From NCBI GenBank assembly GCA_944390355.1, contig CALXPT010000013.1, positions 1 through 47,995 of the forward strand: a stretch of DNA of 47,995 nucleotides. Direction: 5' to 3'. The notes under the pieces were generated by a model, which saw only the letters and a list, made by a program, of their open reading frames with translations, did not search any database and was not told the DNA's origin. Positions 1 through 47,995 of this stretch are shown here, piece after piece. Made by a program: the position numbers and the translations under genes. How positions within the stretch are numbered: position 1 is the stretch's first letter; every line of letters starts with the position of its first letter. The DNA is from an uncultured Alphaproteobacteria bacterium. GTDB taxonomy: Bacteria > Pseudomonadota > Alphaproteobacteria > RF32 > CAG-239.

Positions 1-2
1 CC

Positions 3-116
3 GAAGCAAAGTTGTTGAGCATAAGCTTATGCGAAACTTACGACGCAAGACGAGCATCAAAGCTCCCGCCAGTTAAATCAGAGGAAAACAACAGGAGTGG
101 ATATGATTTTTCGTGA
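3..116 (+). CDS. C-terminal end of an unidentified protein (cut by window edge)
   Basis: An open frame enters from the left edge and gives about 37 residues before a TGA at 114-116. The peptide contains KLLSISLCETYDARRASKLP and ends GYDFS. Its composition looks like a real protein end, but it is too short for me to assign a family, and I see no catalytic motif. It is followed by an AT-rich gap before the next gene. It could be a chance open frame. Confidence 0.35.
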   Translation, partial: EAKLLSISLCETYDARRASKLPPVKSEENNRSGYDFS

Positions 117-200
117 CTTTAATAATATTTTGGACTAAATTTTCTGAAAAAATATTATTAACTAAATTTTATCATTATAAAAAAAGAATTTGCTTTTTTA

Positions 201-554
201 GTGATAGCTTTACTCTGTATTATAAGTTTTTCAGCTTATTATTGTCAACAAGGCTTATCCGAAGAAAAAGGGAATCAGATTACGGCAACGGTTACCGGAA
301 AAGAACATGTCATAGGTTATGATAAAGGATCTTTCGCCCTCGAAGAAAAATCATATAGACATTCTTATTACTTAATCTTTACGGACAAAGAAGTATTAAA
401 GATAGAGGATAGCTTAATTTTTGGACGCTTTAACAGTTCAGATATATATGGTATGATGAAAATAGGCAAGTACTACCGGATTAAAACTTTTGGTATCAGA
501 AGCGGGGTCTTATCTGCCTATCAAAATATTGTAGAGGTTGAAGCGCTGGATTAA
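201..554 (+). CDS. Small membrane-anchored or exported hypothetical protein
   Basis: A 117-residue reading frame starts at a GTG. The hydrophobic N-terminus (IALLCIISFSAYYC) looks like one membrane anchor or an uncleaved signal, followed by about 95 polar residues rich in beta-type sequence (TATVTGKEHVIGYD, KYYRIKTFGIRSG), presumably outside the cytoplasm. The start is uncertain. The frame is open back to about 162 and would add KKEFAFLV before the hydrophobic stretch, a better positive-inside arrangement, but no ATG or clear ribosome site is there. Either a rare start codon is used or the 5' end has decayed. A good intrinsic terminator follows within 15 nt. I do not recognise the family. Confidence 0.5.
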   Translation: MIALLCIISFSAYYCQQGLSEEKGNQITATVTGKEHVIGYDKGSFALEEKSYRHSYYLIFTDKEVLKIEDSLIFGRFNSSDIYGMMKIGKYYRIKTFGIRSGVLSAYQNIVEVEALD

Positions 555-568
555 CTTTTAAGAATTAT

Positions 569-594
569 AAAGCAGTCTTAAGACTGCTTTTTTT
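569..594 (+). terminator. Rho-independent terminator
   Basis: A perfect 10-bp stem (AAGCAGTCTT/AAGACTGCTT) with essentially no loop is followed by a run of T. It closes the transcript of the small membrane protein gene at 201-554. Confidence 0.8.
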
Positions 595-722
595 GTAAGC
601 AGGAGACGATTCGATAAAATACACACAAAATAATAAACACACAGAATTCCTCTGTACAAATCTTATATTCAATGTAATATAGAACCCAATGGAGTCAAAA
701 AAGATCAATGTAAGAGGGAATA

Positions 723-1166
723 ATGGCAGAAGAAAAAGAAGAGAAAGAAAGTTTTTGGGTAAAGTTTCTGGCATTTTGCGTCAAATCGCCGGTAACGGTC
801 TTCTTTGTTGCGGCCTTGAGTTATTTTGCATTTCAAGTATATGTTTTGGGAAATTCTCCGATAGTCAATAAAGGCATAATATGCGGCCTGCTGTTTTTAT
901 GGGCGTTTTGGTTTTTGGCGCGTAACTTGTTTAAAGTATTGTTGGTTTTGCTGTTTGTTGGAGCAATAGGGTATGGCTATTATGCGCATACGCAGCAAAA
1001 AATAGAAGCCTGTGAGGCCTCCGGCGGAGTTTGGAATAAGCAAACACAAACCTGTGAGGAAAAGAAAACGCTCTGGCAACAGGCCAAAGAATGGTGGCAG
1101 GAATTTATAGCTCAATTGGAAGAATCTCCCGAGGATTCAAAATTAAAGAATTCAGACAAAGAATAA
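723..1166 (+). CDS. Small inner-membrane hypothetical protein
   Basis: 147 residues. A charged N-terminus (MAEEKEEKES) is followed by three hydrophobic segments at about residues 13-42, 48-64 and 68-86. A Cys pair in CEASGGVWNKQTQTCEEK (about 97-114) suggests a periplasmic loop with a disulfide, and the tail is Trp-rich and amphipathic (LWQQAKEWWQEF). An AGAGGGAA ribosome site sits just before the ATG. A terminator lies 5 nt after the stop, so the gene appears monocistronic. The CxxxGGxWN...TxxC pattern is common in small secreted or membrane proteins of this bacterial group and does not define a function. Confidence 0.7.
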   Translation: MAEEKEEKESFWVKFLAFCVKSPVTVFFVAALSYFAFQVYVLGNSPIVNKGIICGLLFLWAFWFLARNLFKVLLVLLFVGAIGYGYYAHTQQKIEACEASGGVWNKQTQTCEEKKTLWQQAKEWWQEFIAQLEESPEDSKLKNSDKE

Positions 1167-1171
1167 TGTTC

Positions 1172-1201
1172 AAACAGCCGCGGTTTAACGGCTGTTTTTT
1201 T
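1172..1201 (+). terminator. Rho-independent terminator
   Basis: The stem AAACAGCCG/CGGCTGTTT encloses a short loop and runs into a T tract. It lies right after the stop of the gene at 723-1166. Confidence 0.85.
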
Positions 1202-1289
1202 GCGGAAAAATAAATTTTATTATAAGAATTTTAAGATTCTTAAGTGATATTAAACACAAAAAATATATGAAAAATAAAGAGATTCGCAA

Positions 1290-3107
1290 ATGAATGAATT
1301 ACCCGGATTAATAAAAGATTTGGCATTGATAAGTATTTATGCCGCGATTGTTCTGCTAATATTTAAGAAGATTAAACAACCTGTGGTGCTTGGATATATA
1401 TTAGCAGGTATGCTGGTCGGCCCGCATATTCCGTTTTTACCGACAATTAATGATATGGAAAATATCCATGTATGGGCAAATATCGGCGTCATCTTTTTGC
1501 TGTTTAGTTTGGGACTGGAGTTTAGTTTTAAGAAAATAGTCAATGTCGGCAAATCGGCCTTGATAACGGCAACGGCGAACATCTTGTTTCTGCTGTTTGT
1601 CGGTTATCAGGTCGGATTGATATTAGGTTGGAACACGACCGATAGTTTGTTTTTGGGCGGAATGATATCAATGTCATCGACCACAATTATTATCAAGGCG
1701 TTTGATGAATTGAATCTGAAAAAAGAACCTTTCACGTTTATCGTTTTTGGCATTTTGGTGGTTGAAGATGTTGTCGGGGTATTGTTGCTGGTTTTGTTGC
1801 CGACAATAGCTATCGGCAAAAATGTGGATGGCATAGATTTGTTGTACAGTGCGTTAAAATTGGCATTTTTCTTGGTTTTGTGGTTTATCTCCGGCATATA
1901 CTTGATACCCACGCTTTTAAAGAAGATTCAAAAGCTCTTGAATGATGAGCTGATACTGGTTATTTCAATTGCGCTGTGTCTGGGAATGGTGTTATTGGCG
2001 GCAAAATTCGGCTTTTCTTCCGCATTAGGAGCATTCATCATGGGGTCAATCTTAGCGGAAACGCCGATTGTTGAAAAAATTGAAAAAATCATTTCACCGG
2101 TGAAAGACTTTTTCGGCGCGGTATTTTTTGTTTCCGTAGGTTTAATTGTTAATCCCGAGATGTTTGTAGAGTATGCAAAGCCGATAGTAGTTATCACCAT
2201 AATAGTCGTAGTAGGTCAAATATCGATGACGACATTTGGCTTGCTGCTGTCGGGAAAACCGCTTGAGACAGCCTTAAAATGCGGATTTTCTTTAGCGCAG
2301 GTAGGTGAATTTGCCTTCATTATCGCCACGCTGGGCGTTAGCTTGGGTGTTGTGAGTCCGCAGTTATATCCGATAATAGTGGCTGTCTCGGTGATAACCA
2401 CATTCACAACGCCGATGATGATAAAAGCGAGCCGCCCGATATATGAATATGTAAATAAACATCTGCCGGACAAGTATAAGCAGTTTTTGAGCAAGCATAC
2501 GAGTAACCGCCCAACACCTAATGTTGAAGAAAATTTGTGGCGTGAGCTGTTTCAAACCTATTTTATCACCTTGCTGTTAACATCGGTAATATTGATAGCA
2601 TTGATAAATATAAACTTTTTCTTTGTGTTTGAATACATGCGCAAGGTTTTGCCGGATAATATATCATCATGGCTGACGGCGTTAATATGCTTAACGTGCA
2701 TGGCTCCGTTTTTAAGAAATTTAATGACGCCTGGGGAAAAGGTGCGTAAATTGTATGTAACGTTGTGGCGGCGCAATTTCAAAAACCGTTTTCCGCTGAT
2801 ATTTTTATCGACGATATGTATGGTCATAGCGGCAATGTATGTGATGGTAGTCTTAAATCATCTTGTAACGAAGAATATATATGTAACTTATGTGATTGTC
2901 TTTGGCTTGCTGTATTGGGTATATAAGACGCGCTTTTTCCTGACGCGCTATCACATGATGGAAGGCCAGTTTTTGAAAAATTTATATAACCATGGAGAAG
3001 ATGAGGTGGTTCAATCTGCGCCGCTTCCACCGGCTGAGAAGAACGAGCAGCAGGAAACAAGTCCGGCAGTAGAAAAAAACGAGACCCCGAGTAATAAGGA
3101 GAATTAG
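1290..3107 (+). CDS. KefB/CPA2-type monovalent cation:proton antiporter
   Basis: 605 residues. The first ~385 form the Na+/H+ exchanger membrane domain of the CPA2 family. Recognisable segments are VVLGYILAGMLVGPHIPF (about 32-49), FLLFSLGLEFSF (about 69-80), VVEDVVGVLLLVLLP, FSSALGAFIMGSILAETP, GAVFFVSVGLIVNPE and GFSLAQVGEFAFIIATLG. Family members exchange K+ or Na+ for protons across the inner membrane. Unlike E. coli KefB/KefC, no TrkA-N (RCK) nucleotide-binding domain follows. Instead there are about four extra hydrophobic segments (430-550) and a short acidic, proline-containing tail. The next gene starts 3 nt downstream, so the two are probably co-transcribed. The family is clear; the ion carried is not known. 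Confidence 0.9.
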   Translation: MNELPGLIKDLALISIYAAIVLLIFKKIKQPVVLGYILAGMLVGPHIPFLPTINDMENIHVWANIGVIFLLFSLGLEFSFKKIVNVGKSALITATANILFLLFVGYQVGLILGWNTTDSLFLGGMISMSSTTIIIKAFDELNLKKEPFTFIVFGILVVEDVVGVLLLVLLPTIAIGKNVDGIDLLYSALKLAFFLVLWFISGIYLIPTLLKKIQKLLNDELILVISIALCLGMVLLAAKFGFSSALGAFIMGSILAETPIVEKIEKIISPVKDFFGAVFFVSVGLIVNPEMFVEYAKPIVVITIIVVVGQISMTTFGLLLSGKPLETALKCGFSLAQVGEFAFIIATLGVSLGVVSPQLYPIIVAVSVITTFTTPMMIKASRPIYEYVNKHLPDKYKQFLSKHTSNRPTPNVEENLWRELFQTYFITLLLTSVILIALININFFFVFEYMRKVLPDNISSWLTALICLTCMAPFLRNLMTPGEKVRKLYVTLWRRNFKNRFPLIFLSTICMVIAAMYVMVVLNHLVTKNIYVTYVIVFGLLYWVYKTRFFLTRYHMMEGQFLKNLYNHGEDEVVQSAPLPPAEKNEQQETSPAVEKNETPSNKEN

Positions 3108-3110
3108 GAG

Positions 3111-3533
3111 ATGAATCAGTTTAGTCCGCAATTTGCCATAATAAGCAAACTCAAGAAGATAGTAACAAAGACCTCGACCATGTTGAAAGGAGATAAGACG
3201 GCAGGGATAACGGAGGCGATAGCGCGCAAAATTCAAAAAGGCGCATACGAGGCTGAGTTTCGTAAAGATAAAGAGAGTAAAACGCCGCCGTATTTAACCA
3301 TAGCCGAACAGCTGCAGTCAAATGATTCGCAAATTTATCGAGCATCGGTTTACGCATTAAGAAACATAGCAAAGAATGAAGAAAAGAGCAAAGACGCAAT
3401 TTTGGAGATTTTGCAAAAGAGTGCGGAGAAGAAGTCTAAAAACGCGGAACTGTATAACTATACGCTAGACAAGATAAAAGAAATAGAAAGCTACTATGAG
3501 TTGAAACGGAAGAATAAAAAAAGCAAGAAGTAA
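3111..3533 (+). CDS. Hypothetical helical protein co-transcribed with the antiporter
   Basis: 140 residues, strongly basic at both ends (tail KRKNKKSKK) and predicted mostly alpha-helical. A segment around residues 62-98 (QIYRASVYALRNIAKNEE...DAILEILQK) resembles one HEAT-type helical repeat. There is no signal peptide or membrane segment, so it is probably cytoplasmic. It starts 3 nt after the antiporter stop with AGGAG upstream, implying one operon and perhaps an accessory role for the transporter; that link is inference. I do not recognise the family. Confidence 0.7.
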   Translation: MNQFSPQFAIISKLKKIVTKTSTMLKGDKTAGITEAIARKIQKGAYEAEFRKDKESKTPPYLTIAEQLQSNDSQIYRASVYALRNIAKNEEKSKDAILEILQKSAEKKSKNAELYNYTLDKIKEIESYYELKRKNKKSKK

Positions 3534-3580
3534 GGTCAGACTTTTATTTGTTAATGAAAAACTTTTGCATAAAAAAAAAA

Positions 3581-3606
3581 GAGGCGGGAAACCGTCTCAT
3601 TTTTTA
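3581..3606 (+). terminator. Rho-independent terminator before cassette A
   Basis: The stem GAGGCGG/CCGTCTC (one G-T pair) is followed by TTTTTT and then ATGCAA. The same TTTTTTATGCAA string recurs about 30 nt on, where the cassette left end begins. Confidence 0.75.
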
Positions 3607-3685
3607 TGCAACAAATTAAGAGCAACTTTGATTTTTTTATGCAAAACAATTCGTGCAAACCCTTGTCCAGCCTCGAAAATTTCTA

Positions 3686-3714
3686 TTGAAAGGATTTTTT
3701 TCTTGTGGTATAAT
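3686..3714 (+). promoter_or_regulatory. Sigma-70-type promoter of cassette A
   Basis: TTGAAA (3686-3691) and a perfect TATAAT (3709-3714) are 17 nt apart. The same promoter with the same spacing lies in cassettes B and C. The leader to the first ATG is about 40 nt and carries CGAGGTG as ribosome site. This predicts strong housekeeping-sigma expression of each copy. Confidence 0.85.
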
Positions 3715-3761
3715 ACGAGTCGTGGAGACAAATGTAATTAGAACTTTTTACGAGGTGTATT

Positions 3762-4625
3762 ATGATGAAAAAGGGTTGCCTTTTGCTGTGTGCTACAGCA
3801 TTAAGCTTGGCTTGTTTGGATAATCAAGTTCAGGCATCAATTAATTTTAATCTAAAAGCACCTCCCGTTCCGAGCTATGCTAAATTACACACATCGCATA
3901 CTTCACACCTCATAGCTCGACATTTGTCTCCCGAGAGTTTTAGGGAGAGACAAGAAATCAAGGTTGCGCAGGTTTGTTGGATTTTGGATACCGAAGACTG
4001 CGGCGGGGCGGACTTTGTCGGTACCGATGGAACGCAAGGCACACCGCCTGAGATTCTTCCTCCGGGAAATGGTGATTATAAAGAAAGCTGTACCGAAATG
4101 GGCTATGGCAAAACCTCATGTCCGACAGGGTATAAACCAGACAAATTCTGCCCGTTAGATAACAAATATTTTGCCGAATGTGTACAGGACTGTCCGAGTG
4201 ATTACAAGACCTGCGAACCGCCATTAAAAGGTGTCGGAGAGGTTTGCGGCAATGATTTGTATGAAGACTGCTGTAATCCGTCATGTTCGGCAGAATATCA
4301 ATATAGCTTAGATGAAATTCCCTCTGGTTATGAAGCAGACGGTGAACCATGCAAATCTTGTGATGGCGACTTATACAAAATCAAAAAGAAAGACTGCACC
4401 GGATATTTGGATTGCGGGGAAATGGGCTGCGAGGACGGGGCTTCAACCTGCCAAAGCGGAAATCAGGTCAAGTGTTCGGAATGCAAAAAATGCCCGAACC
4501 TAGGTACAGAATCAGAATGTCCGCCGTGCACAGTCTGCAGCTTTGAGGAATGTTCAAACTTATACATCGTGACGGGATGCAAAGTTGGTTGTACTGATTA
4601 TTGCAACTATTGCGCTTCTGAATAA
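3762..4625 (+). CDS. Cys-rich exported protein, cassette A
   Basis: 287 residues with a signal peptide (MMKKGCLLLCATALSLACLD, probable cut after QVQA). The mature part holds about 29 cysteines in short modules: CTEMGYGKTSC-PTGYKP-FC, CPSDYKTCEPPLKGVGEVC, EDCC, and a dense tail with SECKKC, PPCTVC, FEEC and YCNYC. Such spacing implies a disulfide-stabilised extracellular protein. A His/Ser-rich stretch (HTSHTSHLIARH) follows the signal. ATGATG at the start allows either Met. It is the first gene of a two-gene unit, 41 nt before the DUF1566 gene, and the pairing is kept in all three cassettes, so the products probably act together at the cell surface. No known enzyme motif is seen and the function is unknown. 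Confidence 0.8.
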   Translation: MMKKGCLLLCATALSLACLDNQVQASINFNLKAPPVPSYAKLHTSHTSHLIARHLSPESFRERQEIKVAQVCWILDTEDCGGADFVGTDGTQGTPPEILPPGNGDYKESCTEMGYGKTSCPTGYKPDKFCPLDNKYFAECVQDCPSDYKTCEPPLKGVGEVCGNDLYEDCCNPSCSAEYQYSLDEIPSGYEADGEPCKSCDGDLYKIKKKDCTGYLDCGEMGCEDGASTCQSGNQVKCSECKKCPNLGTESECPPCTVCSFEECSNLYIVTGCKVGCTDYCNYCASE

Positions 4626-4666
4626 GGGTGAGAGAGAAAAGTTTAATTATTATAACGGAGGAGAAA

Positions 4667-6013
4667 ATGAGAAAGATTTTATTAATGAGTTCGGCTTTGG
4701 TGGTGTTGAGTGGCACGGCAGGAGCCGGATGTATCCAGACACCGAGTTGCTCTTCTTTGGGATATACCTCAACCTCGGCTTGTGAAGGTGGGTTAAAATG
4801 CCCGTGGGGGAACGCTTGGTTTTGTAATGTCGGCGGTGGTGGAAGTGGTTCAAATCCTGATTATAGCAACTGCAAAATCGGTGATATTTTGTATTCAGAT
4901 ATGAGCTGCAACAGCAATGTTGTTGCTCCCAAAACCCCAATCGGCGTGGTGTTTGATACAACCAATGGTTTGGCCATAGCTAAAGATGAGTTTGCAAATG
5001 TTCCTTGGGGCGCTGTCGTGGAAGATGTGTCTGGGGTACAAAACTCAAGCAGTGTTTCAACCTCAGCGGCTGATTGGCAAGGATTTAACAATACCAAAGC
5101 AATGTATGAGGCAGATAAATCAGGGTATAATTATCCGGCGATTAAAAAGGTTTTGACATATTCAACAACAGGAACAGAACAAGGACAATGGTATTTGCCG
5201 GCGGCGGGCGAATTGCAGGCAATCTCGACCAACAAAGATACTTTGAATACAACATTATCAAAAATCGGCGGAACACAGATGTCGGGTAACTATTGGTCAT
5301 CATCGGAACAAAACAGTGGCAGCAGCTACTATATTGGTATAGGGAACAATAGTAGTAGTACAGGAAGAAAGATTGCTAAAAACAAAGCAAAACCGGTGAT
5401 AAATTTTGGTAGCAAGAATAAGACAGATTTTGCTTATAACAATGGTGGAACTGTTGTTACATGTAGGATTGGTGATATTTTATATTCAGATAAAAAATGT
5501 TATTTAGGCGGAATGTTAGCAGGAAAAACGCCGATAGGTGTTGTGTTTGATGTTAGTCGGCGTACGGCGATAGCCTTGGAAAGTTCGCCTTCAAAAATGG
5601 AATGGGGTGGTTATGGAACGGATATTCCAGGGATAACGAATATAACGGATACAACGCAAGCTAAACAAGACTTCAGCGGTAAGGCAAATACGGCAGCGAT
5701 AAAAGCGAAGAATAGTAATTTGTCGAAGTATCCTGCCGCAAAGTATGCGTATGAATATAAAACCACCGGCACCAATGCTGGAGATTGGTATTTGCCGGCT
5801 TTGGGTGAGTTGAATACAGTGTATAGTAATAAGGACTATATGAATTATGCGTTGTCATTGGTGGGTAAGAAGGATATTCCGATAGAATGGCATTGGTCTT
5901 CTTCCGAGTATTCAAGCGACTACGCGTGGAATTTGAAGTTCAGTGACGGGCACGTGTTCAGCGACGTTAAGGCCGGCTATAACGGTTACGTTCGTCCAGT
6001 CCTAGCTTTTTAG
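4667..6013 (+). CDS. DUF1566 (C-type-lectin-like) exported protein with hypervariable C-terminus, cassette A
   Basis: 448 residues from the ATG at 4667, chosen because GGAGG sits just upstream and a signal peptide follows at once (MRKILLMSSALVVLSGTAGA); an in-frame ATG at 4628 has neither. Order: signal; Cys module CIQTPSCSSLGYTS; Gly/Ser linker; DUF1566 domain 1 (NCKIGDILYSDMSC...GQWYLPAAGELQ...YWSSSE...KPVINF); DUF1566 domain 2 ending HWSSSE...GYVRPVLAF. These domains have the fold used by known DGR target proteins. The last ~25 codons before GYVRP differ sharply from the sister genes and are almost all NNY. Secreted or surface ligand-binding protein is the likely role; the ligand is unknown. 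Confidence 0.85.
   Translation: MRKILLMSSALVVLSGTAGAGCIQTPSCSSLGYTSTSACEGGLKCPWGNAWFCNVGGGGSGSNPDYSNCKIGDILYSDMSCNSNVVAPKTPIGVVFDTTNGLAIAKDEFANVPWGAVVEDVSGVQNSSSVSTSAADWQGFNNTKAMYEADKSGYNYPAIKKVLTYSTTGTEQGQWYLPAAGELQAISTNKDTLNTTLSKIGGTQMSGNYWSSSEQNSGSSYYIGIGNNSSSTGRKIAKNKAKPVINFGSKNKTDFAYNNGGTVVTCRIGDILYSDKKCYLGGMLAGKTPIGVVFDVSRRTAIALESSPSKMEWGGYGTDIPGITNITDTTQAKQDFSGKANTAAIKAKNSNLSKYPAAKYAYEYKTTGTNAGDWYLPALGELNTVYSNKDYMNYALSLVGKKDIPIEWHWSSSEYSSDYAWNLKFSDGHVFSDVKAGYNGYVRPVLAF
5891..6013 (+). other. Putative DGR variable region (VR-A)
   Basis: A 123-nt 3' block begins with an 18-nt string (CATTGGTCTTCTTCCGAG) shared with the other two copies and ends with a shared 31-nt string that runs through the stop to 6014. 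The 25 codons between (5909-5983) encode YSSDYAWNLKFSDGHVFSDV then KAGYN. Invariant among copies are S2, A6, W7, L9, F11, G14, V16 and K21. The variable codons are of NNY type. Third bases differ from copies B/C at several sites, so VR-A may have come from a different template. Confidence 0.75.
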
Positions 6014-6024
6014 GTTTTTATGTT

Positions 6025-6056
6025 AAAACAAACGCCCATTCAGGGCGTTTGTTTTT
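6025..6056 (+). terminator. Bidirectional terminator/hairpin after VR-A
   Basis: A perfect inverted repeat AAACAAACGCCC/GGGCGTTTGTTT with a 5-nt loop starts 12 nt after the stop. T runs lie on both strands, so it can also end the convergent autotransporter transcript. Hairpins just 3' of the variable region are also a known cis element of DGR targets, so a double role is possible. Confidence 0.8.
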
Positions 6057-6111
6057 CCGGACAATAATCAACAAAACAAATTTCAGCAAGATATATGGCA
6101 AAATTTTATTC

Positions 6112-9100
6112 CTACCATGTGTATCCCAAACCGCCCTCAATATTCCAACTTTGGTAATCTTCACCTAAAGTATATCCTGTAGAGGCATAAGCATTCCAAC
6201 GGTTATTGAGGCTAAGGCTTCCTCCGACGGCCAAACGTCCGAGCGTCATATTATCCAAAGCCTTCGTCGCTTGCAGCGAGCTGACTTGAATATCCCCCTT
6301 TCCGATAGTTTGAATAATGCTGGGCTTAATATAGAGTTTAGCCTTGCTGTATTCATACATAAATGTTTTTTCGGCCTTAATTCCCGCTTCAAAAGACAAC
6401 TCATTGATATCATCAAATTGTACGGTTTTATCTAAGTTATCATGAATGTTATCATAGTCAATTTGTGTATAAGCGACTTTGAGAGAAGGTGTCAACAACA
6501 CACTGTCGCTGAGCGCAATCGAGTGTCCGCCTTCAATACTTCCGCCGAATTCAAACCCGTCAACATCTTCGGAAACCATACCGTCATCTGTTTGAATTTT
6601 AGCTTTTTGAAGTCCGCCGAACACGGTTGTCATCAACCACCAAGGCCCGCGGTCATAGCGGTGATAAAGACCCAAGACATAGCTGTCGATATCAATTTCG
6701 GTTCCGTCTTTGGAATAATAGTCTTTTCCTTTTCCGCTCAAGTCGTAATTTCCTTGTCGGAAAGAAGCAAACACACCAAGCCTGTTGTTATTATTAATCT
6801 GGGCATCAATACCGCCTTCAAAACCGGAAATGTCAACATCAAATTCCGCCGGAGATTTGATTTCACCTTGATCCTGAGCGGCACTTGCCCAAGCATGATA
6901 AAGAATGTCTCCGGTATAATTGCAGTCATAAGAACTGTTGCACATTGGATAATAAATCTTAGCCGAAGCAACACTGTCGGTAACATTTTGCGTCAAAGAA
7001 CGTGTTTGCTCAATAGCGGCAACCGGAAGAGACAAATAACCCAAAGCTTCAGGATAAAGTTGAGTATCGCTATCACCTCCGGTCGGCAAGTCGCCATATC
7101 CGTTATCATTACTATCGCCGATAACATTATCCGTACCGGTGTACCAAATATTGTCGGCATAATAAATATTCCACACATGAGCATCGCGCATAACGCGAGT
7201 AACTTCAAAATAGGCCGCCGTGTCTAAGTTATCATTAAGAGCTTCAACAAAAGGTACTTTTTTTGTAACCAAATTATCATCGGAAGGATTAATGATAACG
7301 CCGGTTTTGCCCTGTACATCACCTTGAACGATGAGCATATCGGCAGTATTGGTTGCCGTATCAACATCAATAGTCATGGTTGCATTGTTTTTGGCGACAT
7401 AATTTCCTGTAACGGTCGTAATATCATCCGCACTGTCTCCGCTGTGAGAGAAGTTAACCGAACCGTTATTCACCAAATTGCCGTCAATAGTATAGTCGGT
7501 AGGAGAGTTTCCCGATAAATTAAGTTCACTGCCGTTCATGATATTAATATTTTGGCTTCCGTCTTTATCCATAAGAATGTCTTTTTCAATTTTAAGAACG
7601 GCACCATCCGCAACATCAATTTCTTGCCAACCGGCAAGGGAGTTAGCCGTTGTTTTTCCGAGTTCATAACTACCACCGGATAAAACCAACTTTTTATTTT
7701 TGGCATTATTAAGTAAAGAACTTTCGTTCAAACCTGCGTTTAAGCCGCCGACAAGAGTAAGCGAACCGTCGCCGTCGGCCGAACCGTCATCTTTGAATAT
7801 TTGGGAAAAATCATAGCTACCGCTGAGATTAGCCTGAGCATCAATAATAACATCACCGTTCAAAGTCGTGCCGTTTTCAAGTTGCAAATTAGAATTAGCT
7901 TGCGCCTCAAGATTATTAATAAGCGTCTGAGTTTGAGCAATCAAACTTCCGCCGGCCGTAATAATGGCATTATGAACTTCACCGTCGTTCAAATTTAAGG
8001 TATAATCAATTTTAGATAATTCTTGCCCGTTAATGGTATTAAAAAATACGCGACCGGAATTAACATCCATGGTTTTGATGTTTTCCAGAGTGTTGTTGAA
8101 AACAACAGAAGAGTTTTCATCACCGGTAACCGTAATTTTGCTGTTATTATTATTTTCAAGCCAGCGAATACCGTCATCAAATTGCACCAAACCGCCGTTA
8201 ACAGCTTCGAGTTTAAGTTCGGTATCATCTAAAGCGATAGCCTCTGATTTAGTAATATCTCGTCCATCATCACCTTTGTAAGTAACTTTATTTCCGCGGA
8301 AGATAGAAGTACCTTGCGCACCTTCGGCACGAACGGTTAAGTCTTTAGAGGCAAAAATAGCACCGCCGCCGACATCTGTCTGCAAAGAAGAAGCATCTTG
8401 TGAAGTTTTAACGGTATTATTGTAAAAGTTGTTATTGGTTAAGACAAGGGTTCCCGAGTTATGAATGGCACCGCCGGCTGTTTCGGCAGAATTATTGATA
8501 AAATCGCCGTCAATATTCCCACTCCAAGTTCCGTAATTTTGAATGGCACCGCCGGAAACAGCTGAATTTCCGATGAAATCGCCATTGATATTTCCTGTCC
8601 AGTTTTGTGAATTGACGATAGCCCCGCCGTTCATACCTGCAGTATTTCCGATGAAATCGCCATTGATATTTCCTGTCCAGTTTTGAGTGTTGACGATAGC
8701 CCCGCCGGCAATCTGCGCCGAGTTAGCAATAAAGTTTCCGTTAGTTTCTCCATTCCAAGTACCGCTGCCGTTATCAATGGCACCGCCGGTAATAGCTTGG
8801 TTGCCGATAAAATCACCGACCATATGGGTGTCCCAAGTGCCGAAATCGTTATAAATAGCACCGCCGGAATAAGCGATATTGTTGATAAAATTTCCGTAAA
8901 TATTATTGATGTTTCCTTTGTCGTTATTATAAATAGCCCCGCCATAAACATAAGCAGAAACATTTTTGGCATCATTAATATTATAATCTAAATAGTTTCC
9001 GATAAAATCGGCATAAATATCGCCGATATTTCCGTTGTTATAAATTGCACCGCCTTGAACATATAAGTCTTTGGTATCAGAGGCATCACCGCCGGTATAA

Positions 9101-9660
9101 GTTAGGAAAGTTTGGTTGTTTTGAATAATTTTTTTATCATCAACAGAGCCGATATCACCATAATCAACGCTGTCACCAACATTTAAGTACGCCCCTCCCT
9201 CATAATAAGTTCCCTCATCGGCAGGAACGGTCGATACATTGACTTGAGATTTTTGCCCCTGAGTATCATCAATTTTATATTCGATTTGAGCAAAAGGAGT
9301 ATCTTTGTTTGGTAGTTTGACGTCAATGACCTGAGTTGTACCATTTTCATCTCCGCCGTAATCTTTTGCGTGAATATCAATTTTATAATATTCATCGACA
9401 ATATTTCCGCTGGCTTTATCATAGGCGGGAATTTTAATAAAAGCCGGATTTTCATCGGGATTGCTGCCCAAATCGGCACTATCGACTTTTGTTAAAGTAT
9501 AGGCGTTATTTCGACTGTCCAATTGCGAGGGAAGCTGATAATTCAAAGCATCATATTCCGAAGAATTTAACACATCGGCAGCTTGAGCCACAGCCAAAGC
9601 AGAGCATGACAACAACAAAGCCGCACTCAACCCACATAAAACCGATTTACTTTTCCGCAT
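6112..9660 (-). CDS. Large autotransporter (type Va) with Gly-Asn-rich repeat passenger
   Basis: 1182 residues. The N-terminal signal peptide is MRKSKSVLCGLSAALLLSCS...AQA. The passenger carries about nine repeats built around GGAIxN and GNI(N/D)GDFI(G/N)N between residues ~195 and 430, a beta-helix type pattern, followed by further beta-helical sequence to about 880. The last ~280 residues look like an autotransporter beta-barrel with alternating aromatic strands, ending in GLGYTW with the typical terminal aromatic residue. A Cys pair (MCNSSYDC) precedes the barrel. It is expected to be displayed on the outer membrane as an adhesin or surface structure; the substrate is unknown. AGGAGG lies before the ATG. 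It is convergent with cassette A. Confidence 0.85.
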   Translation of the reverse strand: MRKSKSVLCGLSAALLLSCSALAVAQAADVLNSSEYDALNYQLPSQLDSRNNAYTLTKVDSADLGSNPDENPAFIKIPAYDKASGNIVDEYYKIDIHAKDYGGDENGTTQVIDVKLPNKDTPFAQIEYKIDDTQGQKSQVNVSTVPADEGTYYEGGAYLNVGDSVDYGDIGSVDDKKIIQNNQTFLTYTGGDASDTKDLYVQGGAIYNNGNIGDIYADFIGNYLDYNINDAKNVSAYVYGGAIYNNDKGNINNIYGNFINNIAYSGGAIYNDFGTWDTHMVGDFIGNQAITGGAIDNGSGTWNGETNGNFIANSAQIAGGAIVNTQNWTGNINGDFIGNTAGMNGGAIVNSQNWTGNINGDFIGNSAVSGGAIQNYGTWSGNIDGDFINNSAETAGGAIHNSGTLVLTNNNFYNNTVKTSQDASSLQTDVGGGAIFASKDLTVRAEGAQGTSIFRGNKVTYKGDDGRDITKSEAIALDDTELKLEAVNGGLVQFDDGIRWLENNNNSKITVTGDENSSVVFNNTLENIKTMDVNSGRVFFNTINGQELSKIDYTLNLNDGEVHNAIITAGGSLIAQTQTLINNLEAQANSNLQLENGTTLNGDVIIDAQANLSGSYDFSQIFKDDGSADGDGSLTLVGGLNAGLNESSLLNNAKNKKLVLSGGSYELGKTTANSLAGWQEIDVADGAVLKIEKDILMDKDGSQNINIMNGSELNLSGNSPTDYTIDGNLVNNGSVNFSHSGDSADDITTVTGNYVAKNNATMTIDVDTATNTADMLIVQGDVQGKTGVIINPSDDNLVTKKVPFVEALNDNLDTAAYFEVTRVMRDAHVWNIYYADNIWYTGTDNVIGDSNDNGYGDLPTGGDSDTQLYPEALGYLSLPVAAIEQTRSLTQNVTDSVASAKIYYPMCNSSYDCNYTGDILYHAWASAAQDQGEIKSPAEFDVDISGFEGGIDAQINNNNRLGVFASFRQGNYDLSGKGKDYYSKDGTEIDIDSYVLGLYHRYDRGPWWLMTTVFGGLQKAKIQTDDGMVSEDVDGFEFGGSIEGGHSIALSDSVLLTPSLKVAYTQIDYDNIHDNLDKTVQFDDINELSFEAGIKAEKTFMYEYSKAKLYIKPSIIQTIGKGDIQVSSLQATKALDNMTLGRLAVGGSLSLNNRWNAYASTGYTLGEDYQSWNIEGGLGYTW
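8566..8685 (-). repeat. Direct DNA repeat inside the autotransporter passenger
   Basis: A 42-nt string at 8566-8607 recurs exactly at 8644-8685, a period of 78 nt (26 residues, the GNINGDFIGN unit). Neighbouring units are similar but diverged. Slippage or recombination here would add or remove whole repeats in frame. Confidence 0.8.
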
Positions 9661-9773
9661 CTAAACCTCCTGCCTATACTTGGCAATGTAAAAATAATAA
9701 AATCTCCCTATAAAAAAGTATATCTTGAAATTATTAAAAAACATATAAAGCGAGGAGAAAAGAGCAAAAAATT

Positions 9774-9809
9774 AAAGAACAGAAAAGTAATAAAACTCTT
9801 CTGTTCTTT
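9774..9809 (-). terminator. Terminator-like hairpin after the foldase gene
   Basis: An 11-bp stem AAAGAACAGAA/TTCTGTTCTTT with a 14-nt loop lies about 30 nt past the stop of the minus-strand foldase gene and upstream of the autotransporter. Confidence 0.65.
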
Positions 9810-9840
9810 ATCACTGTCGAAAGTAAATTTAACAAATAGT

Positions 9841-10689
9841 CTATTTGACGGCCGGAGTTTTAGGCATAACCACGGGATCTTTAATTTCCTTTCCGTCTAA
9901 AGAATACTTGGTAACTTTAGCTTTTTCGTAAATATCTTTGAACACATCGGCCACGGCGTTTTGAGAGAGCATGGCTTTGAGCTGAGGTTTAACTGTTTCA
10001 AGCGGCAAAGGCTTTGCGTTTCTGGAATCTTCAACCAAAATGACATGGTAACCGAATTGAGTTTTGACCGGTTTCTGAGAATAAGAACCTTTTTTCAAGG
10101 CAAAAGCGGCATCCGAAAATTCCGGCACCATCATATTTCTGGTGAAGTATCCGAGATCGACGGCAGAATCTTTCGAGTACTCTTTAGCCAAATCATCGAA
10201 TTTCTCACCTTTTTTGAGTTTTGCGATAATGCTTTTAGCGGTGCTTTCATCCTCAACCAAAATATGCTTGGCCTTAACTTCTTTTTCGCTGTTGAAAGTA
10301 GATTTGTATTCGTTATAAAGTTTTTTGATGTCGGAATCAGAAACTTTTTCATCGACCATTTTTTCCAAATACATTTTGCGAGCAATTTCTTCCTTAGCTG
10401 CATTCACGCTGCGTTCATAGACGGGATCTTTCATAACGCCCGATTCTTCGGCCGCTTGATAGAGCAGTTTTCCGTTAACATAAATATCAAGAGCCTTGTC
10501 GTAAAACTGTTCAAATTTAATCTGAGAGTTAATGGGTTTGTTATCTTTGTAACCTTGTTTCATTTCTTCGATAGTAATTTCCTCACCGTTAACCACGGCG
10601 GCAACACCGTCTTTTCCCTCAGCCTGAGCCAAAGCCGGATTCAAAGCCAATAAGGACAAGAAAGCAGTGGCAATCAACTTATTTTGCAT
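9841..10689 (-). CDS. Periplasmic parvulin-type peptidyl-prolyl isomerase (PpiC/SurA-like)
   Basis: 282 residues from the ATG at 10689, taken because AGGAG is 8 nt upstream; another ATG 6 nt earlier is too close to that site. Signal peptide MQNKLIATAFLSLLALNPAL. A SurA_N-like helical part (VVNGEEITIEEMKQGYKD, 30-125) is followed by a parvulin domain (about 137-235) with KAKHILVEDE, LAKEYSKDSAVDLGYF and FGYHVILVEDSR. The family catalyses proline cis-trans isomerisation and chaperones outer-membrane proteins. Its position beside a large autotransporter and secA fits envelope protein export, but they need not be co-regulated. Confidence 0.85.
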   Translation of the reverse strand: MQNKLIATAFLSLLALNPALAQAEGKDGVAAVVNGEEITIEEMKQGYKDNKPINSQIKFEQFYDKALDIYVNGKLLYQAAEESGVMKDPVYERSVNAAKEEIARKMYLEKMVDEKVSDSDIKKLYNEYKSTFNSEKEVKAKHILVEDESTAKSIIAKLKKGEKFDDLAKEYSKDSAVDLGYFTRNMMVPEFSDAAFALKKGSYSQKPVKTQFGYHVILVEDSRNAKPLPLETVKPQLKAMLSQNAVADVFKDIYEKAKVTKYSLDGKEIKDPVVMPKTPAVK

Positions 10690-10863
10690 CAGCATATCTC
10701 CTAAAAAACAAATTCAACTCAAAAAACAATATAAACAATAGCGCACATTTTTCCAAGAGCTTTTTTAGAGGTAGTTTATAACTTTTGAGGTAAGTATTGA
10801 CTTTAATGTCCGAACACACTAAATGTAGAATAATTGCAATAAGAAATTAAGGTAGAAAGTTTA

Positions 10864-13605
10864 ATGTTAGGAAAAATAGCAAAAACCATATTTGGAAGTG
10901 CCAACGACAGATTTGTAAAAAAACAATATAAGATAGTTCAGAAGATAAATTCCTTGGAACCGACGTTTGCAACGTTGAGCGATGAGGCTTTGAGAGGAAA
11001 GACGGAAGAGTTTCGCACCCGCTTAAAAGAAGGGGAAACGCTGGAAGAAATTTTGCCTGAAGCATATGCGGTTGTGAGAGAGGCCGCCAAAAGGACATTG
11101 GGACAGCGTCATTATGATGTCCAGTTAATCGGCGGAATAGTTTTGAACAAAGGCATGATTGCCGAGATGAAAACGGGCGAAGGCAAAACATTGGTTGAGA
11201 CCTTGCCTGCATATTTGAATGCCTTGGAAGGCAAGGGTGTCCATATTGTAACGGTAAATGACTATTTGGCTAAACGCGATGCCGAGTGGATGGGACAGGT
11301 TTTCCGCTTTTTAGGGCTGACGGTAGATTATATCGTACATGAGAAAAATGATGCCGAGCGAAAACTTGCCTATAATTGTGATATTACATACGCCACGAAC
11401 AACGAATTGGGCTTTGACTACCTGCGGGACAACATGAAATTTTCATTAGATGAGATGGTTCAACGCCCGTTTAATTACGCAATTGTGGATGAAGTCGATT
11501 CGATTTTGATAGACGAGGCCAGAACGCCGTTAATAATATCCGGAGCGGCGGAGGATTCGTCGGAAAAATATATTTCGGTTAACCGGATAATCCCGCAGCT
11601 TTCACCCTCAGACTATGAAAAGGACGAAAAAGCCAAGACCGTAGTCTTGACGGAAGCCGGCATGACTCATGTTGAAAATCTGCTAAAAGAAGTTGGTCTG
11701 ATTAAAGACGGTTCGTTGTACGATTTATCGAATGTAACCTTGGTTCATCATGTTAATCAAGCCCTGCGCGCGCACAAAATGTTCACGCGAGATGTAGACT
11801 ATCTGGTCAAAGACGGCAAGGTGATGATAATAGATGAGTTCACGGGCCGTATCATGGAAGGACGCCGTTATTCGGATGGCTTGCATCAGGCATTAGAGGC
11901 CAAAGAAGGTGTTGAGATACAGTCGGAAAATCAAACATTAGCCTCCATCACCTTCCAAAATTATTTCCGTTTATATCCAAAATTATCCGGCATGACCGGA
12001 ACGGCGATGACGGAAGAGGCCGAGTTTTCGGATATCTATAATTTGAATTGTGTTGAAATTCCGACCAATCGCCCCGTACAAAGAAAAGACGAACAAGATG
12101 AGGTCTATCGCACGGCCAAAGAAAAATATAATGCCATAATCAATACGATAATAGATTGTCATAGGAGAGGGCAGCCGATTCTGGTAGGCACAACCTCAAT
12201 AGAAAAGTCGGAACTTTTGGCCGATATGTTAAAATCTCGCTCTGACATAAAGTTTCAGGTACTAAATGCGCGCCACCATGAACGCGAGGCATCGATTGTA
12301 GCGCAAGCAGGCGTCCCCGGAGCGGTTACGATAGCTACCAACATGGCCGGCCGCGGAACGGATATTCAGCTGGGCGGTAACTTGGATATGCGCTTAAAAT
12401 CCGTGTTAAAAGGAGATGAAAGCGAAGAAGAAGTCAATAAGATAAAAGAGCAACTCCGCGCAGAAATTGAAGAAGGCAAGCAAAAAGCAATAGCCGCCGG
12501 CGGATTATATGTTTTAGGCACGGAACGCCACGAAAGCCGCCGTATAGACAACCAGTTGCGCGGACGTTCGGGGCGTCAGGGCGACCCCGGAACATCAAAA
12601 TTCTTCTTGTCCATGGAAGATGATTTAATGCGTATTTTCGGCTCAGAGAGAATGAGTGCGATGTTGCAGCGTTTAGGCTTGCCGGAAGGGGAGGCTTTGG
12701 TGCATCCGTGGATAAGTCGAGCCATAGCCAAAGCACAGCAAAAAGTTGAAGAGCGCAACTTTGACATTCGTAAAAATGTCTTGAAATACGATAATGTGAT
12801 GAATGACCAACGCAAAGTCATCTACGAACAGCGCAAAGAGCTAATGTCCGCAGACGATGTATCCGAGACGATTAACGAAATGCGTGATAAGTACATAGCG
12901 GAAGTGATAAGCGGTTATATCCCGCACGGCACAGCCCCGTCGGAATGGCCGCTGGATAATTTGCATAATGAATTGATGCGTATCAGCGGTTTAGATATTC
13001 CGGTTTCATCATGGGCAGGTGAAGCGGAAATGGATGCCGATTCGTTGTCGGAAAAAATCATCAACTATGTATCGGAGAATATCAAAGCCAAGAATGCAAA
13101 TGTGCCGGAGAGACTGGTTCATATGGTAGAAAAGAGCATCTTACTGCAAGTATTGGATCAGTTGTGGAAAGACCATATCGCGGCTTTGGATCAAATGCGC
13201 TATACGATTGTATTGCGAGCCTATGGTCAAAAAGATCCGTTGAATGAGTATAAAAAAGAGGCCTTTAACATGTTTTCGCAAATGTTGGATGCCTTATGCG
13301 AACGCCTGACATTTTTAATCTGCCGTGCGCAAATTCAAATGGGAGATGAGAGCACATTGCAACGGCAGCAAGAAACCCAAAACAAGAATGTACGCGAGAT
13401 TCACGAGGAACCGCAGTCCGCATTCAGCCGAGCAGATTCGTCTGAGAGAGTGAATGTGGCAGAGGCCGATAAGCGTTCGCCGTTTATGTATAATAAACAA
13501 GATATAAATCCCCAAGATCCGAACACATGGGGCAAGATATCGCGAAATGACCCTTGTCCGTGTGGCTCAGGGTTAAAGTACAAGCATTGCCACGGCAAGA
13601 TATAG
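10864..13605 (+). CDS. secA: SecA, preprotein translocase ATPase
   Basis: 913 residues, normal for SecA. Walker A lies at about 101-110 ([10 protein letters not shown]), with [16 protein letters not shown] after it, the DEAD-like motif [15 protein letters not shown] near 207, the second helicase domain with [14 protein letters not shown] and [11 protein letters not shown], and the C-terminal zinc knuckle [17 protein letters not shown] that binds SecB and phospholipid. It drives Sec-dependent export, needed by the many signal-peptide proteins in this window. AAGG precedes the ATG. It diverges from the foldase gene across a 174-nt intergenic stretch. Confidence 0.98.
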
Positions 13606-13668
13606 CAGTGAAGTAAGAGCCGAGAACATCCTCTTTAAGAGGGATGCAGGCAAAGGAAATAAGAAAGA

Positions 13669-13700
13669 AAAAAGAGATTGTGTCTTGCAATCTCTTTTTT
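13669..13700 (+). terminator. Bidirectional terminator between secA and argS
   Basis: The stem AAAAAGAGATTG/CAATCTCTTTTTT with a 7-nt loop sits between convergent secA and argS. A second hairpin (CATCCTCTT/AAGAGGGATG) lies just upstream at about 13627-13646. Confidence 0.8.
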
Positions 13701-13818
13701 GCGTTTATAATAAAACTTCTGGAAATGCATTGAAAAACAGCAACTGGAATACAATAACTTAAATCTGAAAGTTTTTGTATCTCAGTCCTAAATGATGAGC
13801 ATAATTAATGACGCACGG

Positions 13819-15603
13819 TCATTTTTTGAGCATAATTTCGGGAGCTTTAATGCCGAGTAAATGTAGCAATAACTTTAAGATATCGCGGGTCAGCTGAGCC
13901 AAACAAAGTCTGGATTGAGCCAACTCTTTCGTTTCGGCATTCATAATGGAAGAAGCATTATAAAATGAACTGAACGCCTGAGCCAGAGTATAAGCATAAT
14001 CAGAAATAATGCTCGGCTCTTTTTCAAGGTGCGTCCGCCAAATAATGCTATTAAGCTGAGCAATTTTCAAAGCCAAATCACGCTCTTCTTTATTAGAAAT
14101 AGTAATCTTACCACACGCAATACCGCTGGCTTCCGTTTTGCGCATAATAGAATTAATACGGGCAATGGCATATTGAATATAAGGTCCCGTTTTGCCTTCA
14201 AATTTTGCAAAATCTTCAAAATCAAAAGCATAACCTGAGGCAATATTGTTTTTAAGGTCTTGAAATTTCATGGCAGCAACGGCAATTTCATCAACCAATT
14301 CATCAATATATTTCTGCGCCTCGGCAAGAGACGAAAAACCTTCAACATCTTTAGCGTCAGGCATGGATTCGCGAACTTTGTCTTTCGACATGGAAATCAA
14401 ATCCTCAAGCTTCATCACGCCGCCGTCGCGGGTTTTAAATGGTTTTCCATCAGGACCGTTAACGGTACCGAACCCGATGTGCAAAAGCTTGACATTCGGA
14501 GCGATTTCGAGTTTTTCACTTGCCTCAAAAACCTGTTCAAAATGGAGGGCTTGCCGCTTGTCGGTAAAATAAATAATTTCATCAGCCTTCAAATCATCAA
14601 CGCGCATTTTAATTGTCGCCAAATCGGTAATTTGGTATGCAAACCCGCCGTCAGATTTTTGAAGCATGACCGGCGGTTTGGGCTTGTTTGCCTCATCAAG
14701 CCGAATAATAACCGCTCCATCATCTTTTTCGGAAACACCTTTTTCTTCGGCAATTTTCAAAATATCATAACAAGCCGCATGGGCATCACTTTCACCGAGC
14801 CACAAGTCAAAATGCACATCAAGCAAATCAAAATTTTTCTTAACTGCGGCAACCGAAATATCGCGCAAATGCTGCCATAGCGCGCGAAAACCTTTGTGCC
14901 CGTCTTGGAGTTTGGCGGTAATAATGCGGGCTTTCTGCCGCTCATCATCATTTTCTTTGCAACGAGCATTGGCTTTTTTGTAAAGTTCGGTTAAATCCTC
15001 AACGCTGTAAGGCAGTGTTTTGGGGAAGCCGTCAATTTTGTTGTCATCAAAATAAGGCCAATCAGGGTGTTCTGCTTGAATTTCGGAAATAACCATTCCC
15101 ATAGGCGTTCCCCAATCTCCCAAATGCGTATCGGCAATGACCTTGTTTCCGACAAATTTTTCAATCCGCTTGACCGATTCGCCGATAACCGCAGAGCGCA
15201 AATGTCCGACATGCATTTCTTTAGCAACATTAGGCGCACCGTAATCAAGCACAACATTTCTGGGCGAAGGTACTTTGTCGCAACCAAACCGCTCATCACG
15301 CTGCATATTTTGCAAAACGCCGGCAATTAAGGCGTTGTTAATCGTTAAGTTGATAAACCCCGGTCCGTCAACGGAAATTTTGGAAAAATCTTCATCTTTT
15401 TGAAGTTCATTAACAATTTGCTCAGCAATTTCGCGAGGGTTTTTATGCTGACTTTTAGCCAGAGCAAGGGCACCGTTGCATTGAAAATCACTTAAGTCCG
15501 GTCTGTCGGAAACTTTTATAACGGCAAAGCGTGTATCCATTCCTAAAGATTTGAAACATTTTTCTAATTTAGCATTAATTATTTTTTCCAAAGAAGATTC
15601 CAT
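13819..15603 (-). CDS. argS: Arginyl-tRNA synthetase
   Basis: 594 residues. Class I synthetase charging tRNA-Arg in the cytoplasm. The N-terminal Arg-tRNA-synthetase domain comes first (LEKIINAKLEKCFKSLG...), then the catalytic domain with the HIGH motif as EMHVGHLRSAVIGES (about 134-148), and the C-terminal DALR anticodon-binding domain with GPYIQYAIARINSI and SFYNASSIMNAETKELAQSR. The length is normal. It starts 6 nt after the stop of a small lipoprotein gene, so the two are likely one operon. Confidence 0.97.
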   Translation of the reverse strand: MESSLEKIINAKLEKCFKSLGMDTRFAVIKVSDRPDLSDFQCNGALALAKSQHKNPREIAEQIVNELQKDEDFSKISVDGPGFINLTINNALIAGVLQNMQRDERFGCDKVPSPRNVVLDYGAPNVAKEMHVGHLRSAVIGESVKRIEKFVGNKVIADTHLGDWGTPMGMVISEIQAEHPDWPYFDDNKIDGFPKTLPYSVEDLTELYKKANARCKENDDERQKARIITAKLQDGHKGFRALWQHLRDISVAAVKKNFDLLDVHFDLWLGESDAHAACYDILKIAEEKGVSEKDDGAVIIRLDEANKPKPPVMLQKSDGGFAYQITDLATIKMRVDDLKADEIIYFTDKRQALHFEQVFEASEKLEIAPNVKLLHIGFGTVNGPDGKPFKTRDGGVMKLEDLISMSKDKVRESMPDAKDVEGFSSLAEAQKYIDELVDEIAVAAMKFQDLKNNIASGYAFDFEDFAKFEGKTGPYIQYAIARINSIMRKTEASGIACGKITISNKEERDLALKIAQLNSIIWRTHLEKEPSIISDYAYTLAQAFSSFYNASSIMNAETKELAQSRLCLAQLTRDILKLLLHLLGIKAPEIMLKK

Positions 15604-15609
15604 TTTTAA

Positions 15610-15957
15610 CTACTCACTGATATTTTTCTTAACACATTTAAAATTGATTCTTGACGGGATAAAGATTTTACAGCTAAAAGCCTCTTTGCTGACAACCTCG
15701 GAAAAATCACCGGTTTTATTATCCACACAAACTTCATCAGCCATTTTTTGAATTTCATCAAAATCGGCAGTTAAACCATTATAGCAAATAGATGGAGCAT
15801 TGATGGTAGAACGCCCGACATAAAGGTTTTCCGGCGGATTGCCGGCATTTCTTCGTCGGTCGACATAAGGCTGCCAGATAGAACAAGCATTTAAGAGTAA
15901 CAACGCCCCGACGGCAATCAATTTCAAATTATCTCTTGCCAATTTCAAAAACTCCAT
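15610..15957 (-). CDS. Small lipoprotein upstream of argS
   Basis: 115 residues. Basic N-terminus, hydrophobic stretch and lipobox LLLNAC (Cys at about 25) predict lipid attachment after signal peptidase II. The mature part has further cysteines (ICYNG, DEVCVDN, FSCKIF, FKCVKK), so disulfides are likely. RNAGNPPENLYVGRSTINAP is a short conserved-looking patch. I do not recognise the family. It is co-directional with argS and nearly touching it, and divergent from the gene at 16000 across only 42 nt. Confidence 0.75.
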   Translation of the reverse strand: MEFLKLARDNLKLIAVGALLLLNACSIWQPYVDRRRNAGNPPENLYVGRSTINAPSICYNGLTADFDEIQKMADEVCVDNKTGDFSEVVSKEAFSCKIFIPSRINFKCVKKNISE

Positions 15958-15999
15958 TAAATTATAAACATAGCATAGTTATATACGAAGAATTTTAAA

Positions 16000-16605
16000 A
16001 TGAAAAGTCAAAATGAATACATCGGCGATGATAAATTCAAAAAAATGTTGGAGCACTATCATTGCCCGACACCATTACATGTCGTAAAAATGCGTATATC
16101 GGGAGCAATTTGTTCACCGAACATGGGACTGCGGCCGACGGATGTCATATCATCATTCTGGCCGCAAGGGAAAACGCCGCGTCTTGAAACCAAGCCGGAA
16201 GCGGAGCTTTTTTTCAAGTTTTTTATGGGGCTGTGGGATGAAATGTTTCATAAAATAAAATTAAATGAAATAAAGCTATTGATAATGCCGACAAAGGACA
16301 AAGATGCGCTTAAAGTTTATTGTCGCAACCGCTATGAAGAAGTAGAGAGCGGATACATAGAAGGCTTTTGGGGCGGACAAGAAGATTTAAAACTTCCGCG
16401 ATATATGGCGGAAGTAATCGATTCTCTGAGTGATTTGGCCGAAGCATATAACAAAATAGCATCACAAATAGAAGCATCAAAAAATCTTGATAATATTAAA
16501 TCGGCACTGCACAACACGGATAAAATGGTTGAAAAGGCGATAAGTTTTATCATAGAAAATTCAGTATTGCCGCGGATAGAAGATATCAAGCGGAGTATAA
16601 ATTAA
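16000..16605 (+). CDS. Hypothetical protein, weakly UPF0149/YecA-like
   Basis: 201 residues, no signal peptide. The N-terminal part (PLHVVKMRISGAICSPNMGLRPTDV, about 24-48) and the later GYIEGFWGG recall the LHGLLSGxxC and GFxxG features of UPF0149 proteins, but the match is loose. The C-terminal third is helical (DKMVEKAISFIIEN). It is followed after 12 nt by the nitroreductase gene, which has a clear AAAGGAG site, so they probably form an operon. Confidence 0.6.
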   Translation: MKSQNEYIGDDKFKKMLEHYHCPTPLHVVKMRISGAICSPNMGLRPTDVISSFWPQGKTPRLETKPEAELFFKFFMGLWDEMFHKIKLNEIKLLIMPTKDKDALKVYCRNRYEEVESGYIEGFWGGQEDLKLPRYMAEVIDSLSDLAEAYNKIASQIEASKNLDNIKSALHNTDKMVEKAISFIIENSVLPRIEDIKRSIN

Positions 16606-16617
16606 AGGAGAAAAGAC

Positions 16618-17142
16618 ATGGAATTAATGGAAGGATTATTGACCAGACGCTCAATTCGCAAATTTCAGGATAGACCGATAGAAAAAGAGGTGTTGGAAAA
16701 AATAATCAAAGCGGCGGAACATGCCCCGTCGGCTCACAACACACAGCCGTGGCATTTTCTGGTTATCCAAAATAAAGAGCATTTGAAACATTTTCGTGTA
16801 ATGCAACGCTCAGCCTTATTTGCGGAGAATGCTGCGGCCGTCATTTTGGTTTGTGTTGATAAGGGAGAGAGTTTCAGCCGCGAGAAAGAAGGCTGGAGCT
16901 ATCAAGATATAGACGGCTCGGCAGCCACGATGAATATACTATTGGCAGCACATTCATTAGGTCTGGGAGCCTGTTGGTGCGGAGCCTCGCCGATGACCGG
17001 CCCGATAGCGGCAATTAAAGAATATTTTGAGTTGCCGGAAAATATTGCGCCATTTTCGATAGTCGTTCTGGGATATCCGGATGAAACCCCGAAAGAGATG
17101 CCCCGACATTCAACCGAACGCATCCATTGGGAAAAATGGTAA
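16618..17142 (+). CDS. Nitroreductase-family FMN oxidoreductase
   Basis: 174 residues. The N-terminus LLTRRSIRKFQDRPI and APSAHNTQPWHFLVI are the usual FMN-phosphate-binding segments of the family. LGLGACWCGASPMTGP and the end region IVVLGYPDETPKE complete the fold. Members are cytoplasmic NAD(P)H-dependent flavoenzymes reducing nitro compounds, quinones or other substrates; the natural substrate cannot be told from sequence. A terminator and then cassette B follow. Confidence 0.9.
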   Translation: MELMEGLLTRRSIRKFQDRPIEKEVLEKIIKAAEHAPSAHNTQPWHFLVIQNKEHLKHFRVMQRSALFAENAAAVILVCVDKGESFSREKEGWSYQDIDGSAATMNILLAAHSLGLGACWCGASPMTGPIAAIKEYFELPENIAPFSIVVLGYPDETPKEMPRHSTERIHWEKW

Positions 17143-17161
17143 GAAAGAAAATCCGATATTT

Positions 17162-17192
17162 AAGCCCGTTCTTAAGTGAGCGGGCTTTTTTT
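17162..17192 (+). terminator. Rho-independent terminator before cassette B
   Basis: The stem AAGCCCG/CGGGCTT with a loop of about 12 nt is followed by a T run. Cassette B's left end begins 28 nt further on. Confidence 0.85.
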
Positions 17193-17274
17193 GTGTGTAA
17201 ACGGCAATAAAAGAGTCAATTTTTTTTATGCAAAACAATTCGTGCAAACCCTTGTCCAGCCTCGAAAATTTCTA

Positions 17275-17303
17275 TTGAAAGGATTTTTTTCTTGTGGTAT
17301 AAT
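17275..17303 (+). promoter_or_regulatory. Sigma-70-type promoter of cassette B
   Basis: TTGAAA (17275-17280) and TATAAT (17298-17303) with a 17-nt spacer, identical to the cassette A promoter including the spacer. Confidence 0.85.
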
Positions 17304-17350
17304 ACGAGTCGTGGAGACAAATGTAATTAGAACTTTATGCGAGGTGTATT

Positions 17351-18223
17351 ATGATGAAAAAGGGTTGCCTTTTGCTGTGTGCAACAGCATTAAGCTTGGC
17401 TTGGTTGGATAATCAAGCTCAAGCATCAATTGGTTTTAATCTGAAAGCACCTCCAGTTCCGAGCTATGCTAAATTACACACATCACACACTTCACACCTC
17501 ATGGCTCGACATTTGTCTTCGCCGAGTTTTAGCGAGCGGCCGGAGGTTAAGGTTGCGCAGGTGTGCTTTATCACCGATACGGAAGATTGCGGCGGGGCGG
17601 ACTTTGTCGGTACCGATGGAACGCAAGGCACACCGCCGGACGTACTTCCCCCAGGGGATGGTGATAGCTGTATCAAAATGGGATATAAAAAGACCGCCTG
17701 CCCACAAGATTATAAGCCGAATAAATATTGTCCGTTAAACAGCATCTACTTTGCCGAATGTATTCCCGATTGCCCGAGTGATTACAAGACCTGCGAACCG
17801 CCATTAAAAGGTGTCGGAGAGGTTTGCGGCAATGATTTGTATGAAGATTGCTGTACCCCGACTTGCGGTGATGAATATAAATATGACGCAAGCAATGTTC
17901 CGGTCGGTTATGAGTTGGTCGGCGAGCCTTGCATGGCCTGTGAAGACGGCGGCTCAAAAGCAAAATACAAAGACATTGAAGAAAAAGATTGTACGGGGTT
18001 TGTTGACTGCGGCCTATCGGGGTGCAAATCGGGAACACCGACTTGCCAAAGCGGCAGTCAGATTAAGTGTTCGGAGTGCGAACCTTGTCCGAACTTAGGT
18101 ACGGAGAGTGAATGCCCGCCGTGCACGGTTTGCACATTTGAAGAATGCTCGAATTTATACATCGTCAGCGGTTGCAAAACGGGGTGTACGGATTATTGCG
18201 ACTTCTGCGCTTTTGAACAATAA
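17351..18223 (+). CDS. Cys-rich exported protein, cassette B
   Basis: 290 residues, paralogue of the product at 3762-4625. Signal peptide MMKKGCLLLCATALSLAWLD, processing near AQA. The first 100 and last 60 residues are nearly the same as copy A (CPSDYKTCEPPLKGVGEVC, CPNLGTESECPPC, ECSNLYIV). The central part is reworked (DEYKYDASNVPVGYELVGEP, CMACEDGGSKAKYKD), yet cysteine spacing is kept. This mosaic pattern suggests gene conversion among cassettes. A cell-surface or secreted role is likely; the function is unknown. Confidence 0.8.
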   Translation: MMKKGCLLLCATALSLAWLDNQAQASIGFNLKAPPVPSYAKLHTSHTSHLMARHLSSPSFSERPEVKVAQVCFITDTEDCGGADFVGTDGTQGTPPDVLPPGDGDSCIKMGYKKTACPQDYKPNKYCPLNSIYFAECIPDCPSDYKTCEPPLKGVGEVCGNDLYEDCCTPTCGDEYKYDASNVPVGYELVGEPCMACEDGGSKAKYKDIEEKDCTGFVDCGLSGCKSGTPTCQSGSQIKCSECEPCPNLGTESECPPCTVCTFEECSNLYIVSGCKTGCTDYCDFCAFEQ

Positions 18224-18264
18224 CCAATTTTTTAGAACTAAAACTATTATATGGGAGAAAGAAA

Positions 18265-19620
18265 ATGAGAAAGTTTTTATTATATTCATCGGCTTTGGTG
18301 GCTTTTGCGATGAGCGGCGTGGCTGAGGCTGCTTGCATTCAAACCCCGAATTGTACCACACTGGGCTATACCTCCACCACGGCCTGCGAGGGCGGATTAA
18401 AATGCCCGTGGGGTAACGCTTGGTTTTGTAATGTTGGTGGCGGTGGCAGCGGTTCAAATCCTGATTATAGCAATTGCAAAATCGGTGATATATTGTATTC
18501 GGATATGAGCTGTAATGCGAATATGATTGTATCTAAAACGCCAATCGGTGTGGTGTTTGATACTACCAATGGTTTGGCCATAGCTAAAGATGAGTTTGCA
18601 AATTTGGTTTGGGGAGCTGTCGTGGAAGATGTGTCTGGGGTACAAAACTCAAGCAGTGTTTCAACCTCAACGGCGGATTGGCAAGGGTTTAAAAACACCA
18701 AAGCAATGTATGAGGCAGATAAATCAGGTGTGAATTATCCGGCGATTAAAAAGGTTTTGACATATTCAACAACTGGAACAGAACAGGGACAATGGTATTT
18801 GCCGGCGGCGGGAGAATTACAGGCAATCTCGACCAACAAAGACACTTTGAATACAACGTTAGCCAAAATCGGCGGAACGCAGATGTCGGGTAATTATTGG
18901 TCATCATCGGAACAAAACAGTGGCAGCAGCTATTATATCGGCATAGGAAACAATAGCAGCACTATTGGCAGAAAGCTTGTAAAAAGTAAAGCAAAACCGG
19001 TGATAAACTTTGGCAGCAAGAATAAGACAGATTTTGCTTATAACAATGGTGGAACTGTTGTTACATGTAAGATTGGAGATATCTTATATTCAGATAAAAA
19101 ATGTTATTCAGGTGGTGTCCAATCCGGCAAAACGCCGATTGGTGTTGTGTTTGATGCTAGTCGGCGTACAGCGATAGCCTTGGAAAGTTCGTCTTCTTCT
19201 GGAATAGAATGGGGTGGTTATGGGTATGATATCCCAGGGATAACGAATACAACAGATTTATCGCAAGCTAAACAAGACTTCAGCGGTAAGGCTAATACGG
19301 CAGCGATAAAAGCGTATAATAGTAGTTTGTCGAATTATCCAGCAGCAAAATATGCGTATGAATATAAAACCACCGGCACGAATGCGGGAGAGTGGTATTT
19401 GCCGGCTTTGGGTGAGTTGTATACTGTGAATAGTAATAAGGACTTTTTGAACTATGCGTTGTCATTGGTGGGTAAGAAGGATATTCCGACAGATGAACAT
19501 TGGTCTTCTTCCGAGCATTCTGATTACTATGCTTGGCTATTGCACTTCTATAATGGTGGTGTGGGCAACTACACTAAGGCCTACGCTAACGGTTACGTTC
19601 GTCCAGTCCTAGCTTTTTAG
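18265..19620 (+). CDS. DUF1566 (C-type-lectin-like) exported protein with hypervariable C-terminus, cassette B
   Basis: 451 residues. Signal peptide MRKFLLYSSALVAFAMSGVA, then the Cys module CIQTPNCTTLGYTSTTAC, a GGGGSG linker and two DUF1566 domains. Domain 1 (to KPVINFGSKNKTDFAYNNGG) is almost the same as in copy A, whereas the last 25 codons before GYVRPVLAF are scrambled relative to it (HSDYYAWLLHFYNGGVGNYT then KAYAN). GGGAGA precedes the ATG. A selectable binding surface at the C-terminus is the expected function by analogy with DGR-diversified lectin-fold proteins. Confidence 0.85.
   Translation: MRKFLLYSSALVAFAMSGVAEAACIQTPNCTTLGYTSTTACEGGLKCPWGNAWFCNVGGGGSGSNPDYSNCKIGDILYSDMSCNANMIVSKTPIGVVFDTTNGLAIAKDEFANLVWGAVVEDVSGVQNSSSVSTSTADWQGFKNTKAMYEADKSGVNYPAIKKVLTYSTTGTEQGQWYLPAAGELQAISTNKDTLNTTLAKIGGTQMSGNYWSSSEQNSGSSYYIGIGNNSSTIGRKLVKSKAKPVINFGSKNKTDFAYNNGGTVVTCKIGDILYSDKKCYSGGVQSGKTPIGVVFDASRRTAIALESSSSSGIEWGGYGYDIPGITNTTDLSQAKQDFSGKANTAAIKAYNSSLSNYPAAKYAYEYKTTGTNAGEWYLPALGELYTVNSNKDFLNYALSLVGKKDIPTDEHWSSSEHSDYYAWLLHFYNGGVGNYTKAYANGYVRPVLAF
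19498..19620 (+). other. Putative DGR variable region (VR-B)
   Basis: A 123-nt block with the same 18-nt start and 31-nt end (through the stop) as VR-A and VR-C. The variable codons lie at 19516-19590. At 14 of the 15 diversified positions the third base equals that of VR-C, while first and second bases differ freely, as expected if both were copied from one template with AAY codons. Confidence 0.78.
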
Positions 19621-19642
19621 GTTTTTGCCCATAAAAAACATC

Positions 19643-19670
19643 AAAGCCCGCTCATTCAAAAGCGGGCTTT
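19643..19670 (+). terminator. Hairpin terminator after VR-B
   Basis: The stem AAAGCCCGCT/AGCGGGCTTT with an 8-nt loop starts 22 nt after the DUF1566 stop. The T run after it is short. It may also serve lexA from the other side. Confidence 0.75.
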
Positions 19671-19761
19671 ATGTATAACAATCATTCATTTTTTTGTGGG
19701 GAAAAATACCTTTCATATGCATACATATACAAAACCGCATCTTACTACCACAAGCAGATTT

Positions 19762-20418
19762 TTAATGATACGTCCGCATCAAGCCCGCCAAAATTCCTTG
19801 GATTTTAACTCTTGCCGCAGGTAGACGGCGGGTTTGGTAATCTTTGTTCATTGGAATAAGCAAAACATCATTTCCGTCGCGTTTAAATATTTTGAGTGTA
19901 GCTTCGGCATTATCCACCAACGCCACAACGATATCACCGTTGTTAGCGGTCTCGGCTTTTTTGATAATCACGGTGTCGCCGTCCATAATCCCCCCCTCAA
20001 TCATGGATTCGCCCTCAATGGTTAAGGCATAAAACTGCCCATGACTAACCATTTCAAACGGCACGGGAATAACCTCATTTTCATCGGCAATTGCCTCAAT
20101 TGGCGTACCGGCGGCAATTTTGCCGTAAAGAGGGATTTGCGCGGCAGAGTTTTGCAATGCAATATCGCGTTTTTTTTCTTCTTCCACAATAGCCTTGGGC
20201 TTAAATTTGGGGAGTTTAATAACTTCCAAAGCGCGCGCCTTATGAGGGAGTTTGCGAATAAATTCTCTTTCTTCCAAAGCCTCAATCAAGGCATGGATTC
20301 CGGATTTTGATTTTAACCCGACGGCATTTTTCATTTCTTCAAAAGAGGGGGAACAGCCGGTTTCTTTCAAAACCTTATTAATATACATCAAGAGCTTATA
20401 TTGTTTTTCGGTTAACAT
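19762..20418 (-). CDS. lexA: LexA, SOS repressor and self-cleaving protease
   Basis: 218 residues from the ATG at 20418 (AGAGAGGATAA upstream), giving the standard start MLTEKQYKLLMYINK; an in-frame ATG 39 nt earlier has no fitting ribosome site. The winged helix-turn-helix is at 1-65 (GCSPSFEEMKNAVGLKSKSG). The cleavage pair Ala-Gly lies in KIAAGTPIEA, the catalytic Ser in GESMIEGG, and the Lys in NAEATLK. It represses DNA-damage genes and is cleaved with RecA-ssDNA. A palindrome upstream suggests autoregulation. Confidence 0.95.
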   Translation of the reverse strand: MLTEKQYKLLMYINKVLKETGCSPSFEEMKNAVGLKSKSGIHALIEALEEREFIRKLPHKARALEVIKLPKFKPKAIVEEEKKRDIALQNSAAQIPLYGKIAAGTPIEAIADENEVIPVPFEMVSHGQFYALTIEGESMIEGGIMDGDTVIIKKAETANNGDIVVALVDNAEATLKIFKRDGNDVLLIPMNKDYQTRRLPAARVKIQGILAGLMRTYH

Positions 20419-20451
20419 ACGCTTATCCTCTCTTTCAAAGAATATAAAAAA

Positions 20452-20485
20452 GAACATTATTGGAATATTTGTACTAATAATGTTC
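20452..20485 (-). promoter_or_regulatory. Palindromic candidate operator upstream of lexA
   Basis: A perfect 10-bp inverted repeat GAACATTATT/AATAATGTTC with 14 nt between lies 34-67 nt before the lexA start. Its arms begin or end with GAAC/GTTC, the half-site of alphaproteobacterial SOS boxes, but the direct GTTC-N7-GTTC arrangement is met only with mismatches. Confidence 0.5.
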
Positions 20486-20518
20486 TAAATGAAAGAGCCG
20501 TGCATGTCAAGTATTTTA

Positions 20519-21820
20519 TTATCGATTCAAGTCTTTTTTTGTATTCAAAATATATTTTTGCATCGCAAGGCTTAAATCGCTTTGGGCTTTTTTAACGGGA
20601 GCAGAGAGTTCTTTTTCTTTAGCTTTTTGAGCCTCAGCCATAATTCTCTGTTGAATTTTTTCAAGCTTTTTGGCTTCCTGATAAGTTTTTCCGGGGTATT
20701 TGTTAAGGAGTTTAACATATTTATCCAGAATAGATTTGTCTTTTGCGATGAGGGATAAATCACGCATGGTTGTTAAAGAAGGGGCATCTTTAATGTGTTC
20801 TTTGGCAAAGGCAATGGCTCTTTTGCCGCCTTTTGTACCGAAAACGCCTCTGAAAGTATTATTTAATGTAGAAATGTAGTTTAAAGAGTTAATCTCGGAC
20901 AAAGACTTTCCTTTAACGGTTCTCTCTATACCGTTAAGGTTGCCCGTTGCAATATCTTTGGTGCACCATAACCCGATGACGACCCAATGAACATCTTCAA
21001 TGGCAATATTTTTCTTAGCCAAAGTTTCTCGGATGGCATCAAAAGTTTGTTGATTGTAGCCGATATAGCATTCACCGCCGAAGTCGCGTTGCGCATGCAA
21101 AAAATTCACCGGATTGTTTTTTCCCTCGTTTCTGAACTTTTGTTTAAAATCAGGTACGACGAAACGCGCCAAAGCATTACGCTTGGGATTACCGGAGTGA
21201 TAGGCGGCATTTCCTTTTTTGGCGAGTTCATCTTTGAATGCGGTCAAAGCCTTTTGAAAACCTGCGGAAGATTTGTTAAAAAAGCGATTCCCGATATCTT
21301 TATATTCATCATGCAGTAAGATATAAATGGCAAAGTTCTTGGCATTAAACATATTCATCTGCAAACTGCCGGCATAAGAGTTAAACACGCCGACCGGATT
21401 AGCCTCTTCGCCGACTTCACGCTGATAAGTCAAATCCCAAATGGAATAAGGAGTAGCGTTTTTAAAATCTTTAACTTCACGGCCGTGTTTATCAAGAACC
21501 TTGTTATAGAATTCGTAGTGAGGATTTTTTTCCAAAGACGAGACATTGACCATGTCTTTATCAAAAAGGAGTTCATCGGATATGATTTCGGGGCTTTCGG
21601 AAACGGCTTCGGCGTGAATTTCAAAAGCGGTTTCTTCCTCGGCTTTAGGAGCATGAGGACTATTTTCTGCATGAGCTGTTCCTGAGTGATAAGCGGCGGC
21701 GGAAGCGAGTGTCAACAAAGTAGCACCTGCGGCTTTGTTTGAAGTTTTTTTCAATAACATGCGCGCACGCCGAAGTTCTTCCTTGATGGTTAATAACTTA
21801 TTTTTCATATCTTCCGTCAT
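20519..21820 (-). CDS. Exported hypothetical protein, possibly cell-wall related
   Basis: 433 residues. A charged start (MTEDMKNKLLTIKEELRRAR) precedes a hydrophobic stretch (AAGATLLTLASAAAYHSGTAHA, about 29-50) that looks like a late signal peptide or anchor. An acidic linker, a folded central region (NPVGVFNSYAGSLQMNMFNA, FGGECYIGYNQQTFDAI, HWVVIGLWCTKDIATGN) and a basic coiled C-terminus (KKLEKIQQRIMAEAQKAKEK) follow. The central part faintly recalls lysozyme- or transglycosylase-type folds, but I cannot point to a catalytic residue with confidence. It faces away from lysS and follows the lexA control region. Confidence 0.65.
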   Translation of the reverse strand: MTEDMKNKLLTIKEELRRARMLLKKTSNKAAGATLLTLASAAAYHSGTAHAENSPHAPKAEEETAFEIHAEAVSESPEIISDELLFDKDMVNVSSLEKNPHYEFYNKVLDKHGREVKDFKNATPYSIWDLTYQREVGEEANPVGVFNSYAGSLQMNMFNAKNFAIYILLHDEYKDIGNRFFNKSSAGFQKALTAFKDELAKKGNAAYHSGNPKRNALARFVVPDFKQKFRNEGKNNPVNFLHAQRDFGGECYIGYNQQTFDAIRETLAKKNIAIEDVHWVVIGLWCTKDIATGNLNGIERTVKGKSLSEINSLNYISTLNNTFRGVFGTKGGKRAIAFAKEHIKDAPSLTTMRDLSLIAKDKSILDKYVKLLNKYPGKTYQEAKKLEKIQQRIMAEAQKAKEKELSAPVKKAQSDLSLAMQKYILNTKKDLNR

Positions 21821-22017
21821 TAAAAAATTCTCTCCTGATAGACACTGTTCTTTTACTTCAAAAACTCAATAGAATTATACCATTTTTTTCATGGAAATAA
21901 AGTACTTTTTGCAAGTAAAACAAATTATTTTGTTGAAAATTTTTCCAAGACGTTTATAGTCTCAAAAAGATAATATGTATAAAAAAGAATTTTTGATTTA
22001 AGGAATGGCAAACAACA

Positions 22018-23490
22018 ATGACAGCAGAGAGTACACTTCACCGCGATTCGCGCTTGGCAAAATTAAACAACTTGCAAGAACAGGGCTATAATCCGTATCC
22101 TTATGTTTTTAAACCGACGGCATACGCAGCCGACTTGCAGGAAAAATATAAGGATTTGGAATCTGGTACCGAAACCGAAGATACCTACACGATAGCCGGC
22201 CGCGCCATGGCGGTTCGCAACAGCGGAATGTTTATAGATGTCAAAGACCAAAGCGGAAAGATACAGGCTTTCTGCCACAAAATGCATTTGGGTGAAGAAG
22301 ATTTGGCAAAGCTCAAGTGCTTGGATGTAGGTGACATTGTTGGTATTACGGGCTTCATCCGTCGCACCCCGCGCGGAGAGTTATCCATAGCAGCCAAAAA
22401 ATTTGATATCATCTCAAAGTCATTACAGCCATTGCCGGAAAAATTCCATGGCTTAACCGATGTGGATGCGCGCTATCGCCAGCGTTATGTTGATTTTATC
22501 GTTAATGACGATGCAAAGGAAATTTACAAAAAGCGTTGCCAAATAACATCCGCTATTCGCAGTTATTTTGAAGAACATGGATTCTTAGAGGTAGAAACGC
22601 CGATGTTGCACCCGATAATGGGCGGCGCGAATGCCAAGCCGTTTATCACGCACCATAATACTTTGGATATGGATTTGTACTTGAGAATAGCACCGGAACT
22701 TTATTTGAAGAGATTGGTCGTCGGTGGTTTTGACCGCGTATTTGAGATTGGGCGCAATTTCCGCAATGAAGGAATTGATAAAAGCCATAATCCGGAGTTT
22801 ACGGGGCTTGAGGCCTATCAAGCTTATGCAGACTATAATGATATGGCAGAGTTGATACCGGATTTGATAAAATATGTTGCGCAAAAAGTTTTGGGAACAA
22901 CCACAATCACGTTCGGCGAGCATGAAATAGATTTGAATAAGCCGTTTGTAAAAAAATCAATGATAGATTTGGTTAAAGAATACGCAGGGGTTGACTTTTT
23001 GCAAGCACAAACCTTGGAACAAGCCAAAGAAATGGCTAAGACGGCAGGCGTTAATGCCGATGATTGCATTTCTTGGGGCAAAGTTGTGTCTGAGGTTTTT
23101 GATGAAAAGGTTGAAGCCAATTTAATCCAACCGACATTGGTAATGGATATGCCGCGTGATATTTCGCCTTTAGCCAAAACACACCGCAGCAATCCGAGAT
23201 TGGTTGAGCATTTTGATGCCTACATTGCCGGAATGGAAATGGGCTGCGCATATTCCGAGTTATCTAATCCTTTGGAGCAAAGAGAGCGTTTTGAAGCCCA
23301 GTGCGCCGACCGAGAAAAAGGCGATGATGAGGCTCAAATGCTGGATGAAGATTTCTTAAATGCGTTGGAAATCGGTTTTCCGCCCTCAGGAGGTATGGGC
23401 ATGGGAATTGACCGCTTGGCAATTTTACTGACGGGAGCCGATACCATACGCGATGTTATCGCATTCCCGACTTTAAGGAAGAAGGATTAA
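22018..23490 (+). CDS. lysS: Lysyl-tRNA synthetase, class II
   Basis: 490 residues, normal length. The N-terminal OB-fold anticodon-binding domain lies at ~60-150 ([19 protein letters not shown]). The class II core has motif 2 as [20 protein letters not shown] (about 242-261) and motif 3 as [20 protein letters not shown] near the end. It charges tRNA-Lys in the cytoplasm. The deacetylase gene starts 24 nt after the stop and is probably co-transcribed. Confidence 0.97.
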
Positions 23491-23514
23491 ACAGTCATAT
23501 TCGAGGCCGATACC

Positions 23515-24792
23515 TTGATAAAGAAAATCACAAAAAAAACGAAGAAAAGCACCAAACCGAAGATAAAAAAAAATAAGAAAAAATTTATCTCCGGTTGGCG
23601 GCTTTCTCTGTTCGGCTTGCTGTGTATTTTTGTGCTTTATGGATTGCATCCTTATATTTTTGAGAACAAACCGCAAGATGAAATAGGCGAGCTTATTGAG
23701 GAAGAAGTTCTGTCAGCACCTCAAGATAACAAAAAGCAGGCAGAAAATATTGCCCCCAAAACAGAAACCGGTTCAAAGGAAGAAGAGAGTTATTCATCAT
23801 CACAGGTTGTAACTAAAGCAGATGACATAGCCTATTTGATTAATGCGTTGAATGCGGAGGGCTATGAAGAACCGTTTCCCTCAGAGGAAGAGACAAAAAC
23901 GGAAGCTCAAAATTTACAGGCAGAGGCTGAGCAAGCCACGACGGTTGAAACATCGCACCTAAGTGATGAACATACATATCAACTTTATGAAGAAGAACTG
24001 CCGGATAATATCATTGATGAAAATATGGCAGAGAATTCAGAAGTACATTATCAGCATAAAAGCATCCGCGAAATACCGATACAAATTATGCCGCGTCCGC
24101 ATAAAAAGAAGATACCGCCCACTCAAGAGAAGTTGATAGCAATAGTGATAGATGATATGGGTGTTAATGTCAGAAGAACCAAAGACATAATCAGTTTGGA
24201 AGCCCCGTTAACTTCATCGTTTTTGACCTATGGTCCGCATCTTGAAAAACAGATAGAGGAGGCAAGGGCGGCCGGCCACGAGATAATGGCACACGTTCCG
24301 ATGCAGCCGCATAAAGATTTATACACCGCGCCCGATGGTTTGACTGTGAATATGAGCGATGAAGAGTTGACCGAAAATTTTGAAACAATGTTAAAAAAGT
24401 TTCCCAAGATACAAGGCATCAACAACCATATGGGTAGCAAGTTCACCGAAAACAGGCGAGTGATGAGTGATATCATGCAGGTTTTAAAAAAGCATAACTT
24501 GTTCTTTTTAGATTCCAAAACGACATCAAAATCTGTAGGGAGAGAAGTCGCGGCAATCCATGGAGTTAGATATGCGACCCGCCATGTATTTTTGGATAAT
24601 AACAATGAAAAGAATTATATTTTAAGACAGTTGCGCCAGACCGAAAAAATTGCCGAGAAAAACGGTTATGCGGTAGCGATAGGCCATCCCAAGAGCCAAA
24701 CTTACGCGGCGTTAAAAGAATGGCTTCCGACATTAAAAGCAAAGGGAATAAAATTGGTGCATATGAGTGAGATTGTCGAGCTAAGAAATTAA
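23515..24792 (+). CDS. Divergent polysaccharide deacetylase family protein (DUF610/YibQ type)
   Basis: 425 residues starting at TTG, with GAGG 8 nt upstream. A very basic N-terminus (about 25 residues, mostly Lys) precedes one membrane segment (LSLFGLLCIFVLYGLHPYIF), then a long acidic low-complexity linker (to ~190). The deacetylase-like domain follows, with IAIVIDDMGVNVRRTKDII, GHEIMAHVPMQPHKD, NNHMGSKFTENRRVM, FLDSKTTSKSVGREVA and AIGHPKSQTYAAL. The domain is anchored facing the periplasm. Family members keep the metal-binding geometry but their substrate is not established; a role at the cell wall is inferred. Confidence 0.85.
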   Translation: MIKKITKKTKKSTKPKIKKNKKKFISGWRLSLFGLLCIFVLYGLHPYIFENKPQDEIGELIEEEVLSAPQDNKKQAENIAPKTETGSKEEESYSSSQVVTKADDIAYLINALNAEGYEEPFPSEEETKTEAQNLQAEAEQATTVETSHLSDEHTYQLYEEELPDNIIDENMAENSEVHYQHKSIREIPIQIMPRPHKKKIPPTQEKLIAIVIDDMGVNVRRTKDIISLEAPLTSSFLTYGPHLEKQIEEARAAGHEIMAHVPMQPHKDLYTAPDGLTVNMSDEELTENFETMLKKFPKIQGINNHMGSKFTENRRVMSDIMQVLKKHNLFFLDSKTTSKSVGREVAAIHGVRYATRHVFLDNNNEKNYILRQLRQTEKIAEKNGYAVAIGHPKSQTYAALKEWLPTLKAKGIKLVHMSEIVELRN

Positions 24793-24807
24793 TATAAAAA
24801 AACAAAA

Positions 24808-24838
24808 AAAAGCGAGGTGATTTCACCCCGCTTTTTTT
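24808..24838 (+). terminator. Bidirectional terminator between deacetylase gene and eno
   Basis: The stem AGCGAGGTGA/TCACCCCGCT (one mismatch) is flanked by A and T runs and lies between convergent genes. Confidence 0.8.
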
Positions 24839-24857
24839 GTTGTGCTGGAAATAAAGC

Positions 24858-26198
<1,341 letters not shown>

Positions 26199-26318
26199 TC
26201 AAGTATTTATGCATAAAAAAGAAAGAGAATTTGGTATACAAGTTTTTCAACGATAAAAACACTTGTATAAAAAAATAAAATAATTAAAATAAACAAAAAC
26301 GCAAAGGGAGGAAAACAA

Positions 26319-26780
26319 ATGTTTTCAGAAAAATGGAACAGACGTTTTATGGAGGTTGCTTTTTTGGTTGCCTCATGGTCCAAAGACAATTCGACCAAAG
26401 TCGGAGCGGTTGTTGTAGGCCCCGACAGAGAAATCAGAGCCACCGGATATAATGGTTTGGTCAGAGGCGTAGATGACGACAAACCGGAGCGTATGGAACG
26501 CCCGACGAAATACGATTTTTTTGAACACGCGGAACGCAACGCAATATACAATGCTTGCCTAACCGGAACATCTTTGAAAAATTGCACGATATTTATAACA
26601 TTTCCGCCCTGCTCGGATTGTGCGCGCGCCATAATACAGTCCGGTATAAAGAGAGTAATCACCAATCCTTTTGAAACAACAGATAAAGCCAAAGATAAGT
26701 TATGGCGTGAAAAGTTTGAATATTCGCGCCAAATGTTTGAAGAGGCGGGGGTCGAATATATCGAACTTCCGAAAAAATAA
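26319..26780 (+). CDS. dCMP deaminase-like zinc cytidine/deoxycytidylate deaminase
   Basis: 153 residues. The zinc site is complete: HAERNAIYNAC (His and catalytic Glu, about 69-79) and PPCSDCARAII (two Cys, about 93-103). Other matches are NSTKVGAVVVGP-type sequence (FDNSTKVGAVVVGPDREI region) and TGYNGLVRGVDDD. This family supplies dUMP from dCMP for thymidylate synthesis. GGGAGG precedes the ATG. It is divergent from eno across a 183-nt AT-rich stretch. Confidence 0.88.
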   Translation: MFSEKWNRRFMEVAFLVASWSKDNSTKVGAVVVGPDREIRATGYNGLVRGVDDDKPERMERPTKYDFFEHAERNAIYNACLTGTSLKNCTIFITFPPCSDCARAIIQSGIKRVITNPFETTDKAKDKLWREKFEYSRQMFEEAGVEYIELPKK

Positions 26781-26886
26781 TTTTTTTCCCACTTTAAAAA
26801 TCGATTTCCATATCTATATAAGGAAAAAATGTTTCACCCGTTGAGCGGAAGCAGCAATTATTTTTGTATATAGATTGGAGAAGAAA

Positions 26887-27510
26887 ATGAAGATTATAAT
26901 CGCCGAAGACCATGCTTTGTTTCGCGAAGCCTTAAAGTCGCTGATTTTATCCATTGAACCCGCCGCACAAATTATTGAAACGTCAACCTACAAGCAAACG
27001 CAAGACAAAATAACCCAAATGTTAGCGGTTGATTATGTTATATTGGACTTAGCCTTGCCGGATGAGCATTGGGAGCGGGGCTTAAAGCAGTTGCTGACCC
27101 AAAATGCGCATATCAAAATAATTGTTATTTCTGCTTATGAAGATATCTTGATAATGAGGCGAGTGTGCGATTACGGTGTAGTCGGCTATATTCCGAAATC
27201 GGTAGATTCCAAAATACTATCAAGTGCTCTGCGTTTAATTTTGGCCGGTGGAACTTATATGCCGATTCAAGTAGCCTCTGCGCGGCACGATGAAATTTTT
27301 GCCCCTCAAAATAATTCCAATGGGCTGACTCGCCGTCAAAATGAGGTTTTGCATTTGGTCGCAGAGGGCAAATCCAACAAGCAGATAGCCTATGAAATGG
27401 GCGTTTCCGAGGCTACGGTAAAACTTCATATTAATGCACTTTTGCGTTCACTTGGCGTAACCAATCGGACGCAAGCCGTCATCACAGCCCAAAGAAACGG
27501 TTTTATTTGA
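26887..27510 (+). CDS. LuxR/NarL-type response regulator
   Basis: 207 residues from the ATG at 26887, with GGAG just upstream (a TTG 12 nt earlier is less likely). Receiver domain 1-120: the acidic pair is in IIIAEDHALFREA, the phosphoacceptor Asp in VDYVILDLALPDE (about 55), then VISAYED and the Lys in YIPKSVDSK. The C-terminal GerE helix-turn-helix is LTRRQNEVLHLVAEGKSNKQ and VSEATVKLHINALLRSLGV. No histidine kinase is adjacent. It stands directly upstream of the flagellar cluster, so control of motility genes is possible, though sigma-54 promoters normally need a different activator type. Confidence 0.9.
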   Translation: MKIIIAEDHALFREALKSLILSIEPAAQIIETSTYKQTQDKITQMLAVDYVILDLALPDEHWERGLKQLLTQNAHIKIIVISAYEDILIMRRVCDYGVVGYIPKSVDSKILSSALRLILAGGTYMPIQVASARHDEIFAPQNNSNGLTRRQNEVLHLVAEGKSNKQIAYEMGVSEATVKLHINALLRSLGVTNRTQAVITAQRNGFI

Positions 27511-27546
27511 GCAAATTTTTTTAGTATCCATACCTCAAAAAAAAAG

Positions 27547-27578
27547 AGCAGTGTTTTCATTCGGACGCTGTTTTTTTT
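27547..27578 (+). terminator. Rho-independent terminator after the response regulator gene
   Basis: An imperfect stem GCAGTGT/ACGCTGT with G-T pairs is followed by eight T and then ATGCG. Confidence 0.65.
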
Positions 27579-27593
27579 ATGCGTAAAAAATTT

Positions 27594-27610
27594 TTGGCAC
27601 GCATTTTGCA
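27594..27610 (+). promoter_or_regulatory. Sigma-54 (RpoN) promoter of flgF operon
   Basis: TTGGCACG-CATT-TTGCA: the -24 GG (27596-27597) and -12 GC (27608-27609) are separated by exactly 10 nt, a full match to the consensus. It lies 44 nt before the flgF ATG. Confidence 0.85.
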
Positions 27611-27653
27611 TTGTGATTAACAAATCGTTAATTATCCGCAAAAGGGGAATGAA

Positions 27654-28400
27654 ATGGATAATACAAATTACATAGCTTTATCTCGCCAAATGGCGTTGTG
27701 GAAGCAAATGGATTTGGTGTCAAACAATATGGCCAATATGAACACAGCCGGCTACAAAGGGGATGATGCTGTTTTCACGTCATATTTGGCAGACACACGG
27801 GGCGGTGCAGCAGATATAGTCGGTAATCCGCTCTATTTCACAATGGACTATGCTTCGTATAAAGATTTTTCGGAAGGAATGATAGCCCATACCGGTAATA
27901 AGTTTGATGTTGCAATACAAGGCAATGCGTTTTTCTCGGTAGACACACCGCAAGGAGAACTCTATACGAAGAAAGGTCAGTTTACGCTGAATTCGGACGG
28001 CGCAATTTCAACCATCGACGGTTTTCCGATATTATCCGAAAACGGCACGCCTTTTTTCATTGCGCCGGAAGAGACCCAGTTAATAATCACCGAAACGGGA
28101 GAAGTAATGACCGAAAACGGGAGCTTGGGTCGGATAAAAATGGCAACATTTGCCGACAATCAGCTGCTTTCGAAAGTAGGGGATACGATGTTTGCAATGA
28201 AAGAAGGAAACACGGCGGAGTTCAACACCGGCAACTACAAATTGGTGCAAGGTTCGATTGAAAAATCAAACGTCAACGGCGTTAACGAGATGACTAAATT
28301 GATAAAAGTTCAACGCGCCTACGAATATGTGCAGCAAATGATAGACACCGAGCACGAGCGGTTGTCAAACACCATACAAGCTTACGCACAATTGGCATAA
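27654..28400 (+). CDS. flgF: FlgF, proximal rod protein
   Basis: 248 residues. The N-terminal rod motif is ALSRQMALWKQMDLVSNNMA then NMNTAGYKG, and the C-terminal flg_bbr motif is GSIEKSNVNGVNEMTKLIKV followed by QRAYEYVQQMI. FlgF forms part of the proximal rod of the flagellar basal body and is exported by the flagellar type III apparatus, without a signal peptide. AAGGGGAATGAA precedes the ATG. First gene of flgF-flgG-flgA-flgH, downstream of a sigma-54 promoter. Confidence 0.93.
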   Translation: MDNTNYIALSRQMALWKQMDLVSNNMANMNTAGYKGDDAVFTSYLADTRGGAADIVGNPLYFTMDYASYKDFSEGMIAHTGNKFDVAIQGNAFFSVDTPQGELYTKKGQFTLNSDGAISTIDGFPILSENGTPFFIAPEETQLIITETGEVMTENGSLGRIKMATFADNQLLSKVGDTMFAMKEGNTAEFNTGNYKLVQGSIEKSNVNGVNEMTKLIKVQRAYEYVQQMIDTEHERLSNTIQAYAQLA

Positions 28401-28426
28401 AGAATTTAGAATAAAGGGGAAAACAA

Positions 28427-29215
28427 ATGAGATCATTAAATATAGGCGCAACGGGAATGCTGGCTCAGCAAACCAACGTCGATGTAATATCTAACAATAT
28501 CGCGAATATGAACACCACCGCCTACACCAAACGCCGTGCAGAGTTTAACGATTTGCTTTATCAAAACATCATCCGCCCCGGCTCAGCCTCAACGGCCGAC
28601 CAAAACATAGTGCCGGCTGGATTGCAGTTAGGCACGGGTGTCAGAACGGCAGCGGTATATCGTATAACCGACGGCGGAGCTTTGACAAATACCAACAACG
28701 CACTTGATTTAGCGATTAAGGGCAGGGGCTATTTTCAAATAGAGTTGCCGGAGGGCAAAGGAACGGCTTATACCAGAGACGGCGCATTCCAACGTAACGG
28801 CGACGGCACTTTGGTAACGCACGACGGTTATGTTGTCCAACCGGAAATCACGATTCCCGAAGACGCAGTAGAGGTTTATGTTAATGCCTCGGGTGAAGTC
28901 TGGGTCAAACAAGACGGACAAACAGACGAGCTGAATGTCGGCCAGTTAGAGTTGGCAACCTTTGTGAACGAGGCCGGATTAGAAGCAATAGGTCAAAACT
29001 TATTTATCCAAACCGAAGCCTCCGGCGACCCCGTGGTAGATAATCCGGATACCGAAGGATTTGGCTCAATCCAGTCAGGATACTTGGAAACATCAAATGT
29101 TAACGCGGTTTCCGAGATTACGGAATTAGTTTCGGCACAACGTGCATACGAATTAAATTCAAAAATAATCACCACCTCGGACCAAATGTTATCAACCATT
29201 AACCAAATGAAGTAA
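28427..29215 (+). CDS. flgG: FlgG, distal rod protein
   Basis: 262 residues, the typical FlgG size. N-terminus MRSLNIGATGMLAQQTNVDV and ISNNIANMNTTAYTKRRAEF; C-terminal QSGYLETSNVNAVSEITELV and SAQRAYELNSKII. It forms the distal rod that crosses the periplasm inside the P and L rings. It starts 26 nt after flgF with a GGGGA ribosome site, in the same transcript. Confidence 0.96.
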   Translation: MRSLNIGATGMLAQQTNVDVISNNIANMNTTAYTKRRAEFNDLLYQNIIRPGSASTADQNIVPAGLQLGTGVRTAAVYRITDGGALTNTNNALDLAIKGRGYFQIELPEGKGTAYTRDGAFQRNGDGTLVTHDGYVVQPEITIPEDAVEVYVNASGEVWVKQDGQTDELNVGQLELATFVNEAGLEAIGQNLFIQTEASGDPVVDNPDTEGFGSIQSGYLETSNVNAVSEITELVSAQRAYELNSKIITTSDQMLSTINQMK

Positions 29216-29220
29216 TTTTG

Positions 29221-29928
29221 ATGCGGCGTATATTTTACATATTAGCATTTTTCATAAGCTTGGGTCTGATTAGTCCGGCAATATCTGCCGACCGGATAAC
29301 CGAAGACGATATCATTAAGGCATTGAAAGAGGAGTTTTTGAATCAAGGCGTTGAAGAGGCTTTGGACATAGAGTTGTTCGGAGGACAAACAACATTTTTG
29401 CAGGAAGATGATGCTTCGTTCAAGGTTATGATATCAAAATTAAAATATTCGGATGAAGATGATAAGTTTACGGCGCGAGCAGATATATTTGCCTCGGGGA
29501 AAGCAATCGGAGGGACGGATTTGATAGGCAAATTTTACCGCTTGGAAGAAATTTCGGTTCCCAACCGAAATATAAACAGAGGCGAGATAATCTCGGCGTC
29601 GGATTTGCAAAGTAAATTATATCGCAGCAGCAAAATAAAAGAAGTTAATATCACCGATAAGAATAAAATAATCGGGCAAGAGGCCAAACGCCTTCTCAAA
29701 AAGGGCAAATTGATACAGCAAAGTGAAATAGGCCCGAAGATGCTGATACACAAGGGAGATAAGATTACGGCGGTTTACACATCTGGTCATATGCAAATAA
29801 CCGCAAAGGCCGAGGCCTTATCGGACGGAGGCAAGGGAGAGAGAATAGAAGTCGTCAATACCAAGAGCGGCAAAACCTTCACGGCAGAGGTTATAGATAA
29901 TTCGACCGTTAGTGTCGACGTTCAATAG
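29221..29928 (+). CDS. flgA: FlgA, P-ring assembly chaperone
   Basis: 235 residues from the ATG at 29221. Signal peptide MRRIFYILAFFISLGLISPAISA. The SAF domain in the second half carries the typical VPNRNINRGEIISASDLQSK, GQEAKRLLKKGKLIQQSEI and the end VVNTKSGKTFTAEVIDNSTV. FlgA binds FlgI in the periplasm and guides P-ring formation around the rod. Placed between flgG and flgH, 5 nt after flgG, as in other alphaproteobacteria. Confidence 0.9.
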   Translation: MRRIFYILAFFISLGLISPAISADRITEDDIIKALKEEFLNQGVEEALDIELFGGQTTFLQEDDASFKVMISKLKYSDEDDKFTARADIFASGKAIGGTDLIGKFYRLEEISVPNRNINRGEIISASDLQSKLYRSSKIKEVNITDKNKIIGQEAKRLLKKGKLIQQSEIGPKMLIHKGDKITAVYTSGHMQITAKAEALSDGGKGERIEVVNTKSGKTFTAEVIDNSTVSVDVQ

Positions 29929-29945
29929 AAAGGGGAGCTATTGTA

Positions 29946-30701
29946 ATGAAAACGTTTTATAAAAATATAGTAATGGGATTGGTATTAAGCACAATGTTAA
30001 CTGGGTGCAACACATGGTCGAGACTAACCTCAATCGGCAAGGAGCCGGAGTTAGCCCCGATAGAAAATCCGACCACCCAACCGAACTATCAACCGGTTTC
30101 ATTGCCGATGCCTCCGGTTGCAGACAGTCTTCCGGATGGAGCCAATTCGCTGTGGAAGCGCGGTTCATCGGGATTTTTCAAAGACCAAAGAGCATCAAAA
30201 GTCGGAGATATCATAACGGTCAACATTTCAGCCAAAGATGCGGCCACGTTAAAGAACAAAACTGAGCAAACGCGAGACACGAACTCAGATACGGTAAATG
30301 TCGGAAGCTTTTTTGGATATGAATCTTATGCCAAAGATTATCTTCCCGATGCGGTAGATGCAGGAAATTTAGTCAATGTAACCTCCGACCACGATATTTC
30401 GGGCGAGGGTAAAATCGACCGTTCGGAGAATATCAACATGACGATGGCAGCAATCGTAACCCAAGTATTGCCGAACGGCAATTTAGTAATAGAGGGTTCG
30501 CAAGAGATTCGCGTAAACTACGAACTCCGACAGTTAACGGTAAGAGGAGTGATTCGCCGTGCGGATATCACTTCGGATAATACAATAGATTCTGCGAAGA
30601 TAGCAGAATTAAGAGTATCCTATGGCGGCAAAGGCGTCATATCGGATGTACAAGAACCGAGATACGGACGACAGTTAATAGACATTTTATCGCCGTTCTA
30701 G
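29946..30701 (+). CDS. flgH: FlgH, L-ring lipoprotein
   Basis: 251 residues. Lipobox LSTMLTGC (Cys about 19), then NSLWKRGSSGFFKDQRASKV with GDIITVNISAKDAATLKN, and later VLPNGNLVIEGSQEIRVNYE and RGVIRRADITSDNT. The end YGRQLIDILSPF is the usual one. FlgH forms the outer-membrane L ring. GAAAGGGGAG lies 6 nt before the ATG. Last gene of this operon. Confidence 0.95.
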   Translation: MKTFYKNIVMGLVLSTMLTGCNTWSRLTSIGKEPELAPIENPTTQPNYQPVSLPMPPVADSLPDGANSLWKRGSSGFFKDQRASKVGDIITVNISAKDAATLKNKTEQTRDTNSDTVNVGSFFGYESYAKDYLPDAVDAGNLVNVTSDHDISGEGKIDRSENINMTMAAIVTQVLPNGNLVIEGSQEIRVNYELRQLTVRGVIRRADITSDNTIDSAKIAELRVSYGGKGVISDVQEPRYGRQLIDILSPF

Positions 30702-30774
30702 GTTTAATGACAAGTTCCCCTTATTATTATGTATCAGAAAAAAGAAAAAATATCCCCATTTTTTCTTGAACCGG

Positions 30775-30818
30775 AAAGCCTGTCCAATTTTCCCCTAATA
30801 GCCGGACAGGCTTTTTTT
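30775..30818 (+). terminator. Rho-independent terminator after flgH
   Basis: The 11-bp stem AAAGCCTGTCC/GGACAGGCTTT with an 18-nt loop leads into a T run. It closes flgFGAH before the separately started flaF gene. Confidence 0.85.
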
Positions 30819-30942
30819 ATTTCTGTGAATAATAAATTAATTGTCTTTAATTAATTGTTTAGAAGTATATTGTAATAATGAAGACGGTACAAAACCGGAC
30901 TATCGGTATTATAAATTTTTTTATAAATTGAAGGAAGCTACA

Positions 30943-31605
30943 ATGAAAAAAAATACGAACCAGGTTAGCAATGCTGAAGAAGAGGCTTCAATCATGCTCT
31001 CTCATGCTGTTTCTTTGTCCCAAGCATCAAATAACGGAACAGATAGAGAGAAGATACAAGCCCTTGACAGTAACTTGAAACTATGGGTTGAGATAGAAAC
31101 AACATTGAAAAATGCAAAGAATTTGCTTCCCCAAGAGATTAAAGACAACTTGCTCAAACTCTCAAAGTTTGTTGAGAGATTAACCTTGTCCAAAGGTATA
31201 AACATGAGCAAGAGCGACTATGATACATTAGTAAACATAAATATGCAAATTTCGGAAGGTTTGGTTCAGGCCGTCCGCAATTCATTAGCTAGAGAAGAAG
31301 CGTTTTCACTTTTGAAATGTGCAATAGATTTGTCATCGGCAAAAGAGAATAAAAACGCGACGGATTTAGTTAATGCGTTAGACAACAATATGAAACTGTG
31401 GGTGTATATAAAGACCTTGGCGTCATCGGATAAAAACGAACTTCCGCAGGCCACCCGTAGCAATCTGATTAAATTGGCAGATTATGTTTCAAAGAAGACG
31501 ATTGAGGTTGGTAAGAACATCCATAATATTAATGACAAAACATTGGATTCGATGATAGTAACCAACTTGCAAATATCAGAAGGTTTGATGAGCAATCGAA
31601 AATAG
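30943..31605 (+). CDS. flaF: FlaF-family flagellin regulator with two tandem FlaF domains
   Basis: 220 residues from the ATG at 30943 (GGAAG upstream); an earlier in-frame ATG at 30841 has no ribosome site. Two copies of the same ~100-residue domain are seen. Copy 1 is at about 10-113: ALDSNLKLWVEIETTLKNAK, LPQEIKDNLLKLSKFVERLT, VNINMQISEGL. Copy 2 is at about 118-220: ALDNNMKLWVYIKTLASSDK, LPQATRSNLIKLADYVSKKT, VTNLQISEGL. These are the hallmark segments of FlaF, which in Caulobacter helps flagellin translation and secretion in balance with FlbT. Known FlaF proteins are single-domain (~120 residues), so this is an internal duplication. No flbT or flagellin gene is in the window. Confidence 0.85.
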   Translation: MKKNTNQVSNAEEEASIMLSHAVSLSQASNNGTDREKIQALDSNLKLWVEIETTLKNAKNLLPQEIKDNLLKLSKFVERLTLSKGINMSKSDYDTLVNINMQISEGLVQAVRNSLAREEAFSLLKCAIDLSSAKENKNATDLVNALDNNMKLWVYIKTLASSDKNELPQATRSNLIKLADYVSKKTIEVGKNIHNINDKTLDSMIVTNLQISEGLMSNRK

Positions 31606-31626
31606 TTCATAGAAAGATGAATAGAG

Positions 31627-31655
31627 AAACGCTTCGGAAACGGAGCGTTTTTTTT
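31627..31655 (+). terminator. Rho-independent terminator after flaF
   Basis: The stem AACGCTTC/GGAGCGTT (one mismatch) is followed by eight T. The cassette remnant begins 3 nt after it. Confidence 0.85.
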
Positions 31656-31657
31656 GA

Positions 31658-31746
31658 TTTTTTTATGCAAAAGAATTCGTTCAGTCCTAGCTTTTTAGGA
31701 ATGGTGCGCATAAAAAAACAGCGGGGAGCAATCCTCGCTGTTTTTT
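31658..31746 (+). repeat. Cassette remnant: left and right cassette ends fused
   Basis: 31658-31680 is the cassette left end (TTATGCAAAAGAATTCGT, with the G found in cassette C rather than the C of A and B). It joins directly to 31681-31746, which is the right end of cassette C: CAGTCCTAGCTTTTTAGG, then AATGGTGCGCATAAAA and the hairpin terminator. Promoter, both genes and most of the variable region are missing. The junction falls on TTCGT, present at both ends of an intact cassette, which fits a short-homology deletion (one base differs from the simplest product). Confidence 0.8.
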
Positions 31747-31770
31747 CGTTAATCCTGCAAAGAAAGGACG

Positions 31771-32409
31771 CTATTGCATGTTAATCAGCTTGATTTCCAC
31801 GCGGCGGTTTTGCTCTCTTCCGGCAGCGGTAGAGTTGCTGGCAATCGGATTAGACGAGCCATAACCGGCGGAAGCGATGCGCGTTGAAGCCACGCCTTTC
31901 ATAATCAAGTAATTGGCTACGGCATCGGCTCTTTCGTTAGAAAGTTTTTTGTTCAAAGCAGCCGTGCCGGTGTTGTCGGTGTAGCCGGCAACATTAACAT
32001 AAGTCTTGTTATATTCATTTAAGACTTTGGCAATGGAATCAAGCACGGGTTTGAAAGAAGACTTAACGATAGATTCGTTGGAATCAAAAGTAATATTCCC
32101 CGGCATAATGAGATAAATTTGGTTATCAACCACCTGAACTTGAACGCCGGTATTTAAGAGTTCCTGACGCAACTTTTGGGCTTGCAAATCCATATACCCA
32201 CCGGTAGCCGCTCCGCCGACAGCGCCGATTCCGGCCCCAATCAAAGCACCTTTTTTGCCCCCGACCAAAGCGCCGATTCCAGCCCCGGCCGCAGCACCGA
32301 TTCCGGTCCCCCAAGCGGTTTTGGCAACTTTAGATTCGCCGGTATAAGGATCAGTTGCGCAAGCGGCCAAAAAAGAAACAGCCACCAAGCTCAAAATAGT
32401 TTTTTTCAT
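31771..32409 (-). CDS. OmpA-family lipoprotein with glycine-zipper (YiaD-like)
   Basis: 212 residues. Signal and lipobox VSFLAAC (Cys about 17). A glycine-zipper membrane segment (about 32-70: GTGIGAAAGAGIGALVGG, GALIGAGIGAVGGAATGG) precedes the C-terminal OmpA domain (about 100-212: NITFDSNESIVKSSFKPVLD, VAGYTDNTGTAALNKKLSNE, RADAVANYLIMKGV, REQNRRVEIKL), which binds peptidoglycan. The protein probably links the outer membrane to the wall. It is divergent from flgI and ends next to the terminator in the cassette remnant. Confidence 0.92.
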   Translation of the reverse strand: MKKTILSLVAVSFLAACATDPYTGESKVAKTAWGTGIGAAAGAGIGALVGGKKGALIGAGIGAVGGAATGGYMDLQAQKLRQELLNTGVQVQVVDNQIYLIMPGNITFDSNESIVKSSFKPVLDSIAKVLNEYNKTYVNVAGYTDNTGTAALNKKLSNERADAVANYLIMKGVASTRIASAGYGSSNPIASNSTAAGREQNRRVEIKLINMQ

Positions 32410-32487
32410 AATTCTACTCCCTAAAAATTAAAACTAAAAAACTGTGGTAATAATGCCAAAGATTCCAATAAAAGACAATACAAATTT

Positions 32488-32504
32488 TTGGCATGCTTTT
32501 TGCA
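32488..32504 (+). promoter_or_regulatory. Sigma-54 (RpoN) promoter of flgI operon
   Basis: TTGGCATG-CTTT-TTGCA: GG at 32490-32491 and GC at 32502-32503 with 10 nt between, matching consensus except one base. It lies 46 nt before the chosen flgI start. Confidence 0.8.
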
Positions 32505-32549
32505 TATTAACGAATAAGAAGATTGTACGAACAATTAGGAAATATGGTT

Positions 32550-33674
32550 ATGAAAACGGGGAAAATAACAAAAATCATAGCAATAGGGGTGCTGAGCCTT
32601 TGGGGAATGCTCCTGCCTACGGAGGCCTATTCGACCTCTCGAATAAAAGATATTGCGGATTTTGAAGGTATAAGAGACAACCAGCTTGTCGGCTATGGCA
32701 TGGTTGTTGGCTTAAACGGTACCGGCGACAACATCAAGTCAATAAACTTTGCCAAAGAAGGTTTAATGAGTTTATTGGATAATGTCGGTATCAATTCCCG
32801 TGATGGCCAGATAAAATCCAAGAACATAGCCGCCGTTATGGTAACGGCAAACTTGCCGGCCTTTGGTCGTCAGGGAAGCCGGATAGACGTAACGGTCAGT
32901 GCATTGGGAGATGCCAAGAGTTTGCAGGGTGGCACGTTGATTGCAACCCCGCTTTTTGGTGCCAACGGAGAGGTTTATGCCGTAGCGCAAGGTCAAATTG
33001 CCGTAGGAGGTTTCAACGCCTCGGGAAATAACCAAAGCGTAACCAAAGGCGTGCCAACATCGGGACGTATTGCTAACGGCGCAATTATAGAAAACGAAGT
33101 TGATTTTTCCTTAAACGAAATGAAAAACATCCGCTTAGCCTTAAGAAATCCTGATTTCACGACCTCGAGAAGAGTGGCAGCGGCAATAAATGCCTTGTTG
33201 GGTGAAGATATAGCCAAATCAATTGACCCGTCAACCATAACGGTAGAAATTCCGGCTTTGTATAAAAATGATATAGCCGGTTTGATGACCAAAATTGAAC
33301 AGCTCCAAGTCCAGCCCGACCAAATTGCCCGCGTGGTAATAGATGAAAATTCGGGAATAGTCGTGATAGGAAAAGATGTCAAAATCAATAAGCTGGCGAT
33401 AGCCCAAGGGAGCTTAACGATTAAGATTTCGGAGATTCCGTTTGTATCACAGCCAATACCTTTCGGACAAGGAGAGACAATAGTAGATACCATGACGGAT
33501 ATTAATGTTGAAGAGGGCAACGAAAGCAAATTAAGCATCTTGGAAACAGGGGTAAATTTGCAAGAGTTGGTAAATGGTCTAAATGCTTTAGGCGTTAGCC
33601 CGCGTGATTTAATCAGCATATTGCAGGCGGTAAAAGCCAGCGGTGCGCTGCAAGCCGAAATAGAGGTGATTTAA
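32550..33674 (+). CDS. flgI: FlgI, P-ring protein
   Basis: 374 residues from the ATG at 32550, chosen because AGGA lies 9 nt upstream and a signal peptide starts there (MKTGKITKIIAIGVLSLWGM then LLPTEA). SRIKDIADFEGIRDNQLVGY, GMVVGLNGTGDN, AAVMVTANLPAFGRQGSRID, VTVSALGDAKSLQGGTLIAT and the C-terminal LVNGLNALGVSPRDLISILQ are diagnostic. It forms the periplasmic P ring around the rod. First gene of flgI-flgJ-flgN-like-flgK-flgL. Confidence 0.96.
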   Translation: MKTGKITKIIAIGVLSLWGMLLPTEAYSTSRIKDIADFEGIRDNQLVGYGMVVGLNGTGDNIKSINFAKEGLMSLLDNVGINSRDGQIKSKNIAAVMVTANLPAFGRQGSRIDVTVSALGDAKSLQGGTLIATPLFGANGEVYAVAQGQIAVGGFNASGNNQSVTKGVPTSGRIANGAIIENEVDFSLNEMKNIRLALRNPDFTTSRRVAAAINALLGEDIAKSIDPSTITVEIPALYKNDIAGLMTKIEQLQVQPDQIARVVIDENSGIVVIGKDVKINKLAIAQGSLTIKISEIPFVSQPIPFGQGETIVDTMTDINVEEGNESKLSILETGVNLQELVNGLNALGVSPRDLISILQAVKASGALQAEIEVI

Positions 33675-33675
33675 G

Positions 33676-34017
33676 ATGGAAATGCTCTCTCAGACATATA
33701 TGCCCATGGTAGCAACGGCCGCAGCAGATTTTTCGGCAGAGAATTTAAAACACGCCCAAAATCAGGAAGAAGCCAAGGCCGCCGCTCAAGATTTTGAAGC
33801 CTTTTTCCTAACGCGCATGTGCGAAAGCATGTTTGAAGGTATTTCAACAGAAGGCGCATTTGGCGGGGGACATGCGGAAAAAATATACCGCTCCATGCTG
33901 TTTAACGAATACGGCAAGATAATGGCCAAGAGCGGAACGGTAGGAATTGCAGATAATGTGATGAACGCCATATTACAAATGCAAGAAGCGCAAAGTACAA
34001 CCACAGAGGAGGCCTGA
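33676..34017 (+). CDS. flgJ: FlgJ-type rod-binding protein (N-terminal domain only)
   Basis: 113 residues. AAQDFEAFFLTRMCESMFEG (about 35-54) and FGGGHAEKIYRSMLFNEYGK are the rod-binding signature. The muramidase domain of E. coli FlgJ is absent, as is usual in alphaproteobacteria, so peptidoglycan is cut by another enzyme. The start is 1 nt after the flgI stop, and the next gene begins 1 nt after its own stop, implying tight translational coupling. Confidence 0.88.
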   Translation: MEMLSQTYMPMVATAAADFSAENLKHAQNQEEAKAAAQDFEAFFLTRMCESMFEGISTEGAFGGGHAEKIYRSMLFNEYGKIMAKSGTVGIADNVMNAILQMQEAQSTTTEEA

Positions 34018-34018
34018 T

Positions 34019-34474
34019 ATGGAAAACCAAATTTCAATCGCCGAACTTGAAGCCAAAGCCCAAGATTATTGTGAAATAGTCAACGGATTTTCGAGCCTTT
34101 TGGAAGATGAGAATCAGGCATTGCGAGATTATGATACGCAAAAAGTCGGCACGCTTTTGGACGAGAAAGCCAAAATGGTTGGAGCTTATCGAGCGATAGT
34201 CGGCTTTTTCATGAAGAATCAGAGTCAAATACAAGAGTTGAATGAAGAATTGCGAGGCCGCATGAAAGAAATTTCCGCCCGCTTGGATTCTCTCATGAAA
34301 GAAAACGATACCTTGCTGAAAGCCAAGATGCAAACAAGCCAAACCGTAATGGATGCATTTGTTGACATTGCCAAGAAGGTTCGGGATTCGAATTCGACCT
34401 CATACGGTTCGCAAGGCAAATATTCGCAGGTAGACAATACCCAAAGCGCAATAGCGATTAACAAAACATTATAG
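34019..34474 (+). CDS. FlgN-like export chaperone for hook-associated proteins
   Basis: 151 residues, nearly all helical. A long N-terminal coiled region (IAELEAKAQDYCEIVNGFSS, EDENQALRDYDTQKVGTLLD) and a polar C-terminal tail (about 120-151) give the size and layout of FlgN, the chaperone that delivers FlgK and FlgL to the export gate. Sequence similarity alone is weak. The call rests mainly on its position just before flgK and flgL with AGAGGAGG upstream. Confidence 0.7.
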   Translation: MENQISIAELEAKAQDYCEIVNGFSSLLEDENQALRDYDTQKVGTLLDEKAKMVGAYRAIVGFFMKNQSQIQELNEELRGRMKEISARLDSLMKENDTLLKAKMQTSQTVMDAFVDIAKKVRDSNSTSYGSQGKYSQVDNTQSAIAINKTL

Positions 34475-34485
34475 GAGATAGTGTC

Positions 34486-36690
34486 ATGTCAATGCTGGTA
34501 GGATTTAACAGTTCATTAACGGGAATGAAAGCAGCGCAGTCCCAGCTTGAAATCATCAGCAATAACATAGCCAATGTTGATACGCAGGGTTATACGCGTA
34601 AAACTGCCGGACAAAACAGTCTGGTGTTGGCAGGTTCATCGGCCGGAGTAGTAATGGGCAACACCCAACGGACGGTTAACCAAGGATTGCTCAAGAGTTA
34701 TTTATCCTCGAACGCCATAGCGAATACGGCCGCCGCCAAGAGTGATTATTTAAGCCAGATTCAAATGGATTTGGGCACACCGGAGAGTGAAAATTCCATT
34801 GCGACCAATGTCAGCGATTTGCAGTCAGCCATTAACAGCTTTGCCTTAGATGTAACATCAGCCTCCGGAAGATATACATTATTGACCAACGCCACGACAT
34901 TGACCAATCGCCTAAATTCATTATCCTCAAGCATCCAGCAGTTAAGAGGAGATGCTGATTTAAAGATATCTGCCGATGTAAAAACCATCAACGAAACGCT
35001 GGACAGAATAGATGACTTAAATGATAAAATCATCAAATACAAAGTATTGGGATATGATGGAGTTCCCGATTTAGAGGATCAACGTGATGAATGCTTAAGG
35101 GAATTGAGCGGCTATATTGATATTACATATTTTGAGCGTGAATCGGGAGAAATGGTTATCCAGACCAAAGAGGGAATAATGTTATTGGATAGAGATCCTC
35201 ACTACCTCTCGCATACAGCCATCACCCAAGCTTCACCGATATCGGGTTACTCAGACGGTGCAATTACGGGGATTTATGTTGACGGCGAAGACATCACCAA
35301 CAGCATAGTAGACGGAGAGATAAAAGGATTGATTGAGGTAAGAGACAGCTCTCTAACTTCATTGCAATCACAGTTAGATGAGTTGGCAGCGGTAATGACC
35401 GACAAAATCAACGAGGCTCATAACCGAGGCACGGCCTATCCGAATACGCCCGATGAGTTGACCGGCTCAAGAGAATTTATAGATCCAGCCAATCAGCACA
35501 TACAAATTCAAAACGGCGATGTGCGTTTGACGATTTTTGATTCATCGGGCAAACAGGTTGCGACTGGAGCATTGATAGGCGATATGGGATTTGCCGCAGA
35601 CGGCGACACGGTAGAAAACATGGTAGCGGCAATTAACAATTGGCTGACATCTCCGACAGGAGCAAATTTGCCCCAAGCCGAAGCCTCAATCAATTCGAAT
35701 GGACAGGTATATATTTATAGCGGGGACAGTAACTATACGTTGTCTATTATGGATGAAGCCTCATCAACCGTCGGTTCAACGCCGCAAGATGTTGTGGTTA
35801 ACTTCAATGTGGCAGGTCCCGATGCCGCGGGCCAAATCCACTATGACCGCAGTTTTACGGGATTTTCAAACTTTTTGGGATTAAACAACTTTTTTTCCAC
35901 CAATCGTAACGAGAATATCTATGATTCAAAAGTTTTAAGTACGAATGCGAATTTGGGCGTGAGAGAAAAAATAACACTTAATTTTTCGGTTTCAGGCAAT
36001 ATGAACATGGGGCAGATAAACATCTATCCGACCGATAGTCTGCAAGACATAGTCAATAAAATCAATGCCAATCCGAATTTGAATCAGGATATCCGCGCCT
36101 CATTAGTTCCGAACGGAAGCGGTTATATGCTCCGAATTAACAACATGACGGGAACGCAAATGGAAATCAATGAGGTTCCTGATGCCACAGGCAATACATC
36201 GGGCTTTATAGAGAGAATAGGATTAGAGCCGTCGGATATAGGCTTATCAAGCAGTATTTCGGTGAGAGAAGACTTACAAGTCAACCCCGGATTAATCGCT
36301 GCCGGATTACCGGAATACGACCAAAGCGCAGGCGTATATCAGTTGAATGCAGCCTCAAACCAAATAGCTAATGATATGAGTCAGGTATTTGCCGATACGC
36401 ATGATTTCAAACAGGCAGGGAGCATAGCCTCAACAGTATCGACATTGGCAACATACGCCTCATCATTTGTAGGTACAATTGCCTCAAGCGTCAACGATGC
36501 TGAAAATACGCTGATGTATCAGTCAGAGTTAACGCAGTCAATAGCCAACAAAGAGGCCGAAATCAGCGGAGTTGATATAGATGAAGAGCTTTCACAATTA
36601 ATTATATATCAGAAGAGTTACGCGGCAAGTGCACAGTCATTCACCGCCGCAAAAGAAATGTTAGATATATTGCTTGGTATGATGCAATAA
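34486..36690 (+). CDS. flgK: FlgK, hook-filament junction protein 1
   Basis: 734 residues, longer than the ~550 of E. coli. N-terminus LVGFNSSLTGMKAAQSQLEI then ISNNIANVDTQGYTRKT; a D0/D1 part with YLSQIQMDLGTPESE and DLNDKIIKYKVLGYDGVPDL; C-terminus EISGVDIDEELSQLIIYQKS and YAASAQSFTAAKEMLDILLG. The extra length lies in the middle (about 330-600), which would be surface-exposed in the folded junction ring. It is 11 nt after the chaperone gene and preceded by AGGAG. Confidence 0.95.
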   Translation: MSMLVGFNSSLTGMKAAQSQLEIISNNIANVDTQGYTRKTAGQNSLVLAGSSAGVVMGNTQRTVNQGLLKSYLSSNAIANTAAAKSDYLSQIQMDLGTPESENSIATNVSDLQSAINSFALDVTSASGRYTLLTNATTLTNRLNSLSSSIQQLRGDADLKISADVKTINETLDRIDDLNDKIIKYKVLGYDGVPDLEDQRDECLRELSGYIDITYFERESGEMVIQTKEGIMLLDRDPHYLSHTAITQASPISGYSDGAITGIYVDGEDITNSIVDGEIKGLIEVRDSSLTSLQSQLDELAAVMTDKINEAHNRGTAYPNTPDELTGSREFIDPANQHIQIQNGDVRLTIFDSSGKQVATGALIGDMGFAADGDTVENMVAAINNWLTSPTGANLPQAEASINSNGQVYIYSGDSNYTLSIMDEASSTVGSTPQDVVVNFNVAGPDAAGQIHYDRSFTGFSNFLGLNNFFSTNRNENIYDSKVLSTNANLGVREKITLNFSVSGNMNMGQINIYPTDSLQDIVNKINANPNLNQDIRASLVPNGSGYMLRINNMTGTQMEINEVPDATGNTSGFIERIGLEPSDIGLSSSISVREDLQVNPGLIAAGLPEYDQSAGVYQLNAASNQIANDMSQVFADTHDFKQAGSIASTVSTLATYASSFVGTIASSVNDAENTLMYQSELTQSIANKEAEISGVDIDEELSQLIIYQKSYAASAQSFTAAKEMLDILLGMMQ

Positions 36691-36701
36691 GGAGGTATAC
36701 G

Positions 36702-38615
36702 ATGATAACACGCGTTCCGACATATAACACCTATCTTAATATGGTTCAGCAAACGACCAATTTGAAAACCAAAATAGATTTGTACAGCTACCAAATGACC
36801 ACGGGTATCCGTTATCAGGAATATTCAGGATACGGCATGCAGGCGCACACGATGGTAAATCTGGAGAGCATGCTGGGCGTAACCCAAAGCTATCTGGATA
36901 ACAACAAGGTTATAAACATTGAGAATAATACAATATCAACAGCTTTGGAAGGCATTAACGAAACGATAAGCGACTTCAAAAGTACATTAACATCGGCAAT
37001 CGGTATGGACTTGGACAGTGCTTCACCGGACATCACGGGTGGATCGATTACTTTTGGCAGCAACAATGTTGCGGACTATATGAACACGACCTTAACGGTA
37101 AATGGAGTGCAATATACATTTAGCAATAATGATACCGGCAATAACATAGACATTTCAGCAGCACAAAACGGCACGGATGTTATGCAGGCCTTGCAGAACA
37201 AATTGCCTGCCAATTCATCATTTACATTTGAAGAAAATACATTTAGTTTTCCGCTATATACAATAGACGGACCGTCCACGGTTTTACAAGTAACAGGCGT
37301 AACGACGGGTGATGCGCATAGCATGAGTGATGACCAGTACAATCAGTTAACGATATTGCAGAACACGGCGTTTTCAACCTTAAAAATGCTAACGGACGCA
37401 CTCAACACACAGGTTAACGGCAAATATATATTTGGCGGCGGCACGGCCAACACGGCACCGATTAATTTTCCGTTTGGCAATTTGGAAGAGTTTCAGGCCT
37501 ATTATGACGGGGAGAATATTCTGTTTCCGAGCAATCCCTCAGCCTTAATGTGCAATAAGACGTATGATTCAAACGATACCGGCGCGATAACGATAGCTTC
37601 AACCGGCGGCAATACCGGAACATTAACGGCAGCAAATGCGGGTGCGTTTTTGCATGAAGCGATAAACGCCAATGCTCAAAACGTCGGAGAGTTGAATTTT
37701 TCAACATTTAACAACACGATAACCTCCACGCAGTACGGAGCTTTTAATACGATAGGCGAGGGAGACACACTGGTTATCGGTGGCGACGGAGCGGGAACCA
37801 ATGCCAAGGTATATGTGGTCAAGAGTGTTTCTTCCGACGGCAAAACGATAACGGTAGACGATTCGACGCCGATAGCCGAAGATTTGACCATCACGCCGGA
37901 TAGTACGGTAGCAGATGAAAGCATAACATTCAGTACCTCATTGCCGGTAGGGACGGTTTTGAATCTGGATGGCTTTAATGATAATAATTTGGCATCTCAT
38001 ATACAGATAACGGGTGTAAGTGCGGATGGTTCAACCTTGACGTTTACGGCCGACCCGTCATTAATACCGAATACAACCTATCAACCCAGTAAAGACATAA
38101 GTTTGAATGCGGAGACATACTATCAAGGCGGTAGTTTAACAAGTGAAAAACGCATATCAGACAACCAGTCAATAACCTTTGACATTACGGGAGGAGATGC
38201 AGTTTTCCAAAAAATGTTTGAGGCCTTGGGGACAATAGCGCAAGGCAACATTGTAAGTAGTTTTGATGCGACGCAGGGCGAAACGGGAGACATAAACACG
38301 ACGCTTAATCGAGTAAACGACGCGATGGACTTAATCCAAAGTGCAATATATAGTTCGGGCGTTTCGGATTCTTATGAGACCAATCCGGATATTTATACGG
38401 TTTTAGCCAAAGTCAATGCCAATTCGGTAGTGTTAAATAACGTCAGCGAAATGCAAACGACGGTAAAAGCGAACTTGCAAAACAGCATATATTCGATAAA
38501 GAACGTAGACCAGACCGAGGCAGCGATAATGGCGTTGATGGCCACCAACAATTTGAACGCCTCTTATGCCTGCCTGCAACAGGTAATGAATGTATCATTG
38601 CTGAACTATATGTAG
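36702..38615 (+). CDS. flgL: FlgL, hook-filament junction protein 2 (enlarged)
   Basis: 637 residues, about twice E. coli FlgL (317). The N-terminal flagellin-like part is TRVPTYNTYLNMVQQTTNLK...YQMTTGIRYQEYSGYGMQAH, and MLTDALNTQVNGKYIFGGGT is typical FlgL. The C-terminus MALMATNNLNASYACLQQVM then NVSLLNYM is normal. The expansion is at about 270-490, a Thr/Gly/Asp-rich beta-type insert (GDTLVIGGDGAGTNAKVYVV) and likely an outward-facing domain. AAGGAGG is 8 nt before the ATG. Last gene of the operon; cassette C follows in the opposite direction. Confidence 0.92.
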   Translation: MITRVPTYNTYLNMVQQTTNLKTKIDLYSYQMTTGIRYQEYSGYGMQAHTMVNLESMLGVTQSYLDNNKVINIENNTISTALEGINETISDFKSTLTSAIGMDLDSASPDITGGSITFGSNNVADYMNTTLTVNGVQYTFSNNDTGNNIDISAAQNGTDVMQALQNKLPANSSFTFEENTFSFPLYTIDGPSTVLQVTGVTTGDAHSMSDDQYNQLTILQNTAFSTLKMLTDALNTQVNGKYIFGGGTANTAPINFPFGNLEEFQAYYDGENILFPSNPSALMCNKTYDSNDTGAITIASTGGNTGTLTAANAGAFLHEAINANAQNVGELNFSTFNNTITSTQYGAFNTIGEGDTLVIGGDGAGTNAKVYVVKSVSSDGKTITVDDSTPIAEDLTITPDSTVADESITFSTSLPVGTVLNLDGFNDNNLASHIQITGVSADGSTLTFTADPSLIPNTTYQPSKDISLNAETYYQGGSLTSEKRISDNQSITFDITGGDAVFQKMFEALGTIAQGNIVSSFDATQGETGDINTTLNRVNDAMDLIQSAIYSSGVSDSYETNPDIYTVLAKVNANSVVLNNVSEMQTTVKANLQNSIYSIKNVDQTEAAIMALMATNNLNASYACLQQVMNVSLLNYM

Positions 38616-38631
38616 GAAGGGATAATGCAAG

Positions 38632-38663
38632 AACAGCGAGGATTGCTCCCCGCTGTTTTTTTT
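38632..38663 (+). terminator. Bidirectional terminator shared by flgL and cassette C
   Basis: The stem AACAGCGAGGA/TCCCCGCTGTT is followed on the plus strand by a T run. The same hairpin is present in the cassette remnant (31716-31746) in the opposite orientation. Confidence 0.85.
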
Positions 38664-38676
38664 ATGCGCACCATTC

Positions 38677-38799
38677 CTAAAAAGCTAGGACTGGACGAAC
38701 GTAACCGCTATTGGTATTCTTATAGTTGACGCGCACATTACCATTACGGAAGTGCAATAACCAAGCATTGCCATTAGAACCCTCGGAAGAAGACCAATG
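38677..38799 (-). other. Putative DGR variable region (VR-C)
   Basis: The 123-nt 3' block has the 18-nt start and 31-nt end shared by VR-A and VR-B, although the rest of this gene is more diverged. The variable codons (38707-38781, minus strand) encode GSNGNAWLLHFRNGNVRVNY then KNTNS. Many are still AAT or AAC, so VR-C looks closest to an unmutated AAY template. Confidence 0.78.
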
Positions 38800-39531
38800 A
38801 TAATTTGTCGGTAGATATGTTCTGCCGATTTTCCCTAAAGCCGTGTTCAAAACACCCATATTACCATATATGACATTCAACTCTCCTATAGCTGGCAAAT
38901 ACCAATCTCCGGCTTTTGTTCCTTCCGTTTGATAGCTATTCACATATTCAAATGCAGGACAACTATACCCATTCGTCTTGCAATAATCCAACACCAAACG
39001 CGTATTATTTTTACCTTGCAAATCTGCTGTTACCGCTGATGATGAACCATAATTTAATAATGTCGGTACATCAAAATTTTTATCCGACCATTCTTTCAGC
39101 TCTGTATCCAACGCTATCGCTAAACGATTCGCTCGATCAAACACCACACCGATTGGCTTTTTAGACGCTACAACATTCGGATCACAACTCTTATCCGAAT
39201 ACAAGATATCGCCGATTTGACAATTACTCGACGATGCTCCGTTTTCTATTGTTACAATTTTTTCCTCTATTGTTGTTATTTTATTAGTGATTTCCGTTAT
39301 CTTATTCGTTTGTTCGGTTATTTTGTTAGTTAGCTCCGTTATTTGAGTGCTTAAATCGCTTGCTGTGCAGTTCCATGCATTGCCGAACGGGCATTTAATA
39401 CCGCCGTTACATGATTGACTGGAAGTATACCCCAAACTTGAACAACTCGGGGTTTGGATACAGGCTGCCTCAGCCGCCCCGCTCATCGTAAAAGCCACCA
39501 AAATTGTTGAATATAATAAAAACTTTCTCAT
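38677..39531 (-). CDS. DUF1566 (C-type-lectin-like) exported protein with coiled-coil stalk, cassette C
   Basis: 284 residues from the ATG at 39531, where AGAAAG lies upstream and the signal peptide MRKFLLYSTILVAFTMSGAA begins; an in-frame ATG 84 nt earlier overlaps the previous gene. Cys module CIQTPSCSSLGYTSSQSC (24-41), then a heptad repeat at about 60-97 (TELTNKITEQTNKITEIT...), then a single DUF1566 domain (NCQIGDILYSDKSC...GDWYLPAIGELN...HWSSSE...GYVRPVLAF). The coil replaces the first DUF1566 domain of copies A and B and may oligomerise the binding domain on a stalk. Confidence 0.85.
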   Translation of the reverse strand: MRKFLLYSTILVAFTMSGAAEAACIQTPSCSSLGYTSSQSCNGGIKCPFGNAWNCTASDLSTQITELTNKITEQTNKITEITNKITTIEEKIVTIENGASSSNCQIGDILYSDKSCDPNVVASKKPIGVVFDRANRLAIALDTELKEWSDKNFDVPTLLNYGSSSAVTADLQGKNNTRLVLDYCKTNGYSCPAFEYVNSYQTEGTKAGDWYLPAIGELNVIYGNMGVLNTALGKIGRTYLPTNYHWSSSEGSNGNAWLLHFRNGNVRVNYKNTNSGYVRPVLAF

Positions 39532-39565
39532 TTTCTTTCTCCTTGATAATAATTTCAGTTCTAAG

Positions 39566-40426
39566 TTATTGCTCAAATGCACAATAGTCGCACCAGTCGG
39601 TGCAGCCGGTTGCACATCCGGTTACGATGTATAAATTCGAACATTCTTCAAACGTACAGACCGTGCACGGCGGACATTCGCTCTCTGTTCCGAGGTTCGG
39701 GCATTTTTTACACTCCGAACACAGGGTTGTATTGCCGCTTTGACAAGTGCTAGCGCCGTCCTTGCACCCCATATCGCCGCAGTCCAAAAATCCCGAACAG
39801 TCTTTCTCTTTGATTTTGTATTTTTCCTTGATTTTCAATCCGCCTTCGTCGCATTCTACACATGGTTCACCATCTACCTCATAACCGTCTGGAATTGAAC
39901 CCAATGTGTATTTGTATTCCGCCGGACACGTCGGCGTACAGCAGTCTTTGTATAACCCATTGCCGCAAACCTCTCCGACACCTTTTAATGGCGGTTCGCA
40001 GGTCTTGTAATCACTCGGACAGTCCTGTACGCATTCGGCAAAATATTTGTTATCTAACGGACAGAATTTGTTTGGTTTATACCCTGTCGGACATGAGGTT
40101 TTATTATACCCCATTTTGATACAACTATCGGCATCACCATCCCCTGGGGGAAGTACGTCCGGCGGTGTGCCGCCTTCCAAATCCGTGCCGACAAAGTCCG
40201 CTCCGCCGCAATCTTCGGTATCAGTTATCCAACAAACTTGCGCAACCTTGATTTCTTGCCGCTCCCTAAAACTCTCGGGAGACAAGTAAACTTCAGAAAA
40301 GAGGTGTGTGTGAAGTGTGTGAACAAATGTAATTTTTTCTGAAGGAAGGGAAATATCGGCTCTCACGTCCGGCGCAAAAATCGCAACCGATGATAACAGC
40401 CCAAACAACAAATAAACCTTGTTCAT
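39566..40426 (-). CDS. Cys-rich exported protein, cassette C (different N-terminus)
   Basis: 286 residues from the ATG at 40426 (AAAGGA upstream). Signal peptide MNKVYLLFGLLSSVAIFAPD then VRA, unlike copies A and B. From SPESFRERQEIKVAQVCW onward it rejoins the copy A sequence, with CPSDYKTCEPPLKGVGEVC, KDCC, SECKKC, CPNLGTESECPPC and ECSNLYIV. The mid part (KYTLGSIPDGYEVDGEP) is again individual. The abrupt change from unrelated to near-identical sequence indicates recombination within the gene. Likely secreted and disulfide-rich; function unknown. Confidence 0.8.
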   Translation of the reverse strand: MNKVYLLFGLLSSVAIFAPDVRADISLPSEKITFVHTLHTHLFSEVYLSPESFRERQEIKVAQVCWITDTEDCGGADFVGTDLEGGTPPDVLPPGDGDADSCIKMGYNKTSCPTGYKPNKFCPLDNKYFAECVQDCPSDYKTCEPPLKGVGEVCGNGLYKDCCTPTCPAEYKYTLGSIPDGYEVDGEPCVECDEGGLKIKEKYKIKEKDCSGFLDCGDMGCKDGASTCQSGNTTLCSECKKCPNLGTESECPPCTVCTFEECSNLYIVTGCATGCTDWCDYCAFEQ

Positions 40427-40466
40427 GATAAAAGTCCTTTCGATATTACTTATCTCCACGACTCGT

Positions 40467-40495
40467 ATTATACCACAAGAAAAAAATCCTTTCAA
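40467..40495 (-). promoter_or_regulatory. Sigma-70-type promoter of cassette C
   Basis: On the minus strand TTGAAA (40495-40490) and TATAAT (40472-40467) are separated by 17 nt, as in cassettes A and B. Similarity to the other copies stops about 15 nt after the -10 box. Confidence 0.85.
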
Positions 40496-40542
40496 TAGAA
40501 ATTTTTGAGGCTGGACAAGGCTTTGCACGAATTCTTTTGCAT

Positions 40543-40570
40543 AAAAAACTCCCGTAATAAAACGGGAGTT
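40543..40570 (-). terminator. Rho-independent terminator after the DUF2125-like gene
   Basis: The minus-strand stem AACTCCCGT/ACGGGAGTT runs directly into TTTTTT and then the cassette left end ATGCAAAAG. Confidence 0.85.
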
Positions 40571-40589
40571 AAATCAAAAGGCCACCAAC

Positions 40590-41615
40590 CTATTTAGGCA
40601 GCATAGATATATTTTCGATAAAAAATTGTTTCTTATCCCAACTCATGGGGACGCTGAATGTATCTGCTTGTGCATCATCAATATTGTTTTGCTTATTTTT
40701 TGTATCAACCAACACCTTGGCAACAAATGTGCTTTTCGAATCAAAAATCCCTGCATTGCCCAAGTTTTCAAGTGTTTGTTCAAATCCTTTAGATGTCGTA
40801 TTTAAACTAATCTTAACCTCAAGATTATCATCAAACGAAACATCGCCTTTGCCAACCAAAACAAGAGGTTGCCAATTAAGAATGAAACGATTAACAATAA
40901 TCTTTCCGCCCTTATCGCGCCAATCCAAAATTGAATCATAAAACCGACCTTTATCTTCAAAATTCTCAACTAAACTAACATCGGCGTAAATTTCTTCAAT
41001 TTCAGCCCCCATAGCATCAAAACGGTTTTCGAATAATCTAATATGACGAGTATCAAATTTGGCTTCATAAATTCCCGTATCATTTTTTTGAACCGCCCAT
41101 TTAAGATTTTTGATGTTAGTATGATTATCAAATTGAATATTGGCAGAATTAAGTAACAAATTATACAACCCGTCTCCATCAAAATTTATCCGGCACGAAA
41201 ACTCCGGAACTTTTATTTTAATCTCATCCGAACCGAGAATCAAAGATTGCTGTTCACTGATATATAAATTCAGGGATTTGTATTTTAATAAATTTGCATT
41301 AACGCTCAAAGACGGAACTTTCCATGCCCAACGCTTATTTTTTTCGATTTTATAGATTTGAAAATTTTTAATTTCCATAATTTTGAAAGGAGAAATAGCC
41401 GAGAAATCAATATCGTCATAAGCAATGTCATAACCGGCCTGATTTAGAAATTCAATAGTTCTGCCAAATTCTTTTTTGAGCATATTCATACCGTAAAAGC
41501 GAGCCAGAATGCACCAGATAATCAAAAAAACAAGAACAAAAACAGCCGAGAAAGTAACCAAAGGCAGCTTAAGTGAGTATTTTCTTTGTAAATTTAGCAA
41601 AATATTTTTAACCAC
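40590..41615 (-). CDS. DUF2125-like membrane-anchored protein
   Basis: 341 residues. One N-terminal membrane segment (VTFSAVFVLVFLIIWCILARFY, about 21-42) is followed by a large periplasmic beta-rich domain (FKIMEIKNFQIYKIEKNKRW, VPSLSVNANLLKYKSLNLYI, FILNWQPLVLVGKGDVSFDD). The repeating strand pattern and the position next to plsC and ydcF match DUF2125 proteins of alphaproteobacteria, whose function is not established. It lies 20 nt after plsC and is the last gene of the ftsEX operon. Confidence 0.65.
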   Translation of the reverse strand: MVKNILLNLQRKYSLKLPLVTFSAVFVLVFLIIWCILARFYGMNMLKKEFGRTIEFLNQAGYDIAYDDIDFSAISPFKIMEIKNFQIYKIEKNKRWAWKVPSLSVNANLLKYKSLNLYISEQQSLILGSDEIKIKVPEFSCRINFDGDGLYNLLLNSANIQFDNHTNIKNLKWAVQKNDTGIYEAKFDTRHIRLFENRFDAMGAEIEEIYADVSLVENFEDKGRFYDSILDWRDKGGKIIVNRFILNWQPLVLVGKGDVSFDDNLEVKISLNTTSKGFEQTLENLGNAGIFDSKSTFVAKVLVDTKNKQNNIDDAQADTFSVPMSWDKKQFFIENISMLPK

Positions 41616-41635
41616 GTCTCGATTCTCCGTAAGAA

Positions 41636-42400
41636 TTAATTTTGGGAATGTTCAAGAAAAGCTACCGATTTAGGAAAATTTTGAATGGTTTCTTGATTAA
41701 GTTGCAGACATTTTTCCTCGATTCTTCTTTGTAATTCATCCAGAAACTCTTTTTTCTCCAAGCCTTTGGGCATAGGTTCCAAAAACTCAAAAATAATCTT
41801 CCCCGGATATCTTAAAAAAGAATTTTTCCGCCAAAACAAGCCGGAATTAAGAGCCACGGGAATAATATCGACATCGGTATTTTGGTAAAGAAAAGCGACC
41901 CCCGGTTTGTAAACGGACTTAGCCCCCGGTTTCGTGCGGGTACCTTCCGGAAAAATAATGATAGAACATCCGATTTTAAGTAAATTTTTAGCATGAAGAA
42001 GCATTTCTTTCATCGCATGAGTTCCACCTTTTCGATTAACAGGAACAGAGCCGTAAAACCAAATTGCCCAACCGAAAAAGGGGATATGAGTGAGTTCTTT
42101 TTTGAAGATATAAGTAGCTTTTTTGATATAAGAAGTGAGATAATAAGTCTCCATGGCAGATTGATGCTTAGAGGCGTAAATAGCCACCCGATTCTCAATA
42201 TGTTCTTTGCCTCGAATTTCAATTTCCAAACCGCAAATAACCTTGAGTAGCCGGCGAGATAAGGGGAGCAGACAATCATTCCACCAAATCCAAATCCATT
42301 TTTTGGGAACAAAAAAGCCGACGATACAGGTAATAATGCATCCGAACAAAATAATGGAATAAGCGAGAATATTAAAAATCAAAGAACGAACATAAATCAT
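41636..42400 (-). CDS. plsC: 1-acyl-sn-glycerol-3-phosphate acyltransferase (PlsC)
   Basis: 254 residues from the ATG at 42400, just after the ydcF stop with TTGAGG ahead; an earlier in-frame ATG lies within ydcF. A membrane segment is at the N-terminus (SLIFNILAYSIILFGCIITC). Acyltransferase motif I is KHQSAMET (H-x4-E form), motif II is GSVPVNRKGGTHAMKEM, and motif III is FPEGTRTKPGA. It makes phosphatidic acid for phospholipid synthesis at the inner membrane. Confidence 0.9.
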   Translation of the reverse strand: MIYVRSLIFNILAYSIILFGCIITCIVGFFVPKKWIWIWWNDCLLPLSRRLLKVICGLEIEIRGKEHIENRVAIYASKHQSAMETYYLTSYIKKATYIFKKELTHIPFFGWAIWFYGSVPVNRKGGTHAMKEMLLHAKNLLKIGCSIIIFPEGTRTKPGAKSVYKPGVAFLYQNTDVDIIPVALNSGLFWRKNSFLRYPGKIIFEFLEPMPKGLEKKEFLDELQRRIEEKCLQLNQETIQNFPKSVAFLEHSQN

Positions 42401-42401
42401 T

Positions 42402-42980
42402 TCAAGCCTCAATAAAATCCACAACCAAAAGCTTAGCATAAACGAGTAAATATTTTGTATATTCGGAGGATATTAAGCAAAAAGTCCCGCTTGAAGCCCA
42501 CCACTTAGAGGAAACGTTTTTAGAAAAGACAGGGTTAACTAACACATCAAGCCCTTTATTTTGAATCTGAAATTCGAGCAAACTGCGCGGCATATGATAA
42601 TTAGAAGTAACCAACCGAATGGATTTGATGTTATTTTTTCTAATCCATTCATTAACCTCGATGGCATTTTCTACGGTGTTTTGCGAAGAATTTTCCAAAA
42701 TAATTTTTTTATTGGCGACGGGAGCAACATGTTGAGCTTTGAGCAAAGAGTTAAGGGATATTTTTTTCTCCACGCCGGAAATAAACAGCGTGTCGCTTAA
42801 ATCCTCATTGAGTAATCTGAAAGCTTCTTTAATGCGATAAGCCCCGCCGGTTAAAACCACGATAGCATCGGTTTTAACATTTTCATCGACTTGATAATGG
42901 CTGATTTTGTAGTTAAACGCGACCAAACCGGCAAACCAAACAAACGCGAGCAAAAAGCAAATTTTACAAACAAACTTCAT
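42402..42980 (-). CDS. YdcF-family (DUF218) membrane protein
   Basis: 192 residues. One N-terminal membrane anchor (ICFLLAFVWFAGLVAFNYKI), then the DUF218 domain with DAIVVLTGGAYRIKEAFRLL, LFISGVEKKISLN, NTVENAIEVNEWIRKNNIKS and VTSNYHMPRSLLEF. The fold is nucleotide-binding-like and the family has been linked to envelope metabolism; the exact reaction is unknown. It starts 2 nt after ftsX and runs into plsC. Confidence 0.85.
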   Translation of the reverse strand: MKFVCKICFLLAFVWFAGLVAFNYKISHYQVDENVKTDAIVVLTGGAYRIKEAFRLLNEDLSDTLFISGVEKKISLNSLLKAQHVAPVANKKIILENSSQNTVENAIEVNEWIRKNNIKSIRLVTSNYHMPRSLLEFQIQNKGLDVLVNPVFSKNVSSKWWASSGTFCLISSEYTKYLLVYAKLLVVDFIEA

Positions 42981-42982
42981 GG

Positions 42983-43903
42983 CTACATCATCTTTTCTAA
43001 AGTGCGTTTAACGGTATAATAGGCGGTAAGCATGGCAATGAGAGCCGAAAACAGGGGGAGGGACAAAATCAAGCCCCAAGAGAAGAAATCGAGTTTCGCC
43101 TCGTTGATAATTCCGCCTTCTATTTGCGCCGCGAGATGAGCAATCATAAAGATAGTCGGCACGGCAAAAACCAAACCGCACACCCCGCCGAAAAAACCGA
43201 TAAAAGCATCACGCTTGGCATATTGTTGAGCGATATAAGCATCCTTAGCCCCCATAATATGCAAGATTTCGATAATATTTCGGTGTAGGCCGAGATTTGT
43301 TTGAGTTGTGTAGAAGATAGCACCGGTAGAAATAGCCACCACCAAGACAAGAATACTCATGGCCAGCACCTTAAGCCCGTCGGCAAAATTAATGAGTTTA
43401 TTGAGCCAAAGCTTGTGGTTATCCAACGAAGCCAAAGGCGAGACATCAATCAACCTTTCGGCAAGTTTGGGATAATCAATAACTTCACCGTGTTTAATTC
43501 TGACATCAATAATCCGCGGGGTAGGGAGTTCTAAAATATTAATACCGTCGCCGAGCCAAGGCTGCAACAAAGCCCAAAGTTGATCATCACTTAACGGAGT
43601 AGCACTTTCCACTTCGGGAAGAGATTTGAAAAATTCCACGACTTTATCCTGATGAAGGAGAGTTTCTTCTCTGGATTTTTGGATATCCACCGTATTAACC
43701 GGCATAATTTGAATGGTCAAAGAGCCCAAAATACTATTATTCCAAGCTGATAACATGGAATTAATGGAAAGGACGCCGGCAAGCGTAACGGCAAACAAAA
43801 AGACCGCAATCGAAATCATAATTTCCAAGAACAGACCTGTAGCATCACTATGTAACGGGAGCTCTTGTTTTCGAGTAATTAAAGCAGACGCACGACTAGA
43901 CAT
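42983..43903 (-). CDS. ftsX: FtsX, cell-division ABC-transporter-like permease
   Basis: 306 residues. An N-terminal membrane segment (about 27-50) is followed by a periplasmic loop (VVEFFKSLPEVESATPLSDD...) and three C-terminal membrane segments (LVVAISTGAIFYTTQTN, FIGFFGGVCGLVFAVPTIFM, LILSLPLFSALIAMLTAYY), with ILHIMGAKDAYIAQQYAKRD between. With FtsE it controls septal peptidoglycan hydrolases. GAGGA lies 9 nt before the ATG. Confidence 0.9.
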   Translation of the reverse strand: MSSRASALITRKQELPLHSDATGLFLEIMISIAVFLFAVTLAGVLSINSMLSAWNNSILGSLTIQIMPVNTVDIQKSREETLLHQDKVVEFFKSLPEVESATPLSDDQLWALLQPWLGDGINILELPTPRIIDVRIKHGEVIDYPKLAERLIDVSPLASLDNHKLWLNKLINFADGLKVLAMSILVLVVAISTGAIFYTTQTNLGLHRNIIEILHIMGAKDAYIAQQYAKRDAFIGFFGGVCGLVFAVPTIFMIAHLAAQIEGGIINEAKLDFFSWGLILSLPLFSALIAMLTAYYTVKRTLEKMM

Positions 43904-43906
43904 CCG

Positions 43907-44623
43907 TTACACTCCTCTGATAAAATCTCTGGGTTCATAGATACGCAATCCGCCGTTATTCAAATGCAGCCGCGGATAAGGAAAGTCGGTAATAAGTTTA
44001 TCGCTATGTGTGGCAATGACGACGGTTGTACCGAGTTTGTTGAGTTCAATAAAGAGTTTCATAAGCTTGCGGGCGATATCGTTGTCAACATTTCCTGTCG
44101 GCTCGTCGGCAAGCAAGACGTCGGGACGATTGATAACGGCGCGCGCAATGGCGATTCGCTGTTTTTCGCCGCCGGAAAGGGTGCTTGTTTTATCATACAT
44201 ATGTTTGTCAAGTTCGACCCAGCACAACAGCTCTTTGACACGTTTTTTAACTTCTTTTTCGTTCATGTTGCAAACCCGCAGCGGCAGCGCAACATTATCA
44301 AAAGCACTAAGATGTTCAATAAGTCGGAAGTCTTGGAACACGACGCCGATTCGTCTGCGCAAGATAGCCATTTCATCACGGTCGGTAAAATTCACGTTTT
44401 TGCCGAAAACGTTTAAAATTCCGCGGCTGGGATGTTGAGCCAAATACATCAAACTGAGAAGGGAGGTTTTTCCTGCGCCGCTTTTTCCGGTTAAAAAGTG
44501 AAACGAGCCGCGTTTGAGAGCCAGATTTATATCACTCAAGATTTCCGGTCCTTGATCATAGCGGATGCAGACATCTTTCATTTCAATAATGGCTGGTTCA
44601 CCGATTGTTGCATGATTAAACAA
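43907..44623 (-). CDS. ftsE: FtsE, cell-division ATPase
   Basis: Walker A LTGKSGAGKTSLLSLMY, Q-loop VFQDFRLIEHLSAFDNV, signature TSTLSGGEKQRIAIARAV and Walker B DVLLADEPTGNVD are complete. The start chosen is TTG at 44623, 8 nt after GGGAG, giving MFNHATIGEPAIIEMKDVCI (238 residues). An upstream in-frame ATG at 44686 would add a hydrophobic stretch not seen in FtsE proteins. It forms a membrane complex with FtsX. First gene of ftsE-ftsX-ydcF-plsC-DUF2125. Confidence 0.92.
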   Translation of the reverse strand: MFNHATIGEPAIIEMKDVCIRYDQGPEILSDINLALKRGSFHFLTGKSGAGKTSLLSLMYLAQHPSRGILNVFGKNVNFTDRDEMAILRRRIGVVFQDFRLIEHLSAFDNVALPLRVCNMNEKEVKKRVKELLCWVELDKHMYDKTSTLSGGEKQRIAIARAVINRPDVLLADEPTGNVDNDIARKLMKLFIELNKLGTTVVIATHSDKLITDFPYPRLHLNNGGLRIYEPRDFIRGV

Positions 44624-44753
44624 AATCAAAACTCCCGAAAAAAACATTACAACATGATAAGTAGCATACCAAAATATTATACTCAATCAAATATTTTTTT
44701 CTTTGCTTAAAAAATAAATGTGCATATTATGGATATAAATAAGGGGAGAGAAA

Positions 44754-45749
44754 ATGCTGATACGATGTCCGAAATGTTCAATCTGCTATCAAATAGAGCC
44801 GACGGTTTTGCCGGAGAACGGTCGCAAATTTCGCTGTGCAAAATGTGGGGAAATTTGGATTTGCCGTCCGGAAGATGCCTTTGAGCCGAGCGAGGAAGAG
44901 CATGTAGAGATTTTCAAACCTGAGGACAAGAGTGAGATAAAAGAAGGAAAAGAGGAAGCGAAAACGGATTCTGATTCGGTTGAAAATCAAGAACAAGGAG
45001 CAAGCCCAGCTGAGTCTCCAACGACGGGGCAGCTTGATGCCTCAAGCGATTCGGTTCCAGACCTTTCAACATCTGAAGAAGACCAAGCAAAGGATTCGGA
45101 AAATAAAGATTCACCTGCAAATAAAACAGATAAAATTGATGAGAAAGATCTGGCAATCAATTCCGAAATGGAGCAAATTTTCTCACGATTGAATAAGCAG
45201 GTAGAACTGATAGATAATGAAAATAAAAAAATTCCATTAAAGAGCAAATTATCATTTGGGATAAAAGATTTCTTCTTAACCAACAAAATAATGTTGGCGG
45301 TTTCCGCGGTTGCATTAGCGGCGGTATTGGTTTTGTCGGTATTCTCATTCCGCTATGAGATAACTCGAAAATATCCGTCGATGGAAGGTTTTTACAAGCT
45401 GTTTGGACTTGAATCCGTAATTTTGGGAGAGGGGTTGGAATTTCGCAATGTAGTCTATCGCATATATGAAGAAGACTACGTTCGCAAAATAGAGGTTAAA
45501 GGCTTTATATATAATACAACGGAAAATGAATTAAAAGTACCGGCGATAAGAGCAAATGTTTTGGATAAAGACGGCAATCTTTTGCAACAAACACAAGCCG
45601 CCACGCCGTTATCGGAAATAAAGTCGGGAGAGCGAGCGGCATTTACATATGAAATCGTTCACCCCTCTACATTAAGCAAATACATACATATGACCTTCAC
45701 GGACGAAAGCCATCCGGAAACAACCGAAAAAAAGACTAAAGAAAACTAG
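44754..45749 (+). CDS. MJ0042-type zinc-ribbon protein with DUF3426 domain
   Basis: 331 residues. The N-terminal zinc ribbon has CPKCSICYQI and CAKCGEIW (about residues 5-45). A long acidic low-complexity linker (46-165) follows, then one membrane segment (IMLAVSAVALAAVLVLSVFS, about 178-197) and a C-terminal beta domain of DUF3426 type (LEFRNVVYRIYEEDYVRKIE, VKGFIYNTTENELKVPAIRA). It starts MLIRCPKC with GGGGAG upstream and is divergent from ftsE, the usual alphaproteobacterial arrangement. Its function is not established. It overlaps convergent tadA by 4 nt. Confidence 0.88.
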   Translation: MLIRCPKCSICYQIEPTVLPENGRKFRCAKCGEIWICRPEDAFEPSEEEHVEIFKPEDKSEIKEGKEEAKTDSDSVENQEQGASPAESPTTGQLDASSDSVPDLSTSEEDQAKDSENKDSPANKTDKIDEKDLAINSEMEQIFSRLNKQVELIDNENKKIPLKSKLSFGIKDFFLTNKIMLAVSAVALAAVLVLSVFSFRYEITRKYPSMEGFYKLFGLESVILGEGLEFRNVVYRIYEEDYVRKIEVKGFIYNTTENELKVPAIRANVLDKDGNLLQQTQAATPLSEIKSGERAAFTYEIVHPSTLSKYIHMTFTDESHPETTEKKTKEN

Positions 45750-46195
45750 CGTTTTTGTTTGAAAAAATCTTTAAGTAAGAGAGAGGATTCCTCGGCCAAA
45801 ATTCCGGAAAAAACTTTAGGTTTGTGGTGGCAGGTAGGTGCATCAAAAAACTTAACGCCGTTGAGAACGGCTCCGCCTTTTTTATCTTCCGCCCCGAAAT
45901 AAAGATTTTCGATTCGAGCAAAAGAGATTGCCGCGGCGCACATGGTACAAGGTTCAAGCGTAACATATAAATCGAACCCGCGCAGACGATTCTGTTTAAG
46001 TTTGGCGCAAGCCTTGCGAATAACCTCAACTTCGGCATGTGCCGTTGCATCCGAAACGTGCTGGGATTGGTTATAAGCCTCGGCAACAATTTCGTCAGTT
46101 GTTGTATCGACAACCACTGCACCAATGGGAACTTCATCTTCAAGAGCGGCTTGCCGTGCAAGTTCAAGAGCGCGAGCCATAAATTTGTTTTTCAT
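45746..46195 (-). CDS. tadA: tRNA-specific adenosine deaminase TadA
   Basis: 149 residues. Zinc motifs are HAEVEVIRKACAKLKQNRL (His, catalytic Glu) and YVTLEPCTMCAAAISFARI. The N-terminus has MARALELARQAALEDEVPIG, and YFGAEDKKGGAV is typical. It converts A34 to inosine in tRNA-Arg(ACG) so that one tRNA reads several Arg codons. It is divergent from the pseudouridine synthase gene. Confidence 0.92.
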   Translation of the reverse strand: MKNKFMARALELARQAALEDEVPIGAVVVDTTTDEIVAEAYNQSQHVSDATAHAEVEVIRKACAKLKQNRLRGFDLYVTLEPCTMCAAAISFARIENLYFGAEDKKGGAVLNGVKFFDAPTCHHKPKVFSGILAEESSLLLKDFFKQKR

Positions 46196-46268
46196 GAATA
46201 AACCTTTGCGAAATCAAAAATTATCTGTTATATAATATAAAAAAACAAAGAAGGAAAGCAAAAAAAAT

Positions 46269-46988
46269 ATGGCAGAAAGACTGGCAAAATACATCGCCCG
46301 CAGTGGAGCTTGCTCCCGAAGAGAGGCCGAAAGGCTAATAGCGGAAGGGCGCATAACCCTAAATGGCGAAACGGTAACGACACCGGCAGTTAATGTGGAA
46401 GGAAGCGAGAAGATTTTAATTGACGGCGAAAAACTTCCGGCAATTGATAAAACCAGAGTGTGGGTGTATTATAAGCCGACGGGACTGATAACATCGCATA
46501 AAGATGAAAAAGACAGAGCAACCGTATTTGACAATTTGCCAAAGGGTATGCCGAGGGTAATATCGGTGGGGCGGTTGGATTTAAATTCGGAAGGGTTGCT
46601 TTTGCTGACCAATAACGGAGAATTATCCCGCAAGTTAGAGCTACCGAGCAACGGCTGGTCGCGCCGCTACAGAGTAAAAGTGCACGGCCGCATCAGTCAG
46701 GAAAAGTTTAAAGAACTAGAAAAAGGCATCACCATAGAGGGCATAACCTATGGTTCGATTAAGGTGGAGATAGATTCTGAGCAGGGAACAAATGCTTGGT
46801 TGACCGTAACATTGCAGGAGGGAAAAAACCGAGAGATAAGAAAGGTGATGAAGTTTTTAGGACTTGATGTTGCAAGGCTGATTCGCGTGTCGTATGGTCC
46901 GTTTCAACTGGGCAGTTTAAAAAAAGGCGAGGTGAGAGAGGTTTCGCAAAAAGTCTTGAAAGAACAATTAGGAGCCAAACTTGCCTAA
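46269..46988 (+). CDS. rluB: RsuA/RluB-family rRNA pseudouridine synthase
   Basis: 239 residues. N-terminal S4 RNA-binding domain (ARSGACSRREAERLIAEGRI, about 9-28), then the catalytic domain with YYKPTGLITSHKD, SVGRLDLNSEGLLLLTNNG (catalytic Asp) and EGKNREIRKVMKFLGLDVAR. Family members isomerise specific uridines in rRNA; RluB (23S) is the best fit, but RsuA or RluE type is not ruled out. It is coupled to rsmD, whose start lies inside its 3' end. Confidence 0.88.
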   Translation: MAERLAKYIARSGACSRREAERLIAEGRITLNGETVTTPAVNVEGSEKILIDGEKLPAIDKTRVWVYYKPTGLITSHKDEKDRATVFDNLPKGMPRVISVGRLDLNSEGLLLLTNNGELSRKLELPSNGWSRRYRVKVHGRISQEKFKELEKGITIEGITYGSIKVEIDSEQGTNAWLTVTLQEGKNREIRKVMKFLGLDVARLIRVSYGPFQLGSLKKGEVREVSQKVLKEQLGAKLA

Positions 46989-47541
46989 TATGAGGATTAT
47001 AGGCGGAACATACCGCGGAAAAAAACTGATATCGCCGAACTATGAAGGGGTACGGCCGACATCGGATAGAACAAGGGAAGCCGTTTTTAATATATTGTAT
47101 TCGCTATTGCCGCAAGAGTGGGGAGCCTATCGCTTGCTTGAAGTTTTTACGGGGAGCGGAGCGTTTTCTCTAGAGGCAATATCGCGAGGAGTTTCCAAAG
47201 TTTGTATGGTCGATTTGGACTTAACCGCCGCCCAAAAAAATGTTGCGTTGTTTTCCAAAGAATCAGACAAGCTGAAACTGTTAAGAGCAGATGGAACAAA
47301 GCTTCCTGAAGCAAAAGAAAAATATAATCTTTATTTTTCGGACGCGCCGTATAATCAGAATTTGTCGGAAAAAGCCTTAGCCGAGGCGGCCGAAAAAGGC
47401 TGGTTGGAACAGGGGGCTGTTTGCGTTATAGAAGTCCATAAGAGCGAAAATTTAGTACCGCCCGCGGGTTTCGACCAGCTCGATGAGCGGATTTATGGTA
47501 TAGCGAAAATATTAATTTTCAAATATATAGGGATAGAATGA
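46981..47541 (+). CDS. rsmD: 16S rRNA (guanine-966 N2)-methyltransferase RsmD
   Basis: 186 residues if the TTG at 46981 is used, which sits 6 nt after GGAG; the ATG at 46990 (MRIIGGTYRGKKL, the usual family start) lies too far from that site, so either is possible. VRPTSDRTREAVFNIL is diagnostic, followed by the SAM motif LEVFTGSGAFSLEAISRG and the catalytic SDAPYNQ, a D-A-P-Y variant of the common DPPY/NPPY. It overlaps the pseudouridine synthase gene by 8 nt. Confidence 0.9.
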   Translation: MPNMRIIGGTYRGKKLISPNYEGVRPTSDRTREAVFNILYSLLPQEWGAYRLLEVFTGSGAFSLEAISRGVSKVCMVDLDLTAAQKNVALFSKESDKLKLLRADGTKLPEAKEKYNLYFSDAPYNQNLSEKALAEAAEKGWLEQGAVCVIEVHKSENLVPPAGFDQLDERIYGIAKILIFKYIGIE

Positions 47542-47681
47542 ACATCCCCCTGTTGATAAAATAAGCCGCAAAGATTTTATTCTTGAAAAATCCGTATTTA
47601 GTGGTAGATTACAAACGGATTAGAAAAGCCTGTGCGGGGCAGCCGCACATAGTTTTAATAAAATAAGGAAGGAAAAAAGAC

Positions 47682-47995
47682 ATGACAATTCGCGTTGGTA
47701 TCAACGGCTTTGGACGTATAGGTCGTTTGGTTTTTCGTGCGGCACAGCACAGAAAAGATATCGAAATCGTCGGCATCAATGACTTGATTGATGTAGAATA
47801 CATGGCCTATATGCTGAAATATGACACCATGCACGGCAGATTCGACGGCACGGTAGAAGTAAAAGACGGCAAATTGGTCGTAAACGGCAAATCCATCCGC
47901 GTAACCGCAGAAAAGAATCCTGCAGACTTGAAGTGGAATGAAATCGGAGCAGAATATGTTGTAGAATCAACAGGTTTGTTCTTGACCAAAGAAAA
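47682..47995 (+). CDS. gap: Glyceraldehyde-3-phosphate dehydrogenase (N-terminal part, cut by window edge)
   Basis: 104 residues are visible. [20 protein letters not shown] is the NAD-binding Rossmann start, followed by [20 protein letters not shown] and [13 protein letters not shown]. The enzyme oxidises glyceraldehyde 3-phosphate in glycolysis, and the catalytic Cys lies beyond the edge. AAGGAAGGA precedes the ATG. It is preceded by 140 nt of non-coding sequence after rsmD with a possible TTGAAA -35 element near 47584. Confidence 0.97.

Follow-up and report, generated by a model that had tools for sequence, protein, structure and literature searches.

Three genes of the window, by which we mean the whole analysed stretch of 47,995 bases, end in blocks that we interpret as variable repeats of a diversity-generating retroelement (DGR). 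We put at nearly nine in ten the probability that the blocks are such repeats, likely rewritten by adenine-mutagenised cDNA from a reverse transcriptase (RT) and Avd acting on about 17 genes. It corresponds to contig 13 of a draft assembly that totals 1.71 Mb over 42 contigs and has a completeness score of 100%. The original prediction that the three genes are DGR targets is supported by templates found in a congener, genome G005, and by differences confined almost entirely to template adenines. The relevant features are as follows.

3762..4625, + strand: partner gene preceding target gene A, unassigned in Pfam and NCBIfam
4667..6013, + strand: target gene A, 448 aa, Pfam PF07603 in 2 stretches, 52.7 bits (cut-off 34.9)
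5891..6013, + strand: variable repeat A, template class T2
17351..18223, + strand: partner gene preceding target gene B, unassigned in Pfam
18265..19620, + strand: target gene B, 451 aa, Pfam PF07603, 49 bits
19498..19620, + strand: variable repeat B, template class T1
38677..39531, - strand: target gene C, 284 aa, Pfam PF07603, 38.9 bits
38677..38799, - strand: variable repeat C, template class T1
39566..40528, - strand: partner gene preceding target gene C, unassigned in Pfam and NCBIfam

Target gene A combines a signal-peptide-like start with a Cys-rich stretch and two Lcl_C (DUF1566) stretches. Gene B is its close paralogue (300-nt stretches 81% and 89% identical), and gene C has a signal-peptide-like start, a predicted long helix and one Lcl_C domain; the signal peptides are our own reading of the sequence. 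A lectin-type domain had been expected in these products and is borne out by the Lcl_C matches and by the profile of the target family, which matches 4eps (E 3e-7) and HbP1 8q4e (6.3e-6), the latter titled Lcl C-terminal domain. In the structural model of gene C, with pLDDT of 80–96 over residues 101–270 and 70–86 thereafter (means of ten), a predicted long helix precedes the C-terminal domain. Foldseek gave this model one match at E<=0.001 (4eps), with 8q4e a weak second (2.3e-3, rmsd 14.3). Each block occupies the last codons of an Lcl_C gene and so lies at the 3′ end of a C-type-lectin-like gene, the position of a DGR target. In the available parts of published surveys DUF1566 is the most common DGR target domain (PMC6642488, PMC4159848) and adopts the C-type-lectin fold (PMC6642488). 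From this we infer secreted adhesins whose lectin-like tip is the part that varies.

The codon pattern that first drew attention to the three 123-nt gene ends was recomputed and stands: the first 18 and the last 31 bases are the same in all three, all 45 codons at the 15 variable codon sites are NNY, and blocks B and C have the same third base at 14 of the 15. The count of 17 varying codons holds at protein level, while by nucleotides 20 vary, three of them silently. Block A deviates more in its third bases (11/15 identical to B, 10/15 to C) because it follows another template. That third bases are spared, contrary to ordinary drift, is also upheld, with mismatches between B and C at codon positions 1/2/3 numbering 14/10/1; the 300 nt upstream of blocks A and B have the usual pattern of 9/8/19. 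The pattern is more than chance, since five equal-length T1 blocks of this genome share 34–38 of 38 third bases in pairwise comparison and 46–56 of 76 first and second bases, and the 150 nt upstream of them share 20–45 of 50 third bases. These counts bear on the suggestion that diversifying selection on a duplicated adhesin family, with no retroelement, produced the blocks. Selection for binding is probable among at least 17 paralogous ends, and the changes do mostly alter amino acids, but silent sites should then drift at least as fast inside the blocks as outside, and the changes track the adenines of a real template in a congener. We regard this explanation as very improbable.

A template with AAY at the variable codons and the same flanks had been predicted, and G005 contains two such A-rich repeats, with identical flanks, between avd and RT. 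The G005 locus runs in the order target gene, avd, two leader–template units and RT, with one RT. The RT was typed by motif, solved-chain match and family scans: it contains LPIGNLTSQ, which we take to be a DGR mark, its nearest solved chain is 8ub7 (E 6.8e-30), and it matches PHROG reverse transcriptase at 309 bits; NCBIfam models match it below their cut-offs, the best being group_II_RT_mat. Its neighbour matches PHROG 3206, ‘Avd protein of DGR’, at 82.4 bits and the NCBIfam Avd model at 53.7 bits, under the cut-off of 80. G005 thus holds RT, accessory Avd, template and targets, the components of a complete DGR. A phage origin of the cassette was considered and set aside: among the matches listed, no phage or viral sequence exceeds 49% identity to the RT, and close bacterial relatives, G005 itself excluded, reach 60–66%.

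The two G005 templates are distinguished by the silent marks GCT/GCG and AAT/GAC. Blocks B and C follow template 1 and block A follows template 2. With the nearer of the two as reference for each block, block A differs at 19/41 template adenines and 2/74 other positions, block B at 19/41 and 1/71, and block C at 17/41 and 0/71, B and C each having one extra codon. Across the 17 blocks of the window's genome, differences fall at 319/696 template adenines and 58/1211 other positions, a concentration that supports the reading of adenine mutagenesis. For the 11 of 17 blocks with at most three non-A differences the counts are 199/451 and 14/790; the 19 blocks of G005 give 319/776 and 64/1372, and the 14 of them within the same limit 225/572 and 18/1011. 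As picking blocks by few non-A differences favours a DGR reading, full and subset counts are both given; the counts omit L089 2976, a nested match, and L090 12232, which has 37 gap columns and does not represent a block. Of the 36 blocks, the 25 that stay within three non-A differences show template A replaced by G 211 times, by T 156 times and by C 57 times, with no stop codon. The restriction of differences to template adenines is therefore found with the congener's templates.

The window's blocks are three of 17 dispersed over the draft genome. The search of this assembly, with a guessed all-AAY template as query, returned 16 near-full matches, one partial match (C19:3709) and 14 short and weak ones; the 17 blocks are ends of open frames, two of which are cut at their other end by the end of a contig. 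The same genome has 19 Lcl_C matches, some of them two per gene. The expectation of a single template repeat did not hold, as A follows one template and B and C a second, and two or more other blocks (C20:25556, C6:76613) look like members of a third class (CAG TAC TTC ... GTC GAC), whose template was not found. Six of the 17 blocks, these two included, have at least four non-A differences from both known templates; such blocks may belong to the third class, may have drifted as copies, or may have done both. Four blocks have 0/71 non-A differences from G005 template 1, while flanking DNA of the two genomes is 73–76% identical. Given the third bases kept within T1 blocks and these clean blocks beside diverged flanks, block copying likely continued after the genes diverged. 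The likeness of templates between the two species may reflect constraint or exchange.

These patterns are best explained by a model where an RT–Avd complex makes adenine-mutagenised cDNA from a template and the cDNA overwrites the blocks of about 17 genes at a distance from the cassette, which would have produced the adenine-restricted differences. Several templates may feed one shared pool of targets, since the close paralogues A and B follow different templates. A tree of the upstream domain was built from 26 of 36 blocks (at most four non-A differences, at least 60 aa upstream). On the best tree the T1/T2 label needs six changes, and shuffled labels need as few in 61/500 (T1) and 67/500 (T2) cases; strong support is limited to three of the 23 inner branches, which by themselves require two template changes. 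Template and gene lineage are tied at best loosely, which fits template switching without proving it.

Gene conversion among target genes, shuffling existing blocks with little new mutation, would be permitted by the shared flanks, and some homologues do have similar blocks on other bodies: the block of P0016 resembles that of C10, and that of P0015 the block at C20:25556, each on another gene body. Comparison among the 17 blocks nonetheless shows many differences at A-derived positions, and 11 of the blocks have few non-A changes; conversion leaves the restriction to adenine unaccounted for. We consider it an improbable explanation by itself; it may add to DGR action. Homologues of 250–340 aa were compared inside and outside the block (95 of fitting length, self included, from 120 listed of 1404), and all 94 of the 94 non-self proteins among these listed matches are less alike inside it than outside; P0083 seems to be without the block. 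A different, shorter target protein also ends in the block in L081, L090 and L176, by eye with no signal peptide, and that of L176 (G005) has 0/71 non-A differences. A lineage watermark, CGT for CGC near the 3′ end as a sign of activity after the split from G005, was rejected because each genome uses the two spellings side by side (12 blocks with CGT and 5 with CGC in the window's genome, 7 and 12 in G005).

The prediction that RT and template would be found in the same genome failed in the 42-contig draft. There is no RVT_1 match in the assembly, no avd match at E<=10 (with G005 Avd as the only query and no positive control), no covariance-model match to the leader at E<=0.1, and no A-rich copy among the block-search matches. 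Absence of RT and template had been named in advance as grounds for abandoning the DGR reading; the absence is there in the draft, but we do not count it as refutation because G005, where the machinery is present, has non-A positions no cleaner than those of this genome. Eight of the 11 genomes of the genus, the window's included, have exactly one RVT_1 match, as do eight of the 10 congeners. At the site of the G005 cassette, on contig 10 here, the stop of the target gene runs into the hairpin that follows RT in G005, so that this is a clean empty site in mid-contig. The relatives' second cassette site, beside genes that read as Tol-like from their sequence, lies on contig 20 and has no cassette. 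The leader model gives 18 weak matches in the window's genome, at 12.4–18.5 bits; 16 of them stop where a block begins and reflect the final positions of the model, which represent template start, and two lie elsewhere.

These absences, together with the empty mid-contig site, favour the view that the lineage has lost its cassette and that its blocks are fossils left recently by a DGR once active there. Two family genomes, G028 and G064, likewise keep leader–template units and have no RVT_1 match, and isolates of Treponema denticola with targets and no core are described in the available text of PMC4891356. The four blocks at 0/71 non-A positions count against loss, given flanks that are 73–76% identical, as does the behaviour of template arrays in assembly: in G004 and G019 one contig ends at a leader and a different contig begins with RT, and arrays can therefore break assemblies. 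We hold loss with fossil blocks to be possible, at somewhat below even odds. As to the cassette itself, our guess is that it went unassembled, on slightly better than even terms, or was recently lost, on slightly worse. G008 has a split cassette, with avd and two units on one contig and RT on another, both inside contigs. On contig 26 of G008 (L242) a third leader copy follows the two units and is shortened into an apparent terminator hairpin. Rewriting by an RT–Avd system remains our preferred reading of the blocks, and genomes judged complete may lack a cassette yet keep its targets.

In the relatives that possess the machinery, templates are organised in a manner that is new here: tandem templates each have their own conserved predicted leader fold. 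Among 21 RT loci of close or alphaproteobacterial relatives, 12 yield 29 leader–template units (7, 4, 3, 3, 3, 2, 2 and five single), a count that required a template start behind each leader; of the other nine, L098, L106 and L109 begin at or inside RT and so could show no unit. Seven of the 12 template-bearing loci have two to seven templates in tandem, each behind a covarying leader. The leader occupies about 110–145 nt ahead of each template, and the last template lies roughly 25–100 nt from RT, by eye. RNAalifold predicts 26 pairs from 28 units, 16 of them with changes on both sides, the alignment (A2) leaving out L103:1321-1447 as identical to another unit. None of 500 shuffles reaches any of five measures, and 95.7% of cells pair, which falls to 26–47% when partners are slid. 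The possibility that the leader is the 3′ spacer of the preceding template was rejected for this group, as a leader already stands before the avd-proximal template of the arrays inspected and none follows the last. Within the family, the leader is found in 21 of 126 genomes (E<=1e-4) and an RVT_1 match of any kind in 34 of 126; 19 of the 21 leader-bearing genomes also have an RVT_1 match. A hairpin lies between the last template and RT in L072 (6740-6769, terminator-like) and, by eye, in L116 and L150; it may adjust how much template RNA is made relative to RT mRNA.

The leader extends beyond these relatives. Its model matches five of five Legionellaceae loci at 40.6–43.5 bits, and 40 more distant RT loci give 19 matches at E<=0.1, all on the RT strand. 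Eighteen of the 19 end about 80–700 nt before the RT match, L124 being downstream, and one, L125, is alphaproteobacterial too. In an alignment of the 19 that was fitted to the leader model, 92.8% of cells pair, against 32–44% when slid, with many two-sided changes. Matches of 19.7–27 bits are little above the background of 12.4–18.5 bits in the window's genome, while those of Legionella (40.6–43.5 bits), L149 and L118 (32–33 bits) are clearly above it. RT loci of Bacteroidota are also matched, as are two of four phage loci (E 9.3e-5, 0.0021); the BPP-1 and LPPA56 phage loci gave no match (for the BPP-1 stretch, at E<=10). At gathering level Rfam finds only tRNA and tmRNA in 34 RT loci. The nearest Rfam family is RT-7 (RF03028), which overlaps leader-model matches in two Bacteroidota loci, L114 (64.3 bits, E 1.4e-12) and L118 (36.3 bits), below its gathering score of 116.8, and has no match at E<=1 in L072-L074; RT-9 (RF03080) scores 19.6 bits in L104 (E 1.8). 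The RT-7 and RT-9 motifs were reportedly named by Weinberg in 2017. A conserved RNA element thus stands 5′ of the template at RT loci of several phyla, outside Rfam thresholds where examined.

We take bbp7, the small upstream gene of BPP-1, to be avd. The layout of G005-type cassettes is like that of BPP-1 (AY029185), with RT, the small upstream gene, a template and a target whose 3′ end holds the variable repeat. A single template is annotated in BPP-1, directly after the upstream gene (1595/1596) and 144 nt from RT, unlike the window's relatives, in which a leader stands before each template and two to seven templates can lie in tandem. The spacer 3′ of the BPP-1 template folds and recruits RT-Avd, according to the accessible part of PMC12875486. 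A 5′ leader, set against the 3′ structured RNA of the best-studied DGR, bears on how RT and Avd find a template, and each leader may mark its template for the RT–Avd complex. Tentatively, and with less than even confidence, we propose that the leader is the recognition module of a large DGR branch, in which leader–template units are cartridges that can be lost, duplicated or, as G008 illustrates, parked away from RT. Under this proposal every target is open to overwriting by every cartridge whose flanks match, and one RT would thereby drive a genome-wide repertoire of about 20 varied lectin genes.

DGRs with several variable repeats or several templates are already known, as are DUF1566 targets and targets at a distance, from what is available of PMC6642488, PMC4159848, PMC4891356 and PMC10907252. 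In the consulted portions of the two surveys (PMC6642488, PMC4159848), 271 of 948 DGRs have several variable repeats, 216 of the 271 with one template; Stenotrophomonas SKA14 combines two templates with six variable repeats, and Pseudomonas costantinii has six templates and is termed atypical. Those portions contain no description of a structured leader repeated with each template, and no mention of Azospirillum, the name of one relative, was found in them. A leader repeated with tandem templates was not described in the literature searched, as far as its available text goes, and an earlier description is possible. Targets far from the core, as here, occur in Treponema denticola and Thiohalocapsa PB-PSB1 in the sections available of PMC4891356 and PMC10907252. 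Unlike in those two, 17 blocks here have the flanks of one template family and sister species have tandem templates. DGR target blocks accordingly reach genome scale in these small-genome bacteria, with 17–19 blocks, several templates and, in G005, one RT. Several relatives of the window's genome are recorded from animal guts, judging by record titles.

A relative of the partner gene also precedes a target gene in G005 and recurs across the window's genome, where DNA resembling the G005 partner gene is found at about 24 places, not all of which have a target gene. In the A and B modules, the 300-nt regions upstream of the partner genes (3632-3931 and 17221-17520) are 95% identical, and about 100 nt of this region has more than 20 copies in the genome; it looks like a shared promoter or leader region. 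Adjoining target gene A, on the - strand at 6112-9660, is a gene for a 1182-aa protein with GGAI-type repeats that reads like an autotransporter.
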